A program made the translations under genes and the position numbers. The notes beneath the pieces were generated by a model. It saw nothing but the letters and a program-made list of their open reading frames with translations, searched no databases and had not been told where the DNA came from. Positions 1 to 44,117 of a DNA stretch of 44,117 nt are shown here, one piece after another. Every line of letters starts with the position of its first letter. Position 1 is the stretch's first letter. Where the stretch lies: positions 1 to 44,117 of IMG/VR virus record IMGVR_UViG_3300042938_001746; one strand, 5' to 3'. Source of the DNA: a virus.

Positions 1-95
1 CTGGGTGTCCTTACATGATAGTGCCCGTAGGATCCCCGTACGATTTCTGGTGCGGCAAAGATGGTAAGCCGTCTACTAAAGAATTTTCTGAGTAA
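1..95 (+). CDS. 3' end of an unidentified gene (partial)
   Basis: The frame beginning at base 3 is open from the window edge to a TAA at 93-95 and reads like genuine protein: its last residues are YDFWCGKDGKPSTKEFSE. The two other frames close early (stop at 16 in one, at 64-66 in the other). The next gene's ribosome-binding site begins five bases after this stop, which fits a tightly packed operon. Only about 30 residues are visible and no family is recognisable. Confidence 0.55.
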   Translation, partial: GCPYMIVPVGSPYDFWCGKDGKPSTKEFSE

Positions 96-111
96 TGTAA
101 AGGAATACATC

Positions 112-378
112 ATGGATGATATGCGTCCGGGTTTTAATTTAGAATGCAAAGCTGTATATGGATTTACTATGCGAGTTTATCTGGAAATACGCGCTAAAAA
201 GATGGCTAAGAAAAGATGGGGTTTTAGACCTAACCGTAGCCCCATTAGACCCTCAAACTTGTTATTTTCCGGCCATAACAACTGCAGCCTATTATCTAAC
301 ATTTGGGATAATATCATACAAGCATACGAAGATGTATACCCTTCTTTAGATGATGAAAAGAGTAGAGACTGTGAATAA
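112..378 (+). CDS. Hypothetical small protein (88 aa)
   Basis: I chose the ATG at 112 over the upstream ATG at 61 because AAGGA at 100-104 sits seven bases in front of it and because 61-111 overlaps the end of the preceding gene. The protein is basic in the middle (a RAKKMAKKRW stretch) with an acidic C-terminus. It shares a short pattern with its neighbour: a glycine-phenylalanine, an alternating hydrophobic strand ending in Arg-Val, then a lysine/arginine cluster. The pair may be distant tandem paralogues, but the match is too short to be sure. No known domain is recognised. Confidence 0.6.
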   Translation: MDDMRPGFNLECKAVYGFTMRVYLEIRAKKMAKKRWGFRPNRSPIRPSNLLFSGHNNCSLLSNIWDNIIQAYEDVYPSLDDEKSRDCE

Positions 379-628
379 GCAAATTTCTAAAGTAATATTT
401 GACGAAATAATAGGGGGTTTCTGTATTAGAGTTCGTTTAAAGAAACCTAGAAAAAAAGAAAATAAAGTTTTTCACACGATTTTTTATTTTTATTACGACG
501 AGGATTTTTGGCCTTCCGGCTATAAGCTTCGCGAATACAAGTCTTCTGTTTTAGGTTTAACCCTAGAGGAAGTTGACTTTTTGCGGTTTAGTGATGAATG
601 GGATCAATACATACACGATTTTGAATAA
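350..628 (+). CDS. Hypothetical small protein (92 aa)
   Basis: This gene overlaps the preceding one by 29 nt and lacks a strong ribosome-binding site, so it is probably translated by coupling. Two ATGs (350 and 353) are possible starts. The protein has a basic strand-rich first half, an aromatic middle (FHTIFYFYYDED) and an acidic C-terminal helix ending in DEWDQYIHDFE. It resembles the upstream protein in its Gly-Phe / Arg-Val / Lys-rich segment. No function can be assigned. Confidence 0.6.
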   Translation: MMKRVETVNKQISKVIFDEIIGGFCIRVRLKKPRKKENKVFHTIFYFYYDEDFWPSGYKLREYKSSVLGLTLEEVDFLRFSDEWDQYIHDFE

Positions 629-637
629 GGAAAAGAC

Positions 638-1165
638 ATGGAAGAAAAACTTGAAAGTTTCCGTATAATTATGGTAGGTCCTCACGACGACGTTGAGAGC
701 GCTAATTATCGAGATGTAGACGAACTGGTAAAGAATCTAAACGATTCAGAGGCTTTGAACGGCTTATGCGAAAGCTCATCTGCCAGTCTAGGGGTTATAA
801 GCCTGATAGGCGTAAACCCAACTACGAAGGTATCTGCAGAAGATATCTACAAAATTATTTTAGCGGAGGACGAAATAGTTATGACTCCTTTAAACAATGA
901 TTACGTGGCTATTCACGTAGACGATTTCTTCAAGGACTCATATAGAAACAAAGTAGCTGACTACATATACGCTCACTACACTGGAGCGCCAGTTGGGGCG
1001 AGGGGTCCTATACTTATAGTGCCTAGTGGCACTCATCGAGATAAGAGCCTTTCATCAGACGATGTACACGAACTTTTGACGAGTGTGTTTTCCAGCTCTT
1101 TTGAGATAGCTTCAGTTGATGTAACTAAGCAAAAAAAGGGCATACCTAGATTTTCGGATAACTAA
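638..1165 (+). CDS. Hypothetical protein (175 aa)
   Basis: The start is supported by AAGGA at 627-631, six bases before the ATG. The protein is acidic, with no Cys pairs, signal peptide or membrane segment. It has alternating strands and helices and a glycine-rich loop near residues 115-125 (TGAPVGARGP). I do not recognise a family. Its stop codon TAA (1163-1165) shares its last base with the next gene's ATG, so the two are translationally coupled. Confidence 0.7.
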   Translation: MEEKLESFRIIMVGPHDDVESANYRDVDELVKNLNDSEALNGLCESSSASLGVISLIGVNPTTKVSAEDIYKIILAEDEIVMTPLNNDYVAIHVDDFFKDSYRNKVADYIYAHYTGAPVGARGPILIVPSGTHRDKSLSSDDVHELLTSVFSSSFEIASVDVTKQKKGIPRFSDN

Positions 1166-1914
1166 TGAAATATTCTTTTACTAAAGCCTGCCTATACCGG
1201 CAGGCTTTAAAATCTAAGTTGAAAGGAGGAGTTCCGTACGCAAACTGCGGAACTCTGATTTCAGCTTACTTAGTAAGAATGTTGACTCAATTTAAACTAG
1301 CGTTGATTTCTTATCCTAAGCTTAGAAAAGTTTTTTCACCTATATATAACGACATGTACAATTGCCCTGTTCCTAGTTACGTTAGCAAACTAGAAAATAC
1401 TAAGAAAAAAGGAGTTTATTACCGGCCCTGTAGCCGAAGGAGGTTTTGTCCATATTGTTGGACAAAATCTTCTTGCTTATCTTTGAAGGCGTCTTTATCT
1501 AGCGCTATTGGTAAATCCTTTTTGCCAGGTTACTCTTTGTATTATACTCAAGATGTTATAAGAGTACCTGATGAGGTTTCGTTACTGGATTTAAAGAATA
1601 CAGGAATGGGAATGTTTAAGAAATACAGGCCATCTTATTTGAAGAAGAATAAAGTATTAGGTTTATCCGAATGCCTTGTTGCTTACAAAAATAAGAAAAT
1701 TTCAAGCTACGTTTTCATTTTACGTAGAATAGTTTACTGTCATAGCAGCTCTGTTTTAGCTGTAGGGCAGAGGTCAAATAGGAAGTATGGTAGACCAAGC
1801 CTACTATTCTGTTCATTTCCTATTGGCATGATACTGCAGAGTCCGGTAGCATCCATGAAATTAGCTTGGGCTTTTATGGGTCGAAAGCTTACAAGAAAAT
1901 TTGGAACTTTTTAA
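1165..1914 (+). CDS. Basic protein with a Cys cluster (249 aa)
   Basis: The gene begins in a TAATG stop/start overlap. The product is strongly basic and lysine/arginine-rich throughout, suggesting nucleic-acid binding. Around residues 89-97 it carries PCSRRRFCPYCW, a C-x5-C-x2-C cluster. A similar Arg-[FW]-Cys-Pro-x-Cys pattern occurs near the N-terminus of rolling-circle Rep proteins, but the His-hydrophobic-His metal motif and catalytic Tyr context of HUH endonucleases are not visible downstream, so I do not call it a Rep protein. A zinc-binding DNA- or RNA-binding protein is the most that can be said. Confidence 0.6.
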   Translation: MKYSFTKACLYRQALKSKLKGGVPYANCGTLISAYLVRMLTQFKLALISYPKLRKVFSPIYNDMYNCPVPSYVSKLENTKKKGVYYRPCSRRRFCPYCWTKSSCLSLKASLSSAIGKSFLPGYSLYYTQDVIRVPDEVSLLDLKNTGMGMFKKYRPSYLKKNKVLGLSECLVAYKNKKISSYVFILRRIVYCHSSSVLAVGQRSNRKYGRPSLLFCSFPIGMILQSPVASMKLAWAFMGRKLTRKFGTF

Positions 1915-1924
1915 GGGCTTCACT

Positions 1925-2359
1925 ATGGAGATCGACGCTAAGCATAGAAATTATGTTGTAATGGTGCCCCCATGCACCTCTAACTTACCTGACGTTATAC
2001 CTAAGTTTCCAGTCGGCTACGATAGCTACAATTACGGGCAGATGTCTGAAGTCTTAGCTATTTTTAATACTAGATGGATTTCTGCAGGTAATCCTGTTGG
2101 TAGAGAGCCTTACGCTTTATCTTCTTCTAAGGTTGGGTGTATAGATCCTAGCCCTATTATGTTTACCTCGGAAAAAATATGTTCGGCGTTAGCTAGTTCA
2201 AAATACATCGAATCTATAGAGAAAGAAAACCATAACATATTTAAAATTAACGATTTAGATGACGCAGACGACGTCGACTCTGACGCTGTCAGCACACCCA
2301 ATTTTTTAACATTTAGAGGTGACCCTGATGTCAAGAAGGGAAAGAGACGAAGGGCGTAA
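1925..2359 (+). CDS. Hypothetical protein with acidic tail (144 aa)
   Basis: I chose the ATG at 1925 over an in-frame TTG at 1901 because AAGGG at 1913-1917 sits seven bases ahead. The N-terminal two thirds look globular. The tail is strongly acidic (DLDDADDVDSD) and then ends in a basic KKGKRRRA patch. No family is recognised. The last 32 nt overlap the start of the following zinc-finger gene. Confidence 0.65.
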   Translation: MEIDAKHRNYVVMVPPCTSNLPDVIPKFPVGYDSYNYGQMSEVLAIFNTRWISAGNPVGREPYALSSSKVGCIDPSPIMFTSEKICSALASSKYIESIEKENHNIFKINDLDDADDVDSDAVSTPNFLTFRGDPDVKKGKRRRA

Positions 2360-2528
2360 AATTAGAAGGTCTAGCGGATTGAGCATGGCTTGCCTTAAAT
2401 GTTCAAAGATTTTTAAATCAATAGACCGATGTAGGAACAGGATATGCTTACCTTGCTCTAGGGCTAACGCTAAAGAAGAAAACGTACGCATATATCGTGC
2501 TTCTGGGGGACACGATATATGCGAATAG
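2328..2528 (+). CDS. Small CxxC zinc-finger protein (66 aa)
   Basis: The protein has a four-cysteine finger, CLKC followed about 15 residues later by CLPC, with basic flanks (RREREDEG-like N-terminus and RKIRR). This is the layout of many small phage zinc-finger proteins that bind nucleic acid or host enzymes. The start is the ATG at 2328, preceded by AGAGGTGA. The end of the gene lies inside a 13-bp perfect inverted repeat (2487-2523), so its last codons and stop are part of an RNA hairpin. Confidence 0.65.
   Translation: MSRRERDEGRKIRRSSGLSMACLKCSKIFKSIDRCRNRICLPCSRANAKEENVRIYRASGGHDICE
2487..2523 (+). other. 13-bp perfect hairpin at gene end
   Basis: CGCATATATCGTG (2487-2499) is the exact reverse complement of CACGATATATGCG (2511-2523), with an 11-nt loop CTTCTGGGGGA. 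It overlaps the last codons of the zinc-finger gene, ending three bases before its TAG. No T-tract follows, so it is not a classical intrinsic terminator. A 3'-end stabiliser, RNA-processing site or protein-binding site is possible. Confidence 0.65.
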
Positions 2529-2569
2529 ACTATTAATACATATCATATACACTTTTGTAGGGAGTCATC

Positions 2570-3706
2570 ATGTCTAAACTTACGGAAGGCATTAAAGTTA
2601 CGGGAACGCCTGTAGCCCTTATAGCATCCGATTGGCACATGCAGCTAGCTGCATGGAAAAAATTTCCAGAGGTAAAAAGAGATGCTGAGTACTCACTAGA
2701 GCAGATAGTAGATTGCGCTATAGAGATAGGCGTTCCTTTAATAGCTCCTGGTGATTTATTTGATTGCAAGTTACCCTGCTCTTACAGCGTGGGAGTTGTA
2801 AAGAATCAAATGGAGAGGATGCGGAATAACAAGCTAGCCGTGTATTACGTGCAAGGTCAGCACGAGATGAGCAGCCCTACATGGATGAGCTTGTTTGATG
2901 GTTGTATAAACGTCCATGATTCAGAGTTCCATATTGGGGGCATTGGATTTTTTGGTTACGATTATTTTTTACCTAAATCAGTACAAGATTCTTACATGCG
3001 ATTTAAAAAATCAGATGTGCTTATAACTCATCAAGTGTGGGAGGAGCTGCTACCTTTAAACGGTCAGGAGTTTTGCTGTTCATACAATTTGATTAACAGT
3101 CGAGTAGGGTACAGCGCTATAGTTAGTGGGGACTTTCATTCTCACTTTTTAGAAAAGATAGGTGATGCGCAGTTCGTATCTCCTGGGAGTATATGTTTAC
3201 AAGACTTAAACGAGCCTCCAAAAAAAGCGGCTTGGCTTCTGTGTAACGATATGAGCTTTACTTCTATACCTTATGCAACAAGGGAGCTTATATCTTCTAC
3301 CATAATAACGGAAGACGATTTGGCAAAAGTTCTAAAGTCTATAGAAAGTATTAAAGATTCTAACATGCCATATGGAATAGGTAGACCCTTATTAAAGATA
3401 AGGTTCTCTACTAAGGTAGAAGGCGTTTACGACTCTATAACAGAGGCCTGTAAAGGAGTAGCCTATGTTGATTTTAAACAGCAGGTTGAGGACGCTCAGA
3501 TTATGGAGATATCTTTAAAAGAAGACGAAGGGCGACCTGTGCGCGCCGACGACTTATTTAAGGAGGCTGTACTCTCTATGCCAAGTCTGACCGAAAGAAC
3601 TAGGCATGACTTGTTTAGACTGTGGAACGCAAGATCTTCTTCAGACCTTAAAGAAGAGATAGATAGTATTATTGGCGAAGTAAAAAAAGAACTAACAAGT
3701 TCGTAA
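2570..3706 (+). CDS. SbcD/Mre11-like nuclease subunit (378 aa)
   Basis: This is a calcineurin-like metallophosphoesterase, the nuclease half of an SbcCD/Mre11-Rad50 or T4 gp47/gp46 complex that trims DNA ends in recombination-dependent replication. Visible motifs in order: SDWHM (metal-binding D-x-H) near residue 20, GDLFD near 63, GQHE (in place of GNHD/E) near 100, a conserved TH in LITHQVW near 150, and SGDFHSH near 185 where the family has a Gly-His/Asp-x-His motif. AGGGAG at 2559-2564 precedes the ATG by five bases. The partner ATPase gene starts 18 nt downstream, so the complex is probably co-expressed. The length is normal for the family. Confidence 0.9.
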   Translation: MSKLTEGIKVTGTPVALIASDWHMQLAAWKKFPEVKRDAEYSLEQIVDCAIEIGVPLIAPGDLFDCKLPCSYSVGVVKNQMERMRNNKLAVYYVQGQHEMSSPTWMSLFDGCINVHDSEFHIGGIGFFGYDYFLPKSVQDSYMRFKKSDVLITHQVWEELLPLNGQEFCCSYNLINSRVGYSAIVSGDFHSHFLEKIGDAQFVSPGSICLQDLNEPPKKAAWLLCNDMSFTSIPYATRELISSTIITEDDLAKVLKSIESIKDSNMPYGIGRPLLKIRFSTKVEGVYDSITEACKGVAYVDFKQQVEDAQIMEISLKEDEGRPVRADDLFKEAVLSMPSLTERTRHDLFRLWNARSSSDLKEEIDSIIGEVKKELTSS

Positions 3707-3724
3707 ATGTAAAGGGGTTAATTA

Positions 3725-5833
3725 ATGCGGTTAATATCAATGTCTCTTAGAAATTTCTGTCAGCATTCTAAATTAGATTTAAATTTTCCTTCAGGTATTC
3801 TGGCTATAGGAGGTCCTAACGGTGCGGGTAAGTCTAATTGTGTAAAGGCTATTTTTGCAGCCTTGACTGGAATCTTTGGTAGGAATGATGGAGTTATAAC
3901 TGACAACATAAACTCCGGTTGTGGGGAGAAAGAAGAAAGCTATATTTCTCTTACTTTTTCAGTAGGTGAGACTGTAGCAGTTATTACTAGAAATCTTAGG
4001 CCTAATAAAAGATCACTTGTTCTAAACGGGGGCGATCCTATCACTTCTATGAAAGAAGTTAACGCTACGGTAGAGGGGCTTATCGGTGTTAGGCTCGAGA
4101 TACTATCAGACTATATATTTGTAGATCAGTTGAAGATGCTCGGCGTTTTTGACTTAGCTAAATCAGAAAAGTTTCAACATCTTCAAACTTTATACGGTTT
4201 AGAGAAGTCGGAAACTTGCTACGAAGAGTTAAATAAGAAATCTCTAGGAATAGAAGTGTTCAAGCCATCAGAGACTCTTGAGTCAATATCTGTTCAGCTT
4301 GAAGAAAAGAAACGGGATTTGGCTGAAGCTAAAATAGCTATGGCTGCCAATAGTCATCTAAATCTTGACGACTCTTATGTTAAGACTAGGCTTTCTTTAA
4401 CGATTTCTAAAAAGCACGGTAAAAATATAATAAAATCTAATATAGGAAAGATAAGAGAACTAGAGCCTCAGATAGAAGAGCTTAAAAAAATTATAGCTAA
4501 TTTATCTGAAAGCAGAGAAGATCTTCTTAAGTCTTTTCCTGATTCTATTAATCTAGAAGAGCTTACTAGAATAAAAAAAGAATGGGAGACTATAGACAAC
4601 TTTGACAAAGTTAGGGCAGAAAACTTAAAAGAACGAGATATTATAGAAGCTCAGATAGTATCTTTGGGATCTCCTCCCGATAAAGAAATTAATTATATGT
4701 CGTCTGACGGTGTTGATTTTTCTAACCTGAGTATTCTTTTGGGCACAGTGTCTTCTAAGGAGGAAAATTTAGAGAAGCTTTTATCTAAAAAAGAATGCCC
4801 CGTGTGTGGATCTACTGGCGATATTCTTATTAAAGCTATGCATGATATAAGCGTATCGATACAGGAGATTAAGCCTAAGTTAAACTCTATGAAGATGGCG
4901 TGGGATAAAAGCAGAGCTTTTGACAAAGCTCTGTACAAGTACGAATCGGAGGCATCGTCTATACAGAGCAGACTTCAAAAGGTTAATTTTAATTTAAGCA
5001 TACAAAGGCCAGAAGTTCCTAGAATAGATAAGATAGACGTTTTTGGTGCTATAGATAAGTACCATTCGTTTAGAAAATCTATTGCAGATATCGATGCTTC
5101 TATTCTTAGAAGTACTGCGGAACTCAACAGAAGCGAGTCATCTAAAAGCACAATGGCCGCTCAGGTATCTGAAGCTTCTACTTTTTGTGATATGCTAGAA
5201 GACTACGAAAGCCAAGAAGCTTTGTTAAATGCTGAAATGAATAGTATTCATAAGAACAAAGAAATTAAAATACGCATCGAAGAGAAAATAAAATCTTTAG
5301 AAGATCAGGTATTTTATCTTTGTGGCAGGCATGACAAGATAAAAGCGGATATGGAAGAGTCGTCTGTAAACAGTATGGTTAGGTTACATCTAGACGATCT
5401 TAAGAGTATCATGCACAGAGATAACTTACCTAAACATCTTACAGTTAATTATCTAAGGAGTACTGTAAAAAAACTTAATGGTTATTTAGATGATTTCAGT
5501 GTTAAGTTCAGTATTATGGTAGATGATGATTTAACTTTTTGGGCAACTCTGAGTGACGGTACTGTAATAGCAGCTTCGCGGCTTTCCGGAGGAGAAAAAG
5601 TAGTATTGTCTTTGGCATTTAGGCTAGCCGTTCAGTCTGACTTGAACGGTATAAATTTGCTAGTTCTAGATGAGCCTACTGTGTGCTTAGACGATGATAA
5701 CATAGCTTGTTTAGAGAAGGCTTTTGATAGGCTTCGCGCTATGTCAAAGTCTTCAGGCCTTCAGGTTATAGTAGTAAGCCATGAGAGCGCTATTGAAAGA
5801 ATGTGTGATCACACCTTTACATTAAACAGGTAA
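3725..5833 (+). CDS. SbcC/Rad50-like ATPase subunit (702 aa)
   Basis: An SMC-type ABC ATPase that pairs with the upstream nuclease. Walker A is GGPNGAGKSN near residues 29-38. Two long charged coiled-coil arms surround a zinc hook CPVC at about residues 358-361. Near the C-terminus come the ABC signature RLSGGEKVVLSLAFR, the Walker B/D-loop LLVLDEPTVCLD and the switch histidine in VVSHES. At 702 residues it is short, like T4 gp46 rather than bacterial SbcC. AAGGGG sits seven bases before the ATG. All catalytic motifs are intact, so an active complex is expected. Confidence 0.93.
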   Translation: MRLISMSLRNFCQHSKLDLNFPSGILAIGGPNGAGKSNCVKAIFAALTGIFGRNDGVITDNINSGCGEKEESYISLTFSVGETVAVITRNLRPNKRSLVLNGGDPITSMKEVNATVEGLIGVRLEILSDYIFVDQLKMLGVFDLAKSEKFQHLQTLYGLEKSETCYEELNKKSLGIEVFKPSETLESISVQLEEKKRDLAEAKIAMAANSHLNLDDSYVKTRLSLTISKKHGKNIIKSNIGKIRELEPQIEELKKIIANLSESREDLLKSFPDSINLEELTRIKKEWETIDNFDKVRAENLKERDIIEAQIVSLGSPPDKEINYMSSDGVDFSNLSILLGTVSSKEENLEKLLSKKECPVCGSTGDILIKAMHDISVSIQEIKPKLNSMKMAWDKSRAFDKALYKYESEASSIQSRLQKVNFNLSIQRPEVPRIDKIDVFGAIDKYHSFRKSIADIDASILRSTAELNRSESSKSTMAAQVSEASTFCDMLEDYESQEALLNAEMNSIHKNKEIKIRIEEKIKSLEDQVFYLCGRHDKIKADMEESSVNSMVRLHLDDLKSIMHRDNLPKHLTVNYLRSTVKKLNGYLDDFSVKFSIMVDDDLTFWATLSDGTVIAASRLSGGEKVVLSLAFRLAVQSDLNGINLLVLDEPTVCLDDDNIACLEKAFDRLRAMSKSSGLQVIVVSHESAIERMCDHTFTLNR

Positions 5834-5836
5834 ATT

Positions 5837-6736
5837 ATGACTTACCCTGAGTCTAAAATATGTAAGCTTACTATGGATCATGCCGATAAGGTTTGGTCTG
5901 TCATGGGAGATACTACGCCTATATGTACTAATTTGACTATAGAAGAATACTTGCCCACTATGCTAAAATCTAAAAAATTTTACGGTAGGGTAAGAGTTTT
6001 AGGTAGTCACTTAAACGCTAAACTAATATCTGACTTGTACTCTTTAGGGGTATCTCGTCAGATAGATAGTTTAGAGATAGGCAAGCCGGATAGAATTTTT
6101 AGATTGTCCCCAGAAGAATCCTTGTTAAAGATGCGTACGTTAGATTTACCTTCTTACATGGGTGGTTGGCACGCCGCTAATACTCAAGATCAGATATCTT
6201 ATAACGTAGCTTACTTGTTGCAAATTGATCCTAGCAGCTTAGAAGCTATTTCTTTAATGAAGCAGCATCCTTTATGGGAGTATGCTACTTTTGTACACGG
6301 AATAGATGAAGCTTCTTTCGTTCACGTTTTCTCTTACATATTAGATCCTCGTTGGTTTATCGATACTGATAGACCATACAGGCTTTCTAGAATGTATTCT
6401 TGGCTGGGTTTAATGAATGGAACGCAGTCGGAGGAGAAGATAAAAAGAAAAGAAAAAGTTTACAGCTGCTGGGCATCTAGTACGGCAATATCTGAAGGAA
6501 ATGATAAAAAGAAAAAATGGGATATAGCTGAAGAGGCTAATAAGTTATTTCCAAATAAACAAGAATGGCATATGCTTCTGAGATCTTCTCAGCTTTTTAT
6601 CCGGTATATCCGTACAGCTTGGCTAGATTGTTTTTACTCTTACCCAAATCCTTGGATGGAAAGAATATTAGATCCAGACTTGTTTTTTAAATCAGAAGAC
6701 AGTTCTTTAAAGTTTAAATGTCATAAGCTTAAGTAA
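5837..6736 (+). CDS. Hypothetical protein (299 aa)
   Basis: The gene starts three nt after the SbcC-like gene stops, so it is very likely in the same operon. The protein is rich in Trp, Tyr and Leu with alternating helices, and has a lysine-rich segment around residues 185-220 (EKIKRKEKVY and NDKKKKWD). I see no nucleotide-binding loop, metal cluster or membrane segment and recognise no family. Its position suggests a replication or recombination accessory role, which is inference only. The stop codon lies in the left arm of the hairpin at 6732-6772. Confidence 0.7.
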   Translation: MTYPESKICKLTMDHADKVWSVMGDTTPICTNLTIEEYLPTMLKSKKFYGRVRVLGSHLNAKLISDLYSLGVSRQIDSLEIGKPDRIFRLSPEESLLKMRTLDLPSYMGGWHAANTQDQISYNVAYLLQIDPSSLEAISLMKQHPLWEYATFVHGIDEASFVHVFSYILDPRWFIDTDRPYRLSRMYSWLGLMNGTQSEEKIKRKEKVYSCWASSTAISEGNDKKKKWDIAEEANKLFPNKQEWHMLLRSSQLFIRYIRTAWLDCFYSYPNPWMERILDPDLFFKSEDSSLKFKCHKLK

Positions 6737-6804
6737 GTTTAATATTAAATTTATTTTATATTTTAACTTACTACTGCTTAACGCCTTACGGGTTAACGTA
6801 AGTT
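6732..6804 (+). promoter_or_regulatory. Two mutually exclusive hairpins (attenuator-like)
   Basis: AGTAAGTT (6732-6739) pairs perfectly with AACTTACT (6765-6772), and the same AACTTAC (6765-6771) also pairs perfectly with GTAAGTT at 6798-6804. Only one stem can form at a time. A third small stem (TTACG 6786-6790 with CGTAA 6797-6801) competes with the second. This layout of two direct copies around one inverted copy is that of an attenuator or RNA switch. No strong T-tract follows either stem. Confidence 0.45.
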
Positions 6805-6934
6805 ATTTTAACAATAACAGTTTGACTGTGGCCTAACTGACAAATACAATCTGCTTACAAGACCTACTGATCAATCTACATTCTTCCATTTACGTAATGG
6901 GTGCATACATTTTCATGATTACTGGAGTAATATT
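6737..6934 (+). other. 198-nt non-coding gap before the helicase gene
   Basis: This is the longest gene-free stretch in the first 29 kb. It is AT-rich, holds the competing hairpins described separately, a TTATT/AATAA mini-stem after them, and a CCATT/AATGG stem (6886-6900) about 25 bases before the helicase ribosome-binding site. No tRNA or open frame is seen. It probably holds a promoter or leader for the helicase gene; an origin cannot be excluded. Confidence 0.5.
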
Positions 6935-8485
6935 TTGAATTTTACTTTTACTTTGCAAGATCATTTTCTACGAGTAGCTTTAACCGATGGTTCACCTATT
7001 CCAGAAAACATAGTTAAAAAAATAGAATCTAAGTTGTCTTACTTGCATACAACTTTTAATCATCTATCTTCGTCTTTTGGAGGAGGATCATTTGTTTCAG
7101 AGATGCGTAAGTTATTTGCCCGTGACGCTAATAACGGAATTAATTGTCCTAAGGGGTTTTACCCTTCAATCAAAGCATGTGTCGAATCAATGGGGGGTGT
7201 TGTATCTGTTACGGACTTAGACGCTGATTATTACAACGGAAAGACTTTTGAGGTAGATATAAATAAGCTAGACGGTCGACTAACTTTAAGAGATAGGCAA
7301 GACGAGTGCTTAGCTTCTATATTGTCAAGCCGTGGCGGCATGGTTGTAGGGCCTACTGGATTTGGAAAATCTTTTATGTTTTCGGCAATATGTTTAGTTT
7401 ACCCAAACGCAAAAATACATGTGATAACTAAAAGAGTTGACGTTATGCGTAGAATTCATTCTGGGTTATCTAAGTACATTCCTAACATTGGAGTAATTGG
7501 AGCGGGTAAAAAGACTTGGAGCAGGGTTACCGTGATCACTGCAGACAGCATGCATAAGATTGGCCATTACGGAGAAAGTGCAGCAGACATAGTTTTGTAT
7601 GACGAGGCACACGAAGCGGCTGCTCCTACTTACGCCGACATGCTAACTAGGTACACTAAAGCAAAAAGATTTGGGTTTACAGCATCGCCGGATGGTAGAG
7701 CGGATGGTGCTCACTTTATACTTGAAGGCCTGTTTGGTCCAAACATATTTGAGCTGTCTTACGCTGACGCTGTTAAGGTGGATCTTATAGTTCCTATAAA
7801 AGTAGAGTGGATAACTGTAAATTCCACTAGCGGAAATTCTTGTAGTGGAATGTCGGGAGTTCCCAAGGAGAGATGGGGTATATGGAGAAATGACGATAGG
7901 AATGAAGCCATAGCAAAAAAAGCAAATCAGTATGGTAAAGATGAGCAGGTTCTTATTATGGTTAAATCTATAGAACACGCGGTTTATCTTAAGCAGCACC
8001 TTCCTGATTTTTTAATATGTTATGACAGTATGGACCAGCACGATTACGATAACTACGTAGCAAAAGGTTTTATTGACCCAGAGACTTGCCCTATTATGAA
8101 TCCTGCTAGACGAGAGGATATGCGAGTTGGTTTTGAAAAGGGCATTATAAAGAAAGTTATAAGCACTGACGTTTGGAGTACAGGCGTTGACTTTGCACAG
8201 CTAGGCGTGTTGATAAGAGCAGATGCTAGAGCTAGTAAAATTGTGGATATACAAGCGCCTGGTAGGGTATCTAGGAAACATGAGGAGTCTGGTAAATCTT
8301 ACGGATTAGTAATAGACGTAATGGACAATTTTGACCACACGTTTATGAACAGAAGCAGAAGTAGAAAGCTAAGCTATAAAAAAATAGGTTGGCAAGATAT
8401 AACTGCTTACGAGAATATTTCAGCGCCTTACTTTGTTAATCCTAGTGATGACTCTTTTGACATACTTGGGTCAGACTTTGAGTAG
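6935..8485 (+). CDS. SF2 DNA helicase, UvsW-like (516 aa)
   Basis: A superfamily-2 helicase of the type that remodels recombination intermediates and forks. Motifs in order: Q-motif-like LRDRQDECL near residue 120, Walker A GPTGFGKS at about 139-146, DEAH at about 223-226, GFTASPDGRADG (motif III region) near 250, and the arginine-finger motif VI QAPGRVSRKH at about 440-449. Length and domain order match phage UvsW-type helicases. The start is an unusual TTG at 6935, supported by GGAG at 6924-6927 seven bases upstream. A leader of almost 200 nt with alternative hairpins precedes it, so it may be regulated separately from the genes before it. Confidence 0.88.
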   Translation: MNFTFTLQDHFLRVALTDGSPIPENIVKKIESKLSYLHTTFNHLSSSFGGGSFVSEMRKLFARDANNGINCPKGFYPSIKACVESMGGVVSVTDLDADYYNGKTFEVDINKLDGRLTLRDRQDECLASILSSRGGMVVGPTGFGKSFMFSAICLVYPNAKIHVITKRVDVMRRIHSGLSKYIPNIGVIGAGKKTWSRVTVITADSMHKIGHYGESAADIVLYDEAHEAAAPTYADMLTRYTKAKRFGFTASPDGRADGAHFILEGLFGPNIFELSYADAVKVDLIVPIKVEWITVNSTSGNSCSGMSGVPKERWGIWRNDDRNEAIAKKANQYGKDEQVLIMVKSIEHAVYLKQHLPDFLICYDSMDQHDYDNYVAKGFIDPETCPIMNPARREDMRVGFEKGIIKKVISTDVWSTGVDFAQLGVLIRADARASKIVDIQAPGRVSRKHEESGKSYGLVIDVMDNFDHTFMNRSRSRKLSYKKIGWQDITAYENISAPYFVNPSDDSFDILGSDFE

Positions 8486-8501
8486 TTATTTCAGTTCTAA
8501 T

Positions 8502-9185
8502 ATGAGAGCAAAAGAAGCTAGACGTGTGTACTGTTGTCACATGAAAAAATTTTTACGCACTAGGAACAGGGCAGCGTCTAGCTATGGTGATAAGGTAATC
8601 CCTAATTATGATGGAACTTCTACTGGGAGGCCTAGGCCAAACGAAGCAATTATTCATAGAAAGGGTAGGGAGTATAAAGAGGTATGGCCCAAAATAGAAG
8701 AGTGCGCAAAGAATAGCGGTCTTAGTATTGTAGAACTTATAAGGTCACAATTTGAGGCTTCTATAGAAGGGCCTCCTTCTGCTACTTCTTGTTATGGCCC
8801 TAGGGCTATTAGCATGGCTATGTCTAGAAGAGACGCATCTAGGCAAGAAACACACAGCTTGCTTTTGTCTTACAGAAAAGTATTAGATAATGAAACCATG
8901 TTGTTTTTTAATCTAATTAAGTCTAATCAGCTATTTTCTGATCTCGTAAATTTGTGTGCGGTGTCTTCTGTTTTTAAGGTTAACTCTATTATGTCTAGGT
9001 CTTTAGATATTAAAATTTCTGAGCATTTAAGGTATGAAGCCGAGAGAGACTATTTGCTAAAGCCTGACGTATATAACGATTCTTGGGGTTCATTTATAAA
9101 TCCCACATTTAAGGAAGATTGTTTTATGAGTTTATCAAAAGAGAGAAGAAGTTTAGGTATAAACACAAATTTGTTAATATTGTAA
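8502..9185 (+). CDS. Hypothetical basic protein (227 aa)
   Basis: I take the ATG at 8502, which follows the helicase stop by 16 nt, rather than the in-frame start at 8433 that would overlap the helicase. The N-terminus is very basic (RAKEARRVYCCHMKKFLRTR), then there is a short segment KEVWPKIEECAKNSGLSIVE that could be a small helix-turn-helix, and a helical C-terminal half. No catalytic motif is recognised. The ribosome-binding site is weak. The gene lies between the UvsW-like and DnaB-like helicases, so a DNA-transaction role is plausible but unproven. Confidence 0.65.
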   Translation: MRAKEARRVYCCHMKKFLRTRNRAASSYGDKVIPNYDGTSTGRPRPNEAIIHRKGREYKEVWPKIEECAKNSGLSIVELIRSQFEASIEGPPSATSCYGPRAISMAMSRRDASRQETHSLLLSYRKVLDNETMLFFNLIKSNQLFSDLVNLCAVSSVFKVNSIMSRSLDIKISEHLRYEAERDYLLKPDVYNDSWGSFINPTFKEDCFMSLSKERRSLGINTNLLIL

Positions 9186-9194
9186 GAGGCTACT

Positions 9195-10817
9195 ATGACA
9201 CCTAAAGAAAAAATATCGGTAGTTGACACAGTATATAGACTTGATCGTTCTTCTATAGATTTCATGATAAAGCACATGGTATCTGATCGTATTATTTTAT
9301 CTGAAAGCATAGATCACGTTTTAGAAGATTATTTTAATTTTGATGAAAGAGCTTACAGGATAATACTTAAAAGCATAAAAATTCTAAAATCATTTTTTGC
9401 AAATGAGGACTTTACCAAAGAAAGCATAGGCGTAGTTATCTCAGATAACGACGAAGTGAGGTCTAGTATTTTAGATGGGTCTTCTGATTTAAAGGACGAA
9501 ATATTATCTATTGTTAATGATGCTTTTGCCTTTACTTCGGATGACATAGAAAAGAACAGGGCTATGTGCCGCACTATTTTAAGAAGGTTCTTAAGTGAAA
9601 GAGGTATTAGCGATAAGCTCTATAATCAAATTATATCTTCTGCAAAAACTCATTCGGTTATAGGCGATCCCGAGGAATTGTTAAACACTTATCAAAATAC
9701 GTTTACTTCAATTCAGTCTCTTCAAACATCGGCCATGTGCGAAATAATGCCAGCCGGGTGGGCACCGACAGTAAAGATGGGTGACCCTCTAGGCATACCT
9801 TTTATAGATCAGTTTGTAACTGGCGGTGTTTCTCCTGGAGAAACATTTGGAATAATAGGAGGTTTTGGCTCAGGTAAGACTTGGATGGGTATTCAGTTTT
9901 TAGCAAATTTCTGCGTTAGCGAACATGCTAAGAAACTAAAGTGTTTACGTGATGGCGTTCCTTACAAACAAAAAGTAGCTATATATGCTAACTACGAAGG
10001 TAACACCGATACTATTCGTTATAGGCTTATGGCTATGTTAGCTAAGATGCCTACTAATACGGTAAAGGATTTCTTGTCTCAAAGAGTTGCTCTTTCTACT
10101 TCATCAAATTTAAATGAATATGAAATGAAAAGATATGCTAGGGTAGTTAATGACGAGCTTCGCCTTCCTGAAGTAGTAAGGTATGCAAATGCTTTAGAGA
10201 TGGCTAATACCTACGCTAGAATTTTAGACATGTCGGGTTCCGGTAATACAGGTTTGGGTAGCGGGTATATTCCAGAGATGGTTTCCCAGATACACAAATT
10301 CGTTAACTCTACTAACCATGACATAGGTTTAGTTGTAACTGATTACGCTAAGCTTATTGCAGACAGGCACTTGTATCATAAGGGTATAGACATGGTGCAC
10401 TTACGCCATTATATAAAAAGAATACCCGAGATGTTATCTATACAAGTAGGTATGAAGTACAACTGCACGGTAGTCATATTGCATCAGCTAAGCGGTGCAG
10501 CAAATGATATAAAACCAGGTAAACCTTTACATCATTCTGACTCTGCAGAGAGTAAGGATTTTGTTGAAAATCTCCATCGTAATTTTATGATAGGGGCGGT
10601 TCACCCAACATTCGGAGTACAGAGATTTCAAGCTACTAAGTTGCGGGACGATGAAAGGCCTTCAATTATGCATTCGGTCATACGTCTTGATAGGGACAGC
10701 AGCTCGTTCGTTTCAGACTCGGATTACGTTATAGACGAGTACGACGGATTTGCTCCAGCCAGTGTAGCCCGTAGAGGGTTAGGGGCTCCCGGATCGGGGG
10801 AAGACCCTTTTAGATAA
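9195..10817 (+). CDS. DnaB-like replicative helicase (540 aa)
   Basis: The C-terminal two thirds carry a RecA-fold ATPase of the DnaB/KaiC class: GVSPGETFGIIGGFGSGKT places Walker A near residues 222-230, a Walker B strand VVTDYAK is near 378, and a following strand ends in VVILHQLSG, typical of DnaB-family motif 3. The N-terminal ~190 residues are helical and acidic, as expected for the domain that binds primase. The gene is followed 21 nt later by the primase gene. It is most likely the fork helicase. A RadA/KaiC-type role is the main alternative. Confidence 0.8.
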   Translation: MTPKEKISVVDTVYRLDRSSIDFMIKHMVSDRIILSESIDHVLEDYFNFDERAYRIILKSIKILKSFFANEDFTKESIGVVISDNDEVRSSILDGSSDLKDEILSIVNDAFAFTSDDIEKNRAMCRTILRRFLSERGISDKLYNQIISSAKTHSVIGDPEELLNTYQNTFTSIQSLQTSAMCEIMPAGWAPTVKMGDPLGIPFIDQFVTGGVSPGETFGIIGGFGSGKTWMGIQFLANFCVSEHAKKLKCLRDGVPYKQKVAIYANYEGNTDTIRYRLMAMLAKMPTNTVKDFLSQRVALSTSSNLNEYEMKRYARVVNDELRLPEVVRYANALEMANTYARILDMSGSGNTGLGSGYIPEMVSQIHKFVNSTNHDIGLVVTDYAKLIADRHLYHKGIDMVHLRHYIKRIPEMLSIQVGMKYNCTVVILHQLSGAANDIKPGKPLHHSDSAESKDFVENLHRNFMIGAVHPTFGVQRFQATKLRDDERPSIMHSVIRLDRDSSSFVSDSDYVIDEYDGFAPASVARRGLGAPGSGEDPFR

Positions 10818-10838
10818 ATATAAGGAAAGGCGGAATAA

Positions 10839-11897
10839 ATGGGACAGTTCTTAGAAGAGGGGGATGTACTATGCCCCGATCTATACTTCAGGCTAAGGAG
10901 GCATTTCGGAAAAGTTCGTGTTAGTAATAGAGGAGAAGGGCTAGTCATGTCTCCAGGGGCAATGGGAGGAAAGCCTAGGGTAGTATCTAGCGGCGAGCAT
11001 TACAGCGTATGTTGCCCTTGGTGTGGTGACACTAGATACCGATTGTTTATTAACCATCGCTGGTTTGAATATAGGTACATGGCTAATTGCTTTAATGAAA
11101 CCTGCTGCACCAAAGGGGACAGCGGTAAACATAGATTAAATCAGTTATACTTGTGGCTGTTCAACACTTCGGCAATGGTGTCTTTAACGGTTCGATCATC
11201 TAAGATAAACTTAGACGATTACGCTCCCTCACTTGAATTTGTGCCTCCTGAAGGATGTGTATCGTTGTCTTCTCTTCCAGAGGACCACGAAGCAATACTA
11301 TATATAAAATCTAGGGGGTATAACCCTAGTGTTGTAGAAAAGTATTTGGGGGTTGGTTGGATATCTGAAGAAGCAGTTCCGCTGTTAAGGAGCAGGCTGT
11401 ACATTCCAGCGTACAGCGGTAATAAGCTATTAGGGTATCAGGCTAGAGTGATATCAGAAAAATCTGTAAGTAAGCAGAAATACATAAATCCACCGGGAAT
11501 GAAGAAATCAAAAATTATTTATAATTTAGACAACGCTTCTGCTCAAAATTTAGTAGTCATATGTGAAGGACCTATTGATGTGTGGTCTATAGGTCCCGCC
11601 GGCGTTGCAATTTTTGGAAGCGACTGCAGCTATAGGCAGCTTTCTATAATAGGCGAAAACTTTAACGGAAAGGATATAGCCGTAGCTCTAGACGGCGACG
11701 CTTCTTACAAGGCGGACGCTTTAGTAGAAAGCATACGAGGGGCTGCCACAAGATCCCACGTATTTAAAGTACCTATGGCAGTAGGAGAAGATCCTGGAGA
11801 TCTGCGCTTAGAGTTGTGGAGACGAATAGAAAATTGTCTAGTTGAAGGGGGAAAGAATATTGATCCCCAAACACTTAAGGAGTGGCCCAGTGAATAA
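10839..11897 (+). CDS. DNA primase with Toprim domain (352 aa)
   Basis: The N-terminal zinc-binding region contains CCPWCGD near residues 57-63 and a second cysteine group NCFNETCC about 30 residues later, as in DnaG-type primases that recognise template. The Toprim domain follows: VVICEGPIDVWS carries the catalytic Glu near residue 243, and IAVALDGDAS the D-x-D near 290. At 352 residues it lacks the C-terminal helicase-binding extension of DnaG, which is usual in phages with a separate helicase. AAGGA precedes the ATG. The last eight nt overlap the polymerase gene. Confidence 0.88.
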   Translation: MGQFLEEGDVLCPDLYFRLRRHFGKVRVSNRGEGLVMSPGAMGGKPRVVSSGEHYSVCCPWCGDTRYRLFINHRWFEYRYMANCFNETCCTKGDSGKHRLNQLYLWLFNTSAMVSLTVRSSKINLDDYAPSLEFVPPEGCVSLSSLPEDHEAILYIKSRGYNPSVVEKYLGVGWISEEAVPLLRSRLYIPAYSGNKLLGYQARVISEKSVSKQKYINPPGMKKSKIIYNLDNASAQNLVVICEGPIDVWSIGPAGVAIFGSDCSYRQLSIIGENFNGKDIAVALDGDASYKADALVESIRGAATRSHVFKVPMAVGEDPGDLRLELWRRIENCLVEGGKNIDPQTLKEWPSE

Positions 11898-14800
11898 CTC
11901 GGAGTTTAGAGCCGCTTGTACTAAAAATAATTTTTTAATTTTTAAGGAGAATAATGAAAAGCACGGCCCCCTTTCAAATTGGCCTTTTGTATTTCCTTCT
12001 GACCCGTCTTTAGGAATAAAAAAAGCAGCAGAGTTTTATCAGTGTGCTCAATTGCTAGCTGATGGTGCAGACGATAAAGAAATAGACTTATGGTATGACT
12101 TTCTCCACATGCGGGCTTTGTACGATACTAATTTTGTATTGCCCATATCTAACGGTGGAATTATATCAGAAGCAGTTTTTGTACCTGGATGCGGATGGAT
12201 GGACTCATGTAGGGTAGGTCCTTTCCGTAAATTTAAGTATATGATTGTAGGCAAAGAGCCAAGCAACTTTGATTTTTCTAGTAAGAGAGCTAATCTGGGT
12301 ATTAGCGCAAACTTGCTCGGAGATGAGCTAGAGTCTAAAGGGTTATCTAAATCTGATTTTTATATAACCTATGTTGTTAAGCATCAAAACTTAAATCTAG
12401 TCGGTGCTACTTTAAAGTCTTCTTGGATTAATAACTGTAACGCGCTTTTACGTGCTGAGATAATATTAACAAGGCCAGAGGTTATTCTTACTTTAGGCGA
12501 CGAAGCGCTTAAAGCTTTGGCGGGTAGAGATGCAAGACTATCCGACTCTTCTGGAAAAGTGTTTACTTTAGATATACCTTTACCCGAAGGAGGAGTACAT
12601 AGTGTAAAGATTGTATCGTGCGTAAGTCCAGCTTTTGTAAGGAGATACCCTCAAAACTTAGAAAGATTTAAAAAATCAATTTCTCATTTCTCTTTGGTAT
12701 GTAATGGCGTTTCTATAGAAACTACAGAAAAGGACATACTTCATTTCTCTATAGATTCGGCTAGCGATCTTTTGCGAGTACGGGACGACATCATGAAAGA
12801 TGCAAACCCAGTAATTGCAGTTGATCTAGAATGGCAGGGAGAGTGGCCTGGGCACAAGTCTTCGTACGTGAGAACGGTTCAGATATCTTGGAAGCCTAAG
12901 GTAGCTTGCTGCATCATGGTGAATAAAGCTGGAGGAGGTTTTATCTTTAAAGAGGATGTAGCTTCTTTAGCGGAATCTCTTAACGCCGTATTTAAACCAA
13001 AAGACGGAAGGCACGTTAGAGTAGTAGGTCATTATCTAACCTCAGATCTTCCTTGGCTAAAGTCTTTGGGTGTAGATCTGTTTGACTCATTCAATACGAC
13101 GTCCGATAGCGGTGTTCCTATGGATGAGGTATCAAGTAAAACGCATGGGGGGTTCGATACACTTTTAGCAGCTCACGCTGTAGATGAGACTGGTGTGTTT
13201 AACTTAGAAGACCAAGCTGTAACTTATTGCAATGTACCTAGATGGGAGCATCCTTTATCTGATTGGAAAAAGGAATTCTGCAGGGACAACGGAATGAAAA
13301 GCTCAGAGCTTGGTGGGTATGGTATGTGCCCTGACGACATTCTAGTACCGTACGGGTGCTATGACGCAGATGCTACTAGGAGGCTTTACGATTACTACAA
13401 CGGTGTAGGTGATAAGGATGGCGCCTTAGATTCAGACCTTCACGGAAATAGTTCTAGGAAAGCTTACTGGCTATCTATGAGAGCATATCCAGCATTCATA
13501 GAAATGAGAAATACAGGCATAAGTATAGATAAGGAAAGGGTTTACAGTCTAACCGCTCTATACATGAAAGTTTACAACGCTTTGTTATTTAAATTAAGGG
13601 TTGCTATAAAATGGCCTGAGTTCAATCCGTCTAGCCCGTACCATAAGAGAGAACTTCTGTTTGGAGAAGAGCTTTCCGGAAAGAGAGACTCCAAAGGTGT
13701 AGCAGAAAGGATGAGGCCAGAAGGCGCAATTTCCTTGGGACTAGATCCTTACAAGAGCACGGGGTCAGGGGCAAAGGGAAAACTGTGGGAAGAGATAGTA
13801 GCGTCAGAAAAATCTCACTTGTACTCTGCGTCAACTGATAGGGAGTCTCTAACTATATTAGCGGAGACAAGCCCTATTGCCTGCATGCTAAAGGATGTTA
13901 GATCTCTGTATCATCTGTGTACGACGGTACTTAGGCCACCAGAGTGTGACGACGAAGGTAACGATAAGACAGATTCGGATGGAGACGTGGTATACGATAA
14001 AGGTCTTCTTTCCTACATCCACTACGATGGAAAGATAAGATCTATGTTTAGTCAGACTAAGGAAACTGGTCGGGCTTCTAGCTCCAATCCTAATATGCAA
14101 AACTTAGGTAAGACAATCGAAGATAAGTATAAAGCTATATTCCTATCTCACGGGGACGAGCTAGGAGTATCCTATACTTACCCGCTTCGATCTGTAGTGT
14201 CTCCTAGCCCAGGCTGTGTTCTAGTAGAAGCAGATTATACCGGAGCCGAGCTGGCTATTATGGCTTGGCAGTCTGGGGACATGAACATGATTGATCATGT
14301 TCGTCGCGCTAATCTTCCGGAAGATCATCCGGAGTATTACGACATTCATAGCAATGTCGCAGTTAACACTTTTAAATTAACATGTCCGCCTACAAAGAAA
14401 GGATTGAAAGATGCGGGCAAGGGAGGATTGCGGACAGCAGCTAAAGCTGTTGTTTTTGGCTACGCTTATGGGCAGGGAGCTGCGTCAACTGCTAGAAGGG
14501 CTAAACAGGAGGGGGTTATAATATCTATAGGAGAAGCTCAGTCTCTAATAGACGGATTAGTAACTATGTACCCAGGTTTGCCTATATATTTCAATGAGTG
14601 CAGGGCTAGGGTTACAGCAGCAGGTTGGATTAAAAATTCATTCGGAAGATATCGTAGGTTTGCTAAAACTGATGATAGGCTGGCCGTATCGGAATACGAA
14701 AGGCAGGCCATGAATTTCCCTATTCAGTCCTCTGTGGCTGACGCGGTTTCTTGCGCTTTAGGAAATATAAAGGAGTACAGAGCGAATAACAATGTGGAGT

Positions 14801-15066
14801 ATAACATCATACTTCAGATTCATGACGCAGTAATATTAGAAGTGCCTTATAGATTTGTGGAAGACGTTGTTGATAATGTCTTGCCAATCTGTATGAGTGA
14901 CAAGGTCGATATACGATCTTGTAACTTGGATGGTACGCCAAGGGGCGGAAAAAGTGGTCCTTTTCATCTAGGTATAGCGACAGAAGTATTTACCAAATGG
15001 TCGATACCGCTTACTAAGGAGGACTGCAAGGTTATGGGCATACCTGAGAGGTTTGCCCAGCATTAG
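11890..15066 (+). CDS. DNA polymerase A with exonuclease and UDG-like domain (1058 aa)
   Basis: A three-part replicative polymerase. Residues ~115-262 resemble family-4 uracil-DNA glycosylases (MIVGKEPS, ITYVVKH, PEVILTLGDEALKAL, VSPAFVRRYP) but the catalytic loops are changed: the usual GE-x-PG becomes GKEPS and the usual HPA becomes SPA. The domain is therefore probably a binding module. Residues ~305-500 form a DnaQ-like 3'-5' exonuclease (DLE at 312-314, GHYLTSDLPWL, YDADATRRLY). Polymerase motifs: A, EADYTGAELA near 782; B, RTAAKAVVFGYAYG near 848; C, IHDAVILEV near 978. The start is the GTG at 11890 because AAGGAG at 11877-11882 lies seven bases upstream. An in-frame TTG at 11842 would overlap the primase gene by 56 nt and has no such site. 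Confidence 0.92.
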   Translation: MNNSEFRAACTKNNFLIFKENNEKHGPLSNWPFVFPSDPSLGIKKAAEFYQCAQLLADGADDKEIDLWYDFLHMRALYDTNFVLPISNGGIISEAVFVPGCGWMDSCRVGPFRKFKYMIVGKEPSNFDFSSKRANLGISANLLGDELESKGLSKSDFYITYVVKHQNLNLVGATLKSSWINNCNALLRAEIILTRPEVILTLGDEALKALAGRDARLSDSSGKVFTLDIPLPEGGVHSVKIVSCVSPAFVRRYPQNLERFKKSISHFSLVCNGVSIETTEKDILHFSIDSASDLLRVRDDIMKDANPVIAVDLEWQGEWPGHKSSYVRTVQISWKPKVACCIMVNKAGGGFIFKEDVASLAESLNAVFKPKDGRHVRVVGHYLTSDLPWLKSLGVDLFDSFNTTSDSGVPMDEVSSKTHGGFDTLLAAHAVDETGVFNLEDQAVTYCNVPRWEHPLSDWKKEFCRDNGMKSSELGGYGMCPDDILVPYGCYDADATRRLYDYYNGVGDKDGALDSDLHGNSSRKAYWLSMRAYPAFIEMRNTGISIDKERVYSLTALYMKVYNALLFKLRVAIKWPEFNPSSPYHKRELLFGEELSGKRDSKGVAERMRPEGAISLGLDPYKSTGSGAKGKLWEEIVASEKSHLYSASTDRESLTILAETSPIACMLKDVRSLYHLCTTVLRPPECDDEGNDKTDSDGDVVYDKGLLSYIHYDGKIRSMFSQTKETGRASSSNPNMQNLGKTIEDKYKAIFLSHGDELGVSYTYPLRSVVSPSPGCVLVEADYTGAELAIMAWQSGDMNMIDHVRRANLPEDHPEYYDIHSNVAVNTFKLTCPPTKKGLKDAGKGGLRTAAKAVVFGYAYGQGAASTARRAKQEGVIISIGEAQSLIDGLVTMYPGLPIYFNECRARVTAAGWIKNSFGRYRRFAKTDDRLAVSEYERQAMNFPIQSSVADAVSCALGNIKEYRANNNVEYNIILQIHDAVILEVPYRFVEDVVDNVLPICMSDKVDIRSCNLDGTPRGGKSGPFHLGIATEVFTKWSIPLTKEDCKVMGIPERFAQH

Positions 15067-15075
15067 GAGTTTGAT

Positions 15076-15306
15076 ATGTCAGAGATTCGTAGTAATTATG
15101 GCGCAGCAGTTCACGACATAACCCTGACTAATGGAGTCAAGGTTTCATTAGTTGAAACGGATGGCGCTATATATTTAGAAATGCATGATTTAGAGCCTAT
15201 TACTTTTGCAAAAATATCTAGTAGAGGAATAGCCAATTACTCGACTGGACTTACTGAAGATCAGCTAGATAGACTTCTTTATAATAGTGCTATTAGCGCT
15301 AGCTAG
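15076..15306 (+). CDS. Hypothetical small protein (76 aa)
   Basis: A short acidic protein beginning ten nt after the polymerase gene, with AGGAG just before the ATG. The sequence alternates strands (DITLTNGVKVSLVE, AIYLEMHDLEP) and ends in a helix, suggesting a compact beta-rich fold. No family is recognised. It is the last gene of the replication operon: a strong terminator follows 18 nt after its stop. Confidence 0.65.
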   Translation: MSEIRSNYGAAVHDITLTNGVKVSLVETDGAIYLEMHDLEPITFAKISSRGIANYSTGLTEDQLDRLLYNSAISAS

Positions 15307-15324
15307 ATGACAGGTTCAAGCTAT

Positions 15325-15359
15325 TATGATCCCTAAAGCAATTTAGGGATCATATTTTT
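15325..15359 (+). terminator. Intrinsic terminator, 13-bp stem with GCAA loop
   Basis: TATGATCCCTAAA (15325-15337) pairs perfectly with TTTAGGGATCATA (15342-15354) around a GCAA tetraloop of the stable GNRA type, followed at once by TTTTT. It closes the SbcD-to-polymerase gene block. The next gene starts 33 nt downstream. Confidence 0.85.
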
Positions 15360-15391
15360 AATTAACCAGTAAAATTAAAAAGAGAAATAAA

Positions 15392-15595
15392 ATGGAAAAA
15401 AATAGTGTCGAGTCTTGGTTAACCATTATAAAAGTTGCTATTGACCCGGACTCTCCGTTTAATGGTTTAGTCGATTTACGAGAGATTTTCAATTTACCAC
15501 TTTCAACACAGCATAAAATACACGATGCCATGACTGAAGACGAGCGGGCACAGCTTGCTTTAGTCTATGGCTCTGCAAAAGGAGAAGTAGCATGA
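15392..15595 (+). CDS. Hypothetical small protein (67 aa)
   Basis: First gene of the small-gene cassette after the terminator. The protein is acidic and mostly helical (LREIFNLPLSTQHKIHDAMTEDERAQLALVY). The ribosome-binding site is weak (AGAG). The stop overlaps the next ATG (ATGA), so the genes are coupled. No family is recognised; size and position are those of early phage host-interaction proteins, which is inference. Confidence 0.6.
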   Translation: MEKNSVESWLTIIKVAIDPDSPFNGLVDLREIFNLPLSTQHKIHDAMTEDERAQLALVYGSAKGEVA

Positions 15596-15783
15596 AGTTT
15601 GTTTGCGAGATAGACATGACGAATGCGGCGTTTGAAGATTCAGAGGAATTGATAAGAATACTTAAGGAGCAGGTTATTAAAAAGTTAGAAGGGAGTAATA
15701 CTGGCAATCGTCTTAAGGATTCTAACGGAAATTTCGTAGGGCAGTGGGCTTTTCATTTCACTAAAGAGAATAGCCATGACTAA
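15592..15783 (+). CDS. Hypothetical small protein (63 aa)
   Basis: Starts in a 4-nt ATGA overlap with the previous gene, with GGAG ten bases upstream. The product begins with a strand (MKFVCEIDMT), then an amphipathic helix (EDSEELIRILKEQVIKKLEG), then a short strand with GQWAFHFTK. A small alpha/beta protein; function unknown. Confidence 0.6.
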   Translation: MKFVCEIDMTNAAFEDSEELIRILKEQVIKKLEGSNTGNRLKDSNGNFVGQWAFHFTKENSHD

Positions 15784-16033
15784 AGAAATAGCACCAAAGG
15801 TTATAAAAAGCAAAGAAGATAAAAAAATAGATAGAAAAATTATAAAGGATTTAAAATTATTTAATACGCTAAAGAAAATGCTAATGGCGGGCAATGCCCT
15901 TGTTAATGCTCGTAAAGTTAGAATAGGGGATACTACAAGTAGAGACATAGGCTTATATTTAATAGCCCATGTTGCTTCTGTATCTACCGTCCATATGATG
16001 AGTATGGCAATAAAAGAAACTAAGGATAAATAA
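15776..16033 (+). CDS. Hypothetical lysine-rich protein (85 aa)
   Basis: Overlaps the previous gene by eight nt. The first half is extremely lysine-rich (KEDKKIDRKIIKDLKLF), and the second half has a moderately hydrophobic helix (IGLYLIAHVASVSTVHMMSMAI) that could be amphipathic or membrane-associated. No family is recognised. The hairpin array begins nine nt after its stop. Confidence 0.6.
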   Translation: MTKEIAPKVIKSKEDKKIDRKIIKDLKLFNTLKKMLMAGNALVNARKVRIGDTTSRDIGLYLIAHVASVSTVHMMSMAIKETKDK

Positions 16034-16041
16034 AAGGGGAT

Positions 16042-16072
16042 AACGTGAAAGGGTTACCGAGCCTTTCACGTT
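16042..16072 (+). ncRNA. 11-bp perfect RNA hairpin
   Basis: AACGTGAAAGG (16042-16052) pairs perfectly with CCTTTCACGTT (16062-16072) around a 9-nt loop GTTACCGAG. No T-tract follows, so it is not a simple terminator. It sits two bases ahead of the three-way junction and is probably part of the same structured leader or small RNA. Confidence 0.6.
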
Positions 16073-16074
16073 GG

Positions 16075-16133
16075 TTTGGGAGCCCTTGGTGAGATAAGGG
16101 CAGCCCGTAGATAGGTTCTACGGGCATCCCAGA
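16075..16133 (+). ncRNA. Structured RNA: three-way junction
   Basis: Three nested helices pack into 59 nt. P1 is TTTGGGA (16075-16081) with TCCCAGA (16127-16133), seven pairs including one G-U. P2 is GCCCTT (16082-16087) with AAGGGC (16096-16101), loop GGTGAGAT. P3 is GCCCGTAGA (16103-16111) with TCTACGGGC (16117-16125), loop TAGGT. Single adenosines (16102, 16126) join the helices, and P2 stacks directly on P1. It lies 20 nt upstream of the next start codon, so it could be a cis-acting leader or an independent small RNA. I do not match it to a named RNA family. Confidence 0.65.
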
Positions 16134-16153
16134 AATTTAAATAAAGGCAAAAC

Positions 16154-16351
16154 ATGGCTAAGAAGATTAAATATAAATGCCCTAAGTGCGAAAGGATAGT
16201 TAATAAGTTTCACCATTTAGCATCTTACGCAGACAGACTCTGTTCCAAGTGTCTCGATGCGCATGTAAAAAAGGAGTTATTAGTGGAGAAATCTATATGG
16301 GGGGTAAATGAACATATTCGTTTTGTCAGAAGACGTCAAGGAAGCAGCTGA
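16154..16351 (+). CDS. Small zinc-ribbon protein (65 aa)
   Basis: Two CxxC knuckles, CPKC near residue 9 and CSKC near residue 31, form a likely zinc ribbon. The remainder is basic and ends in RFVRRRQGSS. The AAAGG before the ATG gives a standard ribosome-binding site just beyond the three-way-junction RNA. The last 44 nt overlap the next gene. Small phage zinc ribbons often contact RNA polymerase or nucleic acid; nothing here proves which. Confidence 0.6.
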   Translation: MAKKIKYKCPKCERIVNKFHHLASYADRLCSKCLDAHVKKELLVEKSIWGVNEHIRFVRRRQGSS

Positions 16352-16772
16352 GTGGCATGTAGATAGGCATGTAGTAAAGATGCCACTGGAGACAGCGCAA
16401 ATGCTGTGCACAGCGCTGTCCATAAATGGTCACATCGATGTGGAGTATAAGCCAGCTTTCTTTAAGCACCCTTGCACTGTATGGGCAGCTGCAACTAGAG
16501 CTAATTTTGAATGGTTATGTAACCTAGGAATAGAGCTATGTTCTGAGTACACTTACCGGTACGAGAGGGAACACGCTTCAGAAAAGGTAATTCGTAATTG
16601 CTATCGAAAATATTACAAAGTACCGGCAGGAGCATTTACCAGCTTTGCTCAAGCTATGCCAATCGAATATAGGGACGAGTGTGCGGTTAAAGCGTATAGG
16701 ATGTACTACGTTAAAGATAAAGGTCATTTAGCATTTTGGAAAAAAAGGGATAAGCCTTGTTGGTTCTTGTAA
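16308..16772 (+). CDS. Conserved phage protein, Pyr_excise-like (154 aa)
   Basis: The N-terminus MNIFVLSEDVKEAAEWHVDR followed by HVVKMPLETAQMLCTAL is a pattern I know from a protein widespread in tailed phages, often annotated as hypothetical or as related to pyrimidine-dimer DNA glycosylases. Conserved His residues near 17 and 21 and several Trp/Tyr (FAQAMP, HLAFWKKRDKPCWF) fit that group. The ATG at 16308 lies behind a run of six G within the previous gene, with which it overlaps by 44 nt. The family match is from memory and the enzymatic role is uncertain. Confidence 0.65.
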   Translation: MNIFVLSEDVKEAAEWHVDRHVVKMPLETAQMLCTALSINGHIDVEYKPAFFKHPCTVWAAATRANFEWLCNLGIELCSEYTYRYEREHASEKVIRNCYRKYYKVPAGAFTSFAQAMPIEYRDECAVKAYRMYYVKDKGHLAFWKKRDKPCWFL

Positions 16773-16786
16773 AAAAGGAGTTAGTT

Positions 16787-17122
16787 ATGGAAGAATCTAC
16801 ATGTAAGTTTTGCAAAGCAAATACCTTGTTTAATAAAGTCACTGACAGAATGTACGACTCTGATGGGGTTACATTTCACGTAGACTCGTGCCCTACTGCC
16901 AAAGAGCATTATAAAAAGGAGGCGCTAGAAAGGGATGCTCGAAAAAGGAGCAGGAGACTATCAGAAGACTTGGATCCTCCTTCAAGATTACCTAAGCGCA
17001 AGAGGAGGTTTTCTAAGGAAGATAGTTACGAGCGCGGACTGTACGATGAAGAACATTTAGAAAATTTTGGGTTGAGGCCCAATGACAATAGTTACAACGC
17101 GGGTTGTAGTGATGATGTTTAG
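16787..17122 (+). CDS. Hypothetical zinc-binding protein (111 aa)
   Basis: I chose the ATG at 16787 because AAGGAG (16775-16780) sits six bases ahead; an in-frame upstream start would overlap the previous gene. Near the N-terminus CKFC and, about 25 residues on, HVDSC form a likely metal site. The middle is very basic (RDARKRSRRL and RLPKRKRRF) and the tail acidic. It looks like a small nucleic-acid-binding protein; no family is recognised. Confidence 0.65.
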   Translation: MEESTCKFCKANTLFNKVTDRMYDSDGVTFHVDSCPTAKEHYKKEALERDARKRSRRLSEDLDPPSRLPKRKRRFSKEDSYERGLYDEEHLENFGLRPNDNSYNAGCSDDV

Positions 17123-17150
17123 ATCTATTATTTTTAATAAGGAATGATAT

Positions 17151-17516
17151 ATGAAAATAGCTAAAGTAGATTTAGCTCCAGGCGCAATGGAGATTCGTGC
17201 GGTTATTATGGACAGGACTAGCAGAGGATTAAAAACATCTGACTTTGACATAGTTAGAGAAACTAAGTATAAGTCAGCTACTGTAAGTGAATACAGAAGA
17301 AAGCTATGCAGGGCTGGTTTAATTAAAAGAGGCCCTTTCGTAATGGTAAGAGGCAAGAAAGAAAAAACGTGGGTTGAAAATGACACTATAGGTAATAGTT
17401 CTGTACCCATCTTGTCAAAAGACAAGCTAAAAATACTTACTTCTAAGGATACTGCTAAAATTGTTGGGGCTCTTAGAATTTATATTGATTCTTTAATCTC
17501 TATTTTAAAAGAATAA
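17151..17516 (+). CDS. Putative winged-helix DNA-binding protein (121 aa)
   Basis: Residues ~25-70 read like a winged helix-turn-helix: helix TSDFDIVRET, then YKSATVSEYRRKLCRAGLI as recognition helix and following turn, then a basic wing (KRGPFVMVRGKKEKTW). The C-terminal 40 residues form a hydrophobic helix that could dimerise. It would suit a small transcription regulator. The fold call rests on pattern alone. Confidence 0.6.
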   Translation: MKIAKVDLAPGAMEIRAVIMDRTSRGLKTSDFDIVRETKYKSATVSEYRRKLCRAGLIKRGPFVMVRGKKEKTWVENDTIGNSSVPILSKDKLKILTSKDTAKIVGALRIYIDSLISILKE

Positions 17517-17523
17517 GGTAATT

Positions 17524-17796
17524 ATGGACGAGTTCTACAAACAAGAAGAAATAGCAAAAGCCGCCTCCGGATCTATAGAGGCGGCAAAATTGTTAGCACC
17601 TATATTTAAAGAATTAGGCTTACATAGTTATCAAGATTTTTTAAAAGTAATACATGATCCAAAGTATAAAGATATAAAAGAAATTATCGATAAGATAAAA
17701 TTTAACGTACATGATAAAAATGTAAGCAGAAAAGAATTCTCTAAAGAAGTAATTAAGCAACGTAATTTAAAAGAAAAAAGAGGAGAGGAGGCATGA
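17524..17796 (+). CDS. Hypothetical small protein (90 aa)
   Basis: Starts seven nt after the preceding gene with AAGG before the ATG. The product is helical and lysine/glutamate-rich with no Cys, ending in a charged tail KQRNLKEKRGEEA. It overlaps the dNMP-kinase-like gene by four nt (ATGA), so the two are coupled. No family is recognised. Confidence 0.6.
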   Translation: MDEFYKQEEIAKAASGSIEAAKLLAPIFKELGLHSYQDFLKVIHDPKYKDIKEIIDKIKFNVHDKNVSRKEFSKEVIKQRNLKEKRGEEA

Positions 17797-18269
17797 TAGC
17801 ATTTTGCGGGTATAGCCGATCGGGCAAAGACACCGCGGCATTCATGTTTTCTAGAATAACTAAACTTAAGTACGCAGGTAGCCTATCGTGGTTACATAAA
17901 GAGATAGTGGCTAGTAAACTGGATATCCCAGATCAAACTGCGTGGGAGAATAGGCACATTAACAGAATGGAGTGGAGAAGAATTTTAGATGAGTATAAAC
18001 AAGGGGATGATTCAAAGTTAGTTAAACGATCCCTAGAATTTAGTAAAATAGTTGTAGGAATAAGAAAATTTTCTGAGCTACAAGCCTCTATGGCAGAAGG
18101 GCTTATAAAAATATCAGTATGGATAGATAGGCCGGGTATTGAAATCGACCCAACTATCACATATACTTCTTCTAGCTGCACTCATGTGATTAGTAACTCT
18201 GGAAGCTTAAGTTATCTTAACAACCAGCTGGTACTATTAGCAGAGTCAGTGAATGGTCTAATGGTCTAA
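17793..18269 (+). CDS. Deoxynucleotide monophosphate kinase-like protein (158 aa)
   Basis: The N-terminus has a P-loop in the form GYSRSGKDTAA (residues 6-16). The Arg-Ser-Gly-Lys-Asp-Thr pattern is typical of phage dNMP kinases such as T4 gp1, which phosphorylate dNMPs for phage DNA synthesis. The protein is clearly shorter than T4 gp1 (241 aa), so lid and substrate regions are reduced and the substrate is uncertain. A very strong GGAGAGGAGG site precedes the ATG. Its last codons and TAA lie inside the 8-bp tandem repeat that follows; with three or more repeat copies the stop does not move. Confidence 0.65.
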   Translation: MIAFCGYSRSGKDTAAFMFSRITKLKYAGSLSWLHKEIVASKLDIPDQTAWENRHINRMEWRRILDEYKQGDDSKLVKRSLEFSKIVVGIRKFSELQASMAEGLIKISVWIDRPGIEIDPTITYTSSSCTHVISNSGSLSYLNNQLVLLAESVNGLMV

Positions 18270-18289
18270 TGGTCTAATGGTCTAATGGT
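18252..18289 (+). repeat. 8-bp tandem repeat, 4.75 copies
   Basis: AATGGTCT is repeated perfectly four times (18252-18259, 18260-18267, 18268-18275, 18276-18283) and followed by a partial AATGGT. The unit length is not a multiple of three. The array carries the C-terminus and stop of the dNMP-kinase-like gene and extends into the gap before the 449-aa protein gene. It is a candidate site for replication slippage. Confidence 0.9.
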
Positions 18290-18359
18290 TTTAAAAGTAT
18301 TGGGGTTTCGGTGAATACAAATCTCGACGTCACTACAATAATACCATTAAAGACGGGTA

Positions 18360-18378
18360 GAACAGCAGCGTGCTGTTC
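18360..18378 (+). other. 8-bp hairpin in leader of the 449-aa gene
   Basis: GAACAGCA (18360-18367) pairs with TGCTGTTC (18371-18378) around a GCG triloop. It lies 14 nt before the GGAGG site of the next gene. It may be a 5' stabilising hairpin of a heavily translated mRNA or a weak terminator for the upstream block (only CTTT follows). Confidence 0.5.
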
Positions 18379-18405
18379 CTTTACAATTATTGGAGGATAG
18401 TAGTT

Positions 18406-19755
18406 ATGGCAAATTTTGGCGTTAGCATGCCCACAGACGGCAAGTCTGATTACAACCGCGGTGACCGAATTCTTAAGACAAACGCAGGTCTTATTAAAAG
18501 GCCTTCTTGGTCTAAAAGCGATCCTACGGTTATTAGGATATTCCCTTGCTCACAGGGCAATCAACCACAACCGACTAGATACTCTGACACGGAGTTTAGT
18601 CCTTGGTTCTACGCTTGTACGATGGTAAGTAGTTTTGGAAATCCGCCATCTACTTGGATAGCGAATGATCCGGAAGACAGATCGTACGACACCCGTACTA
18701 ATCCAGCGGTTATGGTGTACGAGTTAGCTAACGCAGTGGCTAAGGGACCACCTAGCGGTATTAGAGGACCACAGGAGTGGGCGTTAACTTTGAGAGGTGG
18801 CGCGGGTAAATCTGCTTTGGTTAGCAAGCCTGACACGGCTTTATTAGTTAGGTGTGCTATTTATGAAAGCAAGGGTACTCCTAACTCAGTCCCTGATGGC
18901 TTGGCACCAAACCACCAACCGGTTTTTATGATGCTTAAAAAATCGGCATGGCAGTCTATGAATAGAGAGCTTTCTATTGTCAAGGAAAGTGGGACTCAGG
19001 GTTTAACTAACCCTAATGATAAATACGTAAGTGGCGATATAGTATCGCTTAACAATGGGGCATACGTTCTTTTCTTTGAGGTAGGAATGCCTCCTAGAGG
19101 ATACGCTCCGGCTACTCCAGCGGCTGGTGGTTTCCCCACCGGAAAAAATAAGCCAATTGGCTACGATTGCATAATTAGCCCAACCTACAGAGGGGCTCCT
19201 GCTTCCTTTACGGATGCAGAGGCGGGCATAGTTATGAAAAAAATAGAATCGCCTATTAGGGATTGTTTAAACTTCCCTAGTGACGAAGAGCAAGTGCGGT
19301 ATGTAGTAGACTCCTTAAAAGGAAGTCACGCAACTGCTGGTCTAGTAGTTCACGCTTTAAGAGACAGGTATGAAAGGTTTATTCCTGTTGAAGTGATGAA
19401 TTACGGAAATGAATTTTTACGAAACAACGGCTTGATGGCTACGGCTGTATCTAATCCAGGTTTTGTATCGGCACCTCCCCCGATGCCCACTTGGAATAAC
19501 GGCCCGCCGCAGGTATCTGATAGTGCAGCTTGGAACGCAAACCAAATTCCGCAGTATGCGTATCCTTCGCAGCCGCCTAGGCCAGTACCGGTTGCTCCTA
19601 ATCCGGTTTCTAATTTGTCTGCAACACCAAATCTTCCTGACCCTAGGAGTTTAGTGGAAGGTGCAAAAAACACAGCAGATACTGGTATTGATTCTTCTGA
19701 TTTTATGAGTAAGCTGGCAGAGTTGAGGGCTAAGAGTACCCCAGCTAAGGAATAG
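18406..19755 (+). CDS. Candidate ssDNA-binding or other abundant protein (449 aa)
   Basis: The start is the ATG at 18406, preceded by GGAGG at 18392-18396; an in-frame upstream start at 18370 would pre-empt this site. Residues ~1-320 look globular and strand-rich with no enzyme motif. Residues ~335-420 are a proline-, asparagine- and serine-rich disordered linker (PPPMPTWNNGPP, QPPRPVPVAPNP), followed by a short C-terminal helix (SDFMSKLAELRAK). A globular core plus disordered linker plus conserved tip is the layout of phage ssDNA-binding proteins, and the gene directly precedes the recombinase. Codons look tuned for high expression and the gene has its own leader and trailing hairpins. I recognise no family motif, so the SSB idea is inference. 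Confidence 0.55.
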   Translation: MANFGVSMPTDGKSDYNRGDRILKTNAGLIKRPSWSKSDPTVIRIFPCSQGNQPQPTRYSDTEFSPWFYACTMVSSFGNPPSTWIANDPEDRSYDTRTNPAVMVYELANAVAKGPPSGIRGPQEWALTLRGGAGKSALVSKPDTALLVRCAIYESKGTPNSVPDGLAPNHQPVFMMLKKSAWQSMNRELSIVKESGTQGLTNPNDKYVSGDIVSLNNGAYVLFFEVGMPPRGYAPATPAAGGFPTGKNKPIGYDCIISPTYRGAPASFTDAEAGIVMKKIESPIRDCLNFPSDEEQVRYVVDSLKGSHATAGLVVHALRDRYERFIPVEVMNYGNEFLRNNGLMATAVSNPGFVSAPPPMPTWNNGPPQVSDSAAWNANQIPQYAYPSQPPRPVPVAPNPVSNLSATPNLPDPRSLVEGAKNTADTGIDSSDFMSKLAELRAKSTPAKE

Positions 19756-19770
19756 TCAATTTACTTTACC

Positions 19771-19801
19771 TTGGGTGTCTTTATTTTATAAAGGCACCCA
19801 A
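19771..19801 (+). terminator. 12-bp hairpin after the 449-aa gene
   Basis: TTGGGTGTCTTT (19771-19782) pairs with AAAGGCACCCAA (19790-19801), including one G-U, around the loop ATTTTAT. No T-tract follows, so it may be a weak terminator, a processing site or a 3' stabiliser limiting read-through into the recombinase gene 23 nt downstream. Confidence 0.5.
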
Positions 19802-19824
19802 ACTTAAAACAGGGAGAATCAAGA

Positions 19825-21036
19825 ATGGCTAAGAAGAAATGGGATTCTGATATGAAAGTGTCACCTTGTGATTTTTTTAAATCTCAGAGCATAGCTGCAC
19901 ACAGTGAGCTCGGAAGGGACGATACTTTTATAGGAAAAGAATCTCAAAGAGTAATGATAGGTTTGCCATTAAAGGCTTTTAGTCTTAGATACCTATTTCA
20001 AAATACTTGTTTTCCTCTTAGTAGAATGACAGAGTTGTATGGGGCTCCTGAATCATGTAAGTCTGCCATGCTTTATGAAATGTTTAGATGGCACGTATCA
20101 GCAGGCGGCGGTTATCTTTTAAATCTAGCAGAACCGAGAGACAGTCCCGATCTACGATCCAGCATTATAGGGCACGAAGCGGACACAATATTCCCTACAG
20201 TTACATGTAACAGCGTAGAAGATTGGCAGCAGAGTATAACTGAGTGGCTTAAGAAAAGCAGAACTACGTTCTCCGAGTCTGGGTCATGTCCATTCCCTGC
20301 AGCTATAGGAGTCGACTCTATTACCGGAGTAACCACAAGAAGCGACATAACAGACATTTGGGAAAAGGGTCACGCGTCCATAGGGTATGCAAAATCTGCT
20401 AATATTATAAACACATATTGCAAATTTGTATTCTCAGAGCTTAGGGTTTGGCCTTACAGTTTTATAGGCGTTAACCATATGAAGGTTTCAAAAGATGCTA
20501 GGGGTTTTCTAGAAAGAAAAATACCTGGAGGCCAGGCTCTTGATTTTTATGCTACGTTTAAAATTAGGATGCATAAGAAAGGAGATATAGATAGGTTAGA
20601 CGAATCAGGAAGACTTATAGAAATGACTATGGAAAAAAATAGTCTAGGTACTGCAGGTGAACGCAGATCTATAGACGTTCCTATGAAATGGAACTTTGCA
20701 GAAAACGGTGTTCAGGCTACATGGTGGGATTGGAATGAAGCTAGCCTGTCACTTATAAACGAGCTGACAGGTGTTAGGAAAAATCGAATACTCGAAGTAA
20801 CTGGTATAAGGAATTTAAGTAAATCTACCAGAACAGGGGATTCTCCTAAACTTGGTTTAGTAAAAGCCTCTTGGTCTGAATTAGGTGCTGCAATAGAAGA
20901 GAACGAGGAGATGGTAAAAGAACTTAACGTCATACACGGCATTAGGGAAAGAAAAGCTTTTGAAGCAGGCGTACCTTACTCAGTCCAGATGGCGGATGCT
21001 AAGGACTCTTCAGATTTAGACGTTGAACTTCTTTAG
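19825..21036 (+). CDS. RecA/UvsX-like recombinase (403 aa)
   Basis: A RecA-fold strand-exchange ATPase. Walker A is GAPESCKSA at about residues 73-81, preceded by a strand MTELYG typical of RecA/UvsX. Walker B is AAIGVDSITGV near 170. A basic-aromatic region IPGGQALDFYATFKIRM resembles the RecA L2/C-terminal core. The position before the P-loop Lys is Cys instead of the usual Gly; as I recall, UvsX-like proteins also lack Gly there, so activity is still expected. The C-terminus is acidic (DAKDSSDLDVELL), as in many recombinases. It would act with the SbcCD-like complex, the UvsW-like helicase and the RuvC-like resolvase in recombination-dependent replication. Confidence 0.85.
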   Translation: MAKKKWDSDMKVSPCDFFKSQSIAAHSELGRDDTFIGKESQRVMIGLPLKAFSLRYLFQNTCFPLSRMTELYGAPESCKSAMLYEMFRWHVSAGGGYLLNLAEPRDSPDLRSSIIGHEADTIFPTVTCNSVEDWQQSITEWLKKSRTTFSESGSCPFPAAIGVDSITGVTTRSDITDIWEKGHASIGYAKSANIINTYCKFVFSELRVWPYSFIGVNHMKVSKDARGFLERKIPGGQALDFYATFKIRMHKKGDIDRLDESGRLIEMTMEKNSLGTAGERRSIDVPMKWNFAENGVQATWWDWNEASLSLINELTGVRKNRILEVTGIRNLSKSTRTGDSPKLGLVKASWSELGAAIEENEEMVKELNVIHGIRERKAFEAGVPYSVQMADAKDSSDLDVELL

Positions 21037-21066
21037 TTATTATTTAATTTTGGGCCTAAGTGTAAA

Positions 21067-21591
21067 ATGGATAGAGAAGATTTATTTAAAAATGTACCTT
21101 TAGGCATAAACTCGGATAAGCCCTCTATAGAGAGGGCTCTTCGAATGGTTATTAAAAAGTTTCCAGATGTAGGATCTTTTCCTCATATATCGTCTTTATG
21201 TAAAAGACAGACAGGTAGGGATAGGGTAACATTGTCTTGGTTTTCCGAAGAATTTACTAGTTTCCCATTAAACTTAACGTATCAAAGTATACCTTGGGTT
21301 AGGGATATGTGGAGCGGTCTGTACGGAGGGTTTAAGAAAACCGACTTGTACATTGCATGGCAAAAAGAAAAAAATAGTTTTGAAAACAAATCAAACAATG
21401 GAATTGAATGGCGCCCGTTGTGCTTAGTGTTTGAATGGCCTAAGTGGGGAATATGCTGTATGCACAATAAGGATGTAGACAACTCTGAGTCAAAAGATTT
21501 TATTAGAATACACAGGACTTTAGACAACGGCGAAAAATTTATAATAGAACCATTTGGGCAACTACTTGACGGCATATCCTGGTCTCCGTAG
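21067..21591 (+). CDS. Hypothetical protein (174 aa)
   Basis: Starts 30 nt after the recombinase gene with only a weak ribosome-binding site. Tryptophan-rich (IPWVRDMWSGLYGGF, IEWRPLCLVFEWPKWGICC) and otherwise without recognised motifs. An inverted repeat AGCCCTCT/AGAGGGCT lies in its first codons and could damp translation, though it may be chance. Function unknown. Confidence 0.65.
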   Translation: MDREDLFKNVPLGINSDKPSIERALRMVIKKFPDVGSFPHISSLCKRQTGRDRVTLSWFSEEFTSFPLNLTYQSIPWVRDMWSGLYGGFKKTDLYIAWQKEKNSFENKSNNGIEWRPLCLVFEWPKWGICCMHNKDVDNSESKDFIRIHRTLDNGEKFIIEPFGQLLDGISWSP

Positions 21592-21634
21592 TTTATACTT
21601 AGGGTTTTAATCAAGTCTTATAGGAGTCATGTAA

Positions 21635-22006
21635 ATGCTTAATGTAGATGTGTTTCTTTCTAATCAAAGTACTTTGCCGTTATCCGAAGGCGCCGAGGAG
21701 GGTAGCCCAGTAAGATGGATCGAGGCTTCCATTAAGTACACCGTATCGCCGCGGCACATCATTTCTGAAAATGACACAGTCAATAAGTATATACCCCATG
21801 AAGGTAAAGATAGGGAATGGTTTGAATATTTAAAGAACCTTAATCCAACTATACAAACTTTGGGCGAGGCTGTTTCCTGCACACTGTACAAAATAGTAGA
21901 TGCTGTAAGACCTAGTGAAGTAAGTATGGCAGTTACCCTTAGTAATGATCCCGACGGTAATGGTTTTTGCACTAAGACCGTAAACCTTAATTGGGTTAAG
22001 GACTAG
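21635..22006 (+). CDS. Hypothetical protein (123 aa)
   Basis: AGGAG ends seven bases before the ATG. The protein is rich in beta-type sequence (DVFLSNQSTLPL, RWIEASIKYTVSPR, VSMAVTLSNDPDG) and has no Cys cluster or membrane segment. It could be a small structural or binding protein. No family is recognised. Confidence 0.6.
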   Translation: MLNVDVFLSNQSTLPLSEGAEEGSPVRWIEASIKYTVSPRHIISENDTVNKYIPHEGKDREWFEYLKNLNPTIQTLGEAVSCTLYKIVDAVRPSEVSMAVTLSNDPDGNGFCTKTVNLNWVKD

Positions 22007-22032
22007 GTCCTAAGGTTTTAAGGGGTTTAGAA

Positions 22033-23217
22033 ATGGCTGCTAATTTGCAAGGAAGTGGAGGGTTTAGTGGACTAGCTGTTCCTTTACCCGGACTTTTGTT
22101 TTCAAAGAACGAGTATGGTAAACTTACTGATGCTCTTTTTGATTGCGAGAGGAGTACTGAAGTTTGCTCAATAGGGGACGAGAGCCAGCTAGCTCTTTCA
22201 AGGAAAGGCGCTACTGCAGCGGGAGAGCGGATGTCGTGGCTAGCAGTCAGACAAGTGTGTAAGATACTATCAGCCGGCTTGTCTGCTTCGTTGTCTGATT
22301 TGCTAGGAATGAAGAGGCAGGAAGCCAATCTTGCCTCTTCAAGAAATATAGCTGATCCTGATGAAGACTTTAATGTGAGCGAAGCGGCTGCTTTATATAA
22401 TCTTGTTCTTAAAAAAAGATTTGGAAGGCTATTTGGCTGTAGGTATTTAAAGAACACCGATACCAAAGTCATAGAATCTGTGGTGGGTGGTCGTTATACT
22501 AGAATATCTAATTCTGATTTCTTGTCTATAATTTCCAGTGTTTTGGAATCCTGTGAGCCTAAGTATAACTTTCACTCTGCATCTGTATCTGGAAGAAAGC
22601 TTTGCTTAACTTATTCTAAGGCTAAGAGCCTGCCTTGCGGTTTAACCTTAGGAATAAAAATTATAAATAGTGAAATAGGTGACTCGTCTATAAAGGCATC
22701 TATAGCTTTAATAGACGGTAATGGTAATACCATGACGTCTTCTTACGATAAGTTGTCTAGGGTATCCCATTCTGGAAGGGACCTATCTAACAAAGTATCT
22801 AAATTAATAGGAGACGTGTTAGAGAAGTCAGGGGCTTCTGTTTATAGTGAAGAGGCTTTAAGTCTTAGGATAAGCGAAGCTGGATCTAAGCTTTTAGGGT
22901 TTACTGGCGATAACGAAGACAGCGCCAAGTTCTATAGGTTGATTGATTTTTTAAATACAAAAAATGGTTTAACTTATTCAATGGCAAAGAGATGCATTTC
23001 AGCAACATTGACTGGAAGCAGTGCGGACACGCACAACTTTAATATGCTGGACAGGTCAAAGCTTTGGCCATTGAAGTCGGCAATGTCTTTAGTGTTTTCA
23101 ATCATGAATGAAAGCCGCATTAATTTTGCGGATAATTTTTACCTTAGGGACAGGTTTGAAAAGGTTGCTTGGGGTATTTTTTTTAATAAACTAAAAATAC
23201 CTACTTCTGATTTGTAG
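22033..23217 (+). CDS. DUF932-like protein (394 aa)
   Basis: The central part (residues ~145-270) matches what I know of DUF932, a domain common on plasmids and phages and of unknown function: ESVVGGRYTRISNSDFLSII is the usual entry (a strand ending in Arg-Tyr, then Asn, then a helix), followed by two long strands (SVSGRKLCLTYS and GLTLGIKIINSEIGDSSIKA). It is longer at both ends than the domain itself. Its place in the replication block suggests a DNA-related role, but that is inference. Confidence 0.6.
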   Translation: MAANLQGSGGFSGLAVPLPGLLFSKNEYGKLTDALFDCERSTEVCSIGDESQLALSRKGATAAGERMSWLAVRQVCKILSAGLSASLSDLLGMKRQEANLASSRNIADPDEDFNVSEAAALYNLVLKKRFGRLFGCRYLKNTDTKVIESVVGGRYTRISNSDFLSIISSVLESCEPKYNFHSASVSGRKLCLTYSKAKSLPCGLTLGIKIINSEIGDSSIKASIALIDGNGNTMTSSYDKLSRVSHSGRDLSNKVSKLIGDVLEKSGASVYSEEALSLRISEAGSKLLGFTGDNEDSAKFYRLIDFLNTKNGLTYSMAKRCISATLTGSSADTHNFNMLDRSKLWPLKSAMSLVFSIMNESRINFADNFYLRDRFEKVAWGIFFNKLKIPTSDL

Positions 23218-23237
23218 GTTTGTGTATGATTTTTTTT
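23199..23237 (+). terminator. Weak hairpin with distal T-tract
   Basis: ACCTAC (23199-23204) pairs with GTAGGT (23214-23219) across the stop codon of the DUF932-like gene, and eight T follow at 23230-23237. The ten-base gap between stem and T-tract makes this a weak terminator candidate at best. Confidence 0.3.
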
Positions 23238-23252
23238 AACTAAAGGAGAGCC

Positions 23253-24143
23253 ATGAGCATTAATAAGTTATCTACTATTGAAGACAGCACTAAAAAAATA
23301 GCGAACATTCAGGAGGTTAAGGAGATGTCTCCAGTTGACGCTATAAACTCAATGGACCCTCTGCTGCGTAAAGTGTACGACGCAGAGGTGGAGGCTTACA
23401 GAGAGTTCAGAGGCGACTACGTAATGTTTAATTACGCTAGGGGTAAGGTAGCTTCAGAAATACTAAATAATCCGAAACATGGGGCAGGGGCCATAGAGAA
23501 GTTATCTATTGCCTTGTCCGTTGATAAGAGCACCATGTATAAGACGGTAGTTTTTAATTCAATGTACGAGGAGGATGATTTAAAGGAAGTTCTTCATAAG
23601 GCAAAGAGTAATGAGTTTAATTTAACTTGGTCTCATTTCGCAGCCGCTGTGCATGTACCTTGCTCTACTAAACCAGGACAGGACCCACATGAAGGGCGCA
23701 AGGAAGTTATAGACTTCGCCATCGAGAAGCAGCTTTCTGTTAGGGATTTAACTGAGCACATTAAGGACAGTTTTGGTGCAGCAGCAGATAGGGGTAAGCC
23801 GATTCCAGAGGCTAGAGTTAATAACTCAGTACGCAAGTTAAATTCGTCATTCAAAAGATTTAATAATAAGTGCATGTCTGATTTTAAATTCTTAGAGGAG
23901 CACTTTCACGAAGTAGTTTCTAAGTCAGAAGATTTGGAAGGAATAAAAGAATCGCTTGCTTCTTTATTTACTGACATGTCTGTGCTTAGAGAGAACCTTA
24001 AAAACTGGGTTGAGTATATGGAGTCTATTCCTGCTCAGTTAGAGAAAGAGAAGAACGCGCGTATAGCGGACAATGCAAATAACAACGGCATAACAATCAT
24101 AGGAGTAAAGCCGCAAGCTAAGCCCGAAAGGTCTAACGCATGA
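23253..24143 (+). CDS. Putative DNA-binding protein (296 aa)
   Basis: AAAGGAGA ends close to the ATG. Residues ~65-100 contain a likely helix-turn-helix (AGAIEKLSIALSVDKSTMYKTV), followed by a segment LTWSHFAAAVHV that recalls helical DNA-binding proteins of plasmids and phages. The rest is helical, and residues ~190-275 look like a coiled coil (RKLNSSFKRFNNKC, LEEHFHEVVSKSEDLEG), so it probably oligomerises. It may be a ParB/KfrA-like or regulatory protein. The last four nt overlap the next gene. Confidence 0.55.
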   Translation: MSINKLSTIEDSTKKIANIQEVKEMSPVDAINSMDPLLRKVYDAEVEAYREFRGDYVMFNYARGKVASEILNNPKHGAGAIEKLSIALSVDKSTMYKTVVFNSMYEEDDLKEVLHKAKSNEFNLTWSHFAAAVHVPCSTKPGQDPHEGRKEVIDFAIEKQLSVRDLTEHIKDSFGAAADRGKPIPEARVNNSVRKLNSSFKRFNNKCMSDFKFLEEHFHEVVSKSEDLEGIKESLASLFTDMSVLRENLKNWVEYMESIPAQLEKEKNARIADNANNNGITIIGVKPQAKPERSNA

Positions 24144-24832
24144 GTATTACCGTATGCTGCCTGCTTTACGGAGATTACCCAGACCTAGCTCTAAGGTGTT
24201 TGGGTCCTGTAAGTAAGTTAAAGGGGAGTGTCTCTGATATTAGGGTAGGTTGTAATGAGGTTTCAGAGAGAACACTAAAAGTTCTCTCTGACACTTTACC
24301 TGTTGATAGTAGTTTAACTATTATAAAGGAAAGCCCTCAGATATATAAGTATCCAATGATGGCTAAGCTTTTTAATGTTAAACCAATACTGAGTGATTAC
24401 GTAATGTGGTTTGATGACGATAGTTATATATCGCATGAAAATCCGGAGCAGTGGATAAGGAACGTTGAAGATTTTATGTCGAGGTCCAAAGCCGACATGG
24501 CTGGATCTTTATATGTGGTACCTTCTTCAAAAAACCAAATTGAGTGGAGACGCCTCCATTGCTCATGGTATACGGACAACAATACAGAACATCAGTCTAG
24601 GTTTGCTACTGGGGGGTGGTGGATTATAAAATCTGACGTTATTAAAAAGTATGGGTGGCCTCACCCTATGCTTGTACACAGAGGAGGTGACGCTCTCTTA
24701 GGGGAGCTCATGAGAAGTCAAAATTTAAAGTTAGCAAGTTACAGATCCGGAGTAGCCATAAACGCAAATTCTTTTGGCAAAGAGTCCGCTTCCGAGAGGA
24801 GAGGGTATGACGAAAAACCAATAGGGTCCTAG
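24140..24832 (+). CDS. GT-A type glycosyltransferase (230 aa)
   Basis: Begins like family-2 enzymes (SITVCCLLYGDYPDLALRCL). It has the metal-binding D-x-D motif in MWFDDDSYI near residue 95, and a downstream ATGGWWIIKSDVI plus HRGGDALLGELM that resembles the acceptor-side residues of GT-A enzymes. It probably transfers a sugar from a nucleotide sugar in the cytoplasm. It is isolated among replication genes, far from the main glycosyltransferase block at 34.6-42.8 kb, so its acceptor could be different, DNA included. ATGA overlap with the previous gene. Confidence 0.75.
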   Translation: MSITVCCLLYGDYPDLALRCLGPVSKLKGSVSDIRVGCNEVSERTLKVLSDTLPVDSSLTIIKESPQIYKYPMMAKLFNVKPILSDYVMWFDDDSYISHENPEQWIRNVEDFMSRSKADMAGSLYVVPSSKNQIEWRRLHCSWYTDNNTEHQSRFATGGWWIIKSDVIKKYGWPHPMLVHRGGDALLGELMRSQNLKLASYRSGVAINANSFGKESASERRGYDEKPIGS

Positions 24833-24855
24833 TTAAATATGCGTAGGGAGTTAAA

Positions 24856-25779
24856 ATGATTAATGTAGAGGTAGATGACGATAAAGTTAGAGTATCAATT
24901 TCAAAAATAAATGATTGCAGGGAAAGAGTTATCCTAGCTCTTACACCATACATAGGAAATACCATTGAAGGAGACTTGTTTGATAGGGCCTCAGCTTCTT
25001 TAGGGCTATGCTTTCCTAAAAAATCTATAAGTGTTTTATGTGTCAAGAACATGCTAATACCATATGTAAGGGAGAAGCTTACATCAGAAAAAGCTCAGGT
25101 TCTAGCTAAGAAGATAGCGGGTAATATGGATTTAGTTTTAAGTGGCGTATCTGTTACCAGCATGGATCTTACTAGTAGGTCTGGATGGGGTTTAGTAAGA
25201 ATAGGCGATGTAGAGGTATGCTCTAGGACCTCTAAAAACGGTAGCGTTTATAATGGCGCATACCTTAATTTAGAAGTTCTTTCTGGTCCTTGCAGCTCTG
25301 TAAAGTATAGGAAGTTCTGGTCTAAGGACATGATAAACTATGCCAAGTATAGAATGGGATTTAGCGCTCCTACAAAAAGAGACTCTGGAAAATACCCTTA
25401 CTCTTCTGAGTACGGCCTATTCAATTTACATTTTATGGGGTTCTTTGATCACACTTGCCCGACTTATGATGGGGGTGTCGACTATACTAGGTTTCTATGC
25501 ACTCCGTATTTGATTGCAAAAAACAAGGATATTATAAAGAAAAGACTGAGAAACATGCACAGGGGGTTTACTTGTCCTAAAGGTTATGCTGCTTCAGCAA
25601 GCTGCAGCATATGTCCTGTAGGCTTAAACGAATGTCCCGCAGCTACCCATAGTTACTCATACGTTCCTGGGGTATGTCCTAAGTGTAAAATTAAATCTTG
25701 GATGGATGCAGAAGATTCCGCCTATTGTGTAAACTGCAGAATATCGTTAAGCTTACAGATCGTAAGTTCTAATTTTTAG
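24856..25779 (+). CDS. Hypothetical Cys-rich protein (307 aa)
   Basis: The first 240 residues look globular with mixed strands and helices. The C-terminal 60 residues hold a dense metal-binding region: CPKG, SCSICPV, NECPAATH, then CPKC and CVNC. The final two CxxC pairs read as a zinc ribbon, while the preceding Cys/His group could hold zinc or an iron-sulphur cluster. GGGAG precedes the ATG. I do not recognise the family; a nucleic-acid-processing enzyme with a metal-bound tail is possible. Confidence 0.65.
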   Translation: MINVEVDDDKVRVSISKINDCRERVILALTPYIGNTIEGDLFDRASASLGLCFPKKSISVLCVKNMLIPYVREKLTSEKAQVLAKKIAGNMDLVLSGVSVTSMDLTSRSGWGLVRIGDVEVCSRTSKNGSVYNGAYLNLEVLSGPCSSVKYRKFWSKDMINYAKYRMGFSAPTKRDSGKYPYSSEYGLFNLHFMGFFDHTCPTYDGGVDYTRFLCTPYLIAKNKDIIKKRLRNMHRGFTCPKGYAASASCSICPVGLNECPAATHSYSYVPGVCPKCKIKSWMDAEDSAYCVNCRISLSLQIVSSNF

Positions 25780-25803
25780 TTTGATATATCGTGAAAGGGA
25801 GAT

Positions 25804-26313
25804 ATGGCTACCAATATTATAGGGCATCCGGACAAGCGTCGTTACAACCCTTCTAGGGATATAGCTTATTGTTGGCCTAATATACTTAAGTCTTCTTTAG
25901 ATAGGGTAAGCGAGGGTAGCGGTGCTCCTTGGTTTATAGATCACCTTAATCTTAATAGCATAACTAACGAAGAGCTTTGTAAAGTTTCAGCAGGTTTAGC
26001 TAAATATATGGCTATGTGTAACAACCCCAATGAATGTCCAAGTGATGTTAGGGAAGCCATTAAAGCTTCGGGATTGCTCGAATGCGGTAGTGACGCCCGA
26101 ACAATTGTTTATGCAGCTTTGGGCGAAACTATGTTAATAGCTTTTTTCTTGGCTATACGCGATGTACTTGTAGAGGACGAGCCTTCTCCTTTATCGGATG
26201 CTAGGCTAGCTCAAAAGATCAAAGAATCGACAGATGCCATTACTAAGAAAAGAGATTCTTTTCTTAGTAGGGTTGCTATGTCTTTTAGATTACTTTTCCC
26301 CAGTAGCTATTAA
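25804..26313 (+). CDS. Hypothetical protein (169 aa)
   Basis: AAAGGGAG precedes the ATG closely. Mostly helical, with a hydrophobic helix near residues 105-122 (AALGETMLIAFFLAIRDVL) that may be buried rather than membrane-spanning, and a basic C-terminus. No motif is recognised. It sits just upstream of the DnaQ-like/RuvC-like pair. Confidence 0.6.
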   Translation: MATNIIGHPDKRRYNPSRDIAYCWPNILKSSLDRVSEGSGAPWFIDHLNLNSITNEELCKVSAGLAKYMAMCNNPNECPSDVREAIKASGLLECGSDARTIVYAALGETMLIAFFLAIRDVLVEDEPSPLSDARLAQKIKESTDAITKKRDSFLSRVAMSFRLLFPSSY

Positions 26314-26349
26314 AGGATACAGATAATTAATACTCTTTCCGACAAGTGG

Positions 26350-27075
26350 ATGTCTAATACAGTTAAAAAATTGGGGGGTCTTCCTTTAAACTACGTTGTA
26401 TTTGATGTAGAGTCTACTGGGCTGGATATGCACAACGATGTAGCAATTCAGCTAGGATATGCTTTAGTTATCAATAAGAAGATAGTAGACTGCTCTTGCT
26501 ATGTAGCGGATTGGACTCATGGCCGACCCTCAGACTTCTGTGATTGGTTAGACGTTAGGATGAAGAATACTAAAAAAAATATGGAGAGCAAGGCGGGGGC
26601 TGGTTCTTACAGACACAGCCTAGAGAGAATGAAGTCTTCTGGCATTCCCGCATGTGACGCTTTTCTTAGTTTTATAGACACAATTGAATTTTGTAAATCC
26701 TATAACTTTAGCTTTGTAGCGCACAATGGTTTAAAATTTGATCAGCCTTTATTAGACAAGTGCGCTAAGCAGCTGTGGGGAGAGTCGTCTGGGTTTAATG
26801 TAGGGGAGAAGTATTTTGACACTATGGCTTTAGAGCGAGGGTGCCAAAGTATGATAACGCCAGACTCCTTAGATAATTGGTTTTCTTTTACTAAGAGGAT
26901 GATTAACGAAGGCGGTAAATTTTACAGCTCTCTTTCTAATCACTGCGACAAGAAGTACAACCTCATAGATAAGCACAATTTAAGGGGCAGCGCCCACGAG
27001 GCTGACTTTGATTGCAAGCTTACCCATCATCTTTTCGAAGAGTTTAGGGTAATGGCGGAAAGAGGGGATAACTAA
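26350..27075 (+). CDS. DnaQ-like 3'-5' exonuclease (241 aa)
   Basis: A DEDDh exonuclease. Exo I is FDVESTGLD near residues 18-26, Exo II is VAHNGLKFDQPLLDK near 130, and Exo III is HEADFDCKLTHHLF near 215, giving the His-x4-Asp of the DEDDh class. It is separate from the exonuclease domain in the polymerase, so it may act in end processing, nucleotide scavenging or RNA degradation. The start is weakly supported (AAGTGG directly before the ATG). The stop overlaps the next ATG by one base. Confidence 0.8.
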   Translation: MSNTVKKLGGLPLNYVVFDVESTGLDMHNDVAIQLGYALVINKKIVDCSCYVADWTHGRPSDFCDWLDVRMKNTKKNMESKAGAGSYRHSLERMKSSGIPACDAFLSFIDTIEFCKSYNFSFVAHNGLKFDQPLLDKCAKQLWGESSGFNVGEKYFDTMALERGCQSMITPDSLDNWFSFTKRMINEGGKFYSSLSNHCDKKYNLIDKHNLRGSAHEADFDCKLTHHLFEEFRVMAERGDN

Positions 27076-27710
27076 TGAAGCAAGATATACAGCGTATTCC
27101 TGAAGCAATGGGTTTTAAGGTCGATACAGAAAAACCTTTAGGATCTAAGACTATACTGGGTTTAGACTTAGGCACATCTTGCGGTTATGCTTATTGTTTT
27201 ATTGACAAGGAAAGTACAGTTAAGCCTAAAATATATGCGGGTCAGCTAGACTTGTCAGCTGGTCCCTACGATTCAGGGGCTATAAGATTTGTAAAGCTTA
27301 GGCATTTTCTAGCTGCCATAAAACCAGATTTAGTAGCGTTTGAAGATGTAAGGTATACGCCTGCTAATACGGGGTTTCAAAGTGTAGGTGCCATCATAGC
27401 TAGAGCCGCTACGGCCTGTGAGTGGTTTGGTGCTCTAAAAGCCACTATGGCTACTTGGTGCGAAGCAAGGGGAATTCCTAGTACGGGTATACCTATAGGT
27501 ACTATAAAGAAGCGGGCCACCGGAAAAGGGAACGCTAATAAAGTCGACATAATAACTGCTTGTAATAAAGAATTTGGAATGGATTTTGAGACTGATGGTT
27601 ATGAAAACTCAGGAGTTGATAACATAGCCGATGCTGTATATGTATGCTCCTTGCTGCTGGAGCAGTATGGTGATGGCGTGCTTTTTGAAAGGAAGGCAGA
27701 TTGTGATTAA
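27075..27710 (+). CDS. RuvC-like Holliday junction resolvase (211 aa)
   Basis: RNase-H-fold resolvase motifs are in place: TILGLDLGTSCGYAYC with the first catalytic Asp near residue 30, AFEDVRY with the Glu near 91, and a C-terminal GVDNIADAVYVCSLL with Asp residues near 182-186. A basic loop (IKKRATGKGNANK) between them matches the conserved phage/bacterial RuvC segment that contacts DNA. It would resolve junctions made by the UvsX-like recombinase. The gene is coupled to the exonuclease gene (TAATG) and overlaps the next gene by eight nt. Confidence 0.88.
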   Translation: MKQDIQRIPEAMGFKVDTEKPLGSKTILGLDLGTSCGYAYCFIDKESTVKPKIYAGQLDLSAGPYDSGAIRFVKLRHFLAAIKPDLVAFEDVRYTPANTGFQSVGAIIARAATACEWFGALKATMATWCEARGIPSTGIPIGTIKKRATGKGNANKVDIITACNKEFGMDFETDGYENSGVDNIADAVYVCSLLLEQYGDGVLFERKADCD

Positions 27711-28605
27711 GGAAATCCCCCTTAGCTTTTTAAATAACGAAATGAACCACATGGCGGCTCTTAGACTTTCTTTTTTGTTTGCCAACTCTGCTAAAGAGGA
27801 CGTAAACAGAATGGCAAAAAAGTTAGGTATGAGCAAAGCGGAGGCTGCGGAGATTTTAGCTAGATTAACCAGAATAGCAGAAGCTCAGCCGTCTTTCACT
27901 TTACGTAATCAAAAAGATTTTTCTGAAATGTATAAAAGAGCAATATCTTTAAAAGTTAAAGTAAACAAAGTAGATATGGGTAACGCTAAGCCATTAGTAA
28001 AGGTAATAGACAGGTTAAAGGAATGTTTTCGAATAGACGTAGGATATAAGAATAATTTATCTTCGGAAGTTCCTACTGTTTTTTTTGGGGATAGGGATAA
28101 CTTAGACGATAATATTAATTATATATTAGACCGCTTGGCCTCTCAAAAAATATGCGTGATGCATCTCAGCGGTAAAAATTACAATAGGACAATAAACAAA
28201 AACTATGTAAGATTTAAGCCAAGTGATTGGGTTGGTCGAGTAAAGTGTAAAAAAACATTTTCTGAATTTTTATCTAAGGCCAGTAAGTTAAGGCCGGTAG
28301 AGGTCGTTATAGTTGATGAAATAGCTGACTGTTATGCTAGGCCCGCTCCTGACGGCTTTTCTAATTGGGGGAGGCTCGAGGACGCTTTCTACTCTTTTGA
28401 TTACTGTAAATCAACTACTAGACCAAGGAACATAGTATTATTAGCTTTTCATGTTCGTAAGGGTATTCATGAATCCTCTAATTCTTCTAACACCATGGAT
28501 AAGTTTTTTAGTGTCGCTAACCCTATAACATGTTCACTTGAAGACGGTATCATTCACTTAGTGGACCGCTGCCAGAAGGTGTTTAGTTTAAAAAAGGAAT
28601 TATAA
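27703..28605 (+). CDS. Hypothetical protein with Walker-B-like strand (300 aa)
   Basis: I choose the GTG at 27703, preceded by GGAAGG at 27691-27696, because the longer in-frame start at 27631 lies deep in the RuvC-like gene and has no such site. Residues ~45-65 look like a small helix-turn-helix (MAKKLGMSKAEAAEILARL). Near residue 205 a hydrophobic strand ends in VVIVDEIADCYA, which looks like a Walker B box, and a later strand NIVLLAFHVRK resembles motif III. I see no P-loop, so it may be a degenerate ATPase. Function unknown. Confidence 0.6.
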   Translation: MIKEIPLSFLNNEMNHMAALRLSFLFANSAKEDVNRMAKKLGMSKAEAAEILARLTRIAEAQPSFTLRNQKDFSEMYKRAISLKVKVNKVDMGNAKPLVKVIDRLKECFRIDVGYKNNLSSEVPTVFFGDRDNLDDNINYILDRLASQKICVMHLSGKNYNRTINKNYVRFKPSDWVGRVKCKKTFSEFLSKASKLRPVEVVIVDEIADCYARPAPDGFSNWGRLEDAFYSFDYCKSTTRPRNIVLLAFHVRKGIHESSNSSNTMDKFFSVANPITCSLEDGIIHLVDRCQKVFSLKKEL

Positions 28606-29276
28606 TGACAATAGCATTTGGGAAATCTGAGCCTACTTTAGACAAACAAGCTATATTGTCTATTATAGGTAATAACCCTAATACAGTTATAGAGGGTGAC
28701 GTACCTGCTCAGTGCGGCGTACATTTCGGAAATTCAGACTTAAGCATTTCTGAACTTAAAAAGCTACCGGCTTTAAAAAAAGTAGAGATTGCTCACTCTA
28801 TATCAGAACTCTCCAAAGAATTTGTATTCTTTAACCATACTATGCTTTTTTCAAAAGGTGGTCTTGATTTCGATATTATTAGAGAATATCAAGCGTGGAA
28901 AGGCCGAGATGATATAGTTAACTATATATTGTTTAACCGACCATTATTCACGAATCTCAACTTTTCAGATGGTACAGGCAATCATGATAATATGTTATGC
29001 TTTACTAGTGTGGAGCATTGGGCTGAGATAGAAAATACTATAAAAGAGTTTACTATAATAAACAGGCCTAAGGATTATTTGTTTACTTGTAGCATGACAA
29101 AAGTTGCTACCCCTGATCCCAAGAATCCTTTTTTAACTATAAACCCTTATGTATGGGAGCTTAACGGATCTAACACTAGTTGGGGTTATGAGGGATGGCC
29201 GGTGCCTAGGCTGTTTAAAAAGCCATATGACATTAAAGCTCTTAATCTTTTAAATGTTATGAAGGAGATAGCATGA
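28605..29276 (+). CDS. Hypothetical protein (223 aa)
   Basis: The ATG overlaps the previous stop by one base (TAATG), with AAGGA nearby. The protein is aromatic-rich with a central ALKKVEIAHSISELSKEFVFF segment and no known motif. The last four nt overlap the following gene. Its neighbours suggest membership in the recombination block, without direct evidence of function. Confidence 0.65.
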   Translation: MTIAFGKSEPTLDKQAILSIIGNNPNTVIEGDVPAQCGVHFGNSDLSISELKKLPALKKVEIAHSISELSKEFVFFNHTMLFSKGGLDFDIIREYQAWKGRDDIVNYILFNRPLFTNLNFSDGTGNHDNMLCFTSVEHWAEIENTIKEFTIINRPKDYLFTCSMTKVATPDPKNPFLTINPYVWELNGSNTSWGYEGWPVPRLFKKPYDIKALNLLNVMKEIA

Positions 29277-29581
29277 GTGATACTGAAGGAAATCAAAATG
29301 GGTTTATATATAGAAAAACTAAAACTTTTATGGAAGACCGAGTATACGAGAGGCCTGCAGGCGCACCGCCAGATGATTGGCGTCTTTTAAAGATAACAGA
29401 ACCTTTGGACGATACTATAAACGAGTGGGTATTAAAAAACAAATTTACTATATCTACAGTATCCGCTCCCGGAATAGACAGTAGGTGGCTAAACAAGGAT
29501 ATGACTAAGCGTTCCGTCATAGTTGCTGTAACTGTTGTTTACGAGGGAAGCAAGGATGGAAGTTGGCCAGAGCGAAAGTAG
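29273..29581 (+). CDS. Hypothetical protein (102 aa)
   Basis: ATGA overlap with the previous gene and a GGAG a few bases upstream. A small protein of mixed charge with a Pro/Gly-rich turn (YERPAGAPPDDWRLL) and strands near the end (SVIVAVTVVYEG). It overlaps the next gene by 26 nt. No family is recognised. Confidence 0.6.
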   Translation: MSDTEGNQNGFIYRKTKTFMEDRVYERPAGAPPDDWRLLKITEPLDDTINEWVLKNKFTISTVSAPGIDSRWLNKDMTKRSVIVAVTVVYEGSKDGSWPERK

Positions 29582-29897
29582 TCTAGGTAATCCTTCTTAT
29601 CATAAGTATCATCTTGTGGTTACTAGGGCTCATGGGGGTCCAGAGTGCCATACTTTTGATACTTTAGATGAATTGAAAGAAGCTCTAGGACTATATCATG
29701 GCCAGAGGGTATCTTGCTTAGTATTTGAAGGGGAGCGGTGGAATATCTCCACCTACCCTAGAAGACTCCTTAGACCCGATGGTTCTGTGGAGTGCGATAT
29801 AAGCCCAGCGCCTAAAGAAATAGTTCCGGATCTAGATGGTTTTTTGTTTGACGACGCCGACGTTATTGATGACGAAGATATTGAATTTTTTAAATAA
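29556..29897 (+). CDS. Hypothetical protein with acidic tail (113 aa)
   Basis: I chose the ATG at 29556 over an in-frame TTG at 29535 because GAGGGA (29543-29548) sits seven bases ahead. Residues 18-75 look like a small alpha/beta fold, and the last 25 residues are strongly acidic (FDDADVIDDEDIEFF), suggesting a DNA-mimic-like or protein-binding tail. No family is recognised. It ends the long operon; the next gene has its own promoter. Confidence 0.6.
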   Translation: MEVGQSESSLGNPSYHKYHLVVTRAHGGPECHTFDTLDELKEALGLYHGQRVSCLVFEGERWNISTYPRRLLRPDGSVECDISPAPKEIVPDLDGFLFDDADVIDDEDIEFFK

Positions 29898-29917
29898 CAT
29901 TTCGCTTTTCACCTCTA

Positions 29918-29946
29918 TTAAATTAACCCCATAAACGCGTCATAAT
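29918..29946 (+). promoter_or_regulatory. Promoter, GTCATAAT class (copy A)
   Basis: The core GCGTCATAAT ends at 29946, with CATAAT as a -10 box and TTAAAT (29918-29923) 17 nt upstream as a possible -35. The octamer GTCATAAT with an ATAA five to eight bases upstream recurs at 43211 and 43748, each time ahead of a GC-richer small gene. A hairpin ATGGCTA/TAGCCAT (29950-29966) follows directly. Confidence 0.6.
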
Positions 29947-29980
29947 TATATGGCTACTATAGCCATGAGGAGGATTATGT

Positions 29981-30472
29981 ATGCGTAATTTTCTATGGGT
30001 GATAGTTCTATTGATGGCTATGGCAGCGGCTAGTTCCGATTTTGGGGCTGGGGCTGTAATAGCATGGCTAGCCTGCATGCTCGCAAGCGTAGCGGCCAAG
30101 ACTAGGTCCTCTAGGCCCACATCTAACAGAAGGGGCTCTAGAGACAGACTAGAGTACATAGAGCCGGAGGAGTCTTGCGTGGCTCCTCCTAAGTTCTGTA
30201 GAAGTTTGAACGGCGACCCTTTACAAAGGGTTCGCAAGTTCAAAAGGGTAGGCTCCGACCTCGTAGTATGGTTGGAATCTACTCCAGTGGTGGTTGAAGT
30301 AAAGGCCCCATTGACTTGGAGTCAATGGGGTAAATCGCTGGTGGGGCTTACGCCTGCATCCAGCAAACCCCGTCCTATGGGTCCCGTCAGGACGAAGGTA
30401 ATCATGCCCTGGGACAAGGAGAAGAAAGTATGGAAGCTGTTCAAAGTACCCGTCAAGGGTGCACTAAAATAA
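29981..30472 (+). CDS. Predicted membrane protein (163 aa), GC-rich island
   Basis: GAGGAGG at 29967-29973 gives a strong site seven bases before the ATG. Residues ~4-40 are hydrophobic (FLWVIVLLMAMAAAS, then AGAVIAWLACMLASVAA), forming either two short membrane helices or a signal-type helix pair. The remainder is basic and predicted cytoplasmic, with a strand-rich segment DLVVWLESTPVVVEVKAP. Codons are richer in G/C than in neighbours. The coding sequence contains several perfect hairpins, including an 11-bp stem at 30306-30330. It has a promoter of its own. Host-takeover or envelope-targeting early protein is a guess; no family is recognised. Confidence 0.65.
   Translation: MRNFLWVIVLLMAMAAASSDFGAGAVIAWLACMLASVAAKTRSSRPTSNRRGSRDRLEYIEPEESCVAPPKFCRSLNGDPLQRVRKFKRVGSDLVVWLESTPVVVEVKAPLTWSQWGKSLVGLTPASSKPRPMGPVRTKVIMPWDKEKKVWKLFKVPVKGALK
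30306..30330 (+). other. 11-bp perfect hairpin inside a coding sequence
   Basis: CCCCATTGACT (30306-30316) and AGTCAATGGGG (30320-30330) pair perfectly around a TGG triloop, wholly within the predicted membrane protein gene. It is the strongest of a series of hairpins in this island (others at 30136-30154, 30166-30189, 30213-30235, 30371-30394, 30613-30632, 30806-30821 and 30824-30839). Confidence 0.75.
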
Positions 30473-31155
30473 CAAACACCCAAAAGAAGGTGGCCGCAAG
30501 CCCCTTCGATCTCCCAACCGATTCCGGTCTGGGGTGGGTTGTGTATACCCCTAGTGGGTTTACGCAAGTTTTCCCGTCTTACCCCTTACCGATGGGCAAG
30601 GTAGGGGCCCTAGTTCGATTCGGTGATCGAACGGTAGGCTTATTCAAAACAGACTCATCTGGGAAATGGGGGCTAACCCATATGGGTGATCCAGTTGTAA
30701 AGAGAGGGTGGCATCGCCCTTTAAGGGATGCTTCTTTGGAGGCGTCTGTTAGGGCAGAAGCAATTCTTCTCTTAGGCGAACCTCCTCTAGACGCAGGAAC
30801 TGCGGAAGAGCCTGGGCTCTTTGTCAGCTTCCCAGCTGATCAGGTGCCCTCTTTCGAAAGGGTTGTTGGAGGTCCTTTAGGGGTAGAACCTCTAGAAGTT
30901 TTTAAAGGTGACCCCGATGATTCACCAGAAGAGACCTACCTACATTTGGTAGAGGCTCATAGGTTTGGCGGCAAGGTCTTATTACCTAAGGCGATAATTT
31001 CGCCAGAGGTAAAGGGTACCCGCCATCTATACCATATTATGGGGAATCTGCTTTCTACCAGCGCTACGACTGGTGGCAAGGAGAGAGGTCAGATCTCATC
31101 GGTTCAGGTCTTCTTAGCAGACGATTTGAAAAGTCTTGGATTTTCCAAGAAATAA
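30430..31155 (+). CDS. Hypothetical protein (241 aa), GC-rich island
   Basis: AAGGAG at 30416-30421 lies eight bases before the ATG; the first 43 nt overlap the upstream gene. The protein has no membrane segment and looks alpha/beta (GLGWVVYTPSGF, VGALVRFGDRTVGLFKTD, SVRAEAILLLGEPPL). Codon use is G/C-rich like its partner, and the coding strand carries many short perfect hairpins (AAGAGCC/GGCTCTT at 30806-30821, TCAGCT/AGCTGA at 30824-30839). A strong terminator follows six nt after the stop, so the two genes form one transcription unit. Function unknown. Confidence 0.65.
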   Translation: MEAVQSTRQGCTKITNTQKKVAASPFDLPTDSGLGWVVYTPSGFTQVFPSYPLPMGKVGALVRFGDRTVGLFKTDSSGKWGLTHMGDPVVKRGWHRPLRDASLEASVRAEAILLLGEPPLDAGTAEEPGLFVSFPADQVPSFERVVGGPLGVEPLEVFKGDPDDSPEETYLHLVEAHRFGGKVLLPKAIISPEVKGTRHLYHIMGNLLSTSATTGGKERGQISSVQVFLADDLKSLGFSKK

Positions 31156-31160
31156 AAATA

Positions 31161-31197
31161 AAAAAAACTCTAGCACTCGGTGTTAGAGTTTTTTTTT
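31161..31197 (+). terminator. Intrinsic terminator, 11-bp stem and T-tract
   Basis: AACTCTAGCAC (31166-31176) pairs with GTGTTAGAGTT (31180-31190), with one G-U pair and a three-base loop, and is followed by seven more T. A tract of A precedes it, so it may work in both directions. The sequence TTTTTTTAGCTATT at its end is repeated after the terminator at 43672-43699. Confidence 0.88.
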
Positions 31198-31202
31198 AGC
31201 TA

Positions 31203-31231
31203 TTGGACACGTGTAAATTATAAATCATATT
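31203..31231 (+). promoter_or_regulatory. Possible sigma-70-like promoter before the structural genes
   Basis: TTGGAC (31203-31208) and CATATT (31226-31231) are separated by 17 nt, a reasonable -35/-10 pair just downstream of the terminator and 70 nt before the next gene. The remaining leader to 31301 is AT-rich, without an open frame or clear hairpin. Confidence 0.4.
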
Positions 31232-31301
31232 GATTATGTACCCTAGAATCAGTAAAAGATAAGGTAGGCTAATATTACACTATTAAAGTAAAGGCAAAAA
31301 A

Positions 31302-32057
31302 ATGGCGCATTCAGGATTATCCCCAGTGTCTGGTGGATCTACTATAGACCATTCCAGTCAAGTTACTAAGATAATAGTAGACCCTCATGAGGCAGATTCT
31401 TTTGTTATAGATTTAAGTGCAACTGGGGGCATTTCAAAAAAGTATTCTGTCAGTGAAGACAATAGCCAAGAACTAAGGGCTGCCGGTAGAGAGGATAGAT
31501 CTAAGATGATAGCCAACTCTTTAAGAAGATTCTCAGCACAGTCAGAAGTAAACGCTGCCCCGCCTGCATTAGGAAAGGTTTCTTCTACTGTAGACGGAGG
31601 CAACCATGTCCATCCTTCAGCGGAGCTTCCTGATTCCGCAGTTATACCTCCATCGGTTAGGGTATATTTCGATCTTCCTGGTTTGGCTAGCCTTAACTAT
31701 AAGTATCACGGAGCTTCTGTAGTCACTGGTTATCTAGTACTTACTACTGATATGCGATACGCAGGCCCTGGGGAATTCTACCCGTTTACTAGCAACAGCC
31801 ATATTGCAGGGGATGCCCCTCCCCAGATAGGCGTAATGGTAGATGGAATAGATAGGCTGTTTGCTATAGTTCCCCCTGTCATAAAGCACAAGTTCGGACC
31901 TTATGAACATTGCATTCTTCCCATATCTCAAGAAAGAGATTTACCTAAAGAGTTAAGAAGAAAGCTCGAAGGTTCTGAAAAAGTAGAGGCGTCTCCACAA
32001 GCGGTTGAAGAGTCTACAAAGACTGGCCTACCAGAACTAGACGAAGGCGTACTATAA
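31302..32057 (+). CDS. Hypothetical protein upstream of portal (251 aa)
   Basis: AAAGG lies seven bases before the ATG. The first ~110 residues are serine- and charge-rich and likely flexible. Residues ~115-215 look like a beta-rich domain (SVRVYFDLPGLASLNYKYHG, SVVTGYLVLTTDM, QIGVMVDGIDRLFAIVPP). The tail is acidic. Position directly before the portal gene suggests a structural, assembly or packaging-related protein, but no family is recognised. Confidence 0.6.
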   Translation: MAHSGLSPVSGGSTIDHSSQVTKIIVDPHEADSFVIDLSATGGISKKYSVSEDNSQELRAAGREDRSKMIANSLRRFSAQSEVNAAPPALGKVSSTVDGGNHVHPSAELPDSAVIPPSVRVYFDLPGLASLNYKYHGASVVTGYLVLTTDMRYAGPGEFYPFTSNSHIAGDAPPQIGVMVDGIDRLFAIVPPVIKHKFGPYEHCILPISQERDLPKELRRKLEGSEKVEASPQAVEESTKTGLPELDEGVL

Positions 32058-32105
32058 TCTATTTGCTTTTAAAGCAGCTAATTTTTGTTACCGTTAGGAG
32101 AGTGC

Positions 32106-34058
32106 ATGTCAGATTTTAACGACGGAACTGTAGGAAAGGGTTGGTCTTTAAACAACCCAGGAAGTGAGCCTTTCCCAGATCCTTTTATGGATTATGCTTC
32201 TACAGTAATGCCTGAAAACATTAGGGACGCTTTAAAGTATTGCGAATTTATATTTAACTCTAACTCTATGATTAGAGAATCCGCTAGAAGAGTTCTAAGT
32301 TACTTCATAACAGATATAGAGGTTAAGGGTTTAAACGGAAAAGACATAGGGGATGACGAGAAAGAAAAGTACGAAGATTTTATGAATGAGTCTTTAGACA
32401 TAAAGACTGTAATGCACTCTGTTGGCTTAGATTACCTTTGTTACGGCAATAGCTTTACTACTTTAATAGTACCATTTAGGCGATACCTAAGCTGCCCTAA
32501 GTGCAGTCTTGACGTACCTCTTCGTCAAATCATGTCCGAAACTAATTATAATTTTAAGTGGAAAATGCCTGAGTTTAGCGCGGTATGCCCTAAGTGTAAA
32601 TACGCGGGAGCATGGAAAAGAACGGACAGAAGAACAAACGAGCCCGATGAGGTTAGAGTTAGAAGATGGCCAGCCATAGAGATGGAAATTAGGTACGACC
32701 CTATCCGAGATAACAGGGACTATCTGTGGAGAATACCGGAAGACTATAGGACCCAAGTCAAGAGGGGGGATCCCCAAGTACTTGAGACAGTACCGTGGGA
32801 AGTGGTAGAGGCCGTACAGGCTAATGGATTTTTGCTATTTGACAAAGGCGCAATTTACCATATGTATGAGCCTACGCTTTCAGGTATTAGGTCTAGAGGA
32901 TGGGGTATATCTAGAACGCTAGTTAATTTTAGGCACGCTTGGTATTGTCAAGTACTTCACCGATACAACGAGGCTATAGCCTTGGATTATGTAATACCTT
33001 TTAGGGTATTGAGCCCAGCCCCTAGTCCGACTGCTATGCCAGAGGGCGGCGATCCCTTAATGAATATGGACTTAGGCGGATTGCGGGGTCAGGTTCAAGC
33101 TATGCTTAGGAAAAGAAGAAAGGATCCAGCTTCTTGGCATTTCCTTTCTACTCCTATCCAGTATCAAGCTTTAGGTGGTGAAGCTAAAAATCTAGCTCCT
33201 AATGATCTTATGGAGTCAGGTATAAATATGCTTCTGAATGGGTTCGGCATGCCAGCAGAGTTATACCGTGGCAGTTTAACCATGCAGTCGGCTCTTCCGG
33301 CTATAAGGCTTTTTGAGTCAAGCTGGGTTTATTTAGTTCATTCTATGAATGCATTTTTGCGTGAACTGACTAAAGACATAGGAGATGCTTTTGGCTGGGA
33401 GCCCGCTTCTTGTAAATTTATTAAACCTACTATGCTTGATGACGTCCAGTTGGTTATGAGCAAGATGCAGCTGATGCAGGCTCAGCAAGTAAGCCAGACT
33501 GGCGTATTAAGAAGCTTAGGTATGGACTTCAAGGATGAGCAAAGGCAGATAATGCAAGAAGAAAGGTTCAAGCAAGAAGAGCAGGCTAAAATGCAGGAAG
33601 CCATGGATAAGTCGTCTCTTAAAGAACAGATGGCTCCGCCTGTAGCCACTCAGATAGCACAAGGTGGGGATCCTGCTGCTGCAGGTGCACCTCCCGCTGG
33701 CGGTGCTCCGGCTGCTGGTGGTGCTCCTCCCGCGGCAGGTGGTCCTGCTTTGGGTCAGGGGGGAGGTCTTCCGGCTCCTCAAGGTCCAGCAGGTGCTGCC
33801 GCTCAAAACGTCTCTTTGTCTACTCCTACAGCTCCAGGGGAGAAGGTTACTCCTCAGGATATGCAAGCAAAGGCTGAGAGTATAGCTAATCAGTTGTTAG
33901 CTATGCCTGAATCGCAAAGGCAGTCTGAGATGACTAAGTTAAAGTCTCAGGACCCTGTGATACACAGCTTAGTAAAACAGACTATAGTTAACATAAGACA
34001 GCAGGCACAGAGTGCGGGCGCTAGGTCTATTATGCAGCAGCAATACGGCGTTATGTAA
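32106..34058 (+). CDS. Portal protein with zinc-ribbon insertion (650 aa)
   Basis: The region from residue ~30 to 470 reads as a phage portal: an N-terminal helix (MPENIRDALKYCEFIFN), a stem-like region SARRVLSYFITD, the clip/wing with LDYLCYGNSFTTL, and the long crown-side helices containing LNGFGMPAELYRGS near residue 380, typical of large-phage portals. Two CPKC motifs (about residues 130-133 and 161-164) form a probable zinc ribbon inserted in the wing. Residues ~520-575 are Pro-Ala-Gly repeats, and a Gln-rich helical tail follows. The ATG at 32106 with AGGAG five bases upstream is preferred to an in-frame TTG at 32085. The large terminase and capsid genes are not in the window. Confidence 0.8.
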   Translation: MSDFNDGTVGKGWSLNNPGSEPFPDPFMDYASTVMPENIRDALKYCEFIFNSNSMIRESARRVLSYFITDIEVKGLNGKDIGDDEKEKYEDFMNESLDIKTVMHSVGLDYLCYGNSFTTLIVPFRRYLSCPKCSLDVPLRQIMSETNYNFKWKMPEFSAVCPKCKYAGAWKRTDRRTNEPDEVRVRRWPAIEMEIRYDPIRDNRDYLWRIPEDYRTQVKRGDPQVLETVPWEVVEAVQANGFLLFDKGAIYHMYEPTLSGIRSRGWGISRTLVNFRHAWYCQVLHRYNEAIALDYVIPFRVLSPAPSPTAMPEGGDPLMNMDLGGLRGQVQAMLRKRRKDPASWHFLSTPIQYQALGGEAKNLAPNDLMESGINMLLNGFGMPAELYRGSLTMQSALPAIRLFESSWVYLVHSMNAFLRELTKDIGDAFGWEPASCKFIKPTMLDDVQLVMSKMQLMQAQQVSQTGVLRSLGMDFKDEQRQIMQEERFKQEEQAKMQEAMDKSSLKEQMAPPVATQIAQGGDPAAAGAPPAGGAPAAGGAPPAAGGPALGQGGGLPAPQGPAGAAAQNVSLSTPTAPGEKVTPQDMQAKAESIANQLLAMPESQRQSEMTKLKSQDPVIHSLVKQTIVNIRQQAQSAGARSIMQQQYGVM

Positions 34059-34060
34059 TA

Positions 34061-34088
34061 TTGTCATAAATTTGTTATGGGGTATAAT
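34061..34088 (+). promoter_or_regulatory. Possible sigma-70 promoter before the CAP gene
   Basis: TTGTCA (34061-34066), 16 nt, then a consensus TATAAT (34083-34088). The expected transcription start (about 34095) falls just inside the first codons of the gene called at 34091, so either the promoter is fortuitous, the start of transcription is unusually close, or the gene uses a later start. Confidence 0.35.
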
Positions 34089-34090
34089 GC

Positions 34091-34615
34091 ATGGAGGTAA
34101 TAAGCAGTTTTATAAGCATGGTGCTGGATATATCATCTAGTAAAATGCAAGGCAGTAAGACAGACATGCCGATAAACAAAGAACACGCTGTTTTTTTAGA
34201 CCTGCACAATAAGACTAGGGAAGTTTATAACTTAAACCCTTTAGAAGAAGATAAGGGGTGTTTGTTAGTTGCACAGTCCCATGCTACTTGGATGGCTAGG
34301 GCGGCCTCTTTAAGCCATCTAGGCTTTAGTTTTTTTGGCCCACCTCAAAGGCTAGCAGTCATAGGAAAGGAGCCCTCTAGGATAGGCGAGTGCATATCTT
34401 TTTCTAGATCTTTATCGGCTTCTGATGTAATGAAGCAATGGTTTAATTCTAGTACCCACAAAAACATAATTTTAGGAAACTATAGTAAATTTGGTGTAGG
34501 TACTGACACATGCGACCAAGGGTATGTTTACTGGTGCGCTATATATACAGACGGAACTACAACTGCCTCATCTCCAATTCTACAGTTGTCGGATAGTTTA
34601 ATAGAGCCTAAATAA
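34091..34615 (+). CDS. CAP/SCP-domain protein (174 aa)
   Basis: Residues ~30-165 follow the CAP (cysteine-rich secretory/SCP) fold: an opening helix LDLHNKTREVYNLNPLEED, then CLLVAQSHATWMARAASLSH with the conserved His, then ECISFS, then DVMKQWFNSSTHKNIILGN, and finally SKFGVGTD with YVYWCAIYT. These are the hallmark segments of the family (N-terminal His, central Glu, second His). No signal peptide is evident, so it is not obviously secreted by the usual route. In phages CAP proteins are rare and their substrate is unknown. GGGG at 34079-34082 precedes the ATG by eight bases. Confidence 0.7.
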   Translation: MEVISSFISMVLDISSSKMQGSKTDMPINKEHAVFLDLHNKTREVYNLNPLEEDKGCLLVAQSHATWMARAASLSHLGFSFFGPPQRLAVIGKEPSRIGECISFSRSLSASDVMKQWFNSSTHKNIILGNYSKFGVGTDTCDQGYVYWCAIYTDGTTTASSPILQLSDSLIEPK

Positions 34616-34630
34616 ATAGAAAGGAAAGAC

Positions 34631-35398
34631 ATGACAGAGGTTATGGTAGGTACAGTAGCTTCGCCTTCTCTACGCAACGAAGGCTGGAAGACTTTGCAAT
34701 CTTTGTTTCTTGGCAAATCTGAATCCGTAAAAATATCTAAATTTGTATCGTGTAGCCGAACAGACCCAGAGATATGGGCCAGTGAAGGTTATACGGTTAT
34801 AAGCTCTACTAAGACAAATTTTGGAAGAGCATATGCTATTATGAAATTAGTGGAACATTTTAAGGATAGCAATTTTGACTGGTTACTCCTTTTGGATAGT
34901 GATGCTTTTCCATTTGCCCCTGATTGGTTCAGGATATGTACTTCAATGATGGAGAGCAGAGGTAAGTTTGGGGTGTCCGTTGTCAGGCATGAGAACTTTG
35001 AAAACACTCCTAGCCCCTGTGTTTTCTTTGTAAACAGAGCCGTACTTAAATTAGGTTTGGCATTTGATGCAGTAGAGTCTATAAATCCTTTAGGCGATAC
35101 GGTAGAGGACATAACCGTAACCAGCCCTCAAATAAGGGATTCTTTAGTACCACTTGTTAGAACTAATAAAATTAATTACCATCCGCTATTTGGCGGCACT
35201 TACGGTAGGATGTTTTACCATCACGGTGCGGGTAATCTTGGATCGGACTTGACTAGGGTAGCTACATCTGGAATGTGCGATCATTTTATCCCAGTAAAGG
35301 GTCATTCTAAAATAGAAGAGGCCATGTTTGCTAGAATACAGGACACGCCAAAAGAATACTTAAACGAATTAATAAATGGCATACCATTATCCACATGA
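34631..35398 (+). CDS. GT-A type glycosyltransferase (255 aa)
   Basis: First enzyme of the glycan operon. A Rossmann-like N-terminal half ends in WLLLLDSDAFPFAPDWF (residues ~85-100), whose Asp-Ser-Asp is the metal-binding D-x-D motif. The C-terminal half carries YHPLFGGTYGRMFYHHGAG, compatible with an acceptor site. AAAGGA precedes the ATG, and the stop overlaps the next gene by four nt. Donor and acceptor are unknown. Confidence 0.75.
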   Translation: MTEVMVGTVASPSLRNEGWKTLQSLFLGKSESVKISKFVSCSRTDPEIWASEGYTVISSTKTNFGRAYAIMKLVEHFKDSNFDWLLLLDSDAFPFAPDWFRICTSMMESRGKFGVSVVRHENFENTPSPCVFFVNRAVLKLGLAFDAVESINPLGDTVEDITVTSPQIRDSLVPLVRTNKINYHPLFGGTYGRMFYHHGAGNLGSDLTRVATSGMCDHFIPVKGHSKIEEAMFARIQDTPKEYLNELINGIPLST

Positions 35399-36009
35399 TA
35401 CTTATTAATTTTTTCAAATGGTTTAAAGATTTTAAATCTGACAAGCCTTGGCTTATAGTCGGCAAGGGTCCTTCTTTTGACAGAATAGGTGAAGTGGATT
35501 TAACTCAATATAATGTTATTGGTCTTAACCATGTTATCTATAAGATAGACTGTTTGCTTGGAAGTATCATAGATGTAGATGTGATACAAATGTCGGAAGA
35601 AAGACCTAAATGCCTACATATTGTAACACCTTGGTATCCGCATATAAACTTTAAGCCAACTAGAAAGAGTATAGCTGATTTTATTGGCGAGCCTTGGTGT
35701 GATAAAGTGGGTACGTCTCTATGGTATAACAGCAGTAGATCCAGTAGAGATAAGGCTCCTTCTGGGGGCCCTATAGTAACAGTAAAGTGTTTTAACGCAG
35801 TTGCGGTTGTTAATCTTCTGGGTTCAGTAAAAGTAAAAGAAGTTATGACAGTAGGGGTAGACGGGGGCAAGGAGTATTCTAAGTTTTTTAAAAAAGACAC
35901 TCTCTTATCTAACGGTAGGGAATCTTTCGATTGTCAAAGCAGTGAATTTAAAAATTCTAAACGTAATCTAGGTATATCAGTCATTCCGTTATTCAAAAAG
36001 ATTAACTAA
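35395..36009 (+). CDS. DUF115/GT42-like protein (204 aa)
   Basis: The N-terminal signature WLIVGKGPSFDRIGEVDL followed by VIGLNHVIYKIDC is the Gly-x-Gly-Pro-Ser plus Gly-x-Asn pattern seen in DUF115 (MAF-like) proteins and bacterial sialyltransferase-like GT42 enzymes, which bind CMP- or nucleotide-activated nonulosonic sugars. A later VKEVMTVGVDGGKEYSKF is also typical, with the Gly-Val-Asp core. Its relative at 38063 shares the same signature, so the operon holds two such proteins. ATGA coupling to the preceding glycosyltransferase gene. Confidence 0.6.
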   Translation: MILINFFKWFKDFKSDKPWLIVGKGPSFDRIGEVDLTQYNVIGLNHVIYKIDCLLGSIIDVDVIQMSEERPKCLHIVTPWYPHINFKPTRKSIADFIGEPWCDKVGTSLWYNSSRSSRDKAPSGGPIVTVKCFNAVAVVNLLGSVKVKEVMTVGVDGGKEYSKFFKKDTLLSNGRESFDCQSSEFKNSKRNLGISVIPLFKKIN

Positions 36010-36028
36010 AAATAATGAGAAGTATAAT

Positions 36029-37273
36029 ATGAGCTACTTTTCCATAATTACCCCTACTCATGACGCTTCTCATTTACTCAGAGCAGCAGCTTCTTTAGAG
36101 GCTCAGGCATTTAAAGATTTTGAGTGGATAATCTTGCCCAATAATGGGGCTAGGCTTCCTGATTTAGACAAGCTACCTAATTGTAAAATAGTTACTTCTA
36201 GTGATGAGTTGTCTAAACGTATTGGGTTGTTTAAAAAAGAATGCTGCATGGCTGCATCTGGCAATGTTATAGTAGAGTTAGATCATGATGACGAGCTTAC
36301 TCCTAATTGCTTAGAGGAACTTTACAAAGTTTTTTCCGAAGAACAGTCTATAGACTTTGCTTACTCTAATCATATTACATTTGACGCTAACTTAAACTAT
36401 TCAGTTTTTACCGGTGGTGGCTGGAGCAGTCGAGACTTTGATTACAAAGGTAAAACTATTAAAGAGCAGATTGCGTTTGCTCCGTCTGCGTGTTCTTTTT
36501 CAAAAATATGGTATGCTCCTAACCATGTAAGATCTTGGAAAAAATCTTTTTATGATAGCATAGGTGGTCACGATGCTTCTTTATCAGTTTTAGACGATCA
36601 AGATTTACTTTCAAGAACTTATATAGATGGTAATGTTAAATGGGTAGATAAATGTTTATATGTTTACCATGTTCACGGAGCAAACACCTGCTACGGGGAT
36701 GGAAATGCTTTTATACAAGAAGAGACTCTAAACATACATGACAAGTATATATATCAGATGGCAGAAAAATGGGCGGATTTAAACGGTCTTCTTAAAATAG
36801 ATCTTTGTGGGGGTTTAGCTGGGGAAAGGGGTTACACTACTATAGACCGTAAAAATTCCGACATCATTCACGACTTAGATAAGCCTTGGCCATTTAAAGA
36901 TGGGGAGGTTGGGGTTATAAGGGCGCATGACTCTATAGAGCATTTGATTAGTCGTATACATACAATGCTAGAGGCTAGTCGGTCTCTGGCTCCTTTAGGG
37001 TGGTTCCTAACTCAAACTCCATCTACTGACGGTAGAGGGGCATTTCAAGACCCTACTCACGTATCTTTCTGGAATAAGAATTCTTTTTGGTATTACACTA
37101 ATGAAATTCACGCTAAATATATAGGTCTTCCTGCATTATTCCATGCCAGCAGAATAAAAGATTATTACCCCAGTCAATACTGTGTAGAAAATAAAATATT
37201 GTATACTAAGGCGGATTTAATTAAGCTTCCTAATAAGGAATCATCTATAGTGGTACCGGGCCACCAATATTGA
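36029..37273 (+). CDS. GT2 glycosyltransferase-methyltransferase fusion (414 aa)
   Basis: Residues 1-220 are a family-2 glycosyltransferase: SIITPTHDASHLLRAAASL at the start, VELDHDDELT as D-x-D near residue 88, and LDDQDLLSR (the ED/DD acceptor-base motif) near 190. Residues ~255-400 are a class-I SAM-methyltransferase-like domain: KIDLCGGLAGERGYTTID, then DLDKPWPFKDGEV, IRAHDSIEHL, and LTQTPSTDGRGAFQDPTHVS. The joining of the two domains in one chain is known from other phages, as I recall. Together they could add and methylate a sugar. Confidence 0.75.
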   Translation: MSYFSIITPTHDASHLLRAAASLEAQAFKDFEWIILPNNGARLPDLDKLPNCKIVTSSDELSKRIGLFKKECCMAASGNVIVELDHDDELTPNCLEELYKVFSEEQSIDFAYSNHITFDANLNYSVFTGGGWSSRDFDYKGKTIKEQIAFAPSACSFSKIWYAPNHVRSWKKSFYDSIGGHDASLSVLDDQDLLSRTYIDGNVKWVDKCLYVYHVHGANTCYGDGNAFIQEETLNIHDKYIYQMAEKWADLNGLLKIDLCGGLAGERGYTTIDRKNSDIIHDLDKPWPFKDGEVGVIRAHDSIEHLISRIHTMLEASRSLAPLGWFLTQTPSTDGRGAFQDPTHVSFWNKNSFWYYTNEIHAKYIGLPALFHASRIKDYYPSQYCVENKILYTKADLIKLPNKESSIVVPGHQY

Positions 37274-37284
37274 AAGGGTATATT

Positions 37285-38049
37285 ATGTCAGAAGTAGTTA
37301 AGATTTTTGTTGGAACAGAGGTTAAAACTAAAATAGCTTTAGACGTTTTGTCTTATTCTATAAAGTCTAGATCTTCTTTGCCTGTAGAGATAACCCCTAT
37401 GATAGGGGAAGGTTGGGAAGTACCTAAAAATCTACACCAAGGTACGGGTTTTAGCCTGAGGAGGTTCATGATACCAAAGGCTTGCGGCTTTGAGGGACAC
37501 GCTATTTACCTAGACGCAGATCAGATTGTTCTTGGGGATATAGCGGAGCTATGGGGTTATAAGGAAACTATGGGTACGCAATACTCAGTGGCCTGTACTT
37601 ATCAAAAGGATAAGCATAGTAACTCTCCGTCGCCTCAGACATCTGTGATGCTGATTGATTGTAATATGTGTGAATGGGTTCCTGATGAGCTATGGCAGCT
37701 TTTGTTAAAAGGTTATAACTATGCTAAATTAATGCATTTAGGGTTTATGAAAAGTCCTATTTTAAAAATACCTAGTTATTGGAATCATTTAAATACGCAC
37801 GAGGATACCGTAACTCGTTTGCTACATTATACCAAAGAACCGGAGCAGCCTTGGTATAAACCAGACCATCCTTTATCTGGACTATGGAAAATGGAGTTAA
37901 TAAAAGCTATAAACGCTGGAGATGTAACAAGGGAGGACTTTGTTAGCGCCTTAGCTCTTTGGAAGGCGCCTAAGATAGACCACAGAAAAACACAAGGGCT
38001 TCATCCTTATTATAGTAAGTTTTTGAAGGAGTTTGATAAGCCGAAATAG
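37285..38049 (+). CDS. GT8-like glycosyltransferase (254 aa)
   Basis: The start is the ATG at 37285 with AAAGGG upstream; an in-frame TTG at 37270 is less likely. The protein begins VVKIFVGTEVKTKIALDVL and carries AIYLDADQIVLGDIAELW, where the Asp-Ala-Asp is the family-8 D-x-D, in the same context as in glycogenin and LPS galactosyltransferases. Downstream, WNHLNTHEDT and HRKTQGLHPYY likely help bind the acceptor. Donor and acceptor unknown. Confidence 0.75.
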   Translation: MSEVVKIFVGTEVKTKIALDVLSYSIKSRSSLPVEITPMIGEGWEVPKNLHQGTGFSLRRFMIPKACGFEGHAIYLDADQIVLGDIAELWGYKETMGTQYSVACTYQKDKHSNSPSPQTSVMLIDCNMCEWVPDELWQLLLKGYNYAKLMHLGFMKSPILKIPSYWNHLNTHEDTVTRLLHYTKEPEQPWYKPDHPLSGLWKMELIKAINAGDVTREDFVSALALWKAPKIDHRKTQGLHPYYSKFLKEFDKPK

Positions 38050-38062
38050 CTTAGGTGAACTT

Positions 38063-38779
38063 ATGCGCATATCCGATTTGTATAATAAGCACTCAGGGGA
38101 GGATATATACGTAGTAGGTACTGGACCCACTTTACGTATGTTACCTAAAGGATTTTTTAATAACAAAACAGCAATAGGGCTTAATCAGGCCTATAAAACA
38201 TTTGACCTTACTTACGCTATAACAGTTCATCCTGAGTTAATAAAGGGGTACAAAGAATTTGTAAAAGAGGGTAAATGTAAAAAAACTAAATGGGTTGTGT
38301 GCTCTGTAAAAATGCCACTTAAGTTAGGACTTAACGATGCAAAATATTATGTATATAATAGAAGCGATGATTGGAAATGTTTTATTAAAAGAACCCCAGA
38401 TAGCCTATTCTGTGGACGGGGTATTCAGCAGACTGCAATAGATTTAGCTGGAAGAATGGGTGCTACTAATATAGTATTAGTAGGAGTTGATATGGAATCC
38501 TTAGGTGGAGATCACCACGGGCACAATCAGCATGTGAGATTTCAGGGTATAAGCCCAGAGGACGTATATAAAGAATATAGGATTTGGACATATAAAGCCA
38601 AGAAGTTAGCTAGAGAATATCATGGAATTAGTGTATTATCTCTTTCTCCCCTTTTAGGGTGCGGGGGGTCTATACATAACTCTGACTACGAACAGTTAAG
38701 GGTTGAGATGGGGTTGGAACCTTTAGATAAGCCAAAAGATATTTCTAAAAAAAATAGGAAAAGAATCGACCCCGCTTAG
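38063..38779 (+). CDS. DUF115/GT42-like protein (238 aa)
   Basis: Starts at the ATG at 38063 with AGGTGA just upstream, rather than at an in-frame TTG at 38033 inside the previous gene. IYVVGTGPTLRMLPKGFF followed by AIGLNQAYK is the Gly-x-Gly-Pro plus Gly-x-Asn signature shared with the protein at 35395. NIVLVGVDMESLGGDHHGH carries the second conserved segment with the Val-Asp and a His-rich loop. The tail is basic. A nucleotide-sugar-using enzyme acting on an unknown acceptor is likely. Confidence 0.65.
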   Translation: MRISDLYNKHSGEDIYVVGTGPTLRMLPKGFFNNKTAIGLNQAYKTFDLTYAITVHPELIKGYKEFVKEGKCKKTKWVVCSVKMPLKLGLNDAKYYVYNRSDDWKCFIKRTPDSLFCGRGIQQTAIDLAGRMGATNIVLVGVDMESLGGDHHGHNQHVRFQGISPEDVYKEYRIWTYKAKKLAREYHGISVLSLSPLLGCGGSIHNSDYEQLRVEMGLEPLDKPKDISKKNRKRIDPA

Positions 38780-38819
38780 TGTTACTTATGTTAATTTATT
38801 TTACACAAAGGAAAGAAAA

Positions 38820-40160
38820 ATGGAAAAGAGACACGTTAATCTAATCAACGCAGTAGGGGCATTATCTAATTCAAGCAAGAAAAACAAGCCGTTCCGAGTA
38901 GTGACTGTTGGCGATACCGATGGGCAAATATCATTATCTATGATTAAGACTGCTAAGAACTCTGGAAGAACTAACATAGAGTATTTTGCTTTCGATATTC
39001 ATAATCCCGATGCTGTAGGCGAGCGTTCTGAATCTATTAACCGAGATAGAATAAGGGCACTAGTTGGCTTGGAAGGAGTTAAAAAAACAAGAATTTTAGG
39101 TGGGGATAGTGTCAGTAGCATAAGCAAGGTAGCTGGCGACATCATTATCGCTAACATCGTATATATATCAGCGGAATTCGGAGTTAGAAGATTAGCCGCT
39201 AATTTACAAGACATACTACCATTCTGCAACGAGAGCTCTGTAATAATGGTGGATTGCCTATTCCCTTCCGACTATTCTAAGGGAAGCGCATTCGTTTTAA
39301 AGTCATACGGCTATCTTAAAAAGAAAGGTATAACTGTAGAGGAAGTAGGCCCTGCCGACGAGATTTACCCTTACGATTCTAATGCTGTTACTATACCCCC
39401 CGTAGTAAAGATGCTAAAAATAACTTGCAAGTCTCAGGCTACTGAGACGTATTTATCCGGGCTGGCTTCCGCTCTATTAATGGAGGCGTCTCTACAACCT
39501 AATGAATCAGTTACAGAGGTATCTGAATTTATACCTGAAAAGTCATTCTTAGAGGATACGTTTAGGTTGGAAGACGTGTCAGCTCCCGAAGAGGCTCCGA
39601 AAGTAGAAGAGGTTTTCCATAGTCCATTAGTTGAAGGTAATCACAGTGAATCTAAACCTGCTTTTGAAAGCGTGGAATGGGATACGTCAGCTCTTTCTAC
39701 GGAAGCCCCCTGTGACACCCCAAGAGCCGAGGGAACCAGTGATACAGCTGGATGCACCTTTCCACCCTCGAGTGGGTGTAGTGATTCCGACGTACAACCA
39801 GTTCGATTATGCGAAAATAGCTGTGGAAAGCTGCCTGAAGAACACTGCAAATTGTCTAGTGATTCTTGTGGACGACGGGAGCCCGAAGTGGAATCTGTCG
39901 GAATGGGAGAGTTACCCTACCAGCCAGTTAGTGATTCACCGGTTCCCGAAGAACGACAAGAACTTAACGAGGTCGTGGAACAAGGGAGTGGAGATAGCCC
40001 TGCAGAACAACTGCCAGATCATAGCAGCAGCAAACTCGGATCTGAAGTTTCCCCCGAATTGGATAAAGGGAGTGCTAGAGGCTCTAGACGCAGGCGCAGG
40101 AGTGGTGGGTCCGGTGACGAACGCTCCGGGCCATCGTCCCAGCCAGGACGTAAGGACTAG
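38820..40160 (+). CDS. Methyltransferase-like protein with overprinted tail (446 aa)
   Basis: Residues ~20-200 look like a class-I SAM methyltransferase: VVTVGDTDGQISLSMIK is motif I, YFAFDI the following acidic residue, and GDIIIANIVYISAEFG plus SSVIMVDCLFPSDYS later strands. Residues ~210-297 are an acidic linker. From about residue 298 onward the frame runs through the coding sequence of a family-2 glycosyltransferase in another frame. The encoded tail is Ser/Glu/Pro/Gly-rich and disordered, and ends in SRRRRRSGGSGDERSGP. No stop interrupts it for about 150 codons. A +1 shift at the CCCCC run (39706-39710) would instead join the linker to the glycosyltransferase. AAGGAAAG precedes the ATG. 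Confidence 0.75.
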   Translation: MEKRHVNLINAVGALSNSSKKNKPFRVVTVGDTDGQISLSMIKTAKNSGRTNIEYFAFDIHNPDAVGERSESINRDRIRALVGLEGVKKTRILGGDSVSSISKVAGDIIIANIVYISAEFGVRRLAANLQDILPFCNESSVIMVDCLFPSDYSKGSAFVLKSYGYLKKKGITVEEVGPADEIYPYDSNAVTIPPVVKMLKITCKSQATETYLSGLASALLMEASLQPNESVTEVSEFIPEKSFLEDTFRLEDVSAPEEAPKVEEVFHSPLVEGNHSESKPAFESVEWDTSALSTEAPCDTPRAEGTSDTAGCTFPPSSGCSDSDVQPVRLCENSCGKLPEEHCKLSSDSCGRREPEVESVGMGELPYQPVSDSPVPEERQELNEVVEQGSGDSPAEQLPDHSSSKLGSEVSPELDKGSARGSRRRRRSGGSGDERSGPSSQPGRKD

Positions 40161-40506
40161 GATTAAAAAGTATAAAGTAGACGACTCAGACGAAGCTATA
40201 GCAGCTACGTCTGAGAAGCTTAATTCGTCTATGTCGGGTAAGAGGGGCAAGGGCCCTTTAAATGGGTTCTGCTTAATAGCCACTGCGGAGACTTGGGTAA
40301 AGGGAGCATTCAGGCTTCCAGAGCTATACTTCAACCCTAAATTTAAAATGACGCGTAATGAGGATGAGTTGATGGGTAGATGGAAAGGCTTAGGCATAAG
40401 CAGTGCCATAGCCTATTCCAGCTTTGTATTCCATTACAGGGGTGTTACTAGATGCCCTTCAGGCAAGGGTGCAGGTAAAGGGTTTCTTAGAATAAAGAAG
40501 AAGTAG
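39646..40506 (+). CDS. GT2 glycosyltransferase in overlapping frame (286 aa)
   Basis: A clear family-2 domain: RVGVVIPTYNQFDYAKIAVE, VILVDDGSPKWNLSEW, TRSWNKGVEIAL, IIAAANSDLKFPPNWI (the D-x-D region) and GFCLIATAETW followed by MTRNEDELM. No ATG precedes the domain. Internal starts are a GTG at 39646, with AAGG (39634-39637) eight bases upstream, or a TTG at 39631 right after an in-frame TAG. Alternatively the domain is reached only by a +1 frameshift from the upstream gene near 39708, giving a fusion of about 561 residues. Its first ~450 nt share bases with the upstream gene, and there third positions are poorer in T than after 40160. Confidence 0.75.
   Translation: MNLNLLLKAWNGIRQLFLRKPPVTPQEPREPVIQLDAPFHPRVGVVIPTYNQFDYAKIAVESCLKNTANCLVILVDDGSPKWNLSEWESYPTSQLVIHRFPKNDKNLTRSWNKGVEIALQNNCQIIAAANSDLKFPPNWIKGVLEALDAGAGVVGPVTNAPGHRPSQDVRTRIKKYKVDDSDEAIAATSEKLNSSMSGKRGKGPLNGFCLIATAETWVKGAFRLPELYFNPKFKMTRNEDELMGRWKGLGISSAIAYSSFVFHYRGVTRCPSGKGAGKGFLRIKKK
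39705..39714 (+). other. Candidate +1 frameshift site (C5 run)
   Basis: In the upstream frame the codons are GAA GCC CCC TGT. Slippage of the proline tRNA from CCC (39708-39710) to CCT (39709-39711) continues as GTG ACA CCC in the glycosyltransferase frame, joining the acidic linker to the VTPQEPREP linker without a break. CCC-T is a known type of +1 slippery sequence in bacteria and phages. A one-base homopolymer error (C5 for C4) would give the same appearance. Confidence 0.45.
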
Positions 40507-40513
40507 GAGAGCC

Positions 40514-41143
40514 ATGCGTTACTGGGAAAGCAAGATAGCGCAGATACCAGAAAAAGATAAGATAGGCATAGCTCTAGTTACTTACAATCAGGGTGATTGT
40601 TTAGCTTCTTTAATACACGCTATAAAATCTCAAACTTTTAAGAATTTTAAAATATATATAATGCATGATGGGCCATGGACTTGTGACGATCACAGGGACA
40701 AATGCACCAATGCCATAGGCAATGATGCTAGGTTTTCCGTAATATGTACAGAGAAGCGGGTTAATAAGTTTGGCCACAACATGCGCAAAATTGGAATTAA
40801 CTTAGCTTTAGCCGACGGATGTAATTGGATTGGTACGATGAACGGAGACTGTTGGTATATTCCTGTTTATTTTGAATGGATGCTGTCTCATGCTAACTAT
40901 AAAAAAGCCAACTTTGTTTATTGCAACATGATACATAGTCACAAGTTATGGGAAGTAATGGATACTTCTATTAACAGGGGCAGGATAGACGGCGGGTGTT
41001 TTCTTGCAAACAGCGACATATGTAAGAACGTAGAGTGGAGTGGTACTGACTTTGCTGCTGACTGGCACTATATAGAGAACTTAAAAAAGCAGCCTAATTT
41101 TGCTGCAGCTAAAATTAGCAGGTTCTTATTTACGCATAATTAG
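40514..41143 (+). CDS. GT2-like glycosyltransferase (209 aa)
   Basis: Starts seven nt after the overlapping glycosyltransferase with AGGAG before the ATG. The N-terminus KIGIALVTYNQGDCLASLI and IYIMHDGPW follow family-2 topology. The metal site appears as TMNGDCWYIP near residue 115, an Asn-Gly-Asp variant of D-x-D. A later GGCFLANSDI resembles the acceptor loop. The gene is the sixth glycosyltransferase-type gene of the operon. Donor and acceptor unknown. Confidence 0.7.
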   Translation: MRYWESKIAQIPEKDKIGIALVTYNQGDCLASLIHAIKSQTFKNFKIYIMHDGPWTCDDHRDKCTNAIGNDARFSVICTEKRVNKFGHNMRKIGINLALADGCNWIGTMNGDCWYIPVYFEWMLSHANYKKANFVYCNMIHSHKLWEVMDTSINRGRIDGGCFLANSDICKNVEWSGTDFAADWHYIENLKKQPNFAAAKISRFLFTHN

Positions 41144-41167
41144 TTATATGCAGAACGATGATAAACT

Positions 41168-41770
41168 ATGAGAGTTTTAGTTGCTTGTGAGTATAGTGGA
41201 ACTGTTCGTCGTGCTTTTGCAGCGCGAGGGCACGACGCTTGGTCCTGTGATCTACTACCAGCGGACGATGATTCCCCTAATCATATTATGGGTGATGTTC
41301 GTTATCTTATCAATGGACCAGGTGCTAAGACTTGGGATCTAATGATTGCTCATCCGCCGTGTACGTATATGACTAATGCAGGCGTTTGCTGGTTGCATAA
41401 GGATCCTTCTCGCTGGGATAAGCTAGGTGAAGCTGCCATTTTCTTTAAAGAGTTATATAACTGCGATGTTCCTCGCATATGCGTAGAGAACCCTATTATG
41501 CATAAGTATGCTAGGGCTTTAGTAGGGGTAAGCTATACTCACATAGTCCAGCCTTGGATGTTTGGGCATACTGAGCAGAAGGCAACTTGCTTATGGTTAA
41601 AAGATTTACCTCCTTTGGTTAAGACAAGTGATGTAAAGAGTGCTATGATGAAGCTCCCTCACCGAGAGAGGAACAGGCTACATTACTTGCCACCTTCCAA
41701 GGATAGGTGGAAGATAAGATCAACGACCTACCAAGGCATTGCAGACGCGATGGCCTCCCAGTGGGGTTAA
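41168..41770 (+). CDS. Small cytosine-C5-methyltransferase-like protein (200 aa)
   Basis: MRVLVACEYSGTVRRAFAAR resembles the SAM-binding motif I of C5 DNA methyltransferases, AHPPCTYMTNAG carries the Pro-Cys catalytic motif IV, and ICVENP resembles motif VI (Glu-Asn-Val). At 200 residues it lacks the large target-recognition region. Phage proteins of this kind are often annotated as DNA methyltransferases, but their activity is not settled. Its place among glycosyltransferase genes leaves open whether the target is DNA or a sugar precursor. The stop is two nt from the next gene's ATG. Confidence 0.65.
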   Translation: MRVLVACEYSGTVRRAFAARGHDAWSCDLLPADDDSPNHIMGDVRYLINGPGAKTWDLMIAHPPCTYMTNAGVCWLHKDPSRWDKLGEAAIFFKELYNCDVPRICVENPIMHKYARALVGVSYTHIVQPWMFGHTEQKATCLWLKDLPPLVKTSDVKSAMMKLPHRERNRLHYLPPSKDRWKIRSTTYQGIADAMASQWG

Positions 41771-41772
41771 CC

Positions 41773-42825
41773 ATGAAGATAGGGTTCGACTTACAGTACA
41801 AGAATCACGATGTAGTATATGCGGCCATGCGGCTTTCCGAATCTCTTGAAGCAATGGGATACGACACTTCTTTCTATAGCAGATCTAAGACTAAAAAGGT
41901 TTACGGTTTAGAGTGGGATAATCGCATAACTAGTTACAAGGAAACAGCTTACGAAGATTGGCTAAAGACAATAACTCATATAATATGGCCGGTGCCTCCT
42001 ACTAGGGAAGCCGTGCAGTTAGTAGGTAAGGGTATAGTAACTATCTCTTTAGCTCCGTGGGACTGTCTTCCCTCTTTCGCAAAAAAGTCTCTAGGCTTGT
42101 GCGCTCATGTTATATCTCCGTGTGAGGATAACACTTCTTCTCTTATACGAGGCATTGGCCTAACAAACATATCTACCATCAAATGGGACAGCCATCTTCC
42201 AATAACTAAAAAATTAAAGGGCTCAGTTAACTTAAAGAATCCTAGAGTTCTAGTACCGCTACAATCTAGCCAAGGGCTTAGGTGCGATCTAGACTCCATG
42301 TTCAGAATCATTAGTGGCGTAAGGGACAGATGCTCTGGAGCGGTTATAACAATACTTCACGACCCTAAAGAGTCTATGCTTTGGGAGGTCTATAGAGAGC
42401 TAAGAAGGTTTATCAACAAGCAGCCTCTAGACGGTAGCATAAATGCCACAGCCTGTGGCAGGTCTCCCAATAGTGCTCTGATCATGTACGGCAATAGCGA
42501 TGTAGTACTATGGCCTGCAGAGATAGAGGGTTTTGGATTAGTGGGTATAGAGTCTTTGTATATGGGAACACCTGTTGTGGCCTATGACTCACCTCCAGCT
42601 TCAAGTATAATAACTAATGGAGTAAATGGTTTACTAGTACCGTGTAACCTTGGGGGTTTAGGTGGTTTAACTGTATTTGCAGAGGCCAACGTTAAAGACT
42701 TTGTAGAGATCTCGGCATCTGCAATTAATAACCATTTAGTGGAGCTTAATAAAAAAGCGGGATCAGGGTTAACGGCAAGAAGGAGTAAGTTTAATTCATC
42801 TTGGCGTAAGGTAATAGAGGGTTAA
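41773..42825 (+). CDS. GT4-like (GT-B) glycosyltransferase (350 aa)
   Basis: I chose the ATG at 41773 directly after the previous stop; an in-frame start at 41707 would overlap the methyltransferase-like gene. The C-terminal half has the GT-B donor-binding signature SDVVLWPAEIEGFGLVGIE followed by SLYMGTPVVAYDSPP and NGVNGLLVP, the Glu-x7-Glu motif of family 4. The N-terminal half (KIGFDLQYKNHDVV) is the acceptor domain. It uses a nucleotide sugar and retains anomeric configuration if typical for the family. Confidence 0.8.
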   Translation: MKIGFDLQYKNHDVVYAAMRLSESLEAMGYDTSFYSRSKTKKVYGLEWDNRITSYKETAYEDWLKTITHIIWPVPPTREAVQLVGKGIVTISLAPWDCLPSFAKKSLGLCAHVISPCEDNTSSLIRGIGLTNISTIKWDSHLPITKKLKGSVNLKNPRVLVPLQSSQGLRCDLDSMFRIISGVRDRCSGAVITILHDPKESMLWEVYRELRRFINKQPLDGSINATACGRSPNSALIMYGNSDVVLWPAEIEGFGLVGIESLYMGTPVVAYDSPPASSIITNGVNGLLVPCNLGGLGGLTVFAEANVKDFVEISASAINNHLVELNKKAGSGLTARRSKFNSSWRKVIEG

Positions 42826-42828
42826 CAC

Positions 42829-43194
42829 ATGGATGTCCTAGCCGTAAGACAAGAAGAGAAGCTATGGGGTCGCAACCATATCATTCATTTGGATAACTCC
42901 TTTCAAATATGCCATATACACATTCTTAAGAACGGATACTGCTCTAATCACTTTCACCAGCATAAGTGGAACCAATTCTATATAGTCTCGGGTAAGCTAA
43001 TGGTTAGCTGTTACAACCCAGATGGTACCATAAAGAGTACCATCATTCTTAGACCTACCGAATGTATCAAGATACCTCCTGGCCTAAACCATAAGTTCGA
43101 AGCTATAGAAGAGACTGAGGCTTTGGAGATCTATTGGTCTGAGCTATCTGAGCACGATATTGTGCGTACAGACATAGGCGGCATCAAGTCTTAA
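42829..43194 (+). CDS. Cupin-domain protein (121 aa)
   Basis: A single cupin: HFHQHKWNQFYIVSGKLMV supplies motif 1 (two His and a downstream Gly), and PTECIKIPPGLNHKFEA motif 2 with the third His. The pattern resembles the C-terminal cupin of mannose-6-phosphate isomerase/GDP-mannose pyrophosphorylase, which suits a sugar-nucleotide or sugar-isomerising role at the end of a glycan operon. AGAGGG precedes the ATG. Alternative: a sugar-binding cupin without catalysis. Confidence 0.7.
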   Translation: MDVLAVRQEEKLWGRNHIIHLDNSFQICHIHILKNGYCSNHFHQHKWNQFYIVSGKLMVSCYNPDGTIKSTIILRPTECIKIPPGLNHKFEAIEETEALEIYWSELSEHDIVRTDIGGIKS

Positions 43195-43218
43195 TCCGGC
43201 TCATAATCACGTCATAAT
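43191..43218 (+). promoter_or_regulatory. Promoter, GTCATAAT class (copy B)
   Basis: TTAATCCGG (43191-43199) and CACGTCATAAT ending at 43218 match copy C closely (CTTAATCCG, ATAA, CGTCATAAT in the same order and spacing). Read as TTAATC, 16 nt, CATAAT. It overlaps the stop codon of the cupin gene, so it starts a new transcription unit directly after the glycan operon. A 96-nt leader follows, with a TGCAC/GTGCA hairpin at 43261-43274. Confidence 0.6.
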
Positions 43219-43314
43219 GAATTGAATATAGGTAGTGTTCAGGGATCCTAGGTGGGTTCCTGCACTGCCGTGCATTCGGCGGGCTGGTATGCCCTCTACA
43301 TAAGGAACAATACC

Positions 43315-43659
43315 ATGGGTACGATTTCTAGCGCTAGGTTTCGCCTTTTAGCTGGAGCAGTTGCCTGTTCTTTGATGGGGCTAATTGCCCTAGCTAAATG
43401 GCAGGTAGGCAGTGAAGGTTGGGGATGGTACATGCTACTGACGGGGATTGCTGCAATAGGTGTAATTTATACCACGTTAATCGGAACGGAGATCAATCTC
43501 TCCGTTGGGGTTAAGGGCGGATTGCCGTTGATGATTCTTTCGGTTTCGGAGTATCTGGAGGAGGCACCTCCAGGGTGGGTTCCCTCTGAGGGAGACACCG
43601 AAATTCATAACCACCTTAGGGTTGTATGGGAAGCCAGAACTCCCAGTTCTTGGGAGTAA
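43315..43659 (+). CDS. Predicted small membrane protein (114 aa)
   Basis: I chose the ATG at 43315, preceded by AAGGA (43302-43306) with eight bases spacing; the in-frame GTG at 43252 would extend into the leader. Two hydrophobic helices (LLAGAVACSLMGLIALAKW and WYMLLTGIAAIGVIYTTLIG) lead to a soluble C-terminal half (EYLEEAPPGWVPSEGDTE). This matches the plan of the protein at 29981 (paired N-terminal helices plus soluble tail, same promoter type, same codon bias). The coding sequence carries perfect hairpins at 43485-43506, 43555-43573, 43581-43593 and 43639-43657. An early inner-membrane-acting protein is a guess. Confidence 0.65.
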   Translation: MGTISSARFRLLAGAVACSLMGLIALAKWQVGSEGWGWYMLLTGIAAIGVIYTTLIGTEINLSVGVKGGLPLMILSVSEYLEEAPPGWVPSEGDTEIHNHLRVVWEARTPSSWE

Positions 43660-43671
43660 ACCCATTGTCCT

Positions 43672-43699
43672 GAGCAGGACGTTAAACTGCTCTTTTTTT
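43672..43699 (+). terminator. Intrinsic terminator
   Basis: GAGCAG (43672-43677) pairs with CTGCTC (43687-43692) around a 9-nt loop and is followed by TTTTTTT. A competing stem GTCCTG/CAGGAC overlaps its left side. It lies 12 nt after the membrane protein gene and shares TTTTTTTAGCTATT with the terminator at 31161. Confidence 0.75.
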
Positions 43700-43710
43700 A
43701 GCTATTAGCC

Positions 43711-43728
43711 AGTGGAGACGCCTCCACT
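43711..43728 (+). other. 7-bp hairpin abutting promoter C
   Basis: AGTGGAG (43711-43717) pairs with CTCCACT (43722-43728) around an ACGC loop. It ends exactly where the -35-like TTAATC of promoter C begins, so it could be a second terminator element or an operator for a DNA-binding protein. Confidence 0.45.
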
Positions 43729-43755
43729 TAATCCGATCTATAAGTGCGTCATAAT
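43728..43755 (+). promoter_or_regulatory. Promoter, GTCATAAT class (copy C)
   Basis: TTAATCCGA (43728-43736) and GCGTCATAAT ending at 43755, with the same TTAATC, 16 nt, CATAAT layout as copy B. It follows a terminator and precedes a short leader with a CCCGT/ACGGG stem (43766-43786), a possible leader peptide and the last gene of the window. Confidence 0.6.
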
Positions 43756-43795
43756 ATAATGGTTACCCGTACCTATTAACAACGGGAGCGAATCT

Positions 43796-43819
43796 ATGAA
43801 CTTATCGTGGATCGCTTAG
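43796..43819 (+). CDS. Possible 7-codon leader peptide
   Basis: GGGAG (43784-43788) sits seven bases before an ATG that opens a seven-codon frame, MNLSWIA, ending in TAG at 43819. The next gene's ribosome-binding site begins about ten nt later. It would be in the right place for translation-coupled control, but such a short frame can arise by chance. Confidence 0.3.
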   Translation: MNLSWIA

Positions 43820-43841
43820 GCTTATCAGAAGGAAATATGAT

Positions 43842-44117
43842 ATGAGTTCTTTCACATCAGTCAGGCCGGACGCATCTTGGTACACAATTGAAGAGGTGGA
43901 AAAGGCTATACGCTTTAACGGTGGGGTGCTCGCGTCCTACGGTTTCGGGTTCACGTGCCCGGAATATCCAGATGATGGGCTGAAGGTAGGCGTCTGGAGC
44001 ATCCGACTAGTTAACCGTCAGGGCATGGGGAATCACGGCTCGTACGTGGCTATAGCTACAACCCCAGAAACCTACAAGTTTCAGATGGGCGAAACTCTAA
44101 AGGGTCTAAGGGCAACG
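43842..44117 (+). CDS. Hypothetical protein, truncated by window end (92+ aa)
   Basis: The frame is open from the ATG at 43842 to the last base, so the C-terminus lies outside the window. AAGGA (43829-43833) precedes the ATG by eight bases; the closer ATG at 43837 is followed at once by a stop. The visible part starts MSSFTSVRPDASWYTIEEVE, has strands VGVWSIRLVNRQG and SYVAIATTPE, and uses the same G/C-rich codons as the other genes behind this promoter type. No family is recognised. Confidence 0.65.
   Translation, partial: MSSFTSVRPDASWYTIEEVEKAIRFNGGVLASYGFGFTCPEYPDDGLKVGVWSIRLVNRQGMGNHGSYVAIATTPETYKFQMGETLKGLRAT

Follow-up and report, generated by a model that had tools for sequence, protein, structure and literature searches.

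We analysed a 44,117-base virus record (IMG/VR IMGVR_UViG_3300042938_001746), hereafter referred to as the window. Near its right end lies a cassette for glycan modification (37270-42825), in which glycosyltransferase-like genes (GT8-like, MptE/sialyltransferase-like, two GT2 and one of group 1 type) are densely packed around a DNA methyltransferase. From left to right, it comprises a GT8-like gene (37270-38049), an MptE-like/sialyltransferase-like gene (38033-38779), a methyltransferase-like (MT-like) ORF of 446 aa on the plus strand (38820-40160), a GT2 open frame on the same strand (39631-40506, with a probable gene extent of 39739-40506), a second GT2 gene downstream (40514-41143), the DNA methyltransferase (41168-41770) and the group 1 type glycosyltransferase (41707-42825). 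The cassette appears to be modularly assembled, since its downstream GT2 gene is also present in phages that lack the overlap described below (L031, 7356-8033; L041, 5995-6624).

Residues 1-225 of the MT-like protein (38820-39494, plus strand) were modelled by AlphaFold2 with a pLDDT of ∼90 over most of their length and, according to Foldseek matches to SAM methyltransferases in PDB and to alignment with relatives, are predicted to adopt a class I SAM-methyltransferase fold. The methyltransferase label given by a first-pass annotation of this DNA was backed by the copies of five relatives (L001-L004 and L006), which match PF13578 (Methyltransf_24), but not by the window's own copy, for which no Pfam match was found. 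The domain is followed by a singly coded linker of variable length (39495-39738, plus strand), where synonymous differences in the MT frame are at background up to the last dozen codons, and then by a C-terminal tail; linker and tail are both predicted to be disordered (pLDDT <50). The GT2 protein matches PF00535 (E = 1.7e-14, 54.5 bits against a gathering score of 23.3), and its AlphaFold2 model, started from position 39748, is complete, has a pLDDT of 86 and finds GT-A fold proteins in PDB by Foldseek (WrtF, AvpGT and TarP).

Examination of the open reading frames reproduced the coordinates of both frames and hence the overlap between MT-like ORF and GT2 frame that had been claimed. The run open in both frames extends for 175-176 codons, and the next longest secondary run on the same strand of any window gene reaches 84 codons (median ∼33), in agreement with the earlier statement that all other such frames are about half as long or less. 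The shared stretch is thus real, but its size is probably about 422 nt (39739-40160, plus strand) and not 530 nt, since the conserved part of GT2 and its probable start lie at 39739, or alternatively at 39748, and not at 39631. Within this region the MT-like C-terminal tail and the GT2 catalytic core are encoded by the same nucleotides. Relative to GT2, the open MT frame covers the first half of the gene.

The same gene pair was found in nine further distinct IMG/VR loci (L001, L002, L003, L004, L006, L009, L037, L053 and L071), which together with the window make up the ten loci compared here, all of them metagenomic and belonging to one phage group. L005 is locally identical to L004, L072 and L073 are locally identical to L071, and L007 repeats the window's own locus in shortened form. 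In the eight loci aligned to the window, GT2 was 45-74% identical to the window's copy, L071 being aligned to L053 only. The MT stop occupies the same GT2 column in 7 of the 9 aligned loci, and lies 6 codons further on in the window and 15 codons further on in L053. Searches of annotated phage records by DNA or protein gave no match to the locus, so these phages have neither isolates nor a known host. A genome contig search returned distant GT2 matches only (26-34% identity), and no description of this gene pair was found in the open-access literature. We also observed a strong RNA hairpin inside GT2, just past the MT stop (40177-40232 in the window, plus strand). Similar hairpins lie ∼20-65 nt past the stop in most of L001-L009, L037 and L053, with z-scores down to -7.7 in 60-nt windows, against a background rate of such windows of ∼2%. 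Their sequences differ in L002, L003 and L009, as if the hairpin had been re-formed repeatedly, and the hairpin is weak in L071. It is not an intrinsic terminator in the window or in L009, because no U-run follows it there.

The relative phase of the two frames makes a stop-codon test possible. The third position of a GT2 codon is the first position of an MT codon, and consequently a T at the wobble position creates a stop in the MT frame when AA, AG or GA follows, exactly as the first-pass annotation had reasoned. Third-position T amounted to 0.18 in the overlap, close to the 17% counted by hand before, and rose to 0.28 after it, which is lower than the third previously estimated. The absence of T before overlap GT2 codons beginning with AA, AG or GA was also confirmed, though we counted 30 positions where a synonymous T could have stood, not about 40. 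When synonymous codons were drawn 5,000-20,000 times, keeping the GT2 protein and the codon use of the genome, 14 MT-frame stops were expected in the window overlap and the minimum in any draw was 3-4; none is present. Shuffling only the overlap's own codons lowered the expectation to ∼6 stops, with a probability of 0.0003 of finding none. The result extends to the relatives: in 10 out of 10 loci the tail frame contains no stop, where 8-14 were expected per locus. Overall, a synonymous T occurs at 0 of 273 stop-making sites in the overlaps of the ten loci and at 124 of 279 such sites after them.

These figures bear on the simplest alternative, namely that the tail frame stays open only because GT2 is conserved and its codon choice is GC-rich, the tail being untranslated or unselected. 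GT2 conservation alone does dictate part of the tail sequence, and G+C in the overlap (0.535) is above that of the genome (0.40). The stop test argues against this explanation, as do non-overlapping glycosyltransferases from the same genomes and from outgroups, whose equivalent frame is interrupted by 5-25 stops within its first 132 codons.

We then compared synonymous variation inside and outside the shared stretch. In seven loci, codons for the same GT2 residue differed in 29.5% of pairwise comparisons within the overlap and in 55.6% after it, while GT2 protein divergence was about equal in both parts. Among invariant GT2 residues, 28 of 63 were encoded by one identical codon in all seven close relatives inside the overlap, compared with 0 of 51 beyond it. 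A sliding profile of GT2 synonymous variation (0.17-0.49 per 15-codon window in the overlap, 0.54-0.68 after) located the rise at the MT stop. Reciprocally, synonymous differences in the MT frame remained at ∼0.5-0.6 (about 0.56) across domain and linker, until a fall that sets in roughly twelve codons ahead of the shared stretch. Taken together, the substitution patterns of the compared loci show purifying selection on both frames across the shared stretch; a complete phylogenetic model of both frames would need more than these ten loci. Such a low level of synonymous variation could also be produced by an RNA element, either a structure or a packaging signal, acting without any coding role. 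We consider this explanation highly improbable, because no unusual folding was detected in the overlap (z near 0 in 80-nt windows at all offsets), T is barred specifically where it would yield a stop or an aromatic residue, and the constraint ends at the MT stop.

Selection could in principle preserve only the openness of the tail frame. Inspection of the T residues that are kept at four-fold sites of the overlap revealed that they make Cys in 44 of 78 cases and Ser in 31 of 78, and never a stop, Trp or Phe. At three GT2 columns a wobble T that makes Cys is conserved, in 9 of 9, 8 of 9 and 8 of 9 loci. These cysteines belong to the pattern C331-x3-C335-x7-C343-x6-C350 in the window tail (39810-39869, plus strand), of which three to four are conserved in close relatives. 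A zinc-binding Cys motif would call for regularly spaced ligands in a folded unit; here their spacing differs in L053, and the region has a pLDDT <50. Towards its C-terminus, the tail closes with a basic run at a homologous place (R420 and R423-R427 in the window; 40077-40100, plus strand), which reads RRRRR in the window, RKRRKR in L037, RGSRRSRRSRNKR in L053 and KRKSRRPRRSRNKR in L071, and tolerates both synonymous swaps of Arg codons and Arg-to-Lys changes such as those of L037. The earlier description of the tail as disordered and rich in Ser, Glu and Pro with an Arg-rich end is therefore correct but incomplete, since it missed the Cys pattern that is kept by an otherwise avoided T.

Tail similarity exceeded the mean of a by-product null, built with the synonymous divergence found after the overlap, in 36 out of 36 pairs (mean z of 6.4). 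Under a stricter null, with synonymous divergence matched to that of the overlap, the excess in tail conservation was mild, so that the signal consists mostly in the small number of changes accepted and less in their conservativeness. Because the Cys-making T is kept, the basic run accepts Arg-to-Lys changes and tail similarity is above the null, we conclude from sequence comparison that selection is acting on tail residues, beyond frame openness alone. The selection for dual coding proposed by the first-pass annotation is in this way supported by the stop test, the synonymous drop and the tail similarity. Two of the outcomes that it had named as refuting it, frequent upstream-frame stops in relatives and GT2 synonymous variation that does not drop, were looked for in the sequences and neither was found. 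For the same reasons, together with the end of the synonymous drop at the MT stop and the conservation of the Cys-making T, we give almost no credence to a tail frame that is open only as a by-product.

How the GT2 protein is made is a separate question. The TTG at 39631 was rejected as its start, being merely the first TTG after a stop, in a part of the GT2 frame that is not conserved and that is interrupted by stops in relatives. In 9 of 10 loci the stretch that precedes the PTYN motif offers no usable ATG. On the other hand, a GAGG that probably serves as the Shine-Dalgarno site of GT2 is found inside the MT ORF upstream of GT2 in 10 out of 10 loci (39729-39732 in the window, plus strand), and the MT-frame Glu codon at this place showed 0 synonymous differences out of 21. 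In L071 an ATG, at 5692, stands 6 nt past the GAGG, and in the window a GTG at 39739 has the same spacing, the alternative there being a CTG at 39748. The best-placed start candidate in the other eight loci is a CTG located 9, 12 or 15 nt from the GAGG. In L004 a TAG lies one codon before this CTG, and GT2 cannot start further upstream there for that reason. Most likely, then, the start of GT2 lies within the MT gene, downstream of a GAGG acting as an embedded Shine-Dalgarno site; this gives the gene a probable extent of 39739-40506 (plus strand) and the overlap its 422 nt. From the presence of GAGG in all loci, the spacing of the ATG, GTG and CTG codons and the invariant MT-frame Glu codon, we infer that internal initiation is the favoured route to GT2. 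Two observations run against it. In 8 of 10 loci the candidate start is a CTG, which is weak and unusual; although the initiator tRNA can engage CTG in initiation complexes of bacteria, this codon is noncanonical (PMC11497404). Also, a TTTC that internal initiation does not need is conserved in 9 of 10 loci.

This TTTC (39759-39762, plus strand) reads as Phe in both frames and suggests another route, in which programmed +1 frameshifting at TTT_C, with the Phe-tRNA slipping from UUU to UUC, would produce an MT-linker-GT2 fusion, and the ribosomes that stay in frame would make the tail. In favour of this possibility, the motif occurs at a variable distance before PTYN in a tail from which Phe is otherwise nearly missing, and the nine loci that carry it are those without a usable GT2 ATG. 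L053 has exactly UUU_CGU, and +1 shifts are known to occur at UUU_CGN in influenza PA-X (PMC3498833) and amalgaviruses (PMC5052127); +1 frameshifting is also known from Listeria phages (PMC5009743). However, L071 lacks TTTC and has the canonical GAGG-6-ATG start instead, so that the slippery site is not present in every member. Furthermore, the codon after TTT is variable (CCA, CCC, CAA or CGT), no RNA structure was found downstream of TTTC (mean z ∼0), and in most loci the GAGG lies 20-26 nt from it, too distant to act. We thus regard frameshifting as unlikely; if it did occur, dual coding would still be real and only the route of GT2 expression would change.

Homologues outside the clade allowed us to order the two readings in time. 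MT homologues of distant relatives, among them L031/L074, stop at the domain end and have no tail. The tail itself belongs to no Pfam or PHROGs family. L041, in turn, carries a stand-alone GT2 homologue with an ATG start. Because the outgroup MTs are tail-less and the GT2 of L041 stands alone, these comparisons show that GT2 is the older reading and that the tail is derived and overprinted on it. Most simply, the overprinting would have arisen through loss of the MT stop followed by extension.

Alignment of the MT domains showed that the E/D of motif I and the DGG(H) motif, both retained in relatives, are replaced in the window's copy, which suggests that its domain (38820-39494) is a pseudoenzyme. 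As these motifs are lost and no Pfam family matches the copy while the tail is intact, the tail may be of importance independently of any catalysis. Speculatively, a basic, Cys-bearing tail could tether the MT-like protein to a polyanion, either nucleic acid or glycan, or to partners in the pathway of the cassette. It is possible, if rather doubtful, that overprinting gave birth to a Cys-bearing, Arg-tipped arm binding nucleic acid or other polyanions, which has outlived MT catalysis in the window's phage, the overlap being kept for the tail and not for the enzyme.

Overall, open frames of excess length, a synonymous drop confined to the overlap, selection on tail residues and a tail-less older state, the marks of an overprinted pair, were all found at this locus. 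We consider it very probable that this is a true dual-coding overlap, in which GT2 is overprinted by the MT tail and each mRNA yields two predicted proteins, GT2 probably being produced by internal initiation. The upstream MT-like gene would have gained a new C-terminal tail of ∼140 residues from the DNA of the older GT2, read in another frame. One mRNA would then give two proteins, the first being the MT-like protein with an unstructured Cys/Glu/Ser/Pro tail that closes in a basic run, and the second a separate GT2 initiated internally, behind the GAGG of the MT gene, at GTG 39739 in the window and at CTG or ATG in the relatives.

Proof of long conserved overlaps on the same strand is rare in large dsDNA phages, where annotation rules tend to trim or discard one of the frames. 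Here the boundary is sharp, the outgroups are tail-less and ten distinct sequences can be compared, so that one can trace residue by residue how overprinting gave birth to a protein segment. The locus also points to non-AUG internal initiation being kept in phages that could easily evolve an ATG, and makes it a testable idea that the ratio between both products is regulated. In phage lambda, Rz1 is nested in Rz, two frames on the same strand of a dsDNA phage share DNA, the second product arises by internal initiation, and both proteins act in lysis. The pair described here has in common with them the shared DNA of two same-strand frames of a dsDNA phage and, probably, the internal initiation of a second product, but what the additional frame encodes here is the tail of an enzyme that is unrelated to the other protein.

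Unidirectional overlaps in prokaryotes that arose when the upstream gene was lengthened at its 3′ end (PMC3887535) likewise lie on the same strand and probably follow the loss of an upstream stop. They mostly span a few nucleotides, whereas the present one covers ∼400 nt with selection at the amino acid level in both frames. As for the UUU_CGN sites of influenza PA-X and amalgaviruses (PMC3498833, PMC5052127), the TTT-C junction would join the same relative pair of frames if the frameshift reading held, but here the site is missing in L071, the A-site codon is not conserved and a Shine-Dalgarno start is present. Closest in kind are the overprinted viral and bacterial genes (PMC8227390), which also combine an ancestral enzyme frame, a younger disordered product and synonymous constraint on the old frame. 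The present case differs from them in that the younger reading, ∼420 nt long, extends an existing neighbour gene at the C-terminal end of its product, and in that it occurs in phages with contigs of up to 190 kb, which have no evident need to save space. Considering that 84% of annotated viral overlaps are shorter than 50 nt (PMC7017920), the pair is, as far as sequence evidence goes, an unusually long and well-supported addition to the overprinted overlapping genes.
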